Shown piece after piece: positions 1-64,000 of a stretch of DNA of 64,000 bases; position 1 is the stretch's first letter; each line of letters begins with the position of its first letter. Below the pieces are notes generated by a model. It was not told the DNA's origin. It searched no databases and was given only the letters and a program-made list of their open reading frames with translations. The translations under genes were made by a program, and so were the position numbers. The DNA is from Bacteroidales bacterium (GTDB lineage Bacteria > Bacteroidota > Bacteroidia > Bacteroidales > UBA932). The stretch spans positions 62,001 to 126,000 of the forward strand of contig JAFRNC010000005.1 in the NCBI GenBank assembly GCA_017430365.1. Reading direction: 5' to 3'.

Positions 1-554
1 GCATCGAGCCCAACGACAACGCGATCTATCTCGACGTCAAGCAGTATCTCGCAGATCAGCGTCAGGGTACCCACAAGACCAAGGACCGCAGCGAAGTGGC
101 TTTCTCCACCAAGAAGATGGGTCGCCAGAAAGGCGGCGGAGGTGCCCGTCACGGCAGCATCAAGTCCAACATCTACGTTGGCGGCGGCACCGCATTCGGC
201 CCGAAACCCCGCGACTATCGCTTCAAACTCAACAAGAAGCTGAAGCAGCTCGCCCGCTTCTCCGCCCTTTCCTACAAGGCCAAGGAGAATGCTATCACGA
301 TGGTTGAACCGTTCGCCATGGATGCTCCCAAGACCAAGGATTTCATCAAGATCCTGGAGAACATCAAGGCTTACGGCCGCAAGACCCTCGTCGTACTTCC
401 CGAAAATTCGAAGAATATTTACCTGTCGTCTCGCAACCTTCCTGAAGTCAAGGTCATCACCATTGACGAAATCAACACCTACACCCTCGTGGATGCCAAC
501 CGCCTCGTGCTCGTTGACGGTGTTCAGGACATCATCGCTGAAAGACGCAAATAA
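1..554 (+). CDS. rplD: 50S ribosomal protein L4 (5' end cut off by window)
   Basis: Ribosomal protein L4 binds 23S rRNA near the exit tunnel. The frame is open from base 3 to the window edge, so the start codon lies upstream; 183 residues are visible and roughly 25 are missing compared with the usual length. The stretch [13 protein letters not shown] followed by [13 protein letters not shown] and [15 protein letters not shown] is the L4 extended-loop signature in its Bacteroidota form. A GTG at 96 is internal and should not be used as the start. It is followed 12 bp later by rplW, the normal S10 operon order. Confidence 0.97.
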
Positions 555-566
555 AACCTGAAGACT

Positions 567-857
567 ATGGGAATTTTAATCAAACCCCTCGTAACTGAGA
601 AGATGACGGTTCTGGGCGACAAGCTCAACCGTTACGGTTTCCTTGTTGAGCGCGACGCCAACAAGATCGAGATCAAGAAGGCGGTGGAGCAGATGTATGG
701 TGTTTCGGTAAAGGATGTCAATACTGTGAACTACCACGGTAAACGCAAGAGCCGCTATACTAAAGCCGGTTTACAGACAGGCCGTACAAACCATTACAAG
801 AAGGCGTTTGTCACTCTGGCCGGAGACGATAAGATTGACTTCTACAGCAACATTTAA
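567..857 (+). CDS. rplW: 50S ribosomal protein L23
   Basis: L23 sits at the mouth of the ribosomal exit tunnel and is the docking site for trigger factor and SRP. The 96-residue protein opens with [12 protein letters not shown], the conserved L23 start, and carries the [22 protein letters not shown] block and the basic [11 protein letters not shown] loop. Length is normal. It starts 12 bp after rplD and ends 5 bp before rplB, so it is part of the same ribosomal operon. No alternative identity is plausible. Confidence 0.97.
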
Positions 858-862
858 AGGCC

Positions 863-1687
863 ATGGCAATTCGCAAGTTCAAACCGGTAACTCCCGGTAC
901 CCGCAATAAGGCAATCAGCGCATTTGACGAGATTACCTGCTCGACCCCTGAAAAGAGCCTCCTCCGTCCCCTCCGCGGAACCGGCGGTCGCAACAACCAG
1001 GGTAAGATGACCATGCGCTATCTCGGTGGCGGACACAAGAAGATGTACCGCGTCATCGACTTCATGCGCAACAAAGACAACTACACCGCTACCGTCAAGA
1101 CCATCGAATACGACCCCAACCGCAGTGCCCGCATTGCGCTGGTCGTCTATGGCGACGGTGAGAAGCGTTACATCATTGCTCCCAACGGAATCAAGGTCGG
1201 CCAGACCATCGCTTCCGGCTCCGGAGTAGCTCCTGAAATCGGCAACGCTCTGCCTCTGGCAGAAATTCCGCTCGGTACCCTCGTGCACAACATCGAACTC
1301 CGCCCGGGCAACGGCGGCGCGATGGCACGCAGCGCGGGCACTTTCGCCCAGCTGACCGCACGCGAAGGCAACCACGCCATCCTCCGTCTCCCTTCGGGCG
1401 AGACCCGCATGGTCCTGGTTTCCTGCCGCGCCACTGTCGGTACCGTCTCCAACGCTGACCACAACCTGGAAAGCCACGGCAAGGCCGGCCGTCGTCGCTG
1501 GCTGGGCCGCAGGCCTCACAACCGCGGTGTCGTCATGAACCCGGTGGACCACCCGATGGGTGGTGGTGAAGGCCGCGCCTCCGGTGGACACCCGCGTTCC
1601 CGCAAGGGTCTGCCTGCCAAGGGATACAAGACTCGTAACCCTAAGAAGACTTCCAGCAAGTTCATCATCGAAAGAAGAAAGAAATAA
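863..1687 (+). CDS. rplB: 50S ribosomal protein L2
   Basis: L2 is one of the primary 23S rRNA binders and helps build the peptidyl-transferase centre. The 274-residue length is standard. Visible landmarks are the N-terminal [13 protein letters not shown], the RNA-binding fold with [20 protein letters not shown], and the C-terminal block [19 protein letters not shown], which contains the conserved histidine of the family. It starts 5 bp after rplW in the operon and is followed by rpsS after 22 bp. The high-GC gene also leaves long open antisense frames that are not genes. Confidence 0.98.
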
Positions 1688-1709
1688 CGGAATTAAACTG
1701 TATTAGATT

Positions 1710-1976
1710 ATGAGTCGTTCACTTAGAAAAGGTCCGTACATCCAGGAAGCTCTGGAGAAGAGAGTGCTCGCGATGAACGAGGGCACCATGAAGAAAGAAG
1801 CCATCAAGACCTGGTCACGCTCCAGCATGATCTCCCCCGACTTCGTAGGCCATACGATCGCCGTCCACAACGGCACCAAGTTTATTCCGGTCTATGTCAC
1901 GGAGAACATGGTTGGTCACAAACTCGGAGAATTCGCTCCGACGCGTACCTTCAAGGGCCATTCCGGCAACCGTTAA
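1710..1976 (+). CDS. rpsS: 30S ribosomal protein S19
   Basis: S19 lies in the head of the small subunit and contacts 16S rRNA together with S13. The 88-residue product starts [19 protein letters not shown] and ends with the family block [19 protein letters not shown]. Length matches the family. Its place between rplB and rplV is the canonical S10 operon order. The start ATG at 1710 is supported by the conserved N-terminus and the absence of any alternative upstream start that keeps the family length. Confidence 0.97.
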
Positions 1977-1996
1977 CATTAAAAACAGAGTAAACA

Positions 1997-2443
1997 ATGG
2001 GAGCTCGTAAAAGAGAAATGGCCGAAAGGCTGAAAGAGATAAAGAGACACACAGCTATCGCAAAGCTGAATGATGTCCCCACCTCGCCCCGCAAGATGCG
2101 TCTGGTCGCAGACCTTGTGCGTGGCGTCGAAGTCAACCGCGCCTTGGATATTCTCCACTATTCCAAGAAAGAGGCTTCTTACCGTCTTGAAAAGCTGGTG
2201 CGCAGCGCCGTCGCCAACTGGGAAGCGAAGAACGAAGACTCGCGTAAAGAACTTGAGAACGGCAACGTTTACGTCCAGACCATCATGGTCGACGGAGGCC
2301 GCCAGCTCAAACGTATCCGCACCGCTCCGCAGGGCCGTGCAGCTCGCATCCGCAAGCGCTCGAACCACGTGACCGTGATCGTAGGTACCAAGAACATTGA
2401 AAAACCCGCAGAAGAACCGGCACAGGAGGCCGAGCAGGCATAA
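1997..2443 (+). CDS. rplV: 50S ribosomal protein L22
   Basis: L22 lines the exit tunnel with its beta-hairpin. The family core is visible from about residue 18 ([26 protein letters not shown]) through the hairpin near [22 protein letters not shown]. At 148 residues it is longer than the usual 110-136: an N-terminal addition rich in Lys/Arg/Glu and an acidic, Ala/Pro-rich C-terminal tail (about residues 134-148). The stop is 2 bp before rpsC, so the two genes are probably translationally coupled. Confidence 0.96.
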
Positions 2444-2445
2444 TT

Positions 2446-3237
2446 ATGGGACAGAAAACCAATCCTATCAGCAACCGTCTGGGCATCATCCGTGGTTGGG
2501 ATTCCAACTGGTATGGTGACTATCCGACCCGCATCCTCGAGGACTCCAAGATCCGCGAGTACCTGAATGCCCGCCTGGCGAAAGCTTCCCTGTCGAAGAT
2601 CGTCATCGAGCGTACGCTCAAGCTCATCACCGTCACCATCCACACCGCACGTCCGGGTATCATCATCGGCAAGGGCGGCCAGGAGGTCGACAAACTGAAG
2701 GAAGAGCTCAAGAACATCTGCAACAAGGATGTCCAGATCAACATCTTCGAGGTGAAGCGTCCCGAGGTTGACGCCAACATCGTTGCCAACAACATCGCCC
2801 GTCAGCTCGAAGGCCGCGTCTCCTACCGTCGCGCCATCAAGATGGCCATCGCTTCGACGATGCGCATGGGCGCCGAGGGCATCAAGATCCAGATCGCCGG
2901 CCGCGTTGGCGGCGCCGAAATGGCTCGCAACGAGATGTTCAAGGAAGGACGTACCCCTCTGCACACCATCCGTGCCGATATCGACTACGCACTCGCCGAA
3001 GCTCATACCAAGGTCGGCGTGCTCGGTATCAAGGTATGGATCTGCAACGGTGAAGTCTACGGAAAGCGTGACCTCTCCCCGAACGCCGGTGTCAATGCAG
3101 TCGCCCAGGGTGCAACCGGTGAGCGCCGTGGAGGCGACCGCCGTCCGCGCGGCGACCGTCGCGGCGACCGTCGCGGTGACCGTGGCGAACGTGGCGACCG
3201 TCGTGGTGGCGAACGCCGTGGCCGTCGCGAGGAGTAA
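2446..3237 (+). CDS. rpsC: 30S ribosomal protein S3 with long Arg/Gly/Asp tail
   Basis: S3 is at the mRNA entry site and contributes to helicase activity of the ribosome. The N-terminal [18 protein letters not shown], the KH domain [16 protein letters not shown]-like block (residues about 74-89) and the C-terminal domain [24 protein letters not shown]-like region are all present. Residues from about 225 to 263 form a low-complexity tail of repeated GDRR, GERG and GGERR units encoded at 3118-3234. Unusually it is the last gene of the cluster: a strong terminator follows 20 bp after the stop, where rplP is normally found. Confidence 0.97.
3118..3234 (+). repeat. Tandem codon repeats in the rpsC tail
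   Basis: The 3' end of rpsC is built from imperfect tandem units of the type cgtcgcggcgac and cgtggcgaacgt, giving repeated GDRRGDRR and [10 protein letters not shown] peptides. The composition (Arg, Gly, Asp, Glu) resembles a disordered RNA-binding tail. Slippage of short tandem repeats is the likely origin. Confidence 0.85.
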
Positions 3238-3257
3238 CCATTCTCCCGCAAGAGTTG

Positions 3258-3289
3258 AAAGTCCGGTCCCGATGGGCCGGACTTTTTTG
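3258..3289 (+). terminator. Rho-independent terminator after rpsC
   Basis: An AAAGTCCGG arm pairs with CCGGACTTT across a 10-base loop and runs into TTTTTT. It lies 20 bp after the rpsC stop and marks the end of the ribosomal cluster in this genome. Confidence 0.93.
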
Positions 3290-3374
3290 TTACACGCTCA
3301 ACGGCAATCCGCTGATAGCAAAAATAACCGTCCGACAGGGTCAGAAGCCAGGCATACCCTGAGGGAATTTGTGA

Positions 3375-3382
3375 TATCTTTG
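3375..3382 (+). promoter_or_regulatory. Bacteroidota -7 box TATCTTTG for the small lipoprotein
   Basis: Exact match to TAnnTTTG, 34 bp before the ATG at 3417 and downstream of the rpsC terminator. No TTTG is seen at the expected -33 distance. Confidence 0.6.
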
Positions 3383-3416
3383 CCGCGACAATTATATCAC
3401 ATATAATACAAAGCAT

Positions 3417-3785
3417 ATGAAAAGACTGTTAATTGTGGCATCCTTCTGTCTCGCCGTCCTGTCGGTGAGCGGATGCGGCGTATCGAATGGCCTGACATTC
3501 AACCAGAACCAGCTTCAGACCAACGTAGTTCTCTCGCAGAACAATTTCATAGTAGTAAAAAACGTCAGCGGCGAAGCATCAGCAACCTACATTTTAGGAA
3601 TCGGCGGTTACAAGGCGGCCGAAACCAAGGCGTCCGCGATGAACCAGATGATACAGAACGCCAACCTGAGCGGTTCCCAGGCCATCGTCAACGCATCGGT
3701 CAGCATGCACGAAAAGACGGTCCTCGGCATTTACACCAAGGTTACCGCCTACGCGACCGGCACGGTCATCGAGTTCTACGAATAG
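3417..3785 (+). CDS. Small lipoprotein, DUF6567-like
   Basis: A 122-residue protein with a lipoprotein signal peptide: basic start MKRLL, hydrophobic core and lipobox VSGC with the acceptor Cys at residue 20. The mature part has VVLSQNNFIVVKNVSGEASATYILGIGG and NLSGSQAIVNASV, a pattern I recall from the DUF6567 family of Bacteroidales lipoproteins; the family match is from memory. Predicted to be anchored in the outer membrane or periplasm. Function unknown. It has its own -7 box and is followed by the first copy of the nested palindrome (3876), so it is probably a single-gene unit. Confidence 0.8.
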   Translation: MKRLLIVASFCLAVLSVSGCGVSNGLTFNQNQLQTNVVLSQNNFIVVKNVSGEASATYILGIGGYKAAETKASAMNQMIQNANLSGSQAIVNASVSMHEKTVLGIYTKVTAYATGTVIEFYE

Positions 3786-3875
3786 CCGCATCCCGGCTAT
3801 ACCGCCGGCCTGACTGTTAAGCCACCGGCCAGTCTCCGCTGCTTAGTTTCTACTGCCAGTTTTCGGCTGCCCTTT

Positions 3876-3992
3876 TTCCGCTGCAACGGACGCAGTTGAC
3901 TGACAGTTGTTTACGTGAAGTGATCCCCCTCGTTTCAAGGGGGATCACTTCACGTAAGTCCCTGATACATTGATGCGTCCGTTGCAGCGGAA
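3876..3992. repeat. Nested palindrome repeat, copy 1 of 4
   Basis: Outer arms TTCCGCTGCAACGGACGCA (3876-3894) and its exact complement (3974-3992) enclose, after 16-base spacers on both sides, an inner perfect 20-bp stem, TTACGTGAAGTGATCCCCCT (3911-3930) pairing with 3938-3957, with a 7-base loop. Other copies are at 40645, 52133 and 61860. This copy has ACGTG where the others have ATGCA in the inner stem, and the opposite arm carries the matching changes. It lies between the lipoprotein gene and the serine hydrolase gene, 90 bp after a stop codon. Confidence 0.95.
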
Positions 3993-4058
3993 GGAAGGCG
4001 GGCAGACATGCATGAGGCCGGGCGGCCGCCCGATGATGCAACATAGCCGCATTTTTCC

Positions 4059-4066
4059 TATATTTG
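4059..4066 (+). promoter_or_regulatory. -7 box TATATTTG for the serine hydrolase-aro operon
   Basis: Match to TAnnTTTG ending 30 bp before the ATG at 4097. It probably drives the whole run from 4097 to 9928, whose genes overlap or nearly touch. Confidence 0.6.
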
Positions 4067-4096
4067 CAATACGGACACCGAAAAAACCTTCTTCCC

Positions 4097-5326
4097 ATGA
4101 AAAAGATATTCTTCCTGTTGGCAGTCGTCGCGCTCGCCGCGGCATGCTCCGCACCGGCCGGTGACACTGCCGGCGGACTCAAGCACGTCTCCCCCGAAAC
4201 GATGGGGATGAACTCGCAGAAACTCAACCAGATCGACCGCGAAGTGGCCCGCGCCATCGAAGAAGGCAACATCCCGGGATGCGTGGTCTCGGTAGTTCGT
4301 GGCGACAAGATCGTCTTCCTGAAAGCCTACGGCAACAAGCAGGTGGTACCTGACACCATCCCCATGACCCCGGAAACCATGTTCGACCTGGCTTCCGTGA
4401 GCAAATGCGTCGGCACGACGCTCTCGTTCATGCAGCTGGTTGAGAACGGCTATGTCCGCCTCAGCGACGAGGTCGACATGTACATCCCCGACTTCCAGCC
4501 CTGGGTGGATCCGGTCACCGGAGAAAAGGTTGACATCACCGTCCAGGACGTAATGACCCACAGTTCGGGTCTGGCACCGTACATCGCCACAAACTCATAT
4601 CTGGAACGTTTCGGCGTGAACAGCCCCGATTCGCTTATCTGGCACATAGCCCATGAGATCAAGCGCAATTTCCGTCCCAAGACCGGCTATATGTACAGTT
4701 GCCTCAACTTCGTTACCGTGCAGAACATCCTGCAGAACATCACCGGTGAAAAGCTCTGCGACTATGCTGAGAAGAATGTATTCGGCGCCCTCGGCCTCAA
4801 GCACACCGGATACATGCCGAAAGAACGCCATCCGGAGTGGATGCCGCTCGTCGCTCCCACGGAATTGCAGGAGGACGGCAAATGTCTCCTCGGTGAAGTG
4901 CATGACCCGCTGGCCCGTCTGGCCAACGGCGGAAACTCGGGCAACGCCGGTGTCTTCTCCAACTGCGAAGACCTTTCGGTGATATGCGCCGCCATCATGA
5001 ACGGCGGAGCGGTGAACGGCAAGCGCATCCTCAGCCCCATGGCCGTCGAGACCATGGCGACCGTCCCCTCCGACAATGACGAATGGATAGGCCGCGCCCT
5101 CGGATGGGACAACCGCAGCGAAGCGGCCGGCCTGCGCGGCGACCTGTTCAGCCGTACCAGGACGATATGCCACACCGGTTATACCGGAACTTCGGTCATC
5201 ATGGACCTCGATTCCAAGACGGCCGTCATCATCCTCGCCCACAGGGTACATCCCACCGACAAGGGCGGAACCGGAAAGCTCCGCGCCAGGATTGCCAATA
5301 TCGTAGCCGGCAGCATTGAGGAATAA
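4097..5326 (+). CDS. Serine hydrolase lipoprotein, class C beta-lactamase-like
   Basis: A 409-residue member of the beta-lactamase/D-Ala-D-Ala peptidase-like superfamily (PF00144 type). The lipoprotein signal ends in AAAC at about residue 17. The nucleophile motif SxxK is seen as SVSK in FDLASVSKCVG; a Tyr motif appears as YSC in GYMYSCLNF (YxN is more usual), and HTGYTGTS provides the third box. Such proteins are esterases, peptidases or penicillin-binding enzymes; resistance to beta-lactams should not be assumed. The start ATG at 4097 is chosen because it begins the signal peptide; an upstream TTG at 4064 overlaps the promoter. The 3' end overlaps aroB by 11 bp, an odd partner for a shikimate operon. 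Confidence 0.88.
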   Translation: MKKIFFLLAVVALAAACSAPAGDTAGGLKHVSPETMGMNSQKLNQIDREVARAIEEGNIPGCVVSVVRGDKIVFLKAYGNKQVVPDTIPMTPETMFDLASVSKCVGTTLSFMQLVENGYVRLSDEVDMYIPDFQPWVDPVTGEKVDITVQDVMTHSSGLAPYIATNSYLERFGVNSPDSLIWHIAHEIKRNFRPKTGYMYSCLNFVTVQNILQNITGEKLCDYAEKNVFGALGLKHTGYMPKERHPEWMPLVAPTELQEDGKCLLGEVHDPLARLANGGNSGNAGVFSNCEDLSVICAAIMNGGAVNGKRILSPMAVETMATVPSDNDEWIGRALGWDNRSEAAGLRGDLFSRTRTICHTGYTGTSVIMDLDSKTAVIILAHRVHPTDKGGTGKLRARIANIVAGSIEE

Positions 5327-6272
5327 CATCACATACGGCAGAATTTCAGACCTGTTCCTCCGCGGGGAAACCGTCGTCATCGCCGACGATTTCTTCCGCG
5401 GAAAAGGGATTGTGGAAGGATGGGGGCGCCCCGTCATCTGGATACATGCCTCTGAAGAGGAAAAGTCCATGGCGACCGTCGAACGGTTGACACGGCAGCT
5501 CCTGGAACTCGAGGCCGACCGCGACACCCTTCTGCTTGGCCTTGGAGGCGGCATCGTGACCGACATCACCGGCTTTACGGCCGCCATCTACAAACGCGGC
5601 ATTCCCTTCGCCCTGGTGCCGACCACGCTTCTGGCGCAGGTCGATGCTGCCATCGGGGGTAAGAACGGCGTCAATTTCGACCGGTACAAGAACATGCTGG
5701 GCACTTTCCGCCAGGCAGAATTCGTTTATATCGACACCGGTTTCCTCCACACCCTTCCGCTGCGGCAACTCAGATGCGGAGCCGCAGAAATGCTGAAGAC
5801 CTTCCTCCTGGCCGACGCGGAAGCATATGAAGCCGCCGTAAGGCATTTCAGCGGCCCGGATTCCCAGCGAGTCCCCGCCTCACTGGTCCGCCGTGCCGGC
5901 GAAATCAAATCGAACCTGGTGGAACAGGATCCCGAGGACCATGGGGTGCGCCGTCTGCTTAACCTTGGCCACACTTTCGGCCATGCCATCGAGAAGTGCT
6001 CGTCACAGTTCGAACACGGCGAGGCCGTAGCCATCGGCATCGCCATGGCCGCAGAAATGGCCGTCGGCAAAGGCGTCATGTCAGCCGGAGACGCAGCGCG
6101 CATATGCAGCGACCTGCAAGCCTGCGGCCTACCGGTCGATCCACCAGTCCCTGCGGAAGAACTTCACAAGGCCATTCTACAGGACAAGAAACGCTCCGGA
6201 GGGAAACTGCGTTTCATCCTTCCGGAAACAATCGGCAAGGCCACGATATGGGAAGAATCTGTTTCAGCCTGA
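5316..6272 (+). CDS. aroB: 3-dehydroquinate synthase
   Basis: Second step of the shikimate pathway: DAHP to 3-dehydroquinate, with NAD and a metal ion. GGGIVTDITGFTAAIYKRG, VPTTLLAQVDAAIGGKNGVN, the AAEMLKTFLL glutamate, and the metal histidines in LNLGHTFGHAIE and EHGEAVAIGIAM are all present. At 318 residues it is short at the N-terminus compared with about 350. The only start that fits is TTG at 5316, which overlaps the end of the serine hydrolase gene; no ATG is available before the conserved part. Its stop overlaps the aroDA start by 25 bp, indicating tight coupling. Confidence 0.93.
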   Translation: MRNNITYGRISDLFLRGETVVIADDFFRGKGIVEGWGRPVIWIHASEEEKSMATVERLTRQLLELEADRDTLLLGLGGGIVTDITGFTAAIYKRGIPFALVPTTLLAQVDAAIGGKNGVNFDRYKNMLGTFRQAEFVYIDTGFLHTLPLRQLRCGAAEMLKTFLLADAEAYEAAVRHFSGPDSQRVPASLVRRAGEIKSNLVEQDPEDHGVRRLLNLGHTFGHAIEKCSSQFEHGEAVAIGIAMAAEMAVGKGVMSAGDAARICSDLQACGLPVDPPVPAEELHKAILQDKKRSGGKLRFILPETIGKATIWEESVSA

Positions 6273-8191
6273 AGAGGGTCAGCAAGGAATACGCCGCTTT
6301 CATGGTCGGCACCAGGAGCAAGTCGGCCGTCGAATTGAGACTCGACGAATGCGACTTCTCGGACGATGACATCCGTTTCATCCTCGACGGTCCCAGGGTA
6401 GCCGAAGTGATCGCGACATGCCATGTTTCGCTCCCCTCCCAGGTGGAGGAAGCCGCAAAGAAACTGACCACGGCAATACTGGCCGGAGCGGACTGGGTCG
6501 ATATCCCCATGGATTTTCCGGAGAATTCGCGCAACTGGCTCAGGAACCTTGCGATGAACCGCGGCACCCGCGTCATCCTCTCCTATCACAACAATTCCGG
6601 AACGGATCCCCTTCCACGGCTAGTCGCGACTGCCGAACAGGCCCGGCGCGAAGGGGCCGATATAATCAAGATAGTCACCACCGCCCGTTCGGAAGAAGAT
6701 ATCCGGACCGTGCTTTCTCTCTACGACAAGTTCGATCCGAAGCGGACCGTTGCTTTTGCCATGGGCGAGGCGGGCGTCGATTCGCGTTTCCTCGCATTCG
6801 CCAAAGGTGCACCCCTCCTCTTCGTTTCTCCCACGGGAGGCGGTGCCACCGCTCCGGGACAGCCCTGTTATTTCGATCTGTTGCACGAAAGTGCCGTCAG
6901 GATACAGGGCGAGGCCCCGCTCCCTGCCTCCAAGAGTTTTGCGCAGCGGGCCATATTGCTCGCAGCGCTCGCATCCGGCACTACAAAACTATACGGCGTC
7001 ACGCTGTGCCGCGATGTCGAAGCGGCAATAGGCGTAGCCCGCTCCCTCTTTGCGGAAGTGTCGCTCGAAGGGACAACCCTCACAGTAAAGGGGCGCCAGA
7101 ACATCCTGAGGGACGGGCTCAAGGTCCGCGACAACACCCTCTTCGTAGGGGAATCCGGCCTGCTCGCACGCCTCTGCATCCCTCTTGCCGGGCTTTCACG
7201 CGACGATATCGTCATCACCGGAGAGAAGACCCTCCTCGGACGGAAACTCGACGACCACAGGGCCGCGCTCCGCAAGCTGGGGCTGAAACTGACGTTTACC
7301 GACAGGAACTATCTCCCGGTGACAGTCGGGGGCCATCTCAAACCCGGCGCGGTCGCGGTTTCAGGGGACAAGGGATCACAGATGATTTCCGGAATGCTGC
7401 TGGCCCTCTCACAGTGCGGCGGTGAGAGCACTGTTATGATAAAGGACGTCACCAGTGAGCCCTATATCAAGCTGACCACCTATATCGCATCGTTCTTCGG
7501 CCTCTCGGGATACGACTGCCCCGAACTCGCAGACCCGATGGAAGAGCAGGGCGGTTTCAGGACATGGTATATCGAACCGGGGCAGAAGATAACGCCCGTA
7601 CTTGGGTTGGAAGTGGAACGGGACTGGAGTGCGGCGGCCATGCTGCTGGTAGCCGGAACCCTGGCTGGAGAGATCACCATACGCAACGCCGACATCATGT
7701 CGCGCCAGTCAGACGCCATTATCTTCAACCTGCTGCGGCAGAACAACGCAGACATCGTCAACGACAGCGAGAAGCACACGGTAACGGCAAGGAAATCCAT
7801 CATCTGCCCCTTCTGCTACGATATCAACGACGCGCCCGACCTTTTCGCCCCGCTGTTCCTCATGGCATGCTTCGCCGGAGGAGAAAGCCTGATCAGCGGA
7901 ATAAGGCGTCTCAGGAACAAAGAAAGCGACCGCGCCGCCACTTTCGCACGCGAATTCAGGAAACTTGGCGTGCGGAGCAGTGTTTCCGGCGACGAAATGA
8001 CGATATACGGACGGGAAAACCGGCGGCTGAAGGGTGCGGAATGTTCCTCGCACGGCGATCACCGCCTGGCCATGGCCCTGACCGTGGCTTCGCTTTTCGC
8101 GGACGGTCCCGTCACGATAGACGATACCGCCTGCATCGACAAATCTTTCCCCGGTTTCCTCGAACTGTTTGAACGACTCAAGAAAAAATAG
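6248..8191 (+). CDS. Bifunctional type I 3-dehydroquinate dehydratase / EPSP synthase (AroD-AroA fusion)
   Basis: A 647-residue fusion of two shikimate enzymes. Residues about 1-210 are a type I dehydroquinase: the catalytic His is H114 in ILSYHN and the Schiff-base Lys is K141 in ADIIKIVTTA, followed by the FAMGEAGVDSR and APGQ blocks. Residues about 215-647 are EPSP synthase: LPASKS (225-230), GDKGSQMISGML, VERDWSAAAML, LRNKESDRAA, SSHGDHRLAMA and DKSFPGFLELF. Both halves keep their key residues and usual lengths, so two activities are expected: 3-dehydroquinate to 3-dehydroshikimate, and shikimate-3-phosphate plus PEP to EPSP. The ATG at 6248 lies inside the end of aroB. Shikimate dehydrogenase and kinase are not in this window. 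Confidence 0.93.
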   Translation: MGRICFSLKRVSKEYAAFMVGTRSKSAVELRLDECDFSDDDIRFILDGPRVAEVIATCHVSLPSQVEEAAKKLTTAILAGADWVDIPMDFPENSRNWLRNLAMNRGTRVILSYHNNSGTDPLPRLVATAEQARREGADIIKIVTTARSEEDIRTVLSLYDKFDPKRTVAFAMGEAGVDSRFLAFAKGAPLLFVSPTGGGATAPGQPCYFDLLHESAVRIQGEAPLPASKSFAQRAILLAALASGTTKLYGVTLCRDVEAAIGVARSLFAEVSLEGTTLTVKGRQNILRDGLKVRDNTLFVGESGLLARLCIPLAGLSRDDIVITGEKTLLGRKLDDHRAALRKLGLKLTFTDRNYLPVTVGGHLKPGAVAVSGDKGSQMISGMLLALSQCGGESTVMIKDVTSEPYIKLTTYIASFFGLSGYDCPELADPMEEQGGFRTWYIEPGQKITPVLGLEVERDWSAAAMLLVAGTLAGEITIRNADIMSRQSDAIIFNLLRQNNADIVNDSEKHTVTARKSIICPFCYDINDAPDLFAPLFLMACFAGGESLISGIRRLRNKESDRAATFAREFRKLGVRSSVSGDEMTIYGRENRRLKGAECSSHGDHRLAMALTVASLFADGPVTIDDTACIDKSFPGFLELFERLKKK

Positions 8192-8195
8192 CCCG

Positions 8196-9149
8196 ATGGA
8201 CATTTTCGGACATAAGTTTTCCCTCGAGATTTTCGGCGCTTCACATGCTCCCTGCGTCGGAGTATTCCTCCGTGGCGTCCCGGCTTCACTTCCCCTGTCC
8301 GCAGAAGATTTTACCGCTGACATCCTCCGCCGCAAGAGCGGAGCCCCGGGCACTACCCCAAGGATTGAAGACGACATTCCGGAGATCGATGACAGGAGGG
8401 AGAGCGAAGGCTCCCTGACCATTTCATTCGCCAACCGCAACTACCGTCCCGGCGACTACTCGTCTTTCACCTCCATTCCTCGCCCGGGACATGCCGATTT
8501 CGTTGCCATGAAACGGTATGGCTCGCTTTGCGACGGACGTTTTTCGGGACGCATGACCCTTCCTCTCGTCGCTGCCGGGGTCGTTGCCAAAAAGATTATT
8601 TCGCCCGTTGTCATTGAGGCCAGGCTGACCGAGACAGGAGGAGTGCCGGCCGCACAGCGGGCTGAAGTGGAACGGGTGCTTTCCGAAGCCGTGCGCGAAG
8701 GCGATTCGATTGGCGGGATTGTCGAGTGCCGATGCACAGGAGTCCCGGTAGGGCTCGGAGAACCTTTCTTCGATTCGCTGGAATCGCTCATATCACATGC
8801 AGTCTTTTCCATTCCCGGAATACGGGGCATAGAATTCGGCGACGGTATGGCGGCAGCGCGCATGAAGGGTTCGGAGCACAACGACCCTATCGTCGACTCC
8901 GCCGGCCACACTTCCCGCAACGGGGCCGGAGGTATCAACGGAGGCCTGTCCAACGGCAATCCCATCGTTTTCCGCGTTGCCGTAAAGCCCACTTCCAGCA
9001 TCAGGAAGCCGCAGCGGACCTTTGATTTCGACCACGGGTGCCTGACTGATTTTTCAGTCCCGGGACGGCACGACGCCTGCTTCGCCCTGCGGGTACCGCC
9101 TGTAGTGGAAGCCGTAACAGCCTGTGTTTTAGCCGATTTAATGCTATGA
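8196..9149 (+). CDS. aroC: Chorismate synthase, compact form
   Basis: Last step of the shikimate pathway, EPSP to chorismate, FMN dependent. Signatures: SLEIFGASHAPCVGVFLRG at the N-terminus, PRPGHADFVAMKRYG, GRFSGRMTLPLVAAGVVAKK, GGLSNGNPIVFRVAVKP, and GRHDACFALRVPPVVEAV at the C-terminus. The histidines corresponding to the two catalytic ones are H17 and H99. The protein is only 317 residues (family about 350-400), lacks the usual block between EDD and the RPGHAD motif, and has GASHAP where most have GESHGP. It begins 4 bp after aroDA and its stop overlaps the next start as ATGA. Confidence 0.88.
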   Translation: MDIFGHKFSLEIFGASHAPCVGVFLRGVPASLPLSAEDFTADILRRKSGAPGTTPRIEDDIPEIDDRRESEGSLTISFANRNYRPGDYSSFTSIPRPGHADFVAMKRYGSLCDGRFSGRMTLPLVAAGVVAKKIISPVVIEARLTETGGVPAAQRAEVERVLSEAVREGDSIGGIVECRCTGVPVGLGEPFFDSLESLISHAVFSIPGIRGIEFGDGMAAARMKGSEHNDPIVDSAGHTSRNGAGGINGGLSNGNPIVFRVAVKPTSSIRKPQRTFDFDHGCLTDFSVPGRHDACFALRVPPVVEAVTACVLADLML

Positions 9150-9928
9150 AAAGAATAATTTTGATCTTTGCTGCGGTCGCCCTCCTCGCGGGTTGCCGCA
9201 AAGCGCCGGAAACAGCTCCGACCGTCCGGGATTACTATCGCGATTCCCTCGCATCGCTCACCCTCCGTTGCGGGAAGATCCTCGAAGCCGCCTACATGGC
9301 GGAAACCCTGCTGGGTGAAAACAGGGAAATCCCCGGCTGGGAAGGTTATCCGGTCCAGCTCTGGGAGTATCATACCGGCAAGGACATCTACCTCGGTGAG
9401 CCGAAGAAAGGTCTGGTGTATATGCTGAACCCGTCTCCGGAACAGCTCGCCCGTTGGATAGTCAATGCGGTCTACGATGCCAAGGGGGCCCTGGATCCCA
9501 ATGACATCGAGAAGACATGCTCCTTCATACAGTGGCAGAGCGGAGCCCAGTTCCCTGTCCGCGGCGTCGTTTATGAGGACATGTACACGGCAGGATTCTA
9601 TGAGCCTTATGTCTTCAAGGACGGCGTGACCGTCTATGTCGCCGATTCCACCTGGCTGACACGCGAAAAGCATCCGAACGACGCCATGCTGCAATACTAT
9701 CTGACCCTGACCAACGACCAGCTCCGGCCCAACACCGGCCGTTACGCCCGCATCTGCTCGACCACTCGCGAGATGTACTATGCCGCCGGCGGCAAGGCCG
9801 ACGTGGGCCGCAGCGACGACGGCGAACGGTCGCAGGCCTGGCTCGACGAAGTCGGCCGCCTCTACCGCGAAGCATGGAATTCCGACAGGAATTTCCTCAT
9901 CTACGCCTGGGCCAAGGCAAATTTGTAA
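9146..9928 (+). CDS. Lipoprotein of unknown function, in the aro operon
   Basis: A 260-residue protein with a lipoprotein signal (MKRIILIFAAVALLAGC, acceptor Cys at residue 17). The rest is soluble and rich in Trp, Tyr and acidic residues, with no repeat or membrane segment and no motif I recognise. The start codon overlaps the aroC stop by four bases (ATGA), so it is translated from the same message. A cell-envelope role is likely from the signal alone; a link to aromatic metabolism is not implied by the sequence. The tRNA-Leu promoter begins inside its last codons. Confidence 0.82.
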   Translation: MKRIILIFAAVALLAGCRKAPETAPTVRDYYRDSLASLTLRCGKILEAAYMAETLLGENREIPGWEGYPVQLWEYHTGKDIYLGEPKKGLVYMLNPSPEQLARWIVNAVYDAKGALDPNDIEKTCSFIQWQSGAQFPVRGVVYEDMYTAGFYEPYVFKDGVTVYVADSTWLTREKHPNDAMLQYYLTLTNDQLRPNTGRYARICSTTREMYYAAGGKADVGRSDDGERSQAWLDEVGRLYREAWNSDRNFLIYAWAKANL

Positions 9929-9953
9929 TCTTGGCCAAAAATACATACCTTTG
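9922..9953 (+). promoter_or_regulatory. Promoter of tRNA-Leu
   Basis: TTTG at 9922-9925, a 20-bp spacer and TACCTTTG at 9946-9953 match the Bacteroidota consensus in both boxes. The -33 box overlaps the stop region of the preceding gene. Transcription should start a few bases before the tRNA at 9968. Confidence 0.85.
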
Positions 9954-9967
9954 CGCCTCTATCGAAG

Positions 9968-10051
9968 GCCCGGATGGCGGAATCGGTAGACGCGCTGGTC
10001 TCAAACACCAGTGGCCGCGAGGCTGTGCCGGTTCGACCCCGGCTCCGGGTA
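9968..10051 (+). tRNA. tRNA-Leu, anticodon CAA
   Basis: An 84-base cloverleaf: acceptor stem GCCCGGA/TCCGGGT, D-arm with GGTAGACGC, anticodon stem CTGGT/ACCAG around loop CTCAAAC (anticodon CAA, reading UUG), a long variable arm typical of Leu, and T-loop GGTTCGACCCC. The terminal CCA is not encoded (ACAA follows), as is usual in this phylum. Confidence 0.97.
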
Positions 10052-10085
10052 CAAGAAAGGGCTCCTGCATGGAGCCCTTTCTTGT
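10051..10085 (+). terminator. Terminator hairpin after tRNA-Leu
   Basis: ACAAGAAAGGGCTCC pairs with GGAGCCCTTTCTTGT over a 5-base loop, a 15-bp stem that begins at the last base of the tRNA. There is no separate T-run after it. Confidence 0.8.
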
Positions 10086-10351
10086 ACCAGTCGGCGGCCA
10101 AGCCGACTCCTTCTCTGCCCCCCCCTTTCTCCGACACTAACCTATCTCTGCCAACTCACTTTTCGCTGATCCCGAAAAACACATGGAACATCGGGACTAT
10201 GTACAGGCCATTCAATGGGCAATCAATGTTCCAGCCAAGCCGAAATTGGCTTGGCTGGAACAATGTGCCTTTACTCATGGCCTTGGGGACCGTTATTGTG
10301 TCCCCGCCGGTTTTCGGGTTCGCCGGCCTGCCTGCTGTAAGGCCGGGGATG
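10086..10351. other. Gene-free interval with several hairpins
   Basis: No convincing gene. It holds a series of inverted repeats: GTCGGC/GCCGAC near 10090-10107, a 15-bp perfect stem TGTTCCAGCCAAGCC/GGCTTGGCTGGAACA with loop GAAATT at 10227-10262, GGGGAC/GTCCCC at 10285-10305 and CCGGCCT/AGGCCGG at 10323-10346. The last one is 6 bp past the stop of the minus-strand XRE gene and may end its transcript. Confidence 0.7.
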
Positions 10352-10561
10352 TCACTGTTCAGGACGGTATTCCAGGAGGTCGCCGGGCTGACAGTCGAGG
10401 GCTTTGCAAATGGAGTCGAGCGTCGTGAAACGGACGGCCTTGGCCTTGCCTGTCTTGAGAATCGAAAGGTTAGCTGCAGAAATGCCTATCTTTTGAGCAA
10501 GTTCTCCCGAAGACATTTTCCTCCGAGCCAACATTACATCAACATTGATAATGATGGGCAT
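10352..10561 (-). CDS. XRE-family helix-turn-helix regulator
   Basis: A 69-residue Cro/CI-type DNA-binding protein covering a single HTH domain: MLARRKMSSGELAQKIGIS, then SAANLSILKTGKAKAVRFTTLDSICKALDCQPGDLLEY. This is the compact family often described as Cro-like or YozG-like. It is the last gene of the nfeD-flotillin-XRE run on the minus strand, beginning 3 bp after the flotillin gene stops, so it is probably co-transcribed and may regulate the operon. Target unknown. Confidence 0.88.
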   Translation of the reverse strand: MPIIINVDVMLARRKMSSGELAQKIGISAANLSILKTGKAKAVRFTTLDSICKALDCQPGDLLEYRPEQ

Positions 10562-10564
10562 GAC

Positions 10565-11992
10565 TTACACTTCCTCACCTTTAATCTCCTCGGCCCCGTC
10601 CTTCCTGTCGCTTCCCTTGCCCTTCAGATAGGAAGGAAGCTCCATGCCGGCCAGCTTGAAGAGGTCTTCGAGCGGGGGGACGGACTTCATCAGCCCGGAG
10701 ATGAAATTGGAGGTCGCCGTTTTGCCTTCGGTACCGTTGCCGGTATCCCAGACGGTGACCTTGTCGATATTGATGCCCTTGACGGCCTCGACCTGGGTTG
10801 CCACCAGTTCGGGGAGTTTGTCGGTGATGAGCATCGTGATGGCCTGCTGGGCGTCGCCGCCGGCGGCGGCTACCAACTGACCGAAACCTGCGGCCTGCTT
10901 GGAGAGTATCTCCAGGGTACCGCGGGCCTGTGCGTCCATCTTGGCGAAGATGGCATCGGCTTCACCTTTGGCCTTGCGGCGGATCTGCTCAGCCTCGGCT
11001 TCGGCGTCGATGATGGCCTTTTCCTTCTCGATCTGGGCGGCCACGACGATGTTGGCCTGCTGGGTAGCCTTCTCGCGTTCGGCGCGGGCAAGCTCGGCAT
11101 CGCGTTCGCTCTTGTAAGCCTCCTCGAGAGCCTTGGCGGCCTGGACCTTCTCGGCCGCTACTGCCAGACGCTCCGCCTCCGCCTGTTTCTCACGACGGGT
11201 CGCATCGGACTGTGCGATGGCGATCTTGGAGTTGTTTTCACCCTCGACGGCCTTTGCATTGGCATCGGCGGTACGGATACGGGTGTCACGGGTGGTCTCG
11301 GCGATACGGATATCCTTGTCCCTGTCAGCCTCGGCCTTACCGATCTCACCGTAACGGTTCTGCTCGGCCACGCTCTTCTTCGCGTCGTTGATTGCCTTTG
11401 CGGCAGCCTCCTTACCGAGAGCCTCGATATAGCCCGATTCGTCGCGGATATCGGTCACGTTGACGTTGATGAGTTTCAGGCCGATCTTGCGGAGTTCGGC
11501 CTCCACGTTGGTGGAGACGTTTGCGAGGAACTTGTCTCGGTCAGCGTTGATCTCCTCGATATCCATGGTGGCGATGACCAGACGGAGCTGGCCGAAGAGG
11601 ATATCGGTGGCGATGTTCTGGATCTGTTCCGTGGTGAGTCCGAGCAGACGCTCGGCCGCGTTGGTCATGTTCTCGGGTTCGGTGGAGATACCGACGGTGA
11701 AGCGGCACGGCACGTCGACACGGATGTTCTGTTTGGAAAGTGCGTTGGTCAGGTTGCATTCGATCGAGATCGGGGTGAGGTCGAGGAATGCATAGCTCTG
11801 GAATACCGGCCAGATGAAGGAGGCGCCGCCGTGGATACAGCGGGCTGAGGAAATGCCTCCCTGCTTGTTTTTGCCGGTCTTACCGTAGATGACCAGGATC
11901 TTGTCGGACGGACAGCGCTTGTAGCGCCGCAGGATGGCGGTGAAGGTGACGAACACCACCGCCACGATGATCAGGATAAGATAGAGTTCCAT
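10565..11992 (-). CDS. Flotillin-like SPFH-domain membrane protein
   Basis: A 475-residue flotillin (FloT/YuaG type). One membrane segment lies at about residues 3-22, then an SPFH domain (about 30-210, with RVDVPCRFTVGISTEPENM and GLTTEQIQNIATDILFGQLR), then a long coiled coil rich in Ala/Glu/Lys (about 215-390, repeated AEAE, REKA and EAER units), and a C-terminal part with a conserved-looking AGFGQLVAAAGGDAQQA. Flotillins scaffold membrane microdomains. The upstream partner at 12011 is NfeD-like, the standard pairing (compare yuaF-yuaG). Start at the ATG that opens the membrane segment. Confidence 0.93.
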   Translation of the reverse strand: MELYLILIIVAVVFVTFTAILRRYKRCPSDKILVIYGKTGKNKQGGISSARCIHGGASFIWPVFQSYAFLDLTPISIECNLTNALSKQNIRVDVPCRFTVGISTEPENMTNAAERLLGLTTEQIQNIATDILFGQLRLVIATMDIEEINADRDKFLANVSTNVEAELRKIGLKLINVNVTDIRDESGYIEALGKEAAAKAINDAKKSVAEQNRYGEIGKAEADRDKDIRIAETTRDTRIRTADANAKAVEGENNSKIAIAQSDATRREKQAEAERLAVAAEKVQAAKALEEAYKSERDAELARAEREKATQQANIVVAAQIEKEKAIIDAEAEAEQIRRKAKGEADAIFAKMDAQARGTLEILSKQAAGFGQLVAAAGGDAQQAITMLITDKLPELVATQVEAVKGINIDKVTVWDTGNGTEGKTATSNFISGLMKSVPPLEDLFKLAGMELPSYLKGKGSDRKDGAEEIKGEEV

Positions 11993-12010
11993 GTTATGCT
12001 GACTATTGAT

Positions 12011-12622
12011 TTAGATGATTTCGGGTTCAAGGGGTTCCACGACAACGGTGTTGGCGTTGAGGACCTCGGTTACGCGTATGGGGGTTCCCGTCTTGAGCGC
12101 GTCGCTGTCGGTCACGGCGTCATACTCGCGGACGGAATTGTTGATGGATATCTGCACTTTACCTTCGCCGCTGCGCTCGCCGGGGATGGTCAGGTAGACG
12201 GTTCCGTTGCAGCCGACGGCAGACTTATAGATATTGATATTGCCCGACTGCTGCATGCCGCTCAGCCATTTGAAAAGGTACATCACGGCCGTAACCAGCG
12301 CAACGCCGATTATAACGGAGACAATCAGCAGCAGAGGCACAGAGGTGATCTTCTCCTGCAGCAGGATGGCCGACCAGCCGAAGCCGAGTATGAAATTGAC
12401 GAAATTGCGGAAAGTGTAGAGATTCGTTCCGCCTTCAACAGTCGCATCGGCGACCTGGGAATCGAATCCCGTGTCGAAATCGGTGTCGATACCGCCGTCA
12501 CCGGCATCTGCGCCGATGAAGGTCATGATGCTTTGGATCAGGAAAATCAGCGAGGCGGCCAGGGTGACGCCCCAGAGGATCTTCATAGCCAGCGAAAGGG
12601 ATAACCACCAGGAAGAAATCAT
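12011..12622 (-). CDS. NfeD-like membrane protein (flotillin partner)
   Basis: A 203-residue protein with membrane segments at about residues 11-36, 72-89 and 95-118 and a C-terminal OB-type domain (about 135-203) with GCNGTVYLTIPGERSGEGKVQ, the NfeD pattern. NfeD-like proteins of this short class accompany flotillins and probably anchor or stabilise them. It is the promoter-proximal gene of a three-gene minus-strand operon with flotillin and an XRE regulator; 18 bp separate it from flotillin. The region at residues 38-60 is acidic, with repeated Asp and Gly. No protease domain is present. Confidence 0.88.
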   Translation of the reverse strand: MISSWWLSLSLAMKILWGVTLAASLIFLIQSIMTFIGADAGDGGIDTDFDTGFDSQVADATVEGGTNLYTFRNFVNFILGFGWSAILLQEKITSVPLLLIVSVIIGVALVTAVMYLFKWLSGMQQSGNINIYKSAVGCNGTVYLTIPGERSGEGKVQISINNSVREYDAVTDSDALKTGTPIRVTEVLNANTVVVEPLEPEII

Positions 12623-12644
12623 GTCTGTATTTGTTTGGTTTTTG

Positions 12645-12675
12645 CAAAGATAAATAATTAATTATTGAAAAACAA
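12645..12675 (-). promoter_or_regulatory. Promoter of the nfeD-flotillin-XRE operon
   Basis: On the minus strand, TATCTTTG (12645-12652) with TTG (12673-12675) 20 bp upstream. The -7 box is 22 bp from the ATG. Confidence 0.75.
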
Positions 12676-12705
12676 TAAAAAATTAAAAATATTTACAAAG
12701 GATAC

Positions 12706-12734
12706 CAAAAAGGGCGGCCTTTCCAAGACCGCCC
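12706..12734 (-). terminator. Terminator of the YegP gene
   Basis: On the minus strand GGGCGGTCTT pairs with AAGGCCGCCC (one G-U pair) around a short GGA loop and is followed by TTTTT. It begins 24 bp after the stop codon at 12759. Confidence 0.9.
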
Positions 12735-12758
12735 AAGCCAAACCTGACCGTGTCAGGC

Positions 12759-13085
12759 TTATATTTCCACGACTTCCGCGACGGGGGCGTTCTTCATCAC
12801 TGAAGCGATACCGTTGTTGCGGTTGCGCTCGGAGGCGTACATCTGGCTCTGACCGATGATCTGGCCGTTGGTAGCCTTCAGGGTGAAATACGGCTTTCCG
12901 TTCTTTGCGACGAGTTTCTCGTAGCGTTTCTCCTCGACGGAATTCTTCTTGACCGATTCTACACCGTTCAGGCAGGCCGCTTTGGTCGTGTAGCCCTCGC
13001 TGGTAAGAATGACCTCACCGTTCGAAGCCTTGAGATTGAACTGGAATTCGCCGTTCTTTCTCGTAGAGATTACAAATTTTGCCAT
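12759..13085 (-). CDS. YegP/DUF1508 family protein
   Basis: A 108-residue protein made of two DUF1508 repeats: MAKFVISTRKNGEFQFNLKA-SNGEVILTSEGY (residues about 2-50) and KNGKPYFTLKATNGQIIGQSQMY (about 55-105). Each repeat has the family pattern of a beta-strand pair followed by a helix. Its biochemical role is unknown. The ATG at 13085 is preferred because the family always begins MAKF; an upstream in-frame start would place 15 unrelated residues over the promoter. Single-gene unit with clear promoter and terminator. Confidence 0.92.
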   Translation of the reverse strand: MAKFVISTRKNGEFQFNLKASNGEVILTSEGYTTKAACLNGVESVKKNSVEEKRYEKLVAKNGKPYFTLKATNGQIIGQSQMYASERNRNNGIASVMKNAPVAEVVEI

Positions 13086-13119
13086 AGCGTAATTATTTGA
13101 GTTATTTGTATATACCCTA

Positions 13120-13149
13120 CAAATATACAAAAAATCATATAATGCGCAA
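13120..13149 (-). promoter_or_regulatory. Promoter of the YegP gene
   Basis: On the minus strand, TATATTTG (13120-13127) with TTG (13147-13149) 19 bp upstream. It also sets the gene start at 13085. Confidence 0.72.
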
Positions 13150-13181
13150 TTATTTTGGAAATTGCGAAGCGGTATTTTTAC

Positions 13182-13189
13182 TACATTTG
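13182..13189 (+). promoter_or_regulatory. -7 box TACATTTG directly before the DUF6057 start
   Basis: The box ends 6 bp before the ATG at 13196, so the expected transcription start falls at or next to the start codon and the mRNA would be leaderless. Confidence 0.6.
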
Positions 13190-13195
13190 TTGTAT

Positions 13196-14716
13196 ATGAA
13201 CTTAAGCCAGAATCCGGGAAAAATCCAGCTGTGGGTTACCGTGGCAGGGATGGCGGCAGCGGCCGCAGCCGCGGCATTCGTGATGCTGCATTTCTCAGGG
13301 TTCATCTACAAGTTCCACGCTACATCCCTCTTCCAGGAGAGCGCGTCGTGGTTTGCGGAGCATTTCGAGCGTCCCGCCGCACTTCTCATATACTGCGGCA
13401 GATTCCTCACCCAGTTCTGCTATTATCCCGCCGTGGCGGTCACGCTGCTGCTCCTGTTGTACGCGGCGATAACGGTTATGACATACCGGCTCTTCCTGCG
13501 GGGCGGCAGGATTCCCTTCCTTGCCATAATCCCTGCGCTGGCGCTGTATACTGCCCTCATGCGCATAGGCTACGGAGTGATCGTCTTCCGTGCCGATGCC
13601 CTCATATTCACCGAACCTCTCGGCATACTCTCGGCCCTGCTGCTCTTCCGCCTGACCGTGCTCCTCTCCCCGAAGATCCGCTGGGCGATACCTTTCCTGG
13701 CATATCCGCTCGTAGGATGCTACGCGCTGCTGGCCCTGCTCATCCATGCCGCCTTTTCGATCTCCCGCGAAAAGGGCGCGGCACGCCTGGCCTCAGTGGC
13801 AACCGACCTGGCATGCCTGGCCGTGGTACCCTGGATCGAATACCTGCTCCTTTACAACCACAGCGTGCTCCGCTACATGTGGCTGCAGGGAGCGCCTTTC
13901 CTCGACTATATCTACAACCCGAAGGAATGGATACCCCTTGCCGTGGCGGCTGCAACGCCCGTACTGCTGGCCCTGATGCCGGAGAGGAAGTCCCGTCCCG
14001 CAGCCGTCTGGCATCCGCTGCTCACCCTCGCCCTCACCGCGGCCGCCGTTACCTGCATCTATCTGCTGCCATACCGCGACAGCCTCTTCCACCGCCAGAT
14101 GGCGGCAGAACGGGCTATCGACAACGACGACTGGGACAAGGTGGCCGAACGTCTGCTCCCACTCAGGGTGACCAACGAAGTGCTGATAGCCTACCGCAAC
14201 TGCGCCCTATATGCAAAGGGCCGGCTGGAGGAAGGCTGCATGAACTATTCGTTCAACACGGTTCCCATCGTGATGGGAGACCAGGAGTATTCCTCGTCTC
14301 TTATAGCCGGACCCACCATATTCTTCCATTCCGGCCTGCTGAACTACGCCTCCCGCATTTCCTCCGAGATAAGCCTCTACACCAATTACTCAGTGGAAAG
14401 ATGGAAATACCTCGCCAAGGCCGCCGTGTTCAACGGGGAACGGGACCTCGCGGAGAAGTATCTGGGAACCCTGTCCCGGACGACGCTCCACAACGGCTGG
14501 GCACGGCACTGGCGCAGCCTGCTCGACGATCCGGAACGCCTCGCGCAGGATCCCCAGTACAAACGTCTGCATCCGCTCCAGGATTACGAGGAGACACGCT
14601 GGATGCCGAGCGACAACGCCGCCTCGAATGTGATACTTTTCTATCGCTACGTACCCGGACGCAGCCCCGAAATGCAGCAGTGGAACCGGGCTGCAGAAAA
14701 AATGTCCTCATTCTGA
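13196..14716 (+). CDS. DUF6057-like multi-pass membrane protein
   Basis: A 506-residue protein. The first half has about eight to ten hydrophobic segments between residues 12 and 300 (for example VAGMAAAAAAAAFVMLHFSG and AVAVTLLLLLYAAITVMTY). The second half (about 310-506) is soluble and helical, with TPR-like spacing (AIDNDDWDKVAERLLPLR, AVFNGERDLAEKYLGTL). I recall this arrangement as DUF6057 in Bacteroidales, usually next to a TolB-like beta-propeller, as here (1 bp gap). Function unknown; a complex in the envelope with the next gene product is a fair inference. The ATG at 13196 fits the -7 box and the first membrane segment. Confidence 0.82.
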   Translation: MNLSQNPGKIQLWVTVAGMAAAAAAAAFVMLHFSGFIYKFHATSLFQESASWFAEHFERPAALLIYCGRFLTQFCYYPAVAVTLLLLLYAAITVMTYRLFLRGGRIPFLAIIPALALYTALMRIGYGVIVFRADALIFTEPLGILSALLLFRLTVLLSPKIRWAIPFLAYPLVGCYALLALLIHAAFSISREKGAARLASVATDLACLAVVPWIEYLLLYNHSVLRYMWLQGAPFLDYIYNPKEWIPLAVAAATPVLLALMPERKSRPAAVWHPLLTLALTAAAVTCIYLLPYRDSLFHRQMAAERAIDNDDWDKVAERLLPLRVTNEVLIAYRNCALYAKGRLEEGCMNYSFNTVPIVMGDQEYSSSLIAGPTIFFHSGLLNYASRISSEISLYTNYSVERWKYLAKAAVFNGERDLAEKYLGTLSRTTLHNGWARHWRSLLDDPERLAQDPQYKRLHPLQDYEETRWMPSDNAASNVILFYRYVPGRSPEMQQWNRAAEKMSSF

Positions 14717-14717
14717 T

Positions 14718-16205
14718 ATGACAATAAAGCCCCTGACCCTGATCGCCGTACTACTGATACTGCTCTCCGGAACCGCATGCAGCGAGGTTCCGGAAAACGC
14801 GCAGCCGTCCGGTACGCCAGTCAGCATCTTCCCGGACTACGACGGGGCCGCAATTCCGTGGAACATCGCTCCCCTGAACTTCCGCATAGAGGAGGATGCC
14901 AAGGCGTGGATATGCGCGGTCCGTGGGGCTGACGGGAAACCGCTCGTCGCGAAGGGACCTTCCGTCCGCTTCCCGATGAAAGCGTGGAGGAAGATGCTTG
15001 AGGCGAACAGGGGAGAAGAGATAAAGATTGACATTTACGGAAAACGCGGCGGCAAGTGGTCCGCATACCAGACCATGACTTTGTTCGTGGCTCCCGATGC
15101 CGTGGACCGGTATCTCTCGTACCGCCTCATCGAACCCACATACGGCATGGCCGGGGAGATGTGCATCGCTCAGCGGGACCTTACCTCCTTCAGCGAAAAG
15201 GAGATATACAACAACCAGATGGACTACGACAAGCTGGACGGCCAGTGCATCAACTGCCACTCGTTCCAGGACTGGAAAACCGACCGCATGCAGTTCCACG
15301 TCCGCCAGAAGGACGGAGGCACGGTCATCGCCCGGAACGGACATATCAGCAAGGTCAATCTCAAGGCTGAAGGGTTCCTGTCCCCCGGCGTCTATCCCTC
15401 GTGGCATCCGACTGAAGACCTCATAGCCTACTCACTCAACAGCACCAGGCAGTATTTCTACTCCAAAGGCATAGACAAGACCGAGGTGATCGACTCTGAT
15501 TCCGACCTGATCCTCTACGATCCGGCAGCGAACAGGGCGACCGTGGTGGCGGCGGACACTTCCGCCCTCGAGACTTTCCCCTCCTGGTCCCCCGACGGCA
15601 AGACGCTGTACTACGTATCGGCCGACATCACAGCGCTCGCACCGATGCGCCAGTACTACTACGGCCCGCATTACGACGAACTGAAATACAACCTGATGAG
15701 GATCCCCTTCGACCCGGCGACGCGCACTTTCGGAGAGAAGGAGACATTCTTCGACGCCGCTGCCCTTGACAGGAGCGCAACTTTCCCGCGAGTATCCCCC
15801 GACGGGAGATATCTCCTTTTCACGATGGCCGGCTTCGGCCAGTTCCACATCTGGCACCGCGACGCCGACCTTTTCCTGTCCGATCTGGCCACGGGAGAAT
15901 GGCGGAGGCTGGAAAACGTGAACAGCGAAGAGACTGAAAGCTATCATTGCTGGTCTTCCGACGGACGCTGGATAGTATTCTCCTCCCGTCGCGGCGACCG
16001 TACCTACACCCGCCTGTATCTCGCCTGGTTCGACGGGGAAGGTCACGCCCACAAGCCTTTCCTCCTTCCCCAGCGCAACCCCGAACGCCATGACGGACTC
16101 TTCAAGTCCTACAACATTCCGGAATTCACGAAAGAACCTGTCACCATATCCCCGAAACGCTTCCTCAAGGCCGTCAGGGGAGAAGCGATACAGGCTCAGC
16201 GATGA
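14718..16205 (+). CDS. TolB-like beta-propeller lipoprotein with a c-type heme motif
   Basis: A 495-residue exported protein: signal peptide with lipobox SGTAC (Cys at residue 21), an N-terminal beta-rich domain (about 30-125), and WD40/PD40-type propeller repeats (YPSWHPTEDLIAYS, FPSWSPDGKTLYYV, FPRVSPDGRYLLFT, CWSSDGRWIVFSS). In between lies C177-I-N-C180-H181, a single c-type heme attachment motif. Heme binding needs a cytochrome c maturation system, which is not visible here. It follows the DUF6057 gene by 1 bp. No enzyme activity can be assigned; a redox or sensing role of the heme is inference only. Confidence 0.82.
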   Translation: MTIKPLTLIAVLLILLSGTACSEVPENAQPSGTPVSIFPDYDGAAIPWNIAPLNFRIEEDAKAWICAVRGADGKPLVAKGPSVRFPMKAWRKMLEANRGEEIKIDIYGKRGGKWSAYQTMTLFVAPDAVDRYLSYRLIEPTYGMAGEMCIAQRDLTSFSEKEIYNNQMDYDKLDGQCINCHSFQDWKTDRMQFHVRQKDGGTVIARNGHISKVNLKAEGFLSPGVYPSWHPTEDLIAYSLNSTRQYFYSKGIDKTEVIDSDSDLILYDPAANRATVVAADTSALETFPSWSPDGKTLYYVSADITALAPMRQYYYGPHYDELKYNLMRIPFDPATRTFGEKETFFDAAALDRSATFPRVSPDGRYLLFTMAGFGQFHIWHRDADLFLSDLATGEWRRLENVNSEETESYHCWSSDGRWIVFSSRRGDRTYTRLYLAWFDGEGHAHKPFLLPQRNPERHDGLFKSYNIPEFTKEPVTISPKRFLKAVRGEAIQAQR

Positions 16206-16223
16206 TTTCATCACCCTTTTTCC

Positions 16224-16231
16224 TATCTTTG
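16224..16231 (+). promoter_or_regulatory. -7 box TATCTTTG for the heptose operon
   Basis: Match to TAnnTTTG, 26 bp before the hddA ATG. The following three genes overlap or touch, so it probably serves 16258-20190. Confidence 0.65.
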
Positions 16232-16257
16232 TCAAAGAATAACAAGAGATCCGATAC

Positions 16258-17292
16258 ATGCTATACCGAAGCAAAGCACCTTTCAGGCTGGGCATCGCCG
16301 GCGGCGGAACCGACGTCTCCCCCTATTCCGACATCTACGGAGGGGCTGTGCTCAATGTAACGATCGACCGTTTCGCACATGCCACCATCCGTCCGACCGA
16401 TGACGGAAAGATACGCCTGGTCCATATCAACGACCATATCGTCATGGAATATGAGGCTGCCACCTCGATTCCGGCCGAAGGAGCGCTGACACTCCAGTGC
16501 GGAATCTACAATTCCATAGTGCGCCGCTTCAACGGCGGCAGGCCGCTCTCCTTCGAACTGACGACCCAGATGGACGTCCCTTCCGGATCCGGCCTCGGCA
16601 CCTCATCCACCCTCGTCGTGGCTATCCTGGGTGCATTCGTGGAGTGGCTGAAACTTCCCCTCGGCAAATATGATATCGCATCCCTCGCCTACGAGATCGA
16701 GCGCATCGAGCTCGGGATGGCGGGAGGCAGGCAGGACCAATATGCCGCCACCTTCGGAGGGGTGAACTTCATGGAGTTCCGCGACGGCGAAAGGGTTATC
16801 GTGAATCCGCTCAGCCTGCCCGACAGTACCCTCAACGAATGGGCCATGAACACCGTGCTGCTTTTCACCAACAAGAGGCGGGAGTCGGCCAGGATCATCG
16901 AAGAGCAGATGGCCAACGTCAAGAAGAACAACAACAATTCCGTCGAAGCGATGCACAAGGTGAAGGCGGAGGCTTTCCGCATCAAGAACTGCCTGCTGCG
17001 GAACGATCTCCGCGAACTTGGTCCCGCCCTCAACACCAGCTGGGTGAACAAGAAGAAGATGGCGGGCGGCATATCCAACGACTTCATCGACAATCTCTAC
17101 GAAACCGCCATGGCAGCCGGTGCGACCGGAGGAAAGATATCCGGAGCCGGCGGAGGCGGATTCATGTTTTTCTACTGCCCCGAGAATACCCGTTACGCCG
17201 TGGAGGAAGCCCTGACCGGGCTCGCGATAGGGGAAATCTACGATTTTGAATTCTGCAAGGAAGGACTGACGACATGGACTGTACAAATCTGA
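16258..17292 (+). CDS. hddA: D-glycero-D-manno-heptose 7-phosphate kinase
   Basis: GHMP kinase of 344 residues. It phosphorylates D-glycero-D-manno-heptose 7-phosphate at C1 in the GDP-heptose route. Evidence: N-terminal KAPFRLGIAGGGTDVSPY, the ATP loop DVPSGSGLGTSSTLVVA (about residues 104-120) and the C-terminal ISGAGGGGFMFFY. Related GHMP kinases for other sugars exist, but the next genes (gmhA and an hddC-gmhB fusion) make the heptose role secure. The stop lies 19 bp inside gmhA. Confidence 0.93.
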   Translation: MLYRSKAPFRLGIAGGGTDVSPYSDIYGGAVLNVTIDRFAHATIRPTDDGKIRLVHINDHIVMEYEAATSIPAEGALTLQCGIYNSIVRRFNGGRPLSFELTTQMDVPSGSGLGTSSTLVVAILGAFVEWLKLPLGKYDIASLAYEIERIELGMAGGRQDQYAATFGGVNFMEFRDGERVIVNPLSLPDSTLNEWAMNTVLLFTNKRRESARIIEEQMANVKKNNNNSVEAMHKVKAEAFRIKNCLLRNDLRELGPALNTSWVNKKKMAGGISNDFIDNLYETAMAAGATGGKISGAGGGGFMFFYCPENTRYAVEEALTGLAIGEIYDFEFCKEGLTTWTVQI

Positions 17293-17864
17293 TAGAAAAG
17301 CGCCTTGACGCCCACCTGGAAACCATCGCGGCACTCCGCAGCGACAGCGCCCTGAAGGCGGCCGTGAGCGAAGCCGTGGAAGTCATCACCGCCTGTTTCC
17401 GCAACGGCGGACGCGTCTATTTCTGCGGCAACGGGGGCAGCGCCGCCGACGCCCAGCACCTTGCGGCCGAGTTCTCGGGACGTTTCTATTTCGACCGCCC
17501 CGTACTCCCCGCCGACGCCCTCCACTGCAATACATCCTATCTCACAGCCGTTGCCAACGACTACGGCTACGACCGTATCTTCGCCCGCCTGATATCTGGC
17601 CTCGGACGGAAAGGTGACATACTGGTGGGGATATCCACATCTGGCAATTCATCCAACATAGTCGCCGCATTCGAAGTGTGCCGCGGGAAAGGGGTGAAAA
17701 CCATCGCCATGACCGGTGCTGACGGAGGTAAGATGAAGCCTCTGTCCGACCTGCTCATCAATGTGCCCTCCACCGACACCCCCAGGATCCAGGAGGCCCA
17801 TATCACTATAGGCCATATCATCTGCGAGATGGTTGAGAAGGCCATCTTCGGAGAAAAGAAGTGA
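17274..17864 (+). CDS. gmhA: Sedoheptulose 7-phosphate isomerase
   Basis: First enzyme of heptose synthesis, turning sedoheptulose 7-phosphate into D-glycero-D-manno-heptose 7-phosphate. The 196-residue SIS-domain protein shows FCGNGGSAADAQHLAAEFSGRF, GISTSGNSSNIV and the C-terminal EAHITIGHIICEMVE, which carry the active-site and metal residues of GmhA. It starts 19 bp inside hddA and ends in a TGATG overlap with the next gene, a sign of coupled translation. Confidence 0.95.
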   Translation: MDCTNLIEKRLDAHLETIAALRSDSALKAAVSEAVEVITACFRNGGRVYFCGNGGSAADAQHLAAEFSGRFYFDRPVLPADALHCNTSYLTAVANDYGYDRIFARLISGLGRKGDILVGISTSGNSSNIVAAFEVCRGKGVKTIAMTGADGGKMKPLSDLLINVPSTDTPRIQEAHITIGHIICEMVEKAIFGEKK

Positions 17865-19069
17865 TGGAGTGCGTCGTTCTCGCCGGAGGGATGGGGACGC
17901 GCCTTCGGAGCGTAGTCCGCGACCTGCCCAAGTGCATGGCGCCCGTGGCGGGAAGGCCTTTTCTGGCCTGGCTTCTCGACGATCTGCTTGAAAACGGGTT
18001 TGACCATATCATTCTTTCCCTCGGCCATCTGCACGAGGCCGTCGAGGAGTGGGTCGCGCAGCAGCCCTTCTGCGAAAAGGTCACTTGTACTGTCGAGAGC
18101 GAACCCCTCGGCACCGGCGGAGGAGTCAAGCTCGCCCTCGTAAAAGCGCACGAAGATGAAGTATTCGTCCTCAACGGCGACACTTTCTTCGGCGTCGATT
18201 TCGCTTCGATGCTAGCTTTCCACCGCGGCTGCGGAGCCGCGGCGACCCTGGCCCTCAAACCCATGCGCAACTTCGACCGGTATGGCGAAGTGGTCTGCGA
18301 CGCCTCCTGCAGGATTGTCTCGTTCAGGGAAAAACAGCCCTGCGCTTCCGGTCTTATCAACGGCGGAGTCTATCTGCTCGGACGGAACGCACTTGACGCC
18401 ATGCAGCCGAAATTCTCCATTGAGAAGGATTATTTCGAGCCCATGGCCGCAGACGGCGGTTCCACGCAGGGATTCCTGGCCGGGTTCCGCAGCGAAGGCT
18501 ATTTCATAGATATAGGCATTCCGGCCGATTATGAACGGGCCCAGAGGGATTTCGCCTCAGGTGCCTGGCGGCCCTACCGCTACGACGCCCTGCTGCTCGA
18601 CCGCGACGGAGTGATCAACGTGCTGCGTCCCGGCGACTATGTAAAGGACTGGAAGGAATTCGAATTCTGCGAGGGAGCCACCGAAGCTTTGCGGCTGCTC
18701 AGTCCCCTGTTCAGGCGTATTGTCATCGTCACCAACCAGCGCGGAGTGGGACGGGGCCTTATGACGATGTCAGACCTGGAACTGATTCACGCAAGAATGC
18801 TATCGGCCATACGCGATGCGGGCGGAAGGATAGACCGCATCTATTGCTGTACCGCCACCGATGCCGCAGATCCGCGCCGCAAGCCCAATCCGGGGATGGC
18901 AGCGGAAGTCATCGCAGATTATCCCGACGTCGACCTTTCCCGCAGCCTGATGGTCGGAGACAGCGCATCCGACCTCGAATTCGCCCGCCGGGCCGGCGTC
19001 CCCGCAGTCATTCTGGAAGAACCGGAGACTTTGCTTACCTTTGCAGAAGATTTGACCCATCACGCCTGA
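17864..19069 (+). CDS. Bifunctional heptose-1-phosphate guanylyltransferase / heptose bisphosphate phosphatase (HddC-GmhB fusion)
   Basis: A 401-residue fusion. Residues about 1-225 are a sugar nucleotidyltransferase: VVLAGGMGTRLRSVVRDLPKCMAPV, LGTGGGVKLAL, VLNGDTFF and FIDIGIPADY. Residues about 230-401 are a HAD phosphatase of GmhB type: ALLLDRDGVINV with the two catalytic Asp, IVTNQRGVGRG, and KPNPGMAAEV followed by LMVGDSASDLEFA. Together they would remove the C7 phosphate and transfer GMP, finishing GDP-D-glycero-alpha-D-manno-heptose. The ATG at 17864 (overlapping the gmhA stop as TGATG) is preferred over the GTG at 17861. GDP rather than ADP specificity is inferred from the presence of hddA. 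Confidence 0.9.
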   Translation: MECVVLAGGMGTRLRSVVRDLPKCMAPVAGRPFLAWLLDDLLENGFDHIILSLGHLHEAVEEWVAQQPFCEKVTCTVESEPLGTGGGVKLALVKAHEDEVFVLNGDTFFGVDFASMLAFHRGCGAAATLALKPMRNFDRYGEVVCDASCRIVSFREKQPCASGLINGGVYLLGRNALDAMQPKFSIEKDYFEPMAADGGSTQGFLAGFRSEGYFIDIGIPADYERAQRDFASGAWRPYRYDALLLDRDGVINVLRPGDYVKDWKEFEFCEGATEALRLLSPLFRRIVIVTNQRGVGRGLMTMSDLELIHARMLSAIRDAGGRIDRIYCCTATDAADPRRKPNPGMAAEVIADYPDVDLSRSLMVGDSASDLEFARRAGVPAVILEEPETLLTFAEDLTHHA

Positions 19070-19071
19070 CC

Positions 19072-20190
19072 ATGAGAATAGCATACCTCTCGACATTCTA
19101 TCCTTTCCGGGGCGGCATCGCCCAGTTCAACGCCGACCTCCTCGAGGAATTCGGGAAAGAGCACGAAGTGAAGGCCTTCACTTTCACCCGCCAGTATCCC
19201 TCCTTCCTCTTTCCCGGCAAGACACAGTATGTCACGGAGAAGGACAACGCAAAGAAGGTCGACAGCGAGGCGGTGCTCGACACGGTCAACCCCTTCTCCT
19301 GGTTCTCTTCCGCACGGAAAATCGCTTCCTGGAAGCCTGACCTGGTGGTCATGAAATACTGGATGAGCTACCTCGCCCCCTCCCTCGGAACGGTGGCGAG
19401 GCTGCTGCGGAAACGGGGCATAACTGTGATAACGGTACTGGACAACGTCATCCCTCACGAGGCGAAGTTCTTCGACAGGCCTTTCTCCCGCTGGTTCCTC
19501 AAACAGAACAGCGGCTGCATAGCCATGAGTGAAGCCGTGCTCCGCGACATGCTCTCCCTGACTCCGGACAAACCCTATATCCTCCAGCCCCATCCCCTTT
19601 ACGACCATTTCGGTTCAAGGACCGACCGTACTGAAGCAGTGCGCGCACTCGGACTCGACCCTTCGCTCCGCACCCTTCTCTTCTTCGGCCTGATCCGCGA
19701 CTACAAGGGGCTTGACCTGCTCATAGACGCCATGCCGCTGCTCGGCCCCGGATATCAGCTTGTAATCGCCGGCGAGAGTTACGGCAGTTTCGACAAATAT
19801 GAGGCGCAGATAGCTGCATCGGGCTGCGCAGACCGCATCAAGGTCTTCAACCGGTACATCGACGACGACGAAGTCCCGCGTTTCTTCTCAGCGGCCGACA
19901 TCTGCGTGCTCCCGTACAAGAGCGCCACACAGAGCGGAATCACAGCCATCGCCCTGCATTTCGAGGTGCCGGTGGTGGCGACGCCCGTCGGAGGCCTTGC
20001 CGAAAGCATCGAACGTCCCGGCATCGGGCTGATGACGCCCGGGATTTCAGCGGAAAGCCTAGCCTCGACCATTCCCCAGCTCTACGAACGGGGCCTGGAA
20101 ACCTTCGCGGCCAACATCAGGTCGGTCAAGAAAGAGATGACCTGGTCTGTCTTCGCCGGGAAGATTCTTTTGCTTAAAGACAAAATCTGA
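19072..20190 (+). CDS. GT4-family glycosyltransferase
   Basis: A 372-residue GT-B fold transferase. The N-terminus MRIAYLSTFYPFRGGIAQFNADLL is the acceptor-side domain; the donor domain has LLFFGLIRDYKGLDLLIDAM, CVLPYKSATQSGITAIALHFEVPVVATPVGGLAE, which is the GT4 EX7E region variant. Located 2 bp after the heptose fusion gene, so it is a good candidate for a heptosyltransferase using the GDP-heptose made by the operon, for example on surface polysaccharide or glycoprotein. The acceptor is unknown. A riboswitch promoter lies within its last codons. Confidence 0.88.
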   Translation: MRIAYLSTFYPFRGGIAQFNADLLEEFGKEHEVKAFTFTRQYPSFLFPGKTQYVTEKDNAKKVDSEAVLDTVNPFSWFSSARKIASWKPDLVVMKYWMSYLAPSLGTVARLLRKRGITVITVLDNVIPHEAKFFDRPFSRWFLKQNSGCIAMSEAVLRDMLSLTPDKPYILQPHPLYDHFGSRTDRTEAVRALGLDPSLRTLLFFGLIRDYKGLDLLIDAMPLLGPGYQLVIAGESYGSFDKYEAQIAASGCADRIKVFNRYIDDDEVPRFFSAADICVLPYKSATQSGITAIALHFEVPVVATPVGGLAESIERPGIGLMTPGISAESLASTIPQLYERGLETFAANIRSVKKEMTWSVFAGKILLLKDKI

Positions 20191-20199
20191 TTATCTTTG
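20169..20199 (+). promoter_or_regulatory. Promoter of the cobalamin riboswitch transcript
   Basis: TTTG at 20169-20172, 19-bp spacer, TATCTTTG at 20192-20199: both boxes match the consensus. The -33 box overlaps the 3' end of the glycosyltransferase gene. The transcript should start near 20205. Confidence 0.82.
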
Positions 20200-20204
20200 T
20201 ATCC

Positions 20205-20375
20205 GCAACAGGTTCTGCTCCGGCCGGCGGCCGCAGCGGATCAAAAGGGAATCGGGTGAAAATCCCGGACAGTTCCCGCTGCTGTAAGTTCCTTTGAAGT
20301 CACGGCACTCTTATGCCACTGGGCCCGAGCCCGGGAAGGCGCCGCGACGGAACAAGTCAGAAGACCTGCCTGATG
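20205..20375 (+). promoter_or_regulatory. Cobalamin (AdoCbl-type) riboswitch
   Basis: The conserved core is clear: AAAAGGGAAT then CGGGTGAAAATCCCGGAC, GTTCCCGCTGCTGTAAG, GCCACTGGG, CCCGGGAAGGC, and the B12-box AAGTCAGAAGACCTGCC ending near 20370. The later segment GCGGGA (20395-20400) can pair with TCCCGC (20274-20279), a possible loop-loop contact. Boundaries are approximate. In this phylum such elements usually precede btuB-type or cobalamin-related genes, but here no gene follows on this strand: the next coding sequence is nrdG on the opposite strand. Confidence 0.93.
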
Positions 20376-20502
20376 CACATTGTTTAACCGGCCTGCGGGA
20401 GTACGGGCCATAAAACAGACATTGATGCAAACCTTTGCCTTTCCAGAACCGTTTTAATTATAGTGTCCCGCTCTTCGGAGCATAGTGCTTTCGTGCACAC
20501 AC

Positions 20503-20543
20503 GGGGAAGGCAAGGAAGGGTTGCTTTCCCCTTGTTGTTATTT
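20503..20543 (+). terminator. Terminator between the riboswitch transcript and nrdG
   Basis: GGGGAAGGCAA (20503-20513) pairs with TTGCTTTCCCC (20521-20531) with one mismatch and is followed on the plus strand by TTGTTGTTATTT. The stem could also slow the minus-strand nrdDG transcript, but that side lacks a T-run. Confidence 0.7.
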
Positions 20544-20996
20544 CCAGAACCGGGATGTGATGTCTTCGAGGGATCCGCCGGAGACGCGGTAGAGGCGCTG
20601 GTTGGTGGTGCGGCTCTTCAGGCCGCCGAGGGAGGCGACGTATGGTCCCGTCTTGATATAGTCGAAAGCCTCAAGCCTGTCGGCTGAAGGGATATAATCG
20701 CGGCCGGACCACCATGCGCTGTGCAGGTGCATCTCTTCCTTGATGAAGGTACACAGCCGCTCCACTTCAGCCGGGTCGCCGTCGCCGCCCATCAGGCATA
20801 TGCACGTGACTTCTCCGGAATATTCGCCGTACATTCTCTTTATGGCCGCTTCATCGAACCGGTCGCCGATATCTTCCCAGAGATGGGGGCTGTGACATCC
20901 GGGACAATGACAGGGACACCCGGTGAGATTGACTGCCAGAGTCACCTCATCGGGTATCTCCTGAAATACGATGTCGAAGTTGTAATACTTAAGCAT
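20538..20996 (-). CDS. nrdG: Anaerobic ribonucleotide reductase activating enzyme
   Basis: A 152-residue radical-SAM enzyme that installs the glycyl radical on NrdD. The cluster motif C-x3-C-x2-C is in GCPCHCPGCHSPHLWE, and CLMGGDGDPAEVERL follows. The short length and C-terminal SRTTNQRLYRVSGG fit NrdG. The ATG at 20996 overlaps the nrdD stop (ATGCTTAA), so translation is probably coupled. The 3' end faces the riboswitch transcript, with only the terminator between them. Confidence 0.93.
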   Translation of the reverse strand: MLKYYNFDIVFQEIPDEVTLAVNLTGCPCHCPGCHSPHLWEDIGDRFDEAAIKRMYGEYSGEVTCICLMGGDGDPAEVERLCTFIKEEMHLHSAWWSGRDYIPSADRLEAFDYIKTGPYVASLGGLKSRTTNQRLYRVSGGSLEDITSRFWK

Positions 20997-23142
20997 CCTG
21001 TCCGACCGGTTCCGCAACCGGCTCGGGCTCCAGGTTCACGGCGCCGGGACGGTTGCCGTTGTAATAGTAGCGGCGGGCTGCCTCCTGCTGGCGGGGCTGC
21101 GAGAAGCTGCTAACGCGTTTCATGTAGCCTATGATGCGGGTGGCGTAGTCGACGTCCTTGCTGTGGCACTTGGGGCATTCGTGCAGATAGCGCTTGTCGA
21201 TGTGTCCGCAGGTATTGCAGATGGTGTTGGGGATGTTGTATGTGAAATAGTTGCATCCCTCTTTCGCCGCGACGCGCAGCAGCTGGCGGTATTGCGACTG
21301 GCTCAGGTGCTCTTCGAGGTTCATGTGGAGAGCGCTGCCGCCGGTCAGGTGCTCGATGTACTTGCGGCCGTGCAGGCGGAACTTGTCGAGGATGTTGAGA
21401 TTCTCGTCCTCCACCACATAGAAGTAACTGTTGTAGCAGTCGCGCGGCACGATGTAGCCGTCCTCGCGGTCCCACTTGGCATGCTTGACGCCCACGTTCT
21501 CGGCGGGAATCATCTCGCAGTTGAACATCACGTCCTTGCTGCGGTACTTCTTGTTGAGACGCTCGATCATTCCGAGCACCTCCTGCACGAAGGCCACGTA
21601 ATCGGGGTTGTCGTTGATCCTGATGCCCAGGAACTCGGCAGCCTCGACAAGGCCGTTGACGCCGATCGTCAGATACTGGCGGCCGATGTTGATGAAACCG
21701 GCGTCGAAGAGCGGGAGCATTCCCTTGGCCTGCAGTTCGGCGAGGTTGGCGTTGTAGGCCAGCTGGACCTTGTGCATCAGGTCGACGACCTCTTCGAGGA
21801 ACTCCATGTAGGGGATTCCCTTCTTGAACGCGTGCTGGACGCAGCGGTTGAGGTTGATGGTCAGCACGCTCTTGGAACCGGTGGAGACACCGCCCGCGCC
21901 GAGAGTATAGCTGAAGCCGTTGTCCTGGATCTCGTTGCGGAGACGGCAGCAGCTTGCGAGGCTGTCGGCGTTGTCGCTCATGTAAGTGAAGAAACTGTGT
22001 CCCTCGCTGTACATCTTGGCGGTCCAGTCGGCGTATTCCTTGTCCTTGGCGTCGCCGTCCTCGGTAAGAAGGGCCATGGTCTCGACCGGGAAGGTAAGGA
22101 TGGTCTTGGTGCGCTCGGCGTTGAACCAGGTCATGAAGCGCTTCTGGAGCCAGTTGAGAGAATCCCAATGCGGCTTGCTGCCGTCGGGGAAGCGGAAGTC
22201 GCCGAATATGCTCTCGAAATAGAAGCGGTCGTAGTAGGAAATGTTCCAGAACACGGACTGGAAGTTGCGGGCGCCTGTCGGCTGGTTGATGGAATAGACG
22301 ATCTGCTCGAAGCAGTCGGTGATCATCTTGTCGATGGTCCTGTGCTTGCTGGAGAGATCCACCACCTCGTCGGCACGGAGATAATAGTCGTCGCCATACT
22401 CTTTCTCCACGAAGTAGTTCATGTACATCAGGAACTCGGGGGTCGCGCAGGCGCCGCTCAGCATACTGGAGACGATGAAGACCAGGTTCACGAAACCGCC
22501 GCAGAAGCTCTTGAGGTTCTTGGCGGGAGTCGAATTGCCGCCTACGGGAATGGTGCCCTGCAGGAGCCAGGGGTACATGGTGATGCTGGCGCAGTAGTTG
22601 GCAAGGCTCGTCTCGTCGTTCTTGTAGATGAAGTGCCTGTTCAGCAGGTCGAGGTAACGGTCGGAAAGTTCCTTGCCGTACATCTCGCGGATGCGGTCGG
22701 TGAGCAGCCTGCGGTTCAGCCTGATGAAGCTGGCCTTGGGAAGTTCGCCGATCAGCGTGGCGATGTTCTTCTTCTCCACGTTGGCGTTGGCGTCGTACTT
22801 GCTGCCCGTCGCGGGATTTGAGGCCGAGCAGTAGTCGATGAGGAAATTGAGACGGTCGCGCACCTCGCGGTCCTCGGTGTGGTGCTGGCGGTAGAGCATG
22901 TAGGCTTTCGCGACGGCGAAATAGCGCTCCGACATCAGGGATACCTCCACCTGGTTCTGTATCTCCTCCACGTGCATCCCGTTGGAAATATGCACCCTGC
23001 TGAGGATGTTGGTCAGCGTCTCCTCGGTAGCGAAACTGCCGGAAGCCAGGAAAGCCTTCCGGATTGCATTCTTGATCTTGTCAAGTGAGAAAGGGACGCG
23101 CTTACCGTCCCTTTTGATGATGTAAAGGTCAGTATATTGCAT
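20989..23142 (-). CDS. nrdD: Anaerobic (class III) ribonucleoside-triphosphate reductase
   Basis: Makes deoxynucleotides without oxygen using a glycyl radical. The 717-residue protein has an N-terminal ATP-cone (YIIKRDGKRVPFSLDKIKNAI), the long catalytic barrel, a zinc site with Cys at about 642, 645, 656 and 659 (ICNTCG and HECPKC), and the radical loop RIIGYMKRV with the glycine at about 672. The start ATG at 23142 opens the ATP-cone; a frame extending further upstream would run into the promoter. A C-terminal extension of about 20 residues rich in Pro and Glu is unusual but harmless. Followed by nrdG in the same operon. Confidence 0.95.
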   Translation of the reverse strand: MQYTDLYIIKRDGKRVPFSLDKIKNAIRKAFLASGSFATEETLTNILSRVHISNGMHVEEIQNQVEVSLMSERYFAVAKAYMLYRQHHTEDREVRDRLNFLIDYCSASNPATGSKYDANANVEKKNIATLIGELPKASFIRLNRRLLTDRIREMYGKELSDRYLDLLNRHFIYKNDETSLANYCASITMYPWLLQGTIPVGGNSTPAKNLKSFCGGFVNLVFIVSSMLSGACATPEFLMYMNYFVEKEYGDDYYLRADEVVDLSSKHRTIDKMITDCFEQIVYSINQPTGARNFQSVFWNISYYDRFYFESIFGDFRFPDGSKPHWDSLNWLQKRFMTWFNAERTKTILTFPVETMALLTEDGDAKDKEYADWTAKMYSEGHSFFTYMSDNADSLASCCRLRNEIQDNGFSYTLGAGGVSTGSKSVLTINLNRCVQHAFKKGIPYMEFLEEVVDLMHKVQLAYNANLAELQAKGMLPLFDAGFINIGRQYLTIGVNGLVEAAEFLGIRINDNPDYVAFVQEVLGMIERLNKKYRSKDVMFNCEMIPAENVGVKHAKWDREDGYIVPRDCYNSYFYVVEDENLNILDKFRLHGRKYIEHLTGGSALHMNLEEHLSQSQYRQLLRVAAKEGCNYFTYNIPNTICNTCGHIDKRYLHECPKCHSKDVDYATRIIGYMKRVSSFSQPRQQEAARRYYYNGNRPGAVNLEPEPVAEPVGQDA

Positions 23143-23186
23143 AATTATGTTCCCAACGGGGTGGATGTGATGTGTTGTCGGGTTTA

Positions 23187-23194
23187 CAAAGGTA
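23187..23194 (-). promoter_or_regulatory. -7 box TACCTTTG for nrdDG
   Basis: Minus-strand match to TAnnTTTG, 44 bp before the nrdD ATG and directly after the terminator of the preceding minus-strand gene. Confidence 0.68.
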
Positions 23195-23197
23195 AAC

Positions 23198-23230
23198 AAA
23201 AAAATGACCGGTTGATACTCCAACCGGTCA
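23198..23230 (-). terminator. Terminator of the OmpA/TPR lipoprotein gene
   Basis: TGACCGGTTG/CAACCGGTCA perfect 10-bp stem, 6-base loop, then a run of seven T on the minus strand. It lies 23 bp past the stop at 23254. Confidence 0.95.
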
Positions 23231-23253
23231 CTTTTGTAACAGAAATGTTTTTG

Positions 23254-24900
23254 TTATCTGAATTTCAGGAACTCAACGTCCTTGGCTGCGCGCTCGGCGA
23301 GTTTTTCGTTCTTCTTGACGATCTCCATGGCTGCATTGTAGGCGTTCACGTCACCCTTGCGTGCGGCGATGATGGCCTTCTTGTAGTTGCAGCAAGGGCC
23401 GTTGCCCTTGATGGCTGCGGAAGCCTTGTCGAGCTGGTTGGTCAGGATGTAGGCGATAGCCTCGTTTTCGTCGCCGGTGCCGGCCAGCTTGGCGGCGGCA
23501 TCGTCATACTTGCCGTTGAGGATGTCGAGGGCGCCCTGGTTGATCTTGCTGTGCTTGCAGGTGGATTTGGCAAACCACTGGGCGGCTTCGTCGTACTTGC
23601 CGTTACGCATGGCGACGACACCCATCACGTTGTAGTAGCAGTTGCCTTCCTTCTTGGCGATCTTGTCGAAAGCGGCTTTGGCGGCGGCGTTGTCACCCTT
23701 GTCGAGGTAAGCTACGCCGAGGTTGTACTTGGCCTTGTCGGTGCCGTACTTGTCGACGGCCTTCTTGTAGATGGCGATCTTGGAGTCGATGTTCTTGGCG
23801 TTGCTGGCGGCACGCAGGAGTGCGGGCTCGTCGAGGACGTCGATGTTGTTCTCCACGAGGTCGGCCAGTTCATCGGCGGTGTAGTTGGTGTACTCCACGT
23901 TGGTGATGAAGCGGGCGCGGCGCAGCTGGGGAAGGACATTGGTCTCGAGCGACTTGTAGACGGAAGACATGTTCCTGATCTCACGCTCGCGGACGTTCGG
24001 GTCGCTGTACATCGAGAGGACGCGGAGGATGAGTTCCTTGTCTTCGATGTTGGAGTTGTTCACCAGTTCCTGGAAACCTTCCCAGTCCTCACCGATGGTA
24101 CGGGAGGAAACATCGCCGGTGTTGAGCTTCTTCGTGATCTTGTCGAACGCCTTGGAAGCGCTCTTCTCGCGGTTGGCGGAAAGCTTGTTGTTGAGAGCCT
24201 CGGGGCCTTCGGGAGATGCGTAAGCTACGATCTCGGTGCCCTTGACAGCACGGCGGGAGTCACCGTCCAGAGCCTTGAGGGCATCCTGGAAATCCTTGAT
24301 GCCGTTGCTCTTGAGCTCGGAGTTGCGGACCTCGGCGCTGTTGACCAGGTAGAGGATCTGGGCCTCGGCGGTCTCGGGGATCACTTCCTGATAACCATCC
24401 GGCATATAGTGGTAGCTGCCGTCGGTGCTTGCGAGCATGTAGGTGGTGTTGACGCCGTCAGCGATCTTGATGTCGGCGGGATACTCATACTCATTACCTT
24501 TGTAATATACCTTCGCACGGCCGACGAGTTCGGATTTCTCCATACCCGGTTTGTATGCGAAGTGTACCTTCTCGGAGATGGTTGCTCCGTTCTTGGTGAC
24601 AGTCTTGAAGTTGTCCGTCACTTTTTCGCCCTGATAGACGAAAGGCTTGCCGACCTCTTCGCCTCCGACATAGAGGAGGACGGGAGTGACCTCGAGAGTA
24701 GCCTTCGGGAGGAAGTACTCCGGAGGGAACGTCACGGAGACGTTTGCATCGATGTTGCCGGCGACCACCTCAAGCACTTCCGGATTGCACTTGATGACGA
24801 TCTGTTCGGCGCCGTCGATCATCTTCTGGGCCTGGTTGCAGGACGCAAGGGAGAAGCAGAAGACTGCGATGAGCAAAATGTTGGAAACTAATCTTTTCAT
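23254..24900 (-). CDS. Lipoprotein with OmpA-like and TPR regions
   Basis: A 548-residue exported protein. The signal peptide ends in FSLASC (Cys at residue 21). After a beta-rich N-terminal domain (about 35-170) there is an OmpA-like segment with AYASPEGPEALNNKLSANRE (about 240-265), typical of peptidoglycan-associated domains in Bacteroidales, and then alpha-helical TPR-type repeats (about 370-540, for example AKYNLGVAYLDKGDNAAAKAAFDKIAKKEG). It is probably an outer-membrane lipoprotein facing the periplasm. Codon use looks optimised and its promoter matches consensus in both boxes, so it is likely abundant. No specific substrate can be named. Confidence 0.85.
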   Translation of the reverse strand: MKRLVSNILLIAVFCFSLASCNQAQKMIDGAEQIVIKCNPEVLEVVAGNIDANVSVTFPPEYFLPKATLEVTPVLLYVGGEEVGKPFVYQGEKVTDNFKTVTKNGATISEKVHFAYKPGMEKSELVGRAKVYYKGNEYEYPADIKIADGVNTTYMLASTDGSYHYMPDGYQEVIPETAEAQILYLVNSAEVRNSELKSNGIKDFQDALKALDGDSRRAVKGTEIVAYASPEGPEALNNKLSANREKSASKAFDKITKKLNTGDVSSRTIGEDWEGFQELVNNSNIEDKELILRVLSMYSDPNVREREIRNMSSVYKSLETNVLPQLRRARFITNVEYTNYTADELADLVENNIDVLDEPALLRAASNAKNIDSKIAIYKKAVDKYGTDKAKYNLGVAYLDKGDNAAAKAAFDKIAKKEGNCYYNVMGVVAMRNGKYDEAAQWFAKSTCKHSKINQGALDILNGKYDDAAAKLAGTGDENEAIAYILTNQLDKASAAIKGNGPCCNYKKAIIAARKGDVNAYNAAMEIVKKNEKLAERAAKDVEFLKFR

Positions 24901-24956
24901 AAAAACGTCTTTATTTGTGAATTTATTCGTTGTTTACCATATCGGTTATCATCTTA

Positions 24957-24988
24957 CAAATGTAAGCTTTTTTTAGTAACTTTGCAAA
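24957..24988 (-). promoter_or_regulatory. Promoter of the OmpA/TPR lipoprotein gene
   Basis: Minus strand: TTTG (24985-24988), 20-bp spacer, TACATTTG (24957-24964). Both boxes match. It overlaps the divergent promoter at 24977-24984. Confidence 0.85.
24977..24984 (+). promoter_or_regulatory. -7 box TAACTTTG directly before the sigma-54 type activator
   Basis: Ends 5 bp before the ATG at 24990, so a leaderless message is expected. It lies inside the divergent promoter of the OmpA/TPR gene; the two probably exclude each other. Confidence 0.62.
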
Positions 24989-24989
24989 T

Positions 24990-26150
24990 ATGGATTTGAA
25001 TCAGATAAAGCAGCGCTTCGGCATAATCGGCAACGATCCGGAACTTGAAAGGGCGATTGAAATCGCCCGTCAGGTCGCCCCCACCAACCTCTCCGTGCTC
25101 GTCACGGGCGAGAGCGGCGTGGGCAAGGAGGTCATTCCGCAGATCATACACCAGTACAGCGCGCGAAAGCATAACGTATACCTCGCCCTCAACTGCGGCG
25201 GCATACCCGAAGGGACCATAGACTCGGAACTTTTCGGCCATGAGAAGGGTTCCTTCACCGGGGCCATCGAAACCCGCAAGGGTTATTTCGAGGAGGCGGA
25301 CGGAGGAACGCTCTTCCTCGACGAAGTTGCGGAACTTCCCCTCTCGACCCAGGTCCGCCTGCTCCGCGTCCTGCAGACGGGAGAATTCATAAAAGTGGGT
25401 TCCGCCAAGGTCCAGAAGACCAATGTCCGCGTCGTGGCTGCGACAAACGTCAACCTGCTCGGCGCAATCCGCGACGGCAAGTTCCGCGAGGATCTCTATT
25501 ACAGGCTCTGCACCGTCCCGATCACCGTCCCTCCGCTCAGGGAGAGGAAGGACGACATCAATCTCCTTTTCAAGAAATTCGCCCTCGACTTCGCCGACCA
25601 GAACATGGTGCCCGCCGTCCGGCTTACGCCCGAGGCGCAGGAGCTGCTGCGCTCATACCGCTGGCCCGGAAACGTGAGGCAGCTGCAGAGCGTGGCCAAC
25701 CGCATCTCCGTACTTGAGACCAACAGGCTCATCTCCGCTGAGGTGCTGGCCCGCTACCTCCCGTCGGAAGGCTCCTCAAGGCTGCCCGTGCGCACAGGAG
25801 ACTCGGGATCCGACTACATGAGCGACCGTGACATCATCTTCAAGATCCTGTACCAGCTCCGGAAGGACATCGAGGAACTCAAGGCCAGGGTGGACCATAT
25901 GCCGGAAGAGGAAGAGGAGGAAACCATCCGCCATCATTCCGGGTATATCATCAGTCCCGACGACGTAAAGTCCTCTCCGCTGACGCAGGAACAGCCCGCT
26001 TCAGAACCGGTGTCGATCCAGGATGTCAGCGCGGAACTCATCCGCAAGGCGCTTGAACGGCACGGCGGGCGCAGGAAACCGGCCGCCGAGGAACTCGGCA
26101 TCTCTGAAAGGACGCTCTACCGCAAAATCAAAGAACTGAACATCCAATGA
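24990..26150 (+). CDS. Sigma-54 type AAA+ activator without a receiver domain
   Basis: A 386-residue regulator. AAA+ ATPase at about residues 10-240: Walker A GESGVGKE (40-47), sigma-54 contact loop GSFTGA (87-92; Ser in place of the usual Ala), Walker B LFLDE (108-112), and arginine-finger region FREDLYYRL. The C-terminus has a Fis-type HTH, AAEELGISERTLYRKIKEL. There is no N-terminal receiver, PAS or GAF domain, so activity is probably set by abundance or a partner. The stop overlaps lptE by 4 bp; the linked genes are for LPS export and protein secretion. Confidence 0.92.
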   Translation: MDLNQIKQRFGIIGNDPELERAIEIARQVAPTNLSVLVTGESGVGKEVIPQIIHQYSARKHNVYLALNCGGIPEGTIDSELFGHEKGSFTGAIETRKGYFEEADGGTLFLDEVAELPLSTQVRLLRVLQTGEFIKVGSAKVQKTNVRVVAATNVNLLGAIRDGKFREDLYYRLCTVPITVPPLRERKDDINLLFKKFALDFADQNMVPAVRLTPEAQELLRSYRWPGNVRQLQSVANRISVLETNRLISAEVLARYLPSEGSSRLPVRTGDSGSDYMSDRDIIFKILYQLRKDIEELKARVDHMPEEEEEETIRHHSGYIISPDDVKSSPLTQEQPASEPVSIQDVSAELIRKALERHGGRRKPAAEELGISERTLYRKIKELNIQ

Positions 26151-26656
26151 AATCACCTTTCCGCATCATATCTTTCCTGGTATTCTTCCTGCCGCTCCTT
26201 TCCGGCTGCGGCATCTACTCCTTCAGCGGTACTTCCATACAGTCCGACGTCAAGACTATCTGCATCGAACCGGTGGTGAACAAGGCCACGAAGGTCAACC
26301 CGGCACTTGCCAACATGCTGACGGAAGGGCTGAACGACAAATTCCGCAAACTTACCAAACTGGAGCAGGTTACCGAAGCCGGCGACCTCAACCTGCTCGT
26401 CACCGTCGAATCGTATGACGTGCGCGCCGCCGCCATCACGGCGGGCGAGGTCGCGGCCATGAACCGCCTCACAGTCACCTGCAAAATCAATTTCACCAAC
26501 GTGCTCCATCCCGAAGACAATGTGGAGCAGTCGGTGGCCGGATATGAGGATTACGATTCCAACAACTCCCTCGACATGGTGGAGGGAACCCTCTGCGAAA
26601 CCATTGTCAAGAAACTGGTCGACGACATCTTCAACGCAACCGTAGCCCAATGGTAG
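26147..26656 (+). CDS. lptE: LPS-assembly lipoprotein LptE-like
   Basis: A 169-residue lipoprotein (lipobox LLSGC, Cys at 21). The mature N-terminus [26 protein letters not shown] and the later [22 protein letters not shown] follow the Bacteroidota LptE pattern. LptE plugs the LptD barrel that inserts LPS into the outer membrane. LptD is not in the window. It overlaps the upstream regulator (ATGA) and the downstream TPR gene by 7 bp, forming an activator-lptE-TPR-secG operon that I recall as conserved in the order. Confidence 0.88.
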
Positions 26657-27192
26657 ATCTCGGCCAGCTAACCCCAGTCCAGCTCCAGCAGATCCTGGAA
26701 GACTATCCCTGGTTCACAGTGGCCCGTAGGGAGGTCATCTCGCGCCAGGGCGACGACGAAGAGGCGCTTCGCCGCGCAGTGGGGCGGGATGCCATCTTTT
26801 TCCTCTCGCGCGACGCCATGCTCCGCCTGCTCACCGGCAAGGTGAGGAAAGAAGAACCCGTCGCCGAAAAACGCCTGCGTCCGCAATACTATGTCGTCGG
26901 GGGCGACTATTTCGGAAAGGAGGATTTCGAGCGTCTCGAGCAGGAAGGTTTTTCGGTGACCACACCGGTGTTCGGCGCAAGGGCCGGCAGTGTGGAATAC
27001 GAGCCCGCCGTCGCCGAGGAGATCGACAGCGGAAAGACCATGGTAAGCGAAACACTGGCTGAAATTTACGCCCAGCAGGAGCTTTATCAGCGGGCCATAG
27101 GGATTTACGAAAAACTAATTTTGTTATTTCCAGAAAAAAGTGCTTATTTTGCGACTCTTATCGAAAAAGTAAAGAATAAAAAACAAAAATAA
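26650..27192 (+). CDS. TPR-containing hypothetical protein
   Basis: A 180-residue soluble protein with no signal peptide. The N-terminal part [24 protein letters not shown] resembles the start of Bacteroidales hypothetical proteins placed between lptE and secG. The C-terminus (about 138-172) is a single TPR-like unit, [35 protein letters not shown]. Probably an adaptor; function unknown. Its ATG overlaps the lptE stop and secG starts 2 bp after its stop, so it is firmly in the operon. Confidence 0.8.
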
Positions 27193-27194
27193 CC

Positions 27195-27557
27195 ATGCAA
27201 GCAGCATACATCACACTCTCCATCCTCATCGTGATTGCGAGTATTCTCCTGACCATCGTCGTCCTGCTCCAGAATTCAAAGGGCGGAGGACTGGCAGCCA
27301 ACTTCGCAGCCGGCAACCAGACTTTCGGCGTCCGCCAGACTGCGGACTTCCTCGAGAAAGCCACCTGGACCCTGGCCATCATCATCATCGTGTTCTGCAT
27401 CGCAGCCACCTTCGTGATTCCCCAGCGGAGCTCGCGCCACTCCAATATCAAGACCCAGATCGAGCAGACTGTTCCCGTCGAGGGCACGCCGGATATCCCG
27501 GTGACCACCACCACCGCCCCGACCACGGACGGCAATACCACTCCGGAGAACAATTAA
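27195..27557 (+). CDS. secG: Preprotein translocase subunit SecG
   Basis: A 120-residue SecG with two membrane segments (about residues 4-22 and 56-76) separated by the conserved cytoplasmic loop VLLQNSKGGGLAANFA. SecG assists SecYEG translocation. The C-terminal tail (about 80-120) is Pro/Thr rich and acidic, longer than in proteobacteria. Last gene of its operon, followed by a terminator 22 bp downstream. Confidence 0.95.
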   Translation: MQAAYITLSILIVIASILLTIVVLLQNSKGGGLAANFAAGNQTFGVRQTADFLEKATWTLAIIIIVFCIAATFVIPQRSSRHSNIKTQIEQTVPVEGTPDIPVTTTTAPTTDGNTTPENN

Positions 27558-27579
27558 GGCATAGAGAGAATCAGACCAG

Positions 27580-27613
27580 AAAGCCGGCCCCTTGGAAAAG
27601 GAGCCGGCTTTTT
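27580..27613 (+). terminator. Terminator after secG, between convergent operons
   Basis: AAAGCCGGCCCCTT pairs with AAGGAGCCGGCTTT with one mismatch, followed by TTTT on the plus strand. The minus-strand efflux operon ends 24 bp away and may share it. Confidence 0.9.
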
Positions 27614-27636
27614 CATTTACAGGACATAACCTCCCG

Positions 27637-28659
27637 TCAATCCCAGATACCCGCGTGGAACAGGCCCATCAGGGTCAGCACGGTGAAGGCCGTCAGGGCG
27701 ATGATCCAGAGCAGGAAGATAATGAGGCCGGGACGCCACGAAGGCGACTTGAGGTCGAAAATCATCATGATGCCCGCATAGGTCATCCCGATGAACGGCA
27801 GCAGGCAGGAAAGCACGAAAACTATCTGGTATACGACCGAAGAAACCATCGTAAGCGTTTCCGGGGCGTGCACTGTCAATGTGTCCCATCCTTCCCTGAC
27901 GATGTCCCATCCGAAGATAGACTGTCCGAACATGACAGCCACGCCGCATGTCAGGCCGGAAACCCCGATCAGCAGGAGCATGACTCCGATGACGATGCGG
28001 AGCACGCGGCCAAGCCCGCTTCCAAGAGGTTCGCCCGGGACAGACGAAGCCGCGGCGTTACCTGCGGGAGGATTGGTAACCCCCATCTGCCAGCGCTGCT
28101 GGACCGTCCTGGCTTCAGGCATCGCAATCCACAGAATGACATACAGGACAGGGACCGAAAGGTTGATTCCATAGTAGCTGTCCCCGTGACCGGCTTTGCA
28201 ACTCACCACCCCGGTGAGGAGGCAGAGGCCGATGAATATGATGCGGATGAGGACCACGTCGCACTTGAAATAGGCGGCCAGGCCGCTGCAGACACCGCCC
28301 AGCATCTTGTTGGTCGGGTCACGGAAAAGCCTCTTCTTCTCCTTCGGCTTGCCGGTGGAAGACTGTTCTCCTTCCGCTTTCTTCGGCTCAGGGTCATCAT
28401 CAGATTCGATGGCCGAAGGCTTGCCCAGGATTTCGATGATTTCGCGGACCTCGGCCACCGAGGCCACGCCGTCGTCCGCGCATTTTTCGTAGAGCAGTTC
28501 CGCCATCCTTTCCTCGAAGCCTTCCATCACTTCGGAACCGCCTTCGAGACGGGAATAGTATGCGTTCAGTTCGTCAAGGTACTGCTTGACTATTTCGTAT
28601 GCCTCCACCTCGAGGGTGAATGCATATCCGCCGATGCTAACTTTCTGTACGTCCGTCAT
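27637..28659 (-). CDS. PspC-domain membrane protein, large form
   Basis: A 340-residue protein. An N-terminal cytoplasmic part (about 1-95) is shared with the smaller PspC protein at 28992 (KVSIGGYAFTLEVEAYEIVKQYLDELNAYY and GFEERMAELL). The PspC domain follows (about 110-180) with NKMLGGVCSGLAAYFKCDVVLIRIIF, then three to four more membrane segments. PspC proteins sense or respond to envelope stress. It begins 23 bp inside the PadR gene and is the last gene of the efflux operon. Likely a membrane stress partner of PadR, but this is inference. Confidence 0.88.
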   Translation of the reverse strand: MTDVQKVSIGGYAFTLEVEAYEIVKQYLDELNAYYSRLEGGSEVMEGFEERMAELLYEKCADDGVASVAEVREIIEILGKPSAIESDDDPEPKKAEGEQSSTGKPKEKKRLFRDPTNKMLGGVCSGLAAYFKCDVVLIRIIFIGLCLLTGVVSCKAGHGDSYYGINLSVPVLYVILWIAMPEARTVQQRWQMGVTNPPAGNAAASSVPGEPLGSGLGRVLRIVIGVMLLLIGVSGLTCGVAVMFGQSIFGWDIVREGWDTLTVHAPETLTMVSSVVYQIVFVLSCLLPFIGMTYAGIMMIFDLKSPSWRPGLIIFLLWIIALTAFTVLTLMGLFHAGIWD

Positions 28660-28990
28660 TGTGTTTCAGGGTATTGATGGTTTCGACCAGATCCGTCCAC
28701 GAGGCGTCCATCTCCTTGAGGAGGACGCGGCCCGCTTCGCTGATGCAATAATATTTGCGGGGAGGTCCCTGGGGGGATTCCTCCCAGCGGTAGGTAAGCG
28801 ATCCCTGGTTCTTGAGCCGGATGAGCAGCGGATAGAGGGTCCCCTCCACCACGATCATGTTGGCTCCCTTGAGCTCTTCGATGATCGAGGAGGCATAGGC
28901 TTCCTTCTTGTCCAGGATGCTCAGGATACAATACTCCAGAACCCCTTTCCTCATCTGGGACCGCACGTTGTCGGTATTGATTTCCATCAT
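28637..28990 (-). CDS. PadR-family transcriptional regulator
   Basis: A 117-residue winged-helix repressor of the short PadR class: QMRKGVLEYCILSILDKKEAYASSIIEELKG, then VEGTLYPLLIRLKNQGSLTYRWEESPQGPPRKYYCISEAGR. In this family the regulator controls efflux or stress operons, often its own. The ATG at 28990 follows the upstream stop by one base (TAACATG). Flanked by two PspC genes, a PspC-PadR-PspC arrangement, downstream of a MacAB-TolC-like pump. Confidence 0.92.
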   Translation of the reverse strand: MMEINTDNVRSQMRKGVLEYCILSILDKKEAYASSIIEELKGANMIVVEGTLYPLLIRLKNQGSLTYRWEESPQGPPRKYYCISEAGRVLLKEMDASWTDLVETINTLKHNDGRTES

Positions 28991-28991
28991 G

Positions 28992-29570
28992 TTATTTTTT
29001 ACTGCTGTCTGTAAATTTTGCAAGGTTCTCGGCGTTGGTCTCCCAGCCGCGGAGCTCGCATTTCTGGGCGGGAGTCAGGGCCTTGGGGGCCACTATCCAG
29101 ATTATGATGTAGAGCCAGAATCCGAAGCCGCCGCACAAGAGGCCGGCCAGGAAGAGAATCCGGATAAGGGTCACGTCGATGTCGAAATAAGCAGCCAGGC
29201 CGCTGCACACACCGCCGATCTTGCGGTCTTCTACATCCAGATATAGTTTTTTGACAGGGTTGCTCATAGTTTTGTCCTCCTCGTTCGTTTGATTGTCGTT
29301 TTCGTTTTCAAATTCGGGTTTGCCGTCGGGCATGCCCAGCTGCGCGGTTATACGGTTCACCATGGCCAGGCTTACGGACTGCTGGCCGGAGCCGAGATTC
29401 GAGAGAAGAAGCTCCGCGATGCGGGCTTCGATGTCGTCCATCACCTCGCTTCCCTGCTCGCCCGTAAGCCGCGAGCGGAAAGTTGCGAGATAATTGCTGA
29501 GGCGCTCATGCGCGTCTTCATCGATGATGAAGCTCTTGCCGCCAATGCCGATGTTGAGTGTCTTTTTCAT
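28992..29570 (-). CDS. PspC-domain protein, small form
   Basis: A 192-residue protein with an N-terminal cytoplasmic region (ISFIIDEDAHERLSNYL-like, about 10-90, containing EVMDDIEARIAELLL) and a single PspC domain (about 105-170, VEDRKIGGVCSGLAAYFDIDVTLIRILFLAGLLCGGFGFWLY in order). One or two membrane segments. Homologous over its whole length to the first half of the PspC protein at 27637, so the pair arose by duplication. Its ATG overlaps the TolC gene stop by 4 bp. Confidence 0.88.
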   Translation of the reverse strand: MKKTLNIGIGGKSFIIDEDAHERLSNYLATFRSRLTGEQGSEVMDDIEARIAELLLSNLGSGQQSVSLAMVNRITAQLGMPDGKPEFENENDNQTNEEDKTMSNPVKKLYLDVEDRKIGGVCSGLAAYFDIDVTLIRILFLAGLLCGGFGFWLYIIIWIVAPKALTPAQKCELRGWETNAENLAKFTDSSKK

Positions 29571-30925
29571 AATTCTATCTCCCGGCCCCTATAGAAGTCG
29601 AGCAACCGGGTTTGGTAAATATATTCGTAACGGGCCTGCGCCAGGTCGGAGCGGGCTTTGAGATATTGGTTTTTGGATTCGTTGAATTCGGTGATGGATG
29701 ATTTCCCGTTCTCGTATTTCGCCTGGGCGAGGGCGAAACTCTCCGAAGCGGCAGAAGCGGCCTCGGTGCTGCTCTCGAACTTGCTGCGGGCAGACACCGC
29801 ATTGTACCAGGCCTGCTGGATCTCCTTGAAGAGCTGTTTCTTGGCCGTCTCGAGCTGCAGCTGCTGCACGTTGTAGCTGACACGTGCGCTGCGCACCTGA
29901 TTGCGGGTGGAGAGGCGGGAGAATATAGGCACGTTCAGCGAAAGGCCGACATACTGGCTGAAGTTGTTGCCCAATTGCTCGATGAAGGTTTTCGAAGGAT
30001 AACCGGAACTCGTATAATAGTTCGTTCCGATACCGCCGTTGAGCGAGAGCGAAGGGAGATAGCCTCCCTTGGCCAGTTCGATATTGCGTTCCGCATATGC
30101 CAGCCGGGTCTCTTCCGCCCGGACGGCGGGCTTGATGCCGACAGCCTCTTCATATACCGCTTCCGGCCCTGCGGGAAGGGGGATTGCCAGTGCGTCTTCA
30201 TCCGGAACGACCACGTCGAATCCTTCGGGAGAAGGAAGCTCCAGCAACTGGGCAAGGTCCAGCCGGGCCAGGCGGAGATTGTTGTCGGCCTGCACGCAGG
30301 TCAGACGGCTCTGTGCCAGCGAGGCCTGCTGGGCGGCCACTTCCGCGGCCGTAGACTTTCCGTTCTCCTTCAGGGTCTCAAGCCGGACCACCTGCATCGA
30401 ATCGATCTCGATCTGGCGCTGTGCGACGGCGAGGATCTCCCTGTTGTAGAGAATCTGTACGTAGGCCTTGGCCACGGCCACGCGTATGTCGTCCTTCGCC
30501 TTTTCAAGGTCGACCGTCGCCGCTTCGAGATTCAGTTTGCTCAGCAGGATGTTGTTGCGCATGCGGAAACCGTTGAACAGGGTCATGTCCGCACCCAGGC
30601 TGAGCGAGGTGTTGGTAGTATTCGTATTGGCGTAGGTATTGTCGGCGGTCAGGCCGCGGCCGAACGAGAAGTTCTGCGACGCGCTGCCCCTCACGCCGGG
30701 GAGCCGGTCGTTTTCAGCAGTATTGACATCGATCTCGCGCTGCATGACCTGCAGGGCGCTCCGCTGCACGTTCAAGCTGTGCTCGAGCGCGTAGCCGATG
30801 CAATCGCGCAGGGTCCAGGGCTTTTCCTGCGCTCCGGCGAGATGCCCGGTCAAGCCGGGCATGACGGAAGTCAGGCCGTACAGGACGAAAGCCGTCAACA
30901 GAAGGGGGTAGATTTTCTGCTTCAT
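29567..30925 (-). CDS. TolC-family outer-membrane efflux protein
   Basis: A 452-residue outer-membrane factor. Signal peptide MKQKIYPLLLTAFVLYGLTS, then two outer-membrane-efflux repeats (about 35-230 and 240-450) with long coiled-coil helices (NGKSTAAEVAAQQASLAQSRL; NGKSSITEFNESKNQYLKAR, the paired NGKS.. motifs of the family). Residues about 21-35 (VMPGLTGHLAGAQE) do not look like TolC and coincide with a DNA palindrome at 30842-30862. It forms the exit duct for the pump encoded by the four upstream genes. ATG at 30925 follows GGAG at a good distance and is 1 bp from the adaptor gene stop. Confidence 0.92.
   Translation of the reverse strand: MKQKIYPLLLTAFVLYGLTSVMPGLTGHLAGAQEKPWTLRDCIGYALEHSLNVQRSALQVMQREIDVNTAENDRLPGVRGSASQNFSFGRGLTADNTYANTNTTNTSLSLGADMTLFNGFRMRNNILLSKLNLEAATVDLEKAKDDIRVAVAKAYVQILYNREILAVAQRQIEIDSMQVVRLETLKENGKSTAAEVAAQQASLAQSRLTCVQADNNLRLARLDLAQLLELPSPEGFDVVVPDEDALAIPLPAGPEAVYEEAVGIKPAVRAEETRLAYAERNIELAKGGYLPSLSLNGGIGTNYYTSSGYPSKTFIEQLGNNFSQYVGLSLNVPIFSRLSTRNQVRSARVSYNVQQLQLETAKKQLFKEIQQAWYNAVSARSKFESSTEAASAASESFALAQAKYENGKSSITEFNESKNQYLKARSDLAQARYEYIYQTRLLDFYRGREIEL
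30842..30862. repeat. REP-like palindrome inside the TolC gene
   Basis: ATGCCCGG (30842-30849), loop TCAAG, CCGGGCAT (30855-30862), flanked by GCTCCGGCGAG and GACGG. It encodes part of MPGLTGHL just after the signal peptide, in frame and without damage to the gene. Confidence 0.7.
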
Positions 30926-30926
30926 G

Positions 30927-32021
30927 TTACTTCTCCTCAATGATTTGGTTGCCGCGGACGATGTCGCCTTCCTTGAGACCTTCCTTTATCTCGATGTTCA
31001 GGCCGTCGCTGATACCGGTGACGACGGGCTTGCGGGAGTATTTGCCGTCGGCTCCCTTAAGCCAGACGAAGGTCGAGTCACCGGCGAATTCCAGGGCGCT
31101 TTCCGATACGGAGAGAACCTGTTCCGCCCGCTGCAGCACGATCTCGGCATTGGCGCTGTAGCCCGAGCGGATCGTCTTGCCGGAGTCAGTCCGCACTGCC
31201 GCCTTTATCTCGAACTGGTTGGTGCCGTTGTTCTCCACAGCCTTCGGCGAAATGTACTCGAGCGTGGCGTCGAACGAGTAGTCCTGCAGGGCGCCGATCG
31301 TAATGACCACCGGCATGCCTTCAGACAGGGCTCCGACCTCGGTCTCGTCGATCTGGCCGTCGAAGATCAGGTCGTTCATGTCAGCCACGGTGGCTACGGT
31401 CGTACCGTCGTTCATCGTGTTGGCCTGGATCACGGAGTTGCCCACCTTCACGGGGATGTCGAGGATCAGTCCGGTCACCGTGGAACGGACCAGCGTGGAA
31501 CTCGACTTGGCATTGGCTTTCGACACACCGTCGCGGATCACCTCCAGGGCGTCCTGGGCGGCCGCCTTTTCCTCTTTTGCCTGGTTGTACTGCTGGAGCA
31601 CCTTGTCATATTCGTCGGCGCTCACAAGGCTCTTGTCATAGAGAGCCTTCTCGCGCTCCAGGTTGGTGGCCGCCTGCTTGAGATTTATTTCGGCAAGGCG
31701 CACGCGGCTCTGGGCGGAACTCAGCGAGTTCATGTCGGGAATGACCTTCAGCTTGGCTATCACCTCGTTCTGCTGCACCGGCTGACCCGCCTCCTTGTAG
31801 AGTTCGGCGATGATGCCGTTGATCTGCGGCTTGATGTTCACCTCGTTGCGCGGTACGATCTTGCCGGTGACCACGGCGCTCCGCTGGATGTCGGCGCGCG
31901 CCACGGCGACTTCCTGATACTGCAGTTCCTTCGGCTTCGAGTTCCAGAACAGGAAGATAAAGGTTCCGAGGAACACAATCGCGATCAGCGCGACCAGAAT
32001 GTACTTGAAAATGCGTTTCAT
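30927..32021 (-). CDS. Periplasmic adaptor protein (HlyD/MacA type)
   Basis: A 364-residue membrane-fusion protein. One N-terminal membrane segment (about 6-26), a biotinyl-lipoyl-like domain (GKIVPRNEVNIKPQINGIIAELYKEAGQPVQQNEVIAKL), a coiled-coil hairpin (about 100-170, SSAQSRVRLAEINLKQAATNLEREKALY) and beta-barrel and membrane-proximal domains. Such proteins join an inner-membrane ABC or RND pump to TolC. The neighbours (two FtsX-like permeases, an ATPase, TolC) make this a MacA-like adaptor. Substrate unknown. Confidence 0.93.
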   Translation of the reverse strand: MKRIFKYILVALIAIVFLGTFIFLFWNSKPKELQYQEVAVARADIQRSAVVTGKIVPRNEVNIKPQINGIIAELYKEAGQPVQQNEVIAKLKVIPDMNSLSSAQSRVRLAEINLKQAATNLEREKALYDKSLVSADEYDKVLQQYNQAKEEKAAAQDALEVIRDGVSKANAKSSSTLVRSTVTGLILDIPVKVGNSVIQANTMNDGTTVATVADMNDLIFDGQIDETEVGALSEGMPVVITIGALQDYSFDATLEYISPKAVENNGTNQFEIKAAVRTDSGKTIRSGYSANAEIVLQRAEQVLSVSESALEFAGDSTFVWLKGADGKYSRKPVVTGISDGLNIEIKEGLKEGDIVRGNQIIEEK

Positions 32022-32040
32022 ATCGTTTGTTACTGTTTTA

Positions 32041-33279
32041 TTATTCGTCTCTCATGGCATCGACCGGTTTGATCTTCATGGCCCGCAGGGCAGGCGCCAG
32101 TCCGGCCAGCACGCCCAGCACGCTCAGCAGCAGCGCCGAAATTATGGCCGTCCAGAAACTGATCTGGAATACCGCCTGGTGCTTGGCAATCGCCTCCACG
32201 ACATTGAGTATCAGGACCGAAAACACTATGCCTGCACTGCCTGCGGCAAGGGTAAGCGCCACGCTCTCCCATATGATCTGCGAAAGGATGTCGCGCGGCA
32301 CTGCGCCGATGGCCCTGCGTATGCCTATCTCCACGGTCCGCTCGCGAACCGTTACCATCATGATGTTGCTCACGCCCACCGCGCCGGCCAGCAGTGTGCC
32401 GATGCCCACAAGCCAGATCAGGAAGTTCACGCCCCGGAACAGCCTGTCGATGATGCCGAATATCTGTTCGGTATTGATGAGCGGCATCGCTATGGTGTCG
32501 GTCGGGTCGAACTGGTGCTCGCGTGCCATTATGCTCCGTATCCGACTCTCCAGCGAACTCATCTTAACGCCTGGCTTGCCTGACATGCAGATAAGGTCGA
32601 CATTCTGTCCGCGATGATAGAGCTGTGCGGCCAGGGAGTAAGGGACAAGCACGGCATCGGACGACTGGCCTTCGATGCTCATATTGCCGGCAGAAACGTC
32701 CACGCCTATCACTTGCAGGAAGACAGAACCCACCTGGATGTATTCACCGCACGGGTTTCCTCCCTGCGGGAAGAGGTCGTTGTAAATGCGCTTCCCCAGC
32801 ACACAGACCTTGCGGACCTGTTCCACGTCCGCGTCGCTGATGGTGCGGCCGTACTTGAGGATCGGTGCCTCGATCTTGTCATAGTCGCCGGCAACGCCCT
32901 TCACGTTGGGCGAGGCATGGTTTCCATGATAATAGGCGTTCTGGCTCCACATGCTTACGATCGGGGCCACGACGTCCAGTTCGGGGACCAGGGCTTTCAG
33001 GCGCAGCACGTCACGGGAGGTCATGCTCCAGTAGCGGCCTTCCTTCATTCCCTTGTAAGGCTTCGAGGTATTGGAAGAGATCATCACCATCGTGTTGGTG
33101 GCGAATCCCTCGAAATTCATCGAAAGCATCTGCTTGAGACCCTGGCCGCCGCCGACCAGGAACAGAAGCATGAAGAGGCCCCAGAAGATGCCGAAGCCGG
33201 TGAGGATCGTCCGCCGTTTGTTGCGGAAGAGCGAATCGCCGATCTCGCGGAAAGTGTCTATGTCCAGGCGGTGTCTCAT
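32041..33279 (-). CDS. MacB-like ABC transporter permease (second)
   Basis: A 412-residue FtsX/MacB-type permease: N-terminal membrane helix (RTILTGFGIFWGLFMLLFLVGGGQG), a large periplasmic domain (about 45-280) and three C-terminal helices with GVSNIMMVTVRERTVEIGIRRAIGAVPRDI, the family signature. It is similar to the adjacent permease at 33279, with which it overlaps by one base, so the pump is probably a heterodimer. It works by mechanotransmission rather than transport through the membrane. Confidence 0.92.
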   Translation of the reverse strand: MRHRLDIDTFREIGDSLFRNKRRTILTGFGIFWGLFMLLFLVGGGQGLKQMLSMNFEGFATNTMVMISSNTSKPYKGMKEGRYWSMTSRDVLRLKALVPELDVVAPIVSMWSQNAYYHGNHASPNVKGVAGDYDKIEAPILKYGRTISDADVEQVRKVCVLGKRIYNDLFPQGGNPCGEYIQVGSVFLQVIGVDVSAGNMSIEGQSSDAVLVPYSLAAQLYHRGQNVDLICMSGKPGVKMSSLESRIRSIMAREHQFDPTDTIAMPLINTEQIFGIIDRLFRGVNFLIWLVGIGTLLAGAVGVSNIMMVTVRERTVEIGIRRAIGAVPRDILSQIIWESVALTLAAGSAGIVFSVLILNVVEAIAKHQAVFQISFWTAIISALLLSVLGVLAGLAPALRAMKIKPVDAMRDE

Positions 33280-34553
33280 TATTCTGCCCTCAGCGCTTCG
33301 ATGGGTTTGACTTTGGCGGCCTTCATGGCCGGGAAGATGCCGGCTATGGTGCCGGCTATGATCAGGACGACGGTGGCGCCTATCGCAGTACTCAGGCCGA
33401 CCGTCGGATTGTCGAGCATCTTGAAACTTTCGCCGAAGATTTCCACTTTCGACTGCCCGACGGTCAGGTCGAGGATCTGGCAGGCAATCATGCCCAGCAG
33501 CATTCCGATGTAGCCGAAGAAAGCCGTGATCAGCACGCTTTCCGTGACAATCAGTTTAAGGATGCTGCCCGGGCGGGCGCCGAGCGCCTTGCGTATGCCG
33601 AATTCGTGGGTCCGTTCCTTCACGGTGATCAGCATGATGTTGCTCACGCCCACGATGCCGCTCACCAGCGTGAACAGGCCGATGATCCACAGGGCAGTCA
33701 GCAGCAGCGACCGTCCTTTCTCCATCTGGATGCTCTGAGTGAAGCGGTTCCAGATCCAGAACGCGCTCCTGTCGTCGGGTGCAACCCGGTGCGCCGCATT
33801 CAGGGATGCGCGTATATCGTCTTCAAAAGCCTGGGCTTCGGCTTCGGTTTCCAGGCCGTGGAACGAAACGTTGAGTTCGTCAATACGGTTGCCCAGGCTG
33901 AACATATACTTGTAAGTGGAATAAGGAACGTATACGGCGCGGTCGTCCTCGTTCTCGGCGCCATGGCGGATGCCGACGATGACGAAGGAGAGATTTCCCA
34001 CTTTGATCCGTTTGCCCAGAAGCCGCTCGTAATCCGTGCCGCCGGAGAGGAAATTCCTGGCGTGCAGATGCGAGATCACGGCCACCTTCCGCCTGGAGCT
34101 CATATCTTTTTCGTTGATGAAGCGGCCGGCATGCATCTGGATCCGGTCGATCTTTTCGGCATCCGGCATGCAGCCGTTCAGTACGATATTGCGGAAATAG
34201 CGACGGCCATAGGTCATCGTGTAGCCACCCTGGGACGCCTGCGTGGAAACCTTTTCCACGTGATCGGCGAAAGCGGGCTGGCGCAGCATCTCGATGTCCT
34301 GATCGGTCATCCGGATGCGTCGGCCCTGCTTCAGGCCGTCATAGGGCTTGGAAGTCACGCCGGGAAAAACATTCATCGTATTGGCTGCGAAATCGCCGGC
34401 ATCGCCCATGAACGCGTTCAGCAGACCGTTACCTGCGCCGAGCAGTACGATCAGCATGAAGATGCCCCATGCCACGGCAAGACCCGTCAGGCAGGTGCGC
34501 ACCTTGTTGCGCCGTATGGACTCCCAGATTTCGATGAATAGGTCGCGCATCAC
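33279..34553 (-). CDS. MacB-like ABC transporter permease (first)
   Basis: A 424-residue permease with the same layout as its neighbour: N-terminal helix (RTCLTGLAVAWGIFMLIVLLGAGNG), MacB periplasmic domain, and three C-terminal helices around GVSNIMLITVKERTHEFGIRKALGARPGSI. The two permeases share sequence along their whole length and likely arose by duplication. It lies 6 bp after the ATPase gene in the same operon. Confidence 0.92.
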   Translation of the reverse strand: MMRDLFIEIWESIRRNKVRTCLTGLAVAWGIFMLIVLLGAGNGLLNAFMGDAGDFAANTMNVFPGVTSKPYDGLKQGRRIRMTDQDIEMLRQPAFADHVEKVSTQASQGGYTMTYGRRYFRNIVLNGCMPDAEKIDRIQMHAGRFINEKDMSSRRKVAVISHLHARNFLSGGTDYERLLGKRIKVGNLSFVIVGIRHGAENEDDRAVYVPYSTYKYMFSLGNRIDELNVSFHGLETEAEAQAFEDDIRASLNAAHRVAPDDRSAFWIWNRFTQSIQMEKGRSLLLTALWIIGLFTLVSGIVGVSNIMLITVKERTHEFGIRKALGARPGSILKLIVTESVLITAFFGYIGMLLGMIACQILDLTVGQSKVEIFGESFKMLDNPTVGLSTAIGATVVLIIAGTIAGIFPAMKAAKVKPIEALRAE

Positions 34554-34559
34554 TGTTCC

Positions 34560-35282
34560 TTATTTCATTATGGTATCGGCGCCGAACACCGAGCTGTGGT
34601 GCTGGCGGTTGTCTTCAATCCTTTCAATGAGGCCGTCCTTGATGTGGACGATTTTGTCGGCGCAGTTGGCCACGCCGCTCTCGTGGGTTACCACGATGAT
34701 GGTCACTCCGTCTTCGCGGTTGAGACGGGTCAGCAGGTCCATGACCTCGACCGAGGTTTTGGAATCGAGGGCGCCTGTCGGCTCGTCGGCAAGTATGATC
34801 TCGGGGTGGGTGATAAGGGCGCGGGCGATGGCCACGCGCTGCTTCTGGCCACCTGACATCTCGTTGGGATAGTGGGAAGCCCAGTCGGTGAGCCCCATCT
34901 TCTCGAGGTAGGCCATCGCCGTTTCGTGACGGCGATGACGGCCTACCCCCTGATAGAACAAAGGGAGTTCAACATTCTCGACAGCGGTCTTGAAACCGAT
35001 CAGGTTGAAACTCTGGAACACGAAACCTATCATCTCGTTCCTGTAGGTGGCGCTCTCCCGCTCGCTGAGGTTCTTGATCAGCCTGCCCGCAAGGTGATAT
35101 TCACCTTCGTCATAATTGTCGAGGATGCCCAGAATGTTGAGCAGGGTCGACTTGCCCGATCCGGAAGCGCCCATTATCGACACGAATTCCCCCTTCGCAA
35201 TCTCCAGGTCGATACCCTTGAGAACGTGAAGCGGCTGCCCGTTGTCGTAAGTCTTGTGGACTCCCTTGAGTTCGATTAACAT
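34560..35282 (-). CDS. ABC transporter ATP-binding protein, MacB/LolD type
   Basis: A 240-residue ATPase: Walker A GASGSGKST, Q-loop FVFQSFNL, signature MSGGQKQR, Walker B ILADEPTGALD and H-loop VVTHE. It energises the two FtsX-like permeases encoded next. The ATG at 35282 begins MLIELKGVHKTYDNG, the normal family start; further upstream in-frame codons overlap the promoter. First gene of an eight-gene minus-strand operon. Confidence 0.95.
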   Translation of the reverse strand: MLIELKGVHKTYDNGQPLHVLKGIDLEIAKGEFVSIMGASGSGKSTLLNILGILDNYDEGEYHLAGRLIKNLSERESATYRNEMIGFVFQSFNLIGFKTAVENVELPLFYQGVGRHRRHETAMAYLEKMGLTDWASHYPNEMSGGQKQRVAIARALITHPEIILADEPTGALDSKTSVEVMDLLTRLNREDGVTIIVVTHESGVANCADKIVHIKDGLIERIEDNRQHHSSVFGADTIMK

Positions 35283-35304
35283 ACTGTGTTTAGTTTTGAC
35301 ATTG

Positions 35305-35312
35305 CAAAGATA
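35305..35312 (-). promoter_or_regulatory. -7 box TATCTTTG for the efflux-PadR-PspC operon
   Basis: Minus-strand match, 22 bp before the ATPase ATG, in an AT-rich divergent region shared with the GH2 gene. A PadR operator may lie here, but no clear dyad was picked out. Confidence 0.65.
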
Positions 35313-35374
35313 TATAAATATTTCAGTACCTTGTATCACAAAATACCAAAATTTTGAAAATATTTTATGTTTGA

Positions 35375-38680
<3,306 letters not shown>

Positions 38681-38723
38681 CTGCCTGCCGGGACTGGCCG
38701 AAAGAGGGTAACGAAAATCTTGC

Positions 38724-38731
38724 TATCTTTG
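38724..38731 (+). promoter_or_regulatory. -7 box TATCTTTG for lepA
   Basis: Match to TAnnTTTG, 29 bp before the lepA ATG. Confidence 0.65.
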
Positions 38732-38760
38732 CATTTCACTCCTGAGCGACAACTACGCGC

Positions 38761-40548
38761 ATGAAGAATATCCGGAATTTCTGCATAATAGCCCACATCG
38801 ATCACGGCAAGAGCACCCTGGCCGACCGCATGCTCGAACGCACCCACACGCTTGACCAGCGGGAGATGGAGAACCAGGTCCTGGACTCCATGGATCTGGA
38901 GCGCGAGAAAGGCATCACCATCAAGAGCCACGCCATCCAGATGGAATACAGCCGGGGCGGCGAGAAGTACCTCCTCAACCTGATCGACACTCCCGGCCAC
39001 GTAGACTTCTCCTACGAGGTTTCACGCGCCATCGCTTCATGCGAAGGGGCCCTGCTGGTTGTCGACGCCACCCAGGGCATCCAGGCACAGACCATATCCA
39101 ACCTTTACCTCGCCATAGAGCATGACCTGGAAATAGTTCCGGTGCTCAACAAGATAGACATGGATGCTGCAATGGTCGACGTGGTCCGCGACCAGGTTGT
39201 GGATCTGCTGGGCTGCGACCCCGAAGACGTGCTGCTGGCCTCGGCCCGTACGGGAGAGGGGGTGGATGCGATACTCGATGCCATAGTCGACCGGATTCCA
39301 GCGCCCCAGGGCGACCCCGAAGCTCCGCTCCAGGCGTTGATCTTCGACTCCGTATTCAATTCGTTCCGCGGCATCATCGCATACTTCAAGGTGAAGAACG
39401 GTTCGATCCGCACAGGTGACAAGGTGAAATTCGTCAACACGGGCAAGGAATACACGGCCGATGAGGTGGGGGTACTTAAAATGAAACTCTGCCCTACTGG
39501 AGAGATTCCGTGCGGTTCGGTGGGCTATATCATCTCCGGCATAAAGACTGCCGTCGAGGTGAAAGTGGGCGACACCATCACCCATGTCGCAAACCCCTGC
39601 AAGGAAGCCATTGCCGGTTTCGAGGACGTGAAGCCGATGCTGTACGCCGGCATGTTCCCCGTCACGGCCGACCAGTACGAGGACCTGAGGGCATCGCTCG
39701 AGAAATTCCAGCTCAACGACGCCTCACTCGTATTCGAGCCCGAGAGTTCCCTTGCACTCGGCTTCGGATTCCGTTGCGGCTTCCTCGGCCTGCTCCACAT
39801 GGAGATAGTGCAGGAACGACTGTTCCGCGAATTCGACATGGACGTGGTGACAACCGTCCCGAACGTATCCTATAAGGTCTATACTACCCAGGGACAGGTG
39901 GTCGACGTACACAACCCTTCGGGCCTTCCCGCCCCGACGCTCATCGACCACATCGAGGAACCTTTCATACAGGCACAGGTCATCAGCAAGAGCGAGTTCT
40001 ACGGCCCTATCATGAAGCTCTGCCTGGACAAGCGCGGCATACTCAAGAGCGAACACTACCTGACGGCCGACCGCGTGGAACTGACCTACGAGATGCCCCT
40101 TTCAGAGATCGTATTCGATTTCTACGACAAACTCAAGAGCATTTCCAAGGGATACGCCTCGTTCGACTACCACGTCATCGGTTTCCGTCCGGCGAAACTC
40201 GTGAAACTCGACATCCTGCTCAACGGCGAGCCCGCCGACGCCCTCTCGACGCTTATCCACCAGGACCACGCATATGAGTTCGGACGCAAGATCTGCGAGA
40301 AACTGAAGGAGCTTATCCCGCGCCAGCAGTTCGACATCGCCATCCAGGCCGCCATCGGCGCCAAGATCATCGCACGCGAGACTGTCAGGCAGGTGCGCAA
40401 GGACGTTACCGCCAAATGCTACGGTGGCGACATCACCCGAAAGCGCAAACTTCTGGAAAAGCAGAAGCAGGGCAAGAAACGCATGCGCCAGATCGGCCAG
40501 GTGGAAGTGCCCCAGTCGGCCTTCATGGCTGTGCTTAAACTCGACTGA
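38761..40548 (+). CDS. lepA: Elongation factor 4 (LepA)
   Basis: A 595-residue translational GTPase that acts on stalled or mis-set ribosomes. G1 AHIDHGKST, switch [14 protein letters not shown]3 DTPGHVDF, G4 NKID, and the LepA-specific C-terminal domain ending [22 protein letters not shown] are all complete. Length is standard. Single gene; the second copy of the nested palindrome lies about 100 bp past its stop, between it and the convergent Spy-like gene. Confidence 0.97.
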
Positions 40549-40644
40549 CAAGCCTGCGGCTGGCTAACCTGCTGCCGACAGACCTGCGGCGCCGTTTTTC
40601 GCCGCACCATTCTTCCGCCGCGCCATTTTTCCGCCGCGCCATTT

Positions 40645-40760
40645 TTCCGCTGCAACGGACGCAACTGTGGTTCAGCGACTTATGCAAAGTGATCCCCCTC
40701 GTTTTGAGGGGGATCACTTTGCATAAATACCTGTCAGTCAATTGTGTCCGTTGCAGCGAA
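40645..40760. repeat. Nested palindrome repeat, copy 2 of 4
   Basis: Outer arm TTCCGCTGCAACGGACGCAA (40645-40664) and its complement with one change (40742-40760); inner perfect 20-bp stem TATGCAAAGTGATCCCCCTC (40681-40700) with 40706-40725, loop GTTTT. Just before it, CGCCGCGCCATTTTTC is repeated in tandem (about 40610-40650). Between convergent lepA and the Spy-like gene, so it follows two gene ends. Confidence 0.95.
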
Positions 40761-40769
40761 AAAAACAGG

Positions 40770-41252
40770 TCAATGACCCTGGGGAGGCCTCGGCTGGGAG
40801 TGTTTCCGCAGATTGTTGATCATCTTCTGCTGGAATGCCTCTTCAGCCTGGTAGAGCTTGGCCACTTTGCGGATGGGCAGCACCTTCTTGAATTTGGGAT
40901 ACCACTCCGAGAGCACCGAATTCGCCTTGTTCGATGCGGCGATATACTCTTCAACCTTGGTTTCCAGTTCTTTTTCAGAAAGGGCGTCGGCTTTCTTGCC
41001 GCGGAACTCTGCGAAAGCCATCATCATCTTCCTGTGCGATTCCTGGGCTTCCTTCCAGCACTGATTGTAGACGGGCCAGAAAACCTGGGCCTCCTCGGGA
41101 GTGAGATCGAGTTCCGAAGTTATGAAAGCGATTTTTTCAGCCTGGATCCTGTCGAACTCTTTCTTACGGCCGGATTCATCGGACTTCTGAGGTTGGGCGA
41201 AAAGCAGGGCCGCCGAGAAAAGACAGACGGCCAAAGTAATCATTCTCTTCAT
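40770..41252 (-). CDS. Spy/CpxP-like periplasmic protein
   Basis: A 160-residue exported helical protein: signal peptide ending LLFAQ, then a charged helical region (about 30-150) with EKIAFITSELDLTPEEAQVFWPVYNQCWKEAQ, the LTxEQ-like pattern of Spy/CpxP and of periplasmic sensors that pair with ECF sigma factors. The ATG at 41252 is preferred; a TTG two codons upstream overlaps the previous stop. It is the last gene of the transketolase-sigma-anti-sigma run and is probably the periplasmic partner of that system. Confidence 0.82.
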   Translation of the reverse strand: MKRMITLAVCLFSAALLFAQPQKSDESGRKKEFDRIQAEKIAFITSELDLTPEEAQVFWPVYNQCWKEAQESHRKMMMAFAEFRGKKADALSEKELETKVEEYIAASNKANSVLSEWYPKFKKVLPIRKVAKLYQAEEAFQQKMINNLRKHSQPRPPQGH

Positions 41253-41254
41253 TT

Positions 41255-41707
41255 TCAATACAGTTGGGCGTAGATGTCAGCCAGGTCGGCAAAACTCAGG
41301 GAAGAAGCGAGATAGTCGACCAGAGTCTCTTCGTCGATCTCTTCGGGTTCCTCGGCCTGTCCTTCCATCTGGTAATAATTAATGAGGGATGAAGGTTTGA
41401 TGAACTGTTCTTCAACGGTGGCGTATCCTTCCGCACCGGTCGAAGCACCCCTGTCAAGGGTATGGGTGAGGGAAAGGACGCCGTATCCCATTCCGAATAT
41501 GAGTGCGAACATCGCAGCGAGCGTAAGCGCCGGTTTCAGTACCGACCAAATGGGGCGGCGACGCTCCGAAGGGGCGGCCTCCTCCTGCGCTATGCGCTGC
41601 ATCAGCCGGTCCTCAAAGGAGTCGATATAGCCCTCGGGCATGCGGAAAGGATTGTCCGCACGTCCGGCTTCGGTCAACGGCTCGAAATGTTCATCAAATT
41701 CTTTCAT
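41255..41707 (-). CDS. Putative anti-sigma factor (single membrane helix)
   Basis: A 150-residue protein: cytoplasmic N-terminal half (about 1-55, including PFRMPEGYIDSFEDRLMQRI), one membrane segment (about 57-80, LTLAAMFALIFGMGYGVLSL) and an acidic C-terminal region (about 110-150). The MPEGYFxxFxxRV-like block is common in Bacteroidales proteins encoded next to ECF sigma factors. The assignment rests on position between the sigma gene and the Spy-like gene and on topology, not on a recognised anti-sigma domain. Confidence 0.7.
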   Translation of the reverse strand: MKEFDEHFEPLTEAGRADNPFRMPEGYIDSFEDRLMQRIAQEEAAPSERRRPIWSVLKPALTLAAMFALIFGMGYGVLSLTHTLDRGASTGAEGYATVEEQFIKPSSLINYYQMEGQAEEPEEIDEETLVDYLASSLSFADLADIYAQLY

Positions 41708-41748
41708 ACGCTTCTTAGACTGTCAGACTTATCAAAAGTTTAATATCA

Positions 41749-42285
41749 CTATTCAGCATCCATCTCTTCTTTTACCCAGGCCTTGACTTTTTCGTACGCA
41801 TGGTGATAGGATGCCTTAAGGGCGCCTTCGGAAGTTTCGAGCACCGCGGCGATCTTTTCGTAGGGCATCTCCTCGAAATAGCGGAGGTTGAAAACGGCCT
41901 TCTGCTTCGGAGGGAGCTTGGCTATCGCCTTGTAAAGGGCTGTCTGGAGTTTGTTCCCGTCAAACCAGGAGTCGGAGGAAAGGCGGTCGGCCGCATCAAG
42001 TCCCGTATATTCCCCCCTTGTCTGCTGACGGGAGAGGAACGACAGGGTCTCGTTGGTGGCGATGCGGTAGAGCCAGGTATAGAGCTGGGCGTCGCCCCTG
42101 AATCCGTCGAGAGAACGCCATGCCTTGAGGAAAGTGTTCTGGAGACAGTCGTCGGCATCATCATGGTCCAGGACCATGCGCCTGATGTGCCAGTAGAGCC
42201 TTTCCTTATAGTTTTGCACGAGAAGGCGGAACGCCTCATGGCGTCCGCCTTTCCTGTAAAGCGCAAGTATCTCCCGGTCTGTCAT
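41749..42285 (-). CDS. ECF-type RNA polymerase sigma factor
   Basis: A 178-residue sigma-70 family protein with only regions 2 and 4. Region 2: VQNYKERLYWHIRRMVLDHDDADDCLQNTFLKAW and YTWLYRIATNETLSFL. Region 4: LPPKQKAVFNLRYFEEMPYEKIAAVLETSEGALKASYHHAYEKVK. It overlaps the stop of the transketolase C-subunit gene as TGATG, so its translation is coupled to a central metabolic gene. The next gene is a putative membrane anti-sigma factor. Its regulon cannot be read from this window. Confidence 0.93.
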   Translation of the reverse strand: MTDREILALYRKGGRHEAFRLLVQNYKERLYWHIRRMVLDHDDADDCLQNTFLKAWRSLDGFRGDAQLYTWLYRIATNETLSFLSRQQTRGEYTGLDAADRLSSDSWFDGNKLQTALYKAIAKLPPKQKAVFNLRYFEEMPYEKIAAVLETSEGALKASYHHAYEKVKAWVKEEMDAE

Positions 42286-43226
42286 CAGAATGACAGCGCA
42301 GCCTCGACAATGTGTGCCGCGTCGAGTCCGTATGCAGCCATCAATTCAGCGGGTTTTCCGCTCTGTCCGAACTTGTCGTCGATGGCCACGAACCGCATGG
42401 GTGTCGGGCATGCCGTCGCAAGGACTCCTGCAATAACCTCGCCAAGTCCTCCTGCGATCAGGTGCTCCTCGGCGACTACCACCTTACCGGTCTTGCGTGC
42501 GGAAGCAATGACTGCCTCCTTGTCAAGCGGCTTTATGGTCGCGATATCGATCAGGTCGACGCTCACCCCGCGGCTCTCCAGTTCCCTGGCGGCCTGTATG
42601 GATTCCCATACGAGATGTCCGGTGGCAATGATGGTCACGTCTGAGCCGTCGTTGAGTTTGATGGCCTTCCCTATCTCGAATTTCTGGTCGGCCGGCGTGA
42701 AGTTGGGCACGGACGGACGGCCGAAACGCAGGTAGACCGGACCCTTCCACTCCGCCGCCGCAATGGTTGCTGCTTTGGTCTGATTGTAGTCGCAGGGGTT
42801 GATGACCACCATTTCAGGGAGCATGCGCATCAGTCCGATGTCCTCGAGGGTCTGGTGGGTGGCACCGTCCTCGCCGAGCGTGATGCCTGCATGGGATGCT
42901 GCGATCTTGACGTTGGTCTTGGAATAGCATACCGCCTGGCGGATCTGGTCGAGCACTCGTGCAGTTGCGAAATTGGCGAAAGTGCCGATGAAGGGAATAT
43001 AACCGCCGACGGCAAGTCCGGCCGCCATTCCCACCATGTTGGCTTCGGCTATTCCCGCCTGGAAGAAGCGGTCGGGATGTGCGGCGGCAAAGGCGTCCAT
43101 CTTTAGCGAGCCCTTGAGGTCGGCCGTGAGCGCAACGACTTTCGGATTGGTGTTTCCCAATTCGGCGAGACCTGCGCCGAACCCGGAACGGGTATCTTTC
43201 TTACCGGTATCTACATATTCTTTCAT
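42285..43226 (-). CDS. Transketolase, C-terminal subunit
   Basis: A 313-residue subunit holding the pyrimidine-binding and C-terminal domains: MKEYVDTGKKDTRSGFGAGLAELG, FFQAGIAEANMVGMAAGLAVGGYIPFIGTFANF, the catalytic GITLGEDGATHQTLEDIGLMR histidine region, and the C-terminal domain with VVVAEEHLIAGGLGEVIAGVL. With the N-subunit it transfers two-carbon units in the pentose phosphate pathway. Starts 4 bp before the N-subunit stop and overlaps the sigma factor start by one base. Confidence 0.95.
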   Translation of the reverse strand: MKEYVDTGKKDTRSGFGAGLAELGNTNPKVVALTADLKGSLKMDAFAAAHPDRFFQAGIAEANMVGMAAGLAVGGYIPFIGTFANFATARVLDQIRQAVCYSKTNVKIAASHAGITLGEDGATHQTLEDIGLMRMLPEMVVINPCDYNQTKAATIAAAEWKGPVYLRFGRPSVPNFTPADQKFEIGKAIKLNDGSDVTIIATGHLVWESIQAARELESRGVSVDLIDIATIKPLDKEAVIASARKTGKVVVAEEHLIAGGLGEVIAGVLATACPTPMRFVAIDDKFGQSGKPAELMAAYGLDAAHIVEAALSF

Positions 43227-44068
43227 AAGGCAAAGTCTCCCATCGTTTCTTCAAGTTGTTTCATAGCTTCGGCGCACTGCTCCGCCGAAGGGTTCTTGCC
43301 GTGCCATTTGCAGGTACCGGCCATGAAATCCACCCCGTGGCCCATCTCGGTATGCCAGAGTATCATCACCGGATTGCCCAGGCCCTTGCGGTTCCTTGCC
43401 TCGGCGAAAGCTTTTTCGATGGCCGTGAAATTGTGGCCGTCGGCCTCGATCACGCTCCATCCGAAAGCCTCCCATTTGGTACGCAGGTTGCCCAGTCCGG
43501 CCACTTCCTCGGTGGTACCGTCAATCTGCTGATGGTTCCAGTCGGTCATCGCGACGAGATTGTCAACCTTGTTGTGGGCGGCCGCCATCGCAGCTTCCCA
43601 TATCTGTCCCTCCTCGCTTTCACCGTCACCTATGAGTACGTAAACCGTATTGGAGTCACCTGAGAGCCGTTTTGCAAGTGCGGCGCCGATGGCCACCGAA
43701 AGGCCCTGTCCCAGCGAGCCGGCGGCCTGGTTCACACCTGGAAGTCCTCTTTCAATTGAAGGATGGCCCTGGAGCCTGCTGCCGAAGCGCCTGAATGTCG
43801 CCAGCTCCTCTACCGGGAAATAGCCACGGCGGGCGAGCAGGCTGTAAAGCACGGGGGAGATGTGGCCCGCCGAGAGGAAGAACTGGTCGGTTCCCTCACC
43901 GCTGCGGCGCCACGTTTCCGGAGTGACGTTCATTTCTTTGAAAAACAGGTAAGTGAGCACATCCGTGGCACTCAGCGATCCGCCGGGATGACCCGATGCC
44001 GCGGCCGTGACCATACGCACGATGTCCCTCCGCACCTGCGAAGCGATTTGTTCAAGTGTGTATTCCAT
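43223..44068 (-). CDS. Transketolase, N-terminal subunit
   Basis: A 281-residue subunit with the TPP pyrophosphate site: VTAAASGHPGGSLSATDVLTYLFF, SAGHISPVLYSLLARRG, GSLGQGLSVAIGAALA and the TPP motif GDGESEEGQIWEAAMAAAHNKVDNLVAMTDWN. The split form is common in Bacteroidota and archaea. The ATG at 44068 fits the family start MEYTLEQIASQVRRDIVRM; in-frame codons upstream overlap the promoter. Upstream member of a five-gene operon with the sigma factor system. Confidence 0.95.
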   Translation of the reverse strand: MEYTLEQIASQVRRDIVRMVTAAASGHPGGSLSATDVLTYLFFKEMNVTPETWRRSGEGTDQFFLSAGHISPVLYSLLARRGYFPVEELATFRRFGSRLQGHPSIERGLPGVNQAAGSLGQGLSVAIGAALAKRLSGDSNTVYVLIGDGESEEGQIWEAAMAAAHNKVDNLVAMTDWNHQQIDGTTEEVAGLGNLRTKWEAFGWSVIEADGHNFTAIEKAFAEARNRKGLGNPVMILWHTEMGHGVDFMAGTCKWHGKNPSAEQCAEAMKQLEETMGDFAL

Positions 44069-44099
44069 AATGAAGAGAAATGTTTCGGTATACAGATAA

Positions 44100-44107
44100 C
44101 AAATATA
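44100..44107 (-). promoter_or_regulatory. -7 box TATATTTG for the transketolase-sigma operon
   Basis: Minus-strand match, 31 bp before the ATG at 44068. Confidence 0.62.
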
Positions 44108-44149
44108 CGAAACATCTCCCACTTGACCATTATATGAAAGTATTTTTAC

Positions 44150-44157
44150 TAACTTTG
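44150..44157 (+). promoter_or_regulatory. -7 box TAACTTTG for the GH3-rhamnose operon
   Basis: Match to TAnnTTTG, 33 bp before the ATG at 44191; no TTTG at the usual -33 distance. Confidence 0.6.
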
Positions 44158-44190
44158 AAAGCAAATGAAATCACTTCAAAAACAACCGAT

Positions 44191-46494
44191 ATGAAAAGAG
44201 TCCTTTTGACCCTGGCTGCCGCCTGTATCCTCACGGGCCTTTACGCGCAGCCGAAACTGACTAAAGACAACATCGACCAGGTCATCGCCGCCATGACGCT
44301 GCAGGAGAAAGCCACCCTGCTCGTGGGCGGTGCCCGTGCCGCCATCGTGAACGGCGTCACATCCGGCGTCGCCGCCGAGGTTCCCGGCGCTGCCGGCAAC
44401 ACCCGTCCCAACGAGCGCCTCGGCATCCCCGGAACAGTCCTCGCCGACGGCCCTGCCGGTCTTCGCATCAGCCCTACCAGGCAGAACGACAGCAAGACCT
44501 ACTATGCCACCGGTTTCCCCGTGGGAACCCTTCTCGCCAGTTCATGGGATACCGGACTTGTCGAAGAAGTGACCAAAGCCATGGGCAATGAGGTCAAGGA
44601 ATACGGCGTCGACGTGCTCCTGGCTCCCGGCATGAACATCCACCGCAATCCCCTCTGCGGCCGCAACTTCGAGTATTTCTCGGAAGATCCGCTCCTGAGC
44701 GGCAAGATGGCTGCAGCCTACGTGCGTGGCATCCAGAGCAACGGGGTTGGCACCTCGATCAAGCACTATGCAGTCAACAACCAGGAGACAAACCGCAACG
44801 AGAACGACGCCCGCGTCAGCCAGCGCGCCCTCCGCGAGATCTATCTCAAGAACTTCGAGATTGCAGTCAAGGAAGCCGATCCCTGGACCGTAATGTCTTC
44901 GTACAACCAGCTCAACGGTGAGTATACCCAGCAGAAACTCGATCTGCTGACTACCGTGCTCCGCGATGAATGGGGCTTCAAGGGTATCGTGATGACCGAC
45001 TGGGGCAACAAGGCCGGCACCGTCAAGAGCGCCAAGGCCGGCAACGACCTCATGGAGCCCGGCAACCAGAACGAGATCGACCGTATCGTAGCCGGCGTGC
45101 AGGACGGAAGCATCTCCCAGGAAGAACTCGACCGCAACGTGGGGAACATGCTGAATTACATTGTCCGCACCCCCCGCTTCAACAAATACAAGTATTCCAA
45201 CAAACCTGACCTGAAGGCCCACGCCGAGGTTGCACGCAAGGCCGCAGGCGAAGCCATCGTGCTGCTGCGCAACGAAAACAAAACCCTTCCTCTCAAGGGC
45301 AATGAGAAAGTGGCCCTCTACGGTGTCTCTTCCGTCGACTTCGTCGCCGGAGGAACAGGTTCCGGCAATGTGAACAAGGCTTATGTCGTTACGATGGAAG
45401 AAGCCATGACGAAGGCCGGATTCAAGCTCGACAAGAAACTCGCAGACTTCTACCGTCTCCACAAAGATTACGACAAGGTCACCCGCGACCTCACCGCAGG
45501 TACCGGTTTTTCAGGATGGGGCAGTGCCAAACTTGCTGAGACCGCCATTCCCGCACAGGCCATCAACCTGGAAGCCAATGAGAACGACGTGGCCGTGGTG
45601 GTCCTCGGCCGCAACGCAGGCGAAGGTGCCGACCGCAAGATGATGGACGATTTCGAACTGACTTCAGTCGAGCGTGAACTGCTGCAGAACGTCAGCACCG
45701 CATACCACGCCCAAGGCAAGAAAGTCGTGGTTATCCTCAACATCGGCGGCGTCATCGAAACCATGTCCTGGAAGAATCTCGCCGACGCCATCCTTCTCCC
45801 CTGGTCACCCGGCCAGGAGGGCGCCAACGCTGTCGCCGACATCCTCACCGGCAAGGTCAACCCTTCGGGCAAGCTGCCCATGACCTTCCCCGTCAATTTC
45901 ATGGACCACCCGTCCAGCGCCAACTTCCCGTACAACTATACCCCCACTGCCAACCGCGGTTTCGGACGCGGTCCGCGCGTGCCCCAGAAAGACGTCGACT
46001 ACACCGACTATGCAGAAGGCATCTGGGTGGGCTACCGTCACTTCGTCACCCGTAACGTAGAGGTGTCCTATCCTTTCGGCTTCGGTCTGAGCTACACCAC
46101 CTTCACCTACTCGAAGCCTGTCGTGAAGGCTACGGCCGACGGCTTTGAAGCCAGCGTGACTGTCACCAACAGCGGTTCGGTCGCCGGCCGCGAAGCGGTC
46201 GAACTCTATGTTTCCGCCCCCGCAGGAGGATTGGAGAAACCCGCCCGCGAACTCAAGGCGTTCGCCAAGACCCGCCTGCTCGCTCCCGGCGAAAGCCAGA
46301 CCCTTACCATGAAGGTCTCCGCATACGAACTGGCATCTTTCAACGAGGCCACGAGCGCATGGGAAACAGCTGCCGGTCCCTACACGGTATGCTTCGGAGC
46401 TTCGGTCGCCGACATCCGTGCAACCGCCCTCTACAAACAGAAAAACGCGCAGAACTGGCCGGCACACAACGTGCTCGCCCCTGAAACCAAATAA
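44191..46494 (+). CDS. GH3 beta-glucosidase-type glycoside hydrolase
   Basis: A 767-residue secreted family 3 enzyme: signal peptide MKRVLLTLAAACILTGLYAQ, (beta/alpha)8 domain with the nucleophile D270 in GIVMTDWG, the KHYAVNNQETNRN block, the alpha/beta sandwich with VVILNIGGVIETMSW and LLPWSPGQEGANAVADILTG, and a fibronectin III-like C-terminal domain (about 640-750, NSGSVAGREAVELYVSAP). Likely removes beta-linked glucose or a related sugar from the non-reducing end. The ATG at 44191 opens the signal peptide. First of five genes running to rhaD. Confidence 0.92.
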   Translation: MKRVLLTLAAACILTGLYAQPKLTKDNIDQVIAAMTLQEKATLLVGGARAAIVNGVTSGVAAEVPGAAGNTRPNERLGIPGTVLADGPAGLRISPTRQNDSKTYYATGFPVGTLLASSWDTGLVEEVTKAMGNEVKEYGVDVLLAPGMNIHRNPLCGRNFEYFSEDPLLSGKMAAAYVRGIQSNGVGTSIKHYAVNNQETNRNENDARVSQRALREIYLKNFEIAVKEADPWTVMSSYNQLNGEYTQQKLDLLTTVLRDEWGFKGIVMTDWGNKAGTVKSAKAGNDLMEPGNQNEIDRIVAGVQDGSISQEELDRNVGNMLNYIVRTPRFNKYKYSNKPDLKAHAEVARKAAGEAIVLLRNENKTLPLKGNEKVALYGVSSVDFVAGGTGSGNVNKAYVVTMEEAMTKAGFKLDKKLADFYRLHKDYDKVTRDLTAGTGFSGWGSAKLAETAIPAQAINLEANENDVAVVVLGRNAGEGADRKMMDDFELTSVERELLQNVSTAYHAQGKKVVVILNIGGVIETMSWKNLADAILLPWSPGQEGANAVADILTGKVNPSGKLPMTFPVNFMDHPSSANFPYNYTPTANRGFGRGPRVPQKDVDYTDYAEGIWVGYRHFVTRNVEVSYPFGFGLSYTTFTYSKPVVKATADGFEASVTVTNSGSVAGREAVELYVSAPAGGLEKPARELKAFAKTRLLAPGESQTLTMKVSAYELASFNEATSAWETAAGPYTVCFGASVADIRATALYKQKNAQNWPAHNVLAPETK

Positions 46495-46502
46495 TACGGA
46501 TC

Positions 46503-48617
46503 ATGCGCAGGCTGCTTGTCATTCTGACGGTCCTGCTCTCAATGGCGACGGTCTCCTGCTCACGCACACCGTCGCCTGAAGAGAGGGCAGGAATGCTTAT
46601 TTCCAAATTGTCGCTGGAGGAGAAAGCCTCCCTCATGCGATATGTCTCCGAACCCGTCGAAGCCCTCGGCATCCCTCCGTACAACTGGTGGAACGAGGCG
46701 CTCCACGGAGTGGCGCGGAACGGCAAGGCCACGACTTTCCCGCAGCCGATCGGAATGGCCGCTTCGTTCGACGAACCGCTGATCGAAGATGTCTTCACGG
46801 CCGTGAGCGACGAAGCGCGCGTCAAGAACCGCCAGGCACTTGCTGAAGGTGAATCGGGCTGGTATCAGGGAATAACCTTCTGGACCCCGAATATCAACAT
46901 TTTCCGCGACCCCAGATGGGGCCGGGGCATGGAGACCTACGGCGAGGATCCATATCTGACAGGACAGCTCGGCATGGCTGTGGTACGCGGCCTGCAGGGA
47001 CCTTCCGACGATCCCGTGCAGAAAGCACATGCCTGCGCAAAGCACTTCGCAGTCCATTCCGGTCCGGAATGGAATCGTCACAGCTACGACGCCAGGGTGA
47101 GTGACCGCGACCTGCGCGAGACCTATCTCCCTGCCTTCAAGGACCTTGTCACCAAGGCGGACGTCCAGGAAGTGATGATGGCATACAACCGCTTCCGCGG
47201 AGAGCCCTGCGCCGCCAGCCTTTTCCTCATCGACACCGTTCTGCGGGGGGAATGGGGATACAAGGGCCTTGTAACCTCTGACTGCTGGGCAATCCGTGAC
47301 TTTTATGCCCCGGGCTGCCACGGATACAGCAAGGACGTAGTAGAGGCGGTGGCCGCGGCCGTAAAGGCCGGAACCGACCTCAACTGCGGAGATTCCTATC
47401 CCGCGATACCGGAAGCTGTCCGTGCGGGCCTGCTGGATGAAGCCGATGTGGACCGCTGCCTGACCCGCCTGCTCGCCGCACGCATCCGTCTTGGCGAGCT
47501 GGACGGCAACACGGAACCCTGGAACAATCTGGACGAAAGCATCGTCGAGGGCGAGGAGCACAGAGCCCTGGCACGCAGGATGGCACATGAATCGATAGTG
47601 CTGCTGCAGAACCGCGGGAACATCCTGCCCCTGCGGAAAGACGCGAAAATCGCCCTGATCGGCCCCAACGCCGACGACAGGGAAATGCTCTGGGGTAATT
47701 ACAACGCCATCCCGGAATTCACCGTCACACTCGCCGAAGCCCTGAAAGAGAGGATCCCCGGCCTAGTCACATTCAAGGGCTGCGATTTGGTCAGCAAGGA
47801 GCCGCTTTCCTCCAGGGATGTGGCTGCAGTCCTCAAGCAGTTGGAAGGAAGCGATATCGTGATTTTTGCGGGCGGCATCTCGCCCAGGGTGGAGGGTGAA
47901 GAGATGAAGGTCGACCTGCCCGGCTTCAGGGGAGGTGACCGCACCGACATCCAGCTGCCGGCAGTGCAGAGGCAGCTTCTGAAAGCCCTGCGCGATGCAG
48001 GCAAAAAAATCGTCATGGTCAACTTCTCCGGATCCGCGATGGGACTGGAGCCCGAAACCGAAAACTGCCTCGCAATCGTCCAGGCATGGTATCCCGGCGA
48101 GGAGGGCGGCACGGCACTCGCCGACATCCTTTTCGGAGACGCAGTCCCTTCAGGAAAGCTTCCCGTTACATTTTACAGGAGCATAGACCAGCTTCCCGAC
48201 TTCGAAGACTATGCGATGAAGGGCCGCACTTACCGTTATTTTGAAGGCGATCCGCTATTCCCCTTCGGTTATGGGCTGAGCTACACCGCCTTCGAATACG
48301 GCGAAGCGCGTGTAGGCAAAGGTACCATTGAGATCCCCGTCACCAACACCGGCGAACGCGACGCCGACGAAATCGTGCAGCTCTACGTCCGCCGTCCCGA
48401 CGACGGCAACGGTCCGTTGAAGTCTCTCCGCGGCTTCAAACGCGTCTCAGTTCCCGCAGGTGCCACGGTCAACGTGAGTTTCCCCCTGAATGGGGAAACA
48501 TTCCTCTCCTGGTCAGAGGAGGCCGGCGACATGGTCCCGACCAAAGGCAACTGGGAGATTTTCTACGGCGGAAGCTCCGACGACAAGGCCCTCCGTAAAG
48601 CAGAGTACCGTTATTGA
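46503..48617 (+). CDS. GH3 lipoprotein, beta-xylosidase-like
   Basis: A 704-residue family 3 enzyme of the xylosidase/arabinofuranosidase subtype: lipobox ATVSC (Cys at 19), NWWNEALHGVARNG, TFWTPNINIFRDPRWGRGMETYGEDP, KHFAVHSGPEWNRH, nucleophile D260 in GLVTSDCWAI, and WYPGEEGGTALADILFG. The fibronectin III-like C-terminal domain follows. Exact specificity (xylose, arabinose or glucose) cannot be set from motifs. Being a lipoprotein it is probably on the cell surface or periplasmic side. 8 bp after the first GH3 gene. Confidence 0.9.
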   Translation: MRRLLVILTVLLSMATVSCSRTPSPEERAGMLISKLSLEEKASLMRYVSEPVEALGIPPYNWWNEALHGVARNGKATTFPQPIGMAASFDEPLIEDVFTAVSDEARVKNRQALAEGESGWYQGITFWTPNINIFRDPRWGRGMETYGEDPYLTGQLGMAVVRGLQGPSDDPVQKAHACAKHFAVHSGPEWNRHSYDARVSDRDLRETYLPAFKDLVTKADVQEVMMAYNRFRGEPCAASLFLIDTVLRGEWGYKGLVTSDCWAIRDFYAPGCHGYSKDVVEAVAAAVKAGTDLNCGDSYPAIPEAVRAGLLDEADVDRCLTRLLAARIRLGELDGNTEPWNNLDESIVEGEEHRALARRMAHESIVLLQNRGNILPLRKDAKIALIGPNADDREMLWGNYNAIPEFTVTLAEALKERIPGLVTFKGCDLVSKEPLSSRDVAAVLKQLEGSDIVIFAGGISPRVEGEEMKVDLPGFRGGDRTDIQLPAVQRQLLKALRDAGKKIVMVNFSGSAMGLEPETENCLAIVQAWYPGEEGGTALADILFGDAVPSGKLPVTFYRSIDQLPDFEDYAMKGRTYRYFEGDPLFPFGYGLSYTAFEYGEARVGKGTIEIPVTNTGERDADEIVQLYVRRPDDGNGPLKSLRGFKRVSVPAGATVNVSFPLNGETFLSWSEEAGDMVPTKGNWEIFYGGSSDDKALRKAEYRY

Positions 48618-48628
48618 CTTGTAAATAC

Positions 48629-50050
48629 ATGGCGAAAAAAGATATCAGGACATTCCTTGCCATCGACTGCGGCGCCACATCAGGCCGGGCCATGCTGGCC
48701 ACGTTCTCTGAAGGCACCTTCTCCATGGAGGAGGTATACCGTTTCCCGAACCAGGTGCTGGAATCGGAGGGACGGTATTACTGGAACGTCTGGGACATCC
48801 ATGGGCATATCGTGAACTGCCTCCGGGAATTGGGGAGGCGCGGGGTGCATCTGGATTCCATAGGCATCGACACCTGGGGAGTGGACTTCGGATGCCTGGC
48901 TCCGGACGGATCGCTGACCGGACTGCCTCGCGCTTACCGCGATCCCTACACTGCCGGTGTGCCGGACAGGGTTTTCAGGATTATCCCCCGGGAGGAACTC
49001 TACGGCGCTACGGGCATACAGGTAATGGATTTCAACACAATCTTCCAACTGTATGCCCAGACCGCAGTGGGCGAGCCTGCACTGGCGGCAGCGGAGTGCA
49101 TACTCTTCATGCCGGACCTGCTCTCTTATCTCCTGACGGGGCGCCGCGTATGCGAATACACCGATGCCTCCACATCGGGAATGATGGACCAGAATTCAAG
49201 GCAATTCAACAAGCGCTTGCTGGAACGCCTGGGAATACGCACCGACGTGCTGCTGCCAATCGTCCAGCCGGGCACCGTCGTCGGAACCCTGAAACCGGAA
49301 CTTGCAGATGAGACAGGCCTGGGCCCCGTCCCCGTCATAGCCGTGGCCGGACATGACACCGCCTCGGCAATTGCGGCCGTACCGGCCTCCGATGAGCGAT
49401 TCGCCTACCTGAGCAGCGGCACATGGAGCCTGATGGGCATCGAAGTTCCCGCACCTATCATAAACGGAGCCTCTGCCGCCACGAACTTCACGAACGAGGG
49501 CGGCATCGACGGCACCACCCGGTTCCTCAAGAACATCACCGGAATGTGGCTGCTGGAACAATGCCGCAAGTCATGGGCCGCCGCCGGACGTGAATACACC
49601 TATCCGCAGATCGTGGGGATGGCCCGCAGCGAAGAATCCTTCCCCGGCCGCATAAACCCCGACGATCCCCGCTTCGCCAATCCTGCCGACATGGCCGCCG
49701 AAATTACTGCGGCTCTGGGTTCCGGGACGACAGATGCCCGGATCGTCAGCTGCATCTTCCACAGCCTGGCCGACCGCTACAGGGAAGTGCTTGCCATGCT
49801 CCGGGGCTTCGCTCCATTCCCGATCGAAAAACTCCACATCATAGGCGGAGGCAGCGCCAACGACCTCCTCAACCAGTGGACGGCGGACGCCGTCGGCATA
49901 CCCGTCGTAGCAGGACCTGCCGAAGCCACGGCTATAGGCAACGTGATGCTGCAGGCCAGGGCAGCCGGGCTCGTGGCCGACCGCTGGCAGATGCGCCGCC
50001 TGATCGCCGACGTTTTTTCCGTTAAGACATTCATTCCGAATCATCAATAA
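48629..50050 (+). CDS. rhaB: L-rhamnulokinase
   Basis: FGGY-family kinase, 473 residues, L-rhamnulose to L-rhamnulose 1-phosphate. N-terminal ATP motif FLAIDCGATSGRAMLATF, the RhaB-typical IGIDTWGVDFGCLAPDGSLTGLPRAYRDP, VIAVAGHDTASAIAAVPA, and HIIGGGSANDLLNQWTADA are present. The ATG at 48629 is chosen over a TTG at 48614 that overlaps the GH3 gene. Next is rhaA after 8 bp. Confidence 0.94.
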   Translation: MAKKDIRTFLAIDCGATSGRAMLATFSEGTFSMEEVYRFPNQVLESEGRYYWNVWDIHGHIVNCLRELGRRGVHLDSIGIDTWGVDFGCLAPDGSLTGLPRAYRDPYTAGVPDRVFRIIPREELYGATGIQVMDFNTIFQLYAQTAVGEPALAAAECILFMPDLLSYLLTGRRVCEYTDASTSGMMDQNSRQFNKRLLERLGIRTDVLLPIVQPGTVVGTLKPELADETGLGPVPVIAVAGHDTASAIAAVPASDERFAYLSSGTWSLMGIEVPAPIINGASAATNFTNEGGIDGTTRFLKNITGMWLLEQCRKSWAAAGREYTYPQIVGMARSEESFPGRINPDDPRFANPADMAAEITAALGSGTTDARIVSCIFHSLADRYREVLAMLRGFAPFPIEKLHIIGGGSANDLLNQWTADAVGIPVVAGPAEATAIGNVMLQARAAGLVADRWQMRRLIADVFSVKTFIPNHQ

Positions 50051-50058
50051 CCCGCATA

Positions 50059-51309
50059 ATGACAGATTCCCAGATCATAAAAGCATACGAATACGCCCGC
50101 GAGCGCTATGCAGCCCTGGGCGTGGACACCGACAAGGCTGTCGGAATACTCGAAAAGACCCCCATCTCACTGCATTGCTGGCAGACCGACGACGTCATAG
50201 GATTCGAAAGTTCGGCCGGTCTCTCCGGAGGCATACAGACCACCGGAAACTATCCGGGCCGGGCACGGAATATCGAAGAGGTCCGCGCAGACGTGCTCTT
50301 CGCCAAAAGCCTCATCGCAGGCAGTCACCGCCTCAACCTCCACGAGATATACGGGGACTTCGGCGGCAGATTCGTGGACCGCGACCAGGTCGATGTGCGT
50401 TATTTCGAGAGCTGGATACAGTGGGCCCGCGAAAACGGGATGAAACTGGATTTCAATTCCACATCGTTCGGCCATCCGAAAAGCGGGGACCTGTCGCTGG
50501 CCAACCCCGATCCGGCCATCAGGGAGTTCTGGATAGAGCACACCAAACGCTGCCGCCGCATCGCAGATGCGATGGGACGGGCGCAGGGCGACCCCTGCAT
50601 CATGAACATCTGGGTACACGACGGATCGAAAGACCAGACGGTGGAACGCCTGCGCTACCGCGAAATCTTCGCCGAAGCGCTCGACGAAATCCTGTCCGAA
50701 GAACTTCCCGGCATGAAGACCTGCCTCGAGGCCAAACTTTTCGGAATCGGTCTGGAGAGTTATACCGTCGGTTCGCACGACTTCGTCGCCGGATACTGCG
50801 CCACCCGCAAGCTGATGTACACCCTCGACACCGGCCATTACGAGATGACGGAGAATGTGGCCGACATGGTCGCTTCGCTGCTGCTATTCGTACCAGAACT
50901 GATGCTTCACGTCTCGCGTCCCATCCGCTGGGACTCCGACCACGTGACCATCATGAACGACCCTACCCTCGAACTCTTCAAGGAGATTGTGCGGGCCGGC
51001 GCACTGGACCGCAGCCATATCGGCCTGGACTACTTCGACGCCGCCATCAACCGCATCGGCGCCTACGTGATCGGCACCCGCGCCACACAGAAATGCCTGC
51101 TGAGCGCCCTGCTCGAACCGCTCGCCAGGCTCCGCGAATATGAGGACGCCGGCAAGGGCTTCCAGCGTCTGGCGCTTTTGGAAGAAGCAAAGACCCTCCC
51201 CTTCGGCGCGGTTTTCGACTGGTTCAATCTCAAGAACGGCGTTCCGGTCGGAGAAGCCTTCGTCCCGGAGATTGAAAGATATGAACGGGAGGTGACTTCA
51301 AGACGATGA
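50059..51309 (+). CDS. rhaA: L-rhamnose isomerase
   Basis: A 416-residue L-rhamnose to L-rhamnulose isomerase of the E. coli type. ISLHCWQTDDVIGFE, GIQTTGNYPG, LDFNSTSFGHPKSGDLSLANPD, NIWVHDGSKD, CLEAKLFGIGLESYTVGSHDF, YTLDTGHYE and HVSRPIRWDSDHVTIM cover the metal and substrate ligands. Length equals the family norm. Its stop overlaps the rhaD start by 4 bp. Confidence 0.95.
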   Translation: MTDSQIIKAYEYARERYAALGVDTDKAVGILEKTPISLHCWQTDDVIGFESSAGLSGGIQTTGNYPGRARNIEEVRADVLFAKSLIAGSHRLNLHEIYGDFGGRFVDRDQVDVRYFESWIQWARENGMKLDFNSTSFGHPKSGDLSLANPDPAIREFWIEHTKRCRRIADAMGRAQGDPCIMNIWVHDGSKDQTVERLRYREIFAEALDEILSEELPGMKTCLEAKLFGIGLESYTVGSHDFVAGYCATRKLMYTLDTGHYEMTENVADMVASLLLFVPELMLHVSRPIRWDSDHVTIMNDPTLELFKEIVRAGALDRSHIGLDYFDAAINRIGAYVIGTRATQKCLLSALLEPLARLREYEDAGKGFQRLALLEEAKTLPFGAVFDWFNLKNGVPVGEAFVPEIERYEREVTSRR

Positions 51310-52118
51310 AAAGCATTCTTGACAAACGCCCGGCCCTCAAGGCTGAAGTGGACAAAGTGGCGGAAGTGGCAGGCTATCTCTGGCAGAAGGGATGGGCCGA
51401 ACGCAACGGCGGAAACATCACTGTCAATATCACGGAATTCGTGGACGATGACATGCGGGCCCTTCCGGCGCTTACCGGGCCGCGCCCCATCGGCAAGACC
51501 CTGCCGCATATCGAGGGATGCTGGTTCTTCTGCAAGGGGACGGGCCGCCGCATGCGCGACCTTGCAAGGAATCCCATGGCCAACGGTTCCATAATCCGTA
51601 TCTTGCCCGGCTGCGGCAGCTACGAGATCGTGGCCGACGCTCCGGTCGCCCCTACCTCCGAACTCCCTTCACACCTGGCCGTACACGACTATCTGCTGAC
51701 CAAAGGTTCCCGATACCGCGCTTCGCTGCATACACATCCCATAGAACTGGTCGCCCTGACACACAGCCGCAAATGGCTGGAGAAGGACGCCGCCACACGG
51801 ATGCTCTGGTCGATGATTCCCGAAACGAGGGCCTTCTGCCCCCGCGGACTGGGAATGGTTCCCTATATGTTGCCCTCGAGCGTGGAACTCGCCGAAGCCA
51901 CCATCCGTACCCTCGAAGAGGACTACGACGTCGTCATGTGGGAAAAACACGGAGTCTTCGCCGTCGACACTGACATAATGGACGCCTTCGACCAGGTCGA
52001 CGTACTCAACAAGGCGGCGCAGATCTACATCGCCGCACGGGGCATGGGTTTCGAGCCCGAAGGCATGAACGATGTACAGCTCCGCGAACTCGGCGAAGCC
52101 TTCGGTCTGCCGAAATAA
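51306..52118 (+). CDS. rhaD: Rhamnulose-1-phosphate aldolase
   Basis: A 270-residue class II aldolase that splits L-rhamnulose 1-phosphate into DHAP and L-lactaldehyde. AERNGGNITVNI, FFCKGTGRRMRDL, the zinc histidines in ASLHTHPIELVAL and the later MWEKHGVFAVD fit RhaD. It ends the operon. Lactaldehyde-processing and rhamnose uptake genes are not in the window. Copy 3 of the nested palindrome begins 14 bp past the stop. Confidence 0.94.
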   Translation: MKSILDKRPALKAEVDKVAEVAGYLWQKGWAERNGGNITVNITEFVDDDMRALPALTGPRPIGKTLPHIEGCWFFCKGTGRRMRDLARNPMANGSIIRILPGCGSYEIVADAPVAPTSELPSHLAVHDYLLTKGSRYRASLHTHPIELVALTHSRKWLEKDAATRMLWSMIPETRAFCPRGLGMVPYMLPSSVELAEATIRTLEEDYDVVMWEKHGVFAVDTDIMDAFDQVDVLNKAAQIYIAARGMGFEPEGMNDVQLRELGEAFGLPK

Positions 52119-52132
52119 CGGCCGCCCGATTT

Positions 52133-52249
52133 TTCCGCTGCAACGGACACAATTGGTTTACAGGCGTTTATGCAAAGTGATCCCCCTCGTTTTGAGGGGG
52201 ATCAACTTTTATAAGTCGCTGATTGACTGATGCGTCCGTCGCAGCGGAA
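52133..52249. repeat. Nested palindrome repeat, copy 3 of 4 (inner arm decayed)
   Basis: Outer arms TTCCGCTGCAACGGACACAA (52133-52152) and TGCGTCCGTCGCAGCGGAA (52231-52249). The inner left arm TTTATGCAAAGTGATCCCCC is intact (from 52168) but the right arm reads GATCAACTTTTATAA instead of GATCACTTTGCATAA, so the stem is shorter. It lies between rhaD and the AT-rich MazG island. Confidence 0.93.
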
Positions 52250-52581
52250 AAAGGGGAACGGTACCGGCTCTGGACGGTCAGCTGCGGAAAATCACAGGAT
52301 CTGCCCTAGCAAATTACTGGGTTTCGTTGCGGAAAAGCAGGAAAGACTACAACCCGGAGAGATATACAGGCTGTCCGACAAACCCGATAATCAGCTGGAA
52401 CACATTAACGGTTTGAATGACGACGAAAAGCGGCAATATGTTCCCACCGGGCCAAAATCGGCTTGGTCGGTACACTAGTTGCCCTCTGAGTGGCTTATGC
52501 CCTACTTTGCTGTTCCAAGTGATTGTTGCTTTGAACTATCTCGAAATCACTATAGAGATAATCCTATCCGAATTATATTCC
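52250..52581. other. Gene-free interval before the MazG island
   Basis: No recognisable gene. Base composition falls from GC-rich to AT-rich along it. TGCGGAAAA occurs twice (about 52283 and 52330). An 82-codon open frame from 52230 starts inside the repeat and has no family features; I do not call it. Confidence 0.6.
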
Positions 52582-52589
52582 TATCTTTG
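52582..52589 (+). promoter_or_regulatory. -7 box TATCTTTG for the MazG-helicase pair
   Basis: Match to TAnnTTTG, 23 bp before the ATG at 52613, so the island has a native-type promoter. Confidence 0.65.
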
Positions 52590-52612
52590 CATATTACGAT
52601 TATCATTATATA

Positions 52613-52945
52613 ATGTCTGACGAAATCAAAGACCTGGCTCGCGAGATAGACGCATTTTCTCAGGAAAGGGATTGGGATCAGTTTCATAATCCAAAGGATC
52701 TCGCTATTGCTTTATCCATAGAATCCTCTGAACTCCTTGAGGAGTTTCTATGGAAACAGCCTGGTGAGGAAAAGATTGAAAAAGTCCGGGAAGAATTGGC
52801 TGATATATTCAACTACGCTTTGTTGATGGCTGGCAAATATGGCTTTGACGTTTCTGAAATCGTAAGGGATAAACTTGCCAAAAACGCCCTTAAATATCCT
52901 GTTGAAAAAGCAAAGGGTGTTGCTACGAAGTACAATGAGTTATAG
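52613..52945 (+). CDS. MazG-like nucleotide pyrophosphohydrolase
   Basis: A 110-residue all-alpha NTP pyrophosphohydrolase of the MazG-like/RS21-C6 class. The metal motif is in LSIESSELLEEFLWKQ and the second half EELADIFNYALLMAGKYG; the C-terminal ENALKYP-like motif appears as AKNALKYPVEKAKG. Enzymes of this class hydrolyse (d)NTPs to NMP and pyrophosphate. The gene is markedly more AT-rich than its neighbours. It overlaps the next gene by 11 bp, so both are one unit, which suggests a joint role. Confidence 0.9.
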   Translation: MSDEIKDLAREIDAFSQERDWDQFHNPKDLAIALSIESSELLEEFLWKQPGEEKIEKVREELADIFNYALLMAGKYGFDVSEIVRDKLAKNALKYPVEKAKGVATKYNEL

Positions 52946-54662
52946 CGATATCGAAACTTTCCGGTTCGACCAGTCTGGTCTTAATAGGGTTAAAAGTCTT
53001 CCTAAGGGATCCGATTGGCCTGTCGTTTATCTGATATCCAACTCACATCAGGTCTACATCGGTGAAACGAGCAGTGCCAGCATCCGTTTCAGGCAGCATC
53101 TGGACAATCCAGAACGAAAACGTCTGAAAGAAATTCATATATTGTTTGATACAGAATTCAATAAATCTGCTATCCTGGACATTGAGCAATCTCTAATCCA
53201 ATTGGTCTCAGCCGACAATATATATGAAATTCTAAACAAAAACGGAGGGCAGTCACAAAAACACAATTATTATCAACGGGAAAAGTATCAAGCCAAGATA
53301 AGCGCAATCTGGAGCCAACTCCAAAAAAAGAAATTGGCCACCAAGGATTATGAGGTAATTATCAATTCCGACCTTTTCAAATTCTCTCCTTATAATTCTT
53401 TGACTGAAGAGCAGACAGTGGCCTGCTTCACTGTTTTGGATGATGCTATAGACATGCTTAATAAAGACATTAAAGGTGCTTTTGTCCTGCACGGTGCGGC
53501 CGGAACGGGAAAAACAGTTGTATTGATCAATATCATAAACCGGTTGGTCAATGCCACTGACTTTGAAATGGATGATACGGACGTAGAGGAAGCATTGTCT
53601 CCATATTTAAGAATCCGCCGGAAAATTGCAGATTATGTAAATCAACACGGCCCCTTGAAAGTAGCGCTTGTATTACCCATGGCCTCCATCAGAAAGACAT
53701 TGAAAACCGTTTTCCGGAAGACAAAACATGGGCTCAAAGCTGACATGGTCATTGGCCCTGCAGATGTTTCAAATGAAGAATATGACATTCTTCTTGTCGA
53801 CGAGGCCCATAGGCTTCCTCAATATAAAAACATCAGCTGGAGAGGAACATATAAGGCAAATACCACATCCATATTCGGGCAATCTGCCAACCCGGAGAAA
53901 TATACTACACTGGACTGGATTCTACGACGCAGCAAATATTCGATTCTTGTCTATGACAATGCACAAACCGTCAAGGGCAGCGATATAACCGAGGAACAGT
54001 TTGTAAATGCGTTCGATAAAGAAGAGGTTGCAATTAAGCATTGGACCCTGCAGACTCAAATGCGATGCAAGGGAGGGCACGATTATATTGACTATCTGAA
54101 CGACATCTTTAATTGTAATAGTGACCTTCCCCGAAAAGAAATCATAGATTATGATTTCAAATTGTTTGATCATGTCGATGACATGGTTAAGGCAATCAAA
54201 GATAAAGACAAGGTCTTCGGACTATGCCGCACAGTTGCAGGTTATTCTTGGCGGTGGATTTCAAAAGGTTGCTCTTCTGTAGAAGAGGTTAGAAGACTGG
54301 GGCTCGAAGACATTACTATAGAAGGGCACAAATATATCTGGAATATGAGTGATAAGGAATGGATTCTCCGGCCCAGCGCTAAAGATGAAATCGGCTGTAT
54401 CCATACAACTCAAGGCTACGACCTCAATTATGTGGGTGTAATATTTGGCGAAGAGATTGATTATGATAAAGTCAACAACCAGATAACTATAGATCCTTCC
54501 AGACATTTCGATTCCAATGTTCAGAATGGGGCAAGTCCGGAACAATTAAAGCAATATCTGGTGAATTCATACAAGGTAATGATGTCCCGGGGAATCAAAG
54601 GCTGCTATGTATATGTCTGCAATCCTTCTCTGAAAGAATATCTGTCAAAGTATATCGGATAA
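52935..54662 (+). CDS. GIY-YIG nuclease fused to a DUF2075-type SF1 helicase/ATPase
   Basis: A 575-residue two-domain protein. Residues about 27-115 are a GIY-YIG nuclease domain: VVYLIS (30-35), VYIGET (39-45 region), Arg at 51-53, and Glu E84 in LDIEQSLIQLV. Residues about 150-575 are a P-loop helicase of DUF2075 type: Walker A GAAGTGKT (187-194), Walker B LLVDEAH (286-292), QMRCKGGHDY, and IHTTQGYDLNYVGVIFG and SYKVMMSRGIKGCYVY near the end. The ATG at 52935 overlaps the MazG gene. AT-rich, probably acquired. The domain pairing fits a DNA-targeting defence protein, but that is inference. Confidence 0.87.
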   Translation: MSYSDIETFRFDQSGLNRVKSLPKGSDWPVVYLISNSHQVYIGETSSASIRFRQHLDNPERKRLKEIHILFDTEFNKSAILDIEQSLIQLVSADNIYEILNKNGGQSQKHNYYQREKYQAKISAIWSQLQKKKLATKDYEVIINSDLFKFSPYNSLTEEQTVACFTVLDDAIDMLNKDIKGAFVLHGAAGTGKTVVLINIINRLVNATDFEMDDTDVEEALSPYLRIRRKIADYVNQHGPLKVALVLPMASIRKTLKTVFRKTKHGLKADMVIGPADVSNEEYDILLVDEAHRLPQYKNISWRGTYKANTTSIFGQSANPEKYTTLDWILRRSKYSILVYDNAQTVKGSDITEEQFVNAFDKEEVAIKHWTLQTQMRCKGGHDYIDYLNDIFNCNSDLPRKEIIDYDFKLFDHVDDMVKAIKDKDKVFGLCRTVAGYSWRWISKGCSSVEEVRRLGLEDITIEGHKYIWNMSDKEWILRPSAKDEIGCIHTTQGYDLNYVGVIFGEEIDYDKVNNQITIDPSRHFDSNVQNGASPEQLKQYLVNSYKVMMSRGIKGCYVYVCNPSLKEYLSKYIG

Positions 54663-54811
54663 GGCGAACCTTTTCTTTTGAGTCGCTCAGATTATATCTC
54701 CGGCCCAGAGCACTTTGAAGAAGTCTTTCACATAGTACATGGACAGGAGCAACCATATAATGATTGCCCTGCTGATGATGCCTGATGTCGTTATAGGATT
54801 AAACTCGTCAA

Positions 54812-55462
54812 CTAGAGGATCTGCCCGTCGCGGATCTCGACGGTGCGGTCGGACATGGCGGCCAGGTCCTTGTCGTGGGTCACGATGACGATGGTGATGC
54901 CGAAACGGTCGCGAAGGTCGAAAAAGAGGCGGTGAAGTTCTCCTTTCGTCTTGCTGTCGAGGTTTCCCGAGGGCTCGTCGGCGAAAAGCACCTTGGGCTG
55001 GTTGATGAGGGCCCTGGCTATTGCGACCCGCTGCTGCTCTCCGCCGCTGAGTTCCGACGGTTTGTGGGTGAACCTTTCACCCAGTCCGAGGAGCGTCAGA
55101 AGTTCCTCGGCCCGCTGGCGGGCCTCATTGCGCGGCTTCTTGGCTATCAGGGCCGGTATCATCACATTCTCCACGGCCGTGAACTCGGGAAGCAGATGAT
55201 GGAACTGGAACACGAAGCCGATTTTCTGGTTGCGGAACGCGGCCAGAGCCTTGTCGGAAAGGGAAAAGATGTCCGTCCCGTCGATGAGGACGCTGCCGCT
55301 GTCGGGACGCGAAAGCGATCCCAGAATCTGGAGCAGCGTGCTCTTGCCTGCGCCGGAAGCGCCTACGATGCTCACGACTTCGGCCGGGGCTGCATTAAAA
55401 CAAACATCCTTCAGGACCCTGAGGGTCCCGAAGGATTTGTCGATGTGATCGGCCCGAATCAT
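54812..55462 (-). CDS. ABC transporter ATP-binding protein, LolD-like
   Basis: A 216-residue ATPase: Walker [34 protein letters not shown] (the LolD-type Q-loop region), signature LSGGEQQR, Walker [12 protein letters not shown] and H-loop VTHD. In lipoprotein sorting LolD drives release of lipoproteins from the inner membrane; the permease partners (LolCE) are not adjacent here, so FtsE- or MacB-type use cannot be excluded. It follows the EF-G paralogue by 11 bp on the same strand. Confidence 0.88.
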
Positions 55463-55473
55463 CAGGAGGAAGC

Positions 55474-57591
55474 TTAGTCTTCTTCCTGCTGCTCGGCCTC
55501 GTAAGCCTTGAGGAGCTTGTCCTGGACGTCGGCCGGCACCTGCTGGTATTCGATGAATTCCTGGGTGAAGGTCGCACGGCCCGAGGTCAGGGAGCTCAGG
55601 GTCGTCGAATACTTGTAGAGCTCTGCGAGAGGAACGCGGGCGCGGAGGATCTGGAAGCCCTTCTCGGAGGTCATACCCTCGATCATGCCACGGCGGTTCT
55701 GGAGGTCGCTCATAACGTCGCCCATGCAGTCTGCGGGAACCATGACCTCGACCATGTAGATAGGCTCGAGGATCTTCGGGGCAGCATTCTTGAAGGCCTC
55801 GCGGAAGGCGTTGCGGCCGGCGATGATGAAGGCGATTTCCTTGGAGTCCACCGGGTGCATCTTACCGTCATAGACGAAGACGCGGATGTCGCGGGCGTAG
55901 GAACCGGTAAGCGGGCCCTCTTCGAGACGCTGCTGGATACCTTTCTTGATGGCCGGCATGAAGCTGGCGTCGATTGCGCCGCCGACGACACAGTTGAGGA
56001 ATTCCCATTTACCGCCCCAAGGCAGGTCGAATTCTTCACGGCCCTTGACGTTGAGCTGGGTCTCCTTGCCGTCGATCTTGAATTTGGCAGTGGTGTCGAC
56101 ACCTTCCACGATAGGCTCCACGAGGAGATGGACCTCACCGAACTGGCCGGCGCCGCCGGACTGTTTCTTGTGACGGTACATAGCGTTGGCAACCTTGGTG
56201 ATGGTCTCGCGGTAAGGGATCTTCGGAGCGATGAACTCGACGTCGATCTTGTAGTTGTTGTTGAGATTCCACTTCAGGATGTTGATCTGCTGCTCGCCCA
56301 TGCCGTTGATGATGGTCTGCTTCAGTTCGCGGGAATACTCGACGCGGAGGGTCGGGTCTTCGGCGCCTGCACGGTTGAGGGCCTCGCCAAGCTTCTCCTC
56401 GTCCTTCTCGTCGAGGGCCTTGATGGCGCAGCGATACTTGAACGGAGGGAAGGTGATGGGATCGACGACCTTGTCATAACCGGGAGCGTTGAGGGTCTGG
56501 TTGGTCTTGACGGCCTTGAGCTTCACGGTGCAGCCCATGTCGCCGGCCACGATCTCGGAAACGCGCTCCTTCTTCTTGCCGGCCACGGCGTAAAGGGTGG
56601 TGATGCGCTCCTTGGTGTCGCTTGCCATGTTGATCACGTCCTGACCCTCGGTGATCTTGCCGGACATCACCTTGAAGTAGGTGACATCGCCCAGATGCTG
56701 CTCGAGAGCGGTCTTGTAGACGAAGAGAGAGGTCTGTCCGGCTGCATCCTGAGCGGGAGCGGGGCAGAACTCGGTGACGAATTCCATGAGACGGCGTACG
56801 CCCATGTCCTTCTTTGCGCAGAGGCAGAAGACAGGGTAGGTCTCACCCTTGTCGAATCCGACGCGAAGGCCCTGGTGCATCTCCTCTTCGGTGAGCTCGC
56901 CCTCGTCGAAATATTTCATCATCAGCTCTTCGTCGCCTTCAGCGGCCTTTTCCATCAGTTCGGCGCGCATGTCCTCGGCCTTGCCCTTGAACTCGGCGGG
57001 AATATCGCACTCCTCGCAGGTACCGTTGTCGTCCTTGAATTTGTACATCTTCATCTTGAGGACGTCGACGATGCTGTCGAAGTTTACACCTGCATTCACG
57101 GGGAACTGGATCACAACCGGCTTGCCGCCGAAAGCCTGGTGAAGGCTGTCGAGAGTATTGTCCCAGTTGGACTTCTCGGTGTCGAGCTGGTTGACTGCGA
57201 TGATGACAGGCTTGCTGTACTGCTCGGCATAACGGCCGTGGATTTCAGTGCCCACCTCGACTCCCTGGCCTGCGTTGACCAGCATGACGGCCGACTCGCA
57301 GACGTTGAGGCCCAGGACGGCGCCTTCCACGAAATCGTCCGCTCCGGGAGCGTCGATCACGTTGATCTTGTGGTCTTTGAATTCGGCGTAGAGAGGGGTG
57401 GAATAGATTGAACGCTGATAGAGCTGTTCAACTTCCGTGTTGTCGGAAACGGTGTTCTTGCCTTCGACGGTTCCGCGGCGGTCGATCACTTTGCCCTCGA
57501 AGAGCATGGCCTCGGCCAAAGTGGTCTTGCCGGAACGCGTGCCGCCAAGCAGGACGACGTTTCTGATCTGATCAGTGGTGTAATTCTTCAT
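55474..57591 (-). CDS. EF-G paralogue with altered GTPase motifs (EF-G2 type)
   Basis: A 705-residue five-domain elongation factor G homologue. The P-loop is GGTRSGKTT (16-24) instead of AHIDAGKT; switch I lacks the RGITI threonine (it reads QRSIYS at about 59-64); the G3 motif is DAPGADDF with Ala84 where EF-G has the catalytic His; G4 is NQLD. Domains III-V are intact ([25 protein letters not shown]). Such changes match the EF-G paralogue of gut Bacteroides that works without GTP hydrolysis. It heads an operon with the LolD-like gene. The housekeeping fusA must lie elsewhere. Confidence 0.9.
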
Positions 57592-57638
57592 ATTGATATA
57601 AACGTTTATATTATTGTATTTTCCTAAGGATTAGCCTG

Positions 57639-57669
57639 CAAATTTAGACATTCTTTTTTATTAAAACAA
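57639..57669 (-). promoter_or_regulatory. Promoter of the EF-G2-lolD operon
   Basis: Minus strand: TTG (57667-57669), 20-bp spacer, TAAATTTG (57639-57646). The -7 box is 47 bp from the ATG, leaving room for a regulatory leader. Confidence 0.7.
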
Positions 57670-57806
57670 TATATCACCCCGGCCATCTGGGACGAAAAAG
57701 GCGGTTTTGGGTCCATGACAATCCTGCACATCTGTTTTTTTGATTAATTGCTTATTTTTCATACTATTGCGAACGACATTCCTTTATCCAGCCAAAGCAT
57801 AATATC

Positions 57807-59222
57807 ATGAAACGTTTTACTTTTCTTATGATCTTGTCGCTCTGCATTTCATCCTGCACTGCGACCGTTGCTCCGGAGCTGATGGAAATCACTCCGGGTC
57901 TGCGCCGCCACTATGATTCATTATGGCGTACCCGATGCTATGTTAATCCGTCTGACGTTCAACAATACATGAGGCTGAAAGCCTGGGCAAAAGCAGATGG
58001 AATGGCAACTGTCCAGCCTATTGTTTCCGGAAAATATACACTTGCATATCTTCTCACTTACAAAGACGGTTGGGAACTTATGTCAGCAGACATCCGTATG
58101 CCTCCTGTGCTGGCATTCAGCCGCGACCCGGTGTTTCCGGAAGACAATGCGGCATTCATGTCCTGTCTGTCCGGCGCTCTGGAAACCATCGAATTATTGA
58201 AAAAAGAGGTCATCCAAGTCCCTACATCCGATACTATCGCCAGAAACAACGCTTTGTTCTGGAAAAGGATACGGACATCCGAACCGAAAACAAAAGCGGA
58301 CGGAGATCCGGAAGAAGACGACAAATATTGGGAACTTCTCGATTCGCAATGGGTTGGGGATTTTGACGATTCCGTTGATCATCTTATTCATACACACTGG
58401 TATCAGGATTTACCCTGGAATATGTTCGCGCCGCTTGAAGCTCCCAACAGTATTTATAGAGATCCTGCTGGTTGCACTGCAATTGCGGCATCCCAAATGC
58501 TTTACTTTTTACAGGACACTCTTGGCCTCCCGGCCACGGCACCAACCAGCGGTTATTGTACAGGGTATTCATCGAACCTGACAGATACGACTTATCACCA
58601 GGATTTCGCCGGTTTTTCATCCAGTGCATGGGACAATATGGCAGAAACCGTTCCTGATATCTACTATGGAAAAAGTGATACGTTAAGCGCCTTATGGATA
58701 GGTTTTGTCGGCAAGAGCATCGGTACGAAGTATTCCCCTTCTGTTTCACAGGCTGATTTCGACAGTCTGCCTTCTTTCTTATTGAGCCAGGGCATCTTAT
58801 CTTCCCAACCGTTCAATTATAATGGACAAGTTGTATATTCTTGCATCAAGAATCAAAAGATTCCTGTTTTGATGTCTGCACATAGTATCCTGGATCACGA
58901 TTTCTGGGGGAATACCATCTATCGTAGCGGACATACTTTCATAGCGGATGCCGCAACTGCCTATTATACGATTTATGATGACACCTACGTCTGGACATCC
59001 CACACGGAAAACACGGTACACCAGTATGGCGACACGAAGGTCGAGCGGGATACCGTTCTAACCGGCAAATACATAAGGATGAACTGGGGCAATGACGAGC
59101 CGGTCCAGGACAATGTGTATTTTTCAATCTATGCCAACCACTTCAAGATATATATTGATGACAACCTCACCGACTTCCAGTACAATCTTAAAATGATCTA
59201 TGACTTTTCTCCGGCCAATTGA
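57807..59222 (+). CDS. C10-family (streptopain-like) cysteine peptidase lipoprotein
   Basis: A 471-residue papain-fold peptidase of family C10. Lipoprotein signal MKRFTFLMILSLCISSC (Cys 17). A propeptide-like region (about 25-170, with the KxVQPIVSGKYTLAYLLTYKDGWELMSADIRMPPVLAFS pattern typical of C10 propeptides) precedes the catalytic core: C223 in DPAGCTAIAASQM, H376 in RSGHTFIADA, and the Trp/Asn pair in MNWGND. Likely exported and active on host or competitor proteins. AT-rich for this genome. Its 3' end overlaps the convergent RNase HII end by 25 bp. Confidence 0.9.
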   Translation: MKRFTFLMILSLCISSCTATVAPELMEITPGLRRHYDSLWRTRCYVNPSDVQQYMRLKAWAKADGMATVQPIVSGKYTLAYLLTYKDGWELMSADIRMPPVLAFSRDPVFPEDNAAFMSCLSGALETIELLKKEVIQVPTSDTIARNNALFWKRIRTSEPKTKADGDPEEDDKYWELLDSQWVGDFDDSVDHLIHTHWYQDLPWNMFAPLEAPNSIYRDPAGCTAIAASQMLYFLQDTLGLPATAPTSGYCTGYSSNLTDTTYHQDFAGFSSSAWDNMAETVPDIYYGKSDTLSALWIGFVGKSIGTKYSPSVSQADFDSLPSFLLSQGILSSQPFNYNGQVVYSCIKNQKIPVLMSAHSILDHDFWGNTIYRSGHTFIADAATAYYTIYDDTYVWTSHTENTVHQYGDTKVERDTVLTGKYIRMNWGNDEPVQDNVYFSIYANHFKIYIDDNLTDFQYNLKMIYDFSPAN

Positions 59223-60898
59223 GAGTCATCTTCCAGGAGGCGGAACGATTTTCGGTGATATGGGGTGATCCCGAAGTCCTTTATTGCGCGTCTGTGCTCC
59301 TCGGTGGGATAGGCCATGTTGCGGTCCCAGCCGTATTGGGGATATTCTTTCGCGAGGGCACGCATATACTCGTCTCGGTGGGTTTTGGCAAGGACGCTGG
59401 CAGCGGCGATGGCCTGGACGGTGGCGTCGCCTTTGACTACGGTATGGGCCGGGGCGCCGTTCCATGGTTTGAAACGGTTGCCGTCAACCAGCACGAGATC
59501 CGGTTTCAGGGATAATTTATCAAGCGAACGCTTCATTCCTTCGATAGAGGCGTTCAAGATATTGATACGGTCGATCTCTTCGGCGCTGACAGCCGTTACG
59601 GCCCAGGCGAGGGCTTTTCTTTCGATTACAGGACGCAATTCATCCCGCTGGGCTTCGGTTAATTGTTTGGAATCGTTTAACAACGGATGTGAGAACCCTT
59701 CGGGAAGGATGACGGCAGCGGCGAAAACAGGCCCTGCAAGGCAGCCGCGGCCGGCCTCATCGCAACCTGCGATGAGGGCCCGGCTGCCGGAGAGCAACGC
59801 TCCGGCTTCCGCTATGCAGCGTTTCACATCGGGTTCCACTTCGGCGAGGGAATAAACGTCCGCAACACCGGCCTTTTTCCAGACTTGTTGCGGCAGCGAA
59901 CATTGTCCGCAGACCACAACCGGTTTTTTCCCATATTTCCTGCACAGGGAGATTATCCCCGAGACGAGTTTCCCATCGAGGCTCTGGCCATCGAACCGGC
60001 CCTCCCCCGTAATTACGAAATCAACCTCTGCGATCTTGGCCTCCAATCCGGCCATCTCTCCGAAAAGCCGCCATCCGGGCACCAGTTCTGCGCCAATCTT
60101 ATGTAATGCAGCACCAACACCTCCGGCGGCTCCTCCACCCGGCAGGAATGGATCGAGTCCGGCTTCCGCCGCAAATCTTTCCATTCGGCGTTCAAGCCGT
60201 TCCAACATTGCCTCGTCCGCCCCTTTCTGAGGTCCATAAACCATCGTCGCTCCGTTCAGACCTAGCAGGGGATTATCTACATCGCATGCTACCGTAATTT
60301 TCACGCTCTCGCTGATTTGGCGAATGAGCGCTGGCCTGGTGGAGCGGCAGGTTCTTTCGAGTCCACGCGCCCCCTCTGGGCTCGAAAAGGTTCTGCCGCG
60401 CTCAGGATAATTCGCCAAATCAACGAGAGCGCGTAGCATCCCTTCGCCACCGTCGTTGGTTGAACTGCCTCCGATGCCGATCACGATTTTCCGGCAGCCA
60501 CGGTCGGCGGCAGCGGCAATCAGGATGCCGAGGCCGTAAGTCGTGGTTATTTCAGGATTGCGTTCTTCCGGAGAGAGCATGGCAAGGCCGCAGACCTTGG
60601 CCATCTCGATAAAAGCCTGACGCCCGCCGTCAAACAGAAGTAACGGAACCTTGACCGGACGCATCAGGGCGTCGACAGTATCGATTTCAACGCGGCGGCA
60701 GCCATCGCCGAGGGCAGCCTCAACCACCTCCATCGATCCGTCTCCTCCGTCCGCCATGGGCAATTTGACGATATGGGCCTCATCTCCGCCCACAAGATGA
60801 CGTCTGACAGCGGTCTCAAGGGCATCAGCCACCCTGGCGGCGGAAAGGGAGCCCTTGAATTTGTCGGGAACTATCAGAATATTCCTTATCTTTGTCAT
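59198..60898 (-). CDS. Glycerate kinase fused to ribonuclease HII
   Basis: A 566-residue fusion. Residues about 1-368 are type-1 glycerate kinase (GarK/GlxK): ILIVPDKFKGSLSAARVADAL, PMADGGDGSMEVVEAAL, GIGGSSTNDGGEGMLRAL, ACDVDNPLLGLNGATMVYGPQKGA and ITGEGRFDGQSLDGKLVSGI. Residues about 373-566 are a complete RNase HII: D380 and E381 in GCDEAGRGCLAGPV, D472 in LVLVDGN and D491 in VKGDATVQA, then AYPTEEHRRAIKDFGITPYHRKSF. So it should both phosphorylate glycerate and cut RNA-DNA hybrids. Residues about 160-200 come from a 128-bp palindrome. The ATG at 60898 is chosen over a TTG at 60910. Confidence 0.92.
   Translation of the reverse strand: MTKIRNILIVPDKFKGSLSAARVADALETAVRRHLVGGDEAHIVKLPMADGGDGSMEVVEAALGDGCRRVEIDTVDALMRPVKVPLLLFDGGRQAFIEMAKVCGLAMLSPEERNPEITTTYGLGILIAAAADRGCRKIVIGIGGSSTNDGGEGMLRALVDLANYPERGRTFSSPEGARGLERTCRSTRPALIRQISESVKITVACDVDNPLLGLNGATMVYGPQKGADEAMLERLERRMERFAAEAGLDPFLPGGGAAGGVGAALHKIGAELVPGWRLFGEMAGLEAKIAEVDFVITGEGRFDGQSLDGKLVSGIISLCRKYGKKPVVVCGQCSLPQQVWKKAGVADVYSLAEVEPDVKRCIAEAGALLSGSRALIAGCDEAGRGCLAGPVFAAAVILPEGFSHPLLNDSKQLTEAQRDELRPVIERKALAWAVTAVSAEEIDRINILNASIEGMKRSLDKLSLKPDLVLVDGNRFKPWNGAPAHTVVKGDATVQAIAAASVLAKTHRDEYMRALAKEYPQYGWDRNMAYPTEEHRRAIKDFGITPYHRKSFRLLEDDSQLAGEKS
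60303..60430. repeat. Large imperfect palindrome inside the glycerate kinase coding region
   Basis: Arms 60303-60324 and 60409-60430 are complementary over 21 of 22 bases (core CTGATTTGGCGAAT / ATTCGCCAAATC), and an inner pair near 60340-60363 and 60379-60402 (GAGCGGCAGG..TTTCGAG with CTCGAAAAGGTTCTGCCGCGCTC) is also partly complementary. The 128 bp are read in frame as residues replacing the usual loop of the kinase between GMLRAL and ACDVDNP. Confidence 0.9.
60887..60894 (+). promoter_or_regulatory. -7 box TATCTTTG for the Mrp gene
   Basis: Match to TAnnTTTG, 40 bp before the ATG at 60935. It lies across the glycerate kinase start codon region, so the divergent units interfere. Confidence 0.62.
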
Positions 60899-60916
60899 CC
60901 TCTTGGACAATATTCA

Positions 60917-60924
60917 CAAATTTA
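60917..60924 (-). promoter_or_regulatory. -7 box TAAATTTG for the glycerate kinase-RNase HII gene
   Basis: Minus-strand match, 18 bp before the ATG at 60898. Confidence 0.6.
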
Positions 60925-60934
60925 CTCTTTTTTC

Positions 60935-61840
60935 ATGAATCCCTACGAAATCAAAGGCCCCTATAATCCCAATCCACCGAAGCCCCAGCCGAAAAAGCGC
61001 CCGCTCGAACTCGGCATGGAACAGTTGGAAGAAGTGGGACACATCATCGCCGTCGCTTCGGGAAAAGGCGGTGTAGGCAAATCCACCGTCGCCGTAAACC
61101 TGGCAGTGACCCTTGCCCGCATGGGCTACAAGGTAGGACTGGCCGACGCCGACGTATATGGCCCTTCTGTCCCCAAGATGACCGGAACCGAAGGCGAAAT
61201 CCCCGAAGTGGAAGTCTACGACGAAATGGGCAACCCGCTTCCCGAAGATGCGGAAATCACAGATGACTGCAAGGAAATCATCCTCCCCATCGAAAAGTAC
61301 GGCGTGAAATGGATGAGCATCGGCTACTTCGCCAGGCCGGAACAGGCCCTCATCTGGCGCGGTCCCATGGCATGCAACGCCTTGAAACAGATGATCCTCC
61401 AGGTAAAATGGGGCAAGCTCGACTATCTGCTCATCGACCTGCCTCCTGGAACGGGCGACATCCACATCTCCCTGGTCCACGACATCCCCCTGAACGGCGC
61501 CGTCATCGTCACGACTCCGCAGGCCGTCGCCCTGGCCGACGTCGAGAAAAGCGTCAACCTCTACCGCAATCCGCAGGTCGGCAAACCCATCCTCGGGATC
61601 GTGGAGAACATGTCGTGGTTCACTCCCGCCGAACTTCCCGACAATAAGTACTACATCTTCGGACGCGACGGCGGCCAGCTGATGGCAGACAAGTACGGCC
61701 TCAACCTGCTGGGACAGATTCCGCTGGTCCAGAGCGTCCGCGAAGGCGGAGACGACGGGGTTCCCGCCGCCCTTTCCGACGGTCCTCTCTTCGACGCCAT
61801 GAAAGCCTGCGCCGAAGCTGTCACTTCCGCCGAAATCTGA
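60935..61840 (+). CDS. Mrp/ApbC-family iron-sulfur carrier ATPase
   Basis: A 301-residue P-loop ATPase: deviant Walker A ASGKGGVGKST, DADVYGPSVPKM, LIDLPPGTGDIHISL and VTTPQAVALADVEKSV. It delivers iron-sulfur clusters to target proteins. It lacks the N-terminal MIP18/DUF59 domain and the C-terminal CxxC seen in many Mrp proteins (ENMSWFTPAELPDNKYYIFG has no Cys), a form I recall from Bacteroidales. The ATG at 60935 follows the promoter; upstream in-frame codons are antisense to glycerate kinase. Copy 4 of the nested palindrome begins 20 bp after its stop. Confidence 0.92.
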   Translation: MNPYEIKGPYNPNPPKPQPKKRPLELGMEQLEEVGHIIAVASGKGGVGKSTVAVNLAVTLARMGYKVGLADADVYGPSVPKMTGTEGEIPEVEVYDEMGNPLPEDAEITDDCKEIILPIEKYGVKWMSIGYFARPEQALIWRGPMACNALKQMILQVKWGKLDYLLIDLPPGTGDIHISLVHDIPLNGAVIVTTPQAVALADVEKSVNLYRNPQVGKPILGIVENMSWFTPAELPDNKYYIFGRDGGQLMADKYGLNLLGQIPLVQSVREGGDDGVPAALSDGPLFDAMKACAEAVTSAEI

Positions 61841-61859
61841 GACCGCCACCCATTTTTTG

Positions 61860-61972
61860 CGCTGCAACGGACACAACTGTCAATCAGCGTATTATGCAAA
61901 GCGATCCCCCTCGTTTTGAGGGGGATCACTTTGCATAACCGGCTGCCGGTCAAAAGCTTCCGTTGCAGCGGA
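61860..61972. repeat. Nested palindrome repeat, copy 4 of 4
   Basis: Outer arms CGCTGCAACGGACACAA (61860-61876) and TTCCGTTGCAGCGG region (61956-61972); inner stem TTATGCAAAGCGATCCCCCT (from 61892) with AGGGGGATCACTTTGCATAA (61919-61938), one C-A mismatch that is a G-U pair on the other strand. The right edge touches the aspS stop codon at 61973, and the left edge is 20 bp from the Mrp stop: it fills the whole gap between two convergent genes. Confidence 0.94.
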
Positions 61973-63742
61973 TTATTTCTCCGGAGCGGTGCTCTTGAGG
62001 AAAAGCTCGTCCATCTGGATGTCGTCGATCCTGGAAGGAGCGTCGAGCATCACGTCGCGGCCCATGTTGTTCTTCGGGAAGGCGATGTAATCGCGGATGG
62101 TCTCCTGTCCGCCGAAAAGGGCGCATACACGGTCGAAACCGAATGCGAGGCCTCCGTGAGGCGGGGCACCGAACTTGAAGGCGTTGATGATGAAACCGAA
62201 CTTGTAGTCAGCGTCCTCCTTCGAGATTCCGAGAACCTCGAACATCCTCTGCTGCACGTCGGCTTCGTGGATACGGATAGATCCGCCTCCAAGCTCGACA
62301 CCGTTGAGCACGAAGTCGTAGGCGTTGGCGCATACACGCTCCAGATCTTCCTTCTTATTGCTGTAGAAGAGGTCGAGATGCTCAGGCTTGGGCGCCGTGA
62401 AAGGATGGTGCATGGCGTAGAAACGCTGCGTCTCGTCATCCCACTCGAGAAGCGGGAAATCGACAACCCATAGCGGAGCGTATTCGTGGGGGTTGCGGAG
62501 GCCGAGCCTGTTCCCCATCTCGATACGGAGCACGCCGAGCATCGTCTGGGCCTTGCGCTTTGCGCCGCAAAGCACCAGCACCAGGTCGCCTTTCTGCGCA
62601 CCGGCGGCAGAAACCACAGCCTGAAGTTCTCCGGCCGAATAGAACTTGTCGACCGAAGACTTGATGGAACCGTCTTCGTTGACCTTGATGTAAACGAGGC
62701 CCTTGGCGCCCACCTGGGGACGCTTCACCCATTCGGTGAGTTCATCGGTCTGCTTGCGGGTATAGCCGGCGGCACCGGGAACAGCGATCGCGCCCACGTA
62801 TTCGACGCTGTCGAATACGCTGAAGCCATGTCCCTGAACCAGGGATGTGATCTCATGGATCTTCATTCCGAAACGGATGTCGGGCTTGTCGCTGCCATAG
62901 TTGTCCATGGCGTCGTACCAGCTCATGCGGGGAATCTTCGGGGCGATTTCGACACCGATCACTTCCTTGAAGAGGTGGCGCATCATGCCTTCGAACACCT
63001 CGAGGACGTCTTCCTGCTCCACGAAGCTCATCTCGCAGTCGATCTGCGTGAACTCTGGCTGCCGGTCGGCGCGGAGGTCTTCGTCACGGAAGCAGCGTAC
63101 GATCTGGAAATAGCGGTCGTAGCCCGCGACCATAAGGAGCTGCTTGAAAGTCTGGGGGCTCTGCGGAAGGGCATAGAACTCGCCGGGATTCATACGGCTG
63201 GGGACCACGAAATCACGGGCGCCCTCAGGAGTGGATTTGATGAGGAAAGGGGTTTCGATTTCAAGGAATCCCTTGCCGTCAAGATAGTTGCGGACCTCGT
63301 GGGCCATGCGGTGCCGGAGCATCAGGGCACGCTTGAGCGGACCGCGGCGAAGATCGAGATAACGGTACTTGGCACGGATGTCCTCGCCGCCGTCAGATTC
63401 GTCCTCGATGGTGAAAGGAGGGGTCTGGGAAGCGTTGAGAACCTTAAGGCCGGTAAGCCTGATCTCTATGTCCCCGGTAGGGATCTTTGAATTCTTGCTC
63501 TGGCGTTCCTCGACGACACCGGTCGCCTGGATGACGAACTCGCGGCCGAGCTTGGAGACGGCTTCGCTGACCTTGGGGTCGGTCGTCTCGTCCACCCTGA
63601 GCTGGGTAATGCCGTAACGGTCGCGGATATCCACGAAACTCATTCCGCCCATGCGGCGGCTTTTCTGGACCCAGCCGGCCAGAGTCACTGTCTGGCCCGC
63701 GTTGCCAAGTCGCAATTCTCCACAAGTATGTGTGCGATACAT
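61973..63742 (-). CDS. aspS: Aspartyl-tRNA synthetase
   Basis: A 589-residue class II aminoacyl-tRNA synthetase, bacterial AspRS. The OB-fold anticodon domain ([33 protein letters not shown]), motif 1-3 regions ([42 protein letters not shown], and [16 protein letters not shown]) and the GAD insertion (about 290-400) are all present. Length is normal. The SGNH gene is 7 bp upstream on the same strand. Confidence 0.97.
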
Positions 63743-63749
63743 ATCCTTA

Positions 63750-64000
63750 TTATTTGACTTTGAACTGAAGCATCATTCGGTTTCCCTTGGCCAGTTCGGC
63801 CGCCCAGACAAAATAGCCATCAGCGGAAAGGTGGATACCGTCGGTGGTGTAATCATCATTCAGGTCGCCCTTCTCGTCGGAAAGCAGGCTGGCGATATCG
63901 AGGTAGAAGTATCCATAGCGTCCTGCCGCTGCGGAGAGGAGTTTGTTGATCTCGGCGGCACGGGCGTTGAAACTGTCATGGTACTTCGATTTGGGATTGA
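63750..64000 (-). CDS. SGNH/GDSL hydrolase, C-terminal part (cut by window)
   Basis: The minus-strand frame is open from the window edge to a TAA at 63750-63752 (83 codons visible). It contains [21 protein letters not shown], whose D-x-x-H (DGIH) is the catalytic Asp/His block V of SGNH esterases, and before it a [30 protein letters not shown] region of the same fold. The nucleophile Ser would lie beyond the window. Substrate unknown; often acyl groups on polysaccharide or peptidoglycan. Probably co-transcribed with aspS. Confidence 0.85.

Follow-up and report, generated by a model that had tools for sequence, protein, structure and literature searches.

What is the function of a small, AT-rich pair of overlapping genes that stands isolated among housekeeping genes, and not within a defense island, and could it be an anti-phage system? 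A preliminary description of this locus had proposed a candidate defense module, composed of a nucleotide pyrophosphohydrolase and a nuclease-helicase. We analyzed the pair within the window, by which we mean the whole 64-kb stretch of DNA, and the argument refers to the following features.

52119..54811, no strand: inserted segment of 2.69 kb, flanked by the aldolase gene of the rhamnose operon and an ABC-transporter ATPase gene in convergent orientation
52125..52257, no strand: copy of a palindromic repeat family (~125 bp), left edge of the insert
52582..52589, plus strand: TATCTTTG, promoter-like element upstream of mazG, from direct reading of the sequence
52613..52945, plus strand: mazG, predicted all-alpha NTP pyrophosphohydrolase, DCTPP1/RS21-C6-like, 110 aa (PF12643, PDB profile match)
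52935..54662, plus strand: predicted GIY-YIG nuclease/SLFN-g3 superfamily-1-like helicase, 575 aa (PF09848, conserved motifs)
53019..53237, plus strand: GIY-YIG catalytic core, aa 29-101 (Y32, Y41-x-G43, R51, H55, E84, N101)
53478..54620, plus strand: helicase domain, aa 182-562 (Pfam span, near-universal conservation)

The gene pair and its base composition

The two genes overlap as described previously: mazG (52613-52945) and the nuclease-helicase gene (52935-54662) both lie on the plus strand and share 11 bp. The ATG at 52935 is a better start of the second gene than the TTG further upstream, at which the mechanical open reading frame begins, and the resulting protein of 575 residues is consistent with the E84 and K193 numbering that was already in use. 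Upstream of mazG, we take TATCTTTG at 52582..52589 to resemble the Bacteroides −7 promoter element TAnnTTTG, and the same direct reading revealed no TTTG at −33 upstream of it. A small open reading frame at 52230-52478 was considered as a third component and rejected, as it has no Pfam match and no homologue in related loci; it is probably spurious. PF12643 and full-length PF09848 are each represented by a single gene in the genome, and these two genes are neighbors.

The cassette has a GC content of 0.412, versus a mean of 0.567 for 2,050-bp windows across the 64 kb, and all other cassette-sized stretches are above 0.43. The lower GC content claimed for the pair is also evident in the comparison with five neighboring genes (0.41 versus 0.58–0.60), and it extends to third codon positions, with GC3 values of 0.41–0.43 for the two genes and 0.72–0.80 for the five neighbors. 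A second AT-rich gene of the window (57807-59222, plus strand, GC ~0.46) encodes a C10-family (streptopain-like) cysteine peptidase (Pfam E=1.1e-11), and at 59198-60910 on the minus strand, glycerate kinase (PF02595, E=1.9e-106) and RNase HII (PF01351, E=6.1e-37) sequences share a single open reading frame, either because the two are unusually fused or because a stop codon has been lost.

Insertion site and distribution

The aldolase and ATPase genes that flank the insert are 2,693 bp apart in the window. The same two genes are separated by 0–26 bp in five congeners and by ~140–170 bp in three others, and with flanks only 0–170 bp apart in at least eight congeners, the empty site is therefore shown. 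The cassette is a recent insertion that was acquired horizontally, and no integrase or transposase was found within the insert. The repeat copy that had been reported on the left side is real and covers 52125-52257, with arms at 52130-52151 and 52231-52252 that are 91% complementary. Its family is present genus-wide and occupies ~40 places in this genome at 76–87% identity, mostly matched on both strands, and further copies in the window lie near positions 3864, 40639, and 61845. The family resembles REP/MITE-type or terminator-like elements, and the copy at the edge of the insert is probably not part of the cassette function.

Counting the genome itself, any homologue was present in 4 of 61 relatives, 23 of 393 genomes of the order, and 24 of 395 genomes of the phylum, that is, in ~6% of the order and of the phylum, with many of the homologues being only remote relatives that carry a PD-(D/E)XK nuclease (PD-type; see below). 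The preliminary description had named an immobile core-genome gene pair as the finding that would speak against defense; this prevalence and the empty sites in congeners show a different picture. The empty sites, the GC3 gap, and the ~6% prevalence characterize the pair as accessory and horizontally acquired, as is to be expected of an anti-phage system.

Predicted activities of the two proteins

The assignment of the first gene product as a nucleotide pyrophosphohydrolase is supported by its match to the MazG-like family PF12643 (Pfam, E=3.7e-18) and by the closest solved structures in the PDB, which are those of dCTP pyrophosphatase 1 (DCTPP1, E=7e-16). The metal-binding quartet ExxE...ExxD (E37, E40, E61, D64) is found in 100% of 50 relatives, in which W21 and H25 are conserved to 100% and W47 to 98%, and W21 and W47 align with the cytosine-stacking tryptophans W47 and W73 of DCTPP1. 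DCTPP1 prefers 5-modified dCTP. The complete DCTPP1-like site implies that this MazG is a predicted hydrolase of dCTP-like nucleotides.

The second protein, as had been claimed, is predicted to combine a nuclease with a helicase of the PF09848 family (SLFN-g3_helicase, formerly DUF2075; E=4.9e-65, profile positions 3-353 of 354). The helicase motifs are present over the full length, namely the Walker A motif GAAGTGKT with K193, the Walker B residues D289 and E290, Q344, R377, the QG motif at 493/494, and R552 of motif VI. A Schlafen AlbA-type core RNase domain had no Pfam match in the protein; Schlafen proteins proper share the helicase only. The N-terminal GIY-YIG domain is weakly recognized by Pfam in the window copy (E=0.004) and scores above the Pfam threshold in related proteins (E=1.3e-6 and 6.8e-5). 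Its catalytic residues are conserved to 100% in 28 GIY-type homologues, except for N101 with 96%, and the profile matches T4 endonuclease II (2wsh, the closest PDB entry, E=9e-4), I-TevI, and UvrC. In an AlphaFold2 model of the N-terminus (pLDDT 82), the top structural matches were mostly GIY-YIG domains of UvrC, with Foldseek E-values of ~0.04–0.06 and probabilities of 0.97–0.99 that are supportive rather than decisive; a full-length model computed from 4 sequences reached a pLDDT of only 48 and was set aside. Conservation, relatives, profile, and fold together rule out a chance match. The conservation in relatives bears out the earlier claim that both catalytic motif sets are intact, and intact nuclease and helicase motifs imply a predicted ATP-driven DNA cutting.

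Conservation of the pairing

The MazG plus nuclease-helicase pair is a conserved two-gene unit. In a search by the helicase alone, a MazG gene was adjacent on the same strand in 36 of 39 full-length Bacteroidota loci, mostly overlapping or at a distance of up to 20 bp. MazG follows the helicase gene instead of preceding it in one locus of the same genus and in three further loci; as the pair is kept in at least four loci with reversed order, the adjacency has survived rearrangement. An adjacent MazG is lacking in 3 Bacteroidota loci and in about half of the homologues from plasmid and phage records, and the MazG partner is therefore not obligatory. An obligatory third gene was not found among the related loci. 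Directly upstream of MazG, a recurrent TPR protein is encoded in four nuclease-helicase loci (L072:6731-8302, L074:11714-12277, L081:11267-13228, L096:5176-7113), and a HELVH motif resembling that of zinc peptidases was read in the TPR protein near a MazG/McrB-like locus (L198:2177-3319); it is possible that the TPR protein is an optional sensor or protease.

Neighborhood analysis of DUF2075 with MazG had been suggested previously, and the pairing proved to be strongly conserved across phyla. Outside the Bacteroidota, it occurs on plasmids of the Bacillota genera Ligilactobacillus, Lactiplantibacillus, and Priestia, on a Halomonas plasmid, and on a haloarchaeal plasmid (Halalkalicoccus), some of the plasmid copies being on mobilizable plasmids. 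It is also present in viral records, namely a Microcystis phage record, gut phage-labelled contigs, and two IMG/VR contigs; a scan of viral contigs with the single protein as query gave no relatives, and with an alignment as query it gave five. On an L. plantarum plasmid (L127:1249-6644), two nucleotide pyrophosphohydrolase genes, one annotated as (deoxy)NTP type and the other as MazG, each adjoin a helicase gene, which is another sign of nucleotide hydrolases traveling with helicases.

In the reverse direction, 17 of 30 MazG loci of the order have an adjacent SLFN-g3 helicase. In the remaining loci, MazG is alone or stands beside an HNH_2 endonuclease (two loci), a McrB-like AAA protein, or a HEC-01 pair, and in one nuclease-helicase locus an HNH_2 gene occupies the MazG position.

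Two nuclease versions share one MazG family

The helicase tree consists of two clades, each with 100/100 support and with 27% identity between them. One clade carries the GIY-YIG domain and the other a PD-(D/E)XK domain, whose residues E69, D80, E98, and K100 are fully conserved in the PD-type proteins. The MazG proteins do not follow this division: their identity is 55.5% across nuclease types versus 55–57% within types, and well-supported branches force at least four re-pairings, a number that is approximate, since the tree was computed quickly and the protein is short. One MazG family that serves several unrelated nucleases would thus act on the nucleotide pool and not by contact with one toxin, and the MazG common to both types suggests an enzyme that acts on nucleotides rather than a dedicated antitoxin. 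On a gut phage-labelled contig (L135, MT838580.1:2689-6662), a PD-(D/E)XK-helicase, a MazG, and a GIY-YIG-helicase are encoded in a row, with one MazG between the two nucleases.

Neighboring defense genes

Plasmid copies frequently adjoin restriction-modification, McrB-like, or CRISPR genes. Their surroundings include HsdM/HsdS with an integrase, a McrB-like DUF3578 protein with HsdM/HsdS, a restriction endonuclease together with either DUF262 or, elsewhere, a DNA methyltransferase, and type III-A cas6/cas10. Around chromosomal copies, the PADLOC hits (138 genes from 20 loci) were not clearly above those in 121 control genes from the same contigs; since both gene sets gave hits, which were counted per family, we claim no enrichment for chromosomal copies. 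The proposed defense module is therefore partly supported: its mobile and accessory nature, the pairing, the intact catalytic sets, and the restriction and CRISPR neighbors on plasmids speak for it, and the chromosomal PADLOC hits did not exceed the matched control.

Functional interpretation

Architecture, mobility, and plasmid context lead to a defense reading, and an anti-phage role of the pair is likely, with a mechanism that we infer. In the interpretation that we consider probable, the cassette is a mobile anti-phage or anti-plasmid system of restriction type, in which helicase-guided cutting is combined with a MazG-type hydrolysis of dCTP. The helicase would locate and move along invading or replicating DNA, and the attached nuclease domain (GIY-YIG here and PD-(D/E)XK in the sister systems) would cut this DNA, as its active sites are intact. 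The co-transcribed MazG, with its DCTPP1-like active site, would hydrolyze dCTP-type nucleotides to the monophosphate and would thereby either starve the replication of the invader or remove modified dCTP that shields the invader DNA from cutting. The pairing, the empty site, the GC3 gap, the patchy presence, the nuclease versions, the re-pairing of MazG, and the restriction/CRISPR neighbors speak for a mobile defense system; against it stand the chromosomal neighbors that are not richer in PADLOC hits, the position of the window copy among housekeeping genes, and the non-obligatory MazG.

The MazG could also protect the host itself: the nuclease-helicase would attack DNA with modified cytosine or other abnormal bases, and MazG would clean the host dCTP pool. 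The active-site match to DCTPP1, with its preference for 5-modified dCTP, agrees with this, as do the exchange of MazG between nuclease types and its adjacency to McrB-like and HNH nucleases, and some homologues are near DUF3578/McrB-like or DUF262 genes, which are relatives of modification-dependent systems. We nevertheless regard such self-protection as unlikely, as no modified-base-binding domain was identified, some copies adjoin type I or III restriction-modification systems instead, and the nucleotide specificity of MazG is not readable from sequence. Of the two pool-based readings, starvation or unmasking of the invader is favored over self-protection of the host. A more general version, which we put forward only as a long shot, is a restriction in which self and non-self are set by the nucleotide pool, with swappable nucleases that attack DNA with abnormal cytosine and a shared MazG in place of a protective methyltransferase. 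If this were true, the swappable set would comprise the GIY-YIG or PD-(D/E)XK nuclease-helicases and sometimes HNH or McrB-like nucleases, and the DCTPP1-like MazG would prevent the incorporation of the abnormal cytosine nucleotide into host DNA.

A DNA-damage response has to be considered, as several members of both helicase clades possess a C-terminal S24/LexA-like domain in which an A-G or C-G cleavage site, the Ser, and the Lys are kept. This domain suggests that the activity can be tied to RecA-signaled DNA stress, and it would fit a DNA-damage response equally well. The cassette would then be a module for replication stress or DNA repair with no antiviral role, in which an SOS-linked helicase-nuclease is combined with a house-cleaning pyrophosphatase, and the UvrC-like GIY-YIG fold is in line with this. 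Against this speak the patchy presence, the horizontal transfer, the many plasmid copies and those in some phage records, the restriction or CRISPR genes that are often adjacent, the interchangeable nuclease domains, which are a usual feature of conflict systems, and the lack of an S24 domain in the window copy; we consider a pure repair function doubtful.

Two overlapping genes with the small one first, mobile and plasmid-borne, would also be the expected organization of an addiction pair, with the nuclease-helicase as toxin and MazG as antitoxin. This is improbable: intact homologues exist without MazG, the gene order flips, the MazG has a complete enzymatic active site, and the mixing of its lineage between helicase clades of 27% identity disfavors an antitoxin role. 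Least probable is a weapon used between mobile elements without serving the host, for which the mobilizable plasmids and phage-derived records can be quoted, since most Bacteroidota copies, including that of the window, are chromosomal without a recognizable element around them.

The cassette, for which a mobile restriction-type system with dCTP hydrolysis remains our preferred reading, makes it directly testable why nucleotide-hydrolyzing enzymes accompany restriction-like nucleases. With its two genes on 2 kb, it is a compact clonable unit with clear point mutants, a large homologue family, and two nuclease versions, and among its natural variants some lack MazG, some have the gene order reversed, and some carry an S24 switch.

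Relation to known systems

The preliminary description could not tie the pair to a named system, and the search of PADLOC-DB 2.0 agrees with this: no profile matched MazG, the nuclease-helicase gave partial matches only, and no system covers the pair. Nhi and AbiO likewise join a nuclease and an SF1 helicase in one protein, and weak matches of the window protein over the Walker A region were obtained for AbiO (1.1e-7) and Nhi (2.7e-6), with 1e-11 to 1e-12 for PD-type relatives. These matches cover ~60–90 of ~470 residues and are thus far from full length, and unlike Nhi and AbiO, the window protein has an SLFN-g3 helicase, a full-motif GIY-YIG domain, and a MazG partner. The PADLOC candidates PDC-S14, which shares the N-terminal GIY-YIG stretch of the window protein (E ~2e-7), and PDC-S41, whose alignment to the PD-type sister covers the nuclease and the helicase start (1.8e-15), are remote matches only, and both are single-gene candidates without MazG.

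Our literature search found no publication that joins DUF2075 with MazG or GIY-YIG; an earlier notice of such pairs is conceivable, and the 2015 survey by Burroughs of nucleotide-centric conflict systems may contain one. MazG-type pyrophosphatases have recently been predicted as defense proteins by DefensePredictor, the main text of which includes MazG among predicted, unvalidated defense domains and refers to this 2015 survey (PMC13092281). The passages on these MazG systems name no nuclease-helicase partner, and the terms “helicase” and “GIY-YIG” are absent from the main text (PMC13092281). As compared to DCTPP1/RS21-C6, the cassette MazG has kept the metal-binding and base-stacking residues (E=7e-16), but unlike DCTPP1 it is operonic with a nuclease-helicase. 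In its host takeover, phage T4 employs the GIY-YIG endonuclease II together with a dCTPase. This pair likewise combines a GIY-YIG nuclease with a dCTP-hydrolyzing enzyme, which we regard as a resemblance only, since the T4 pair has no helicase and the attack goes in the opposite direction. As their pairing recurs in several bacterial phyla, a haloarchaeon, and some phage records, MazG and the nuclease-helicase are a strong candidate for a distinct, restriction-like antiviral system.
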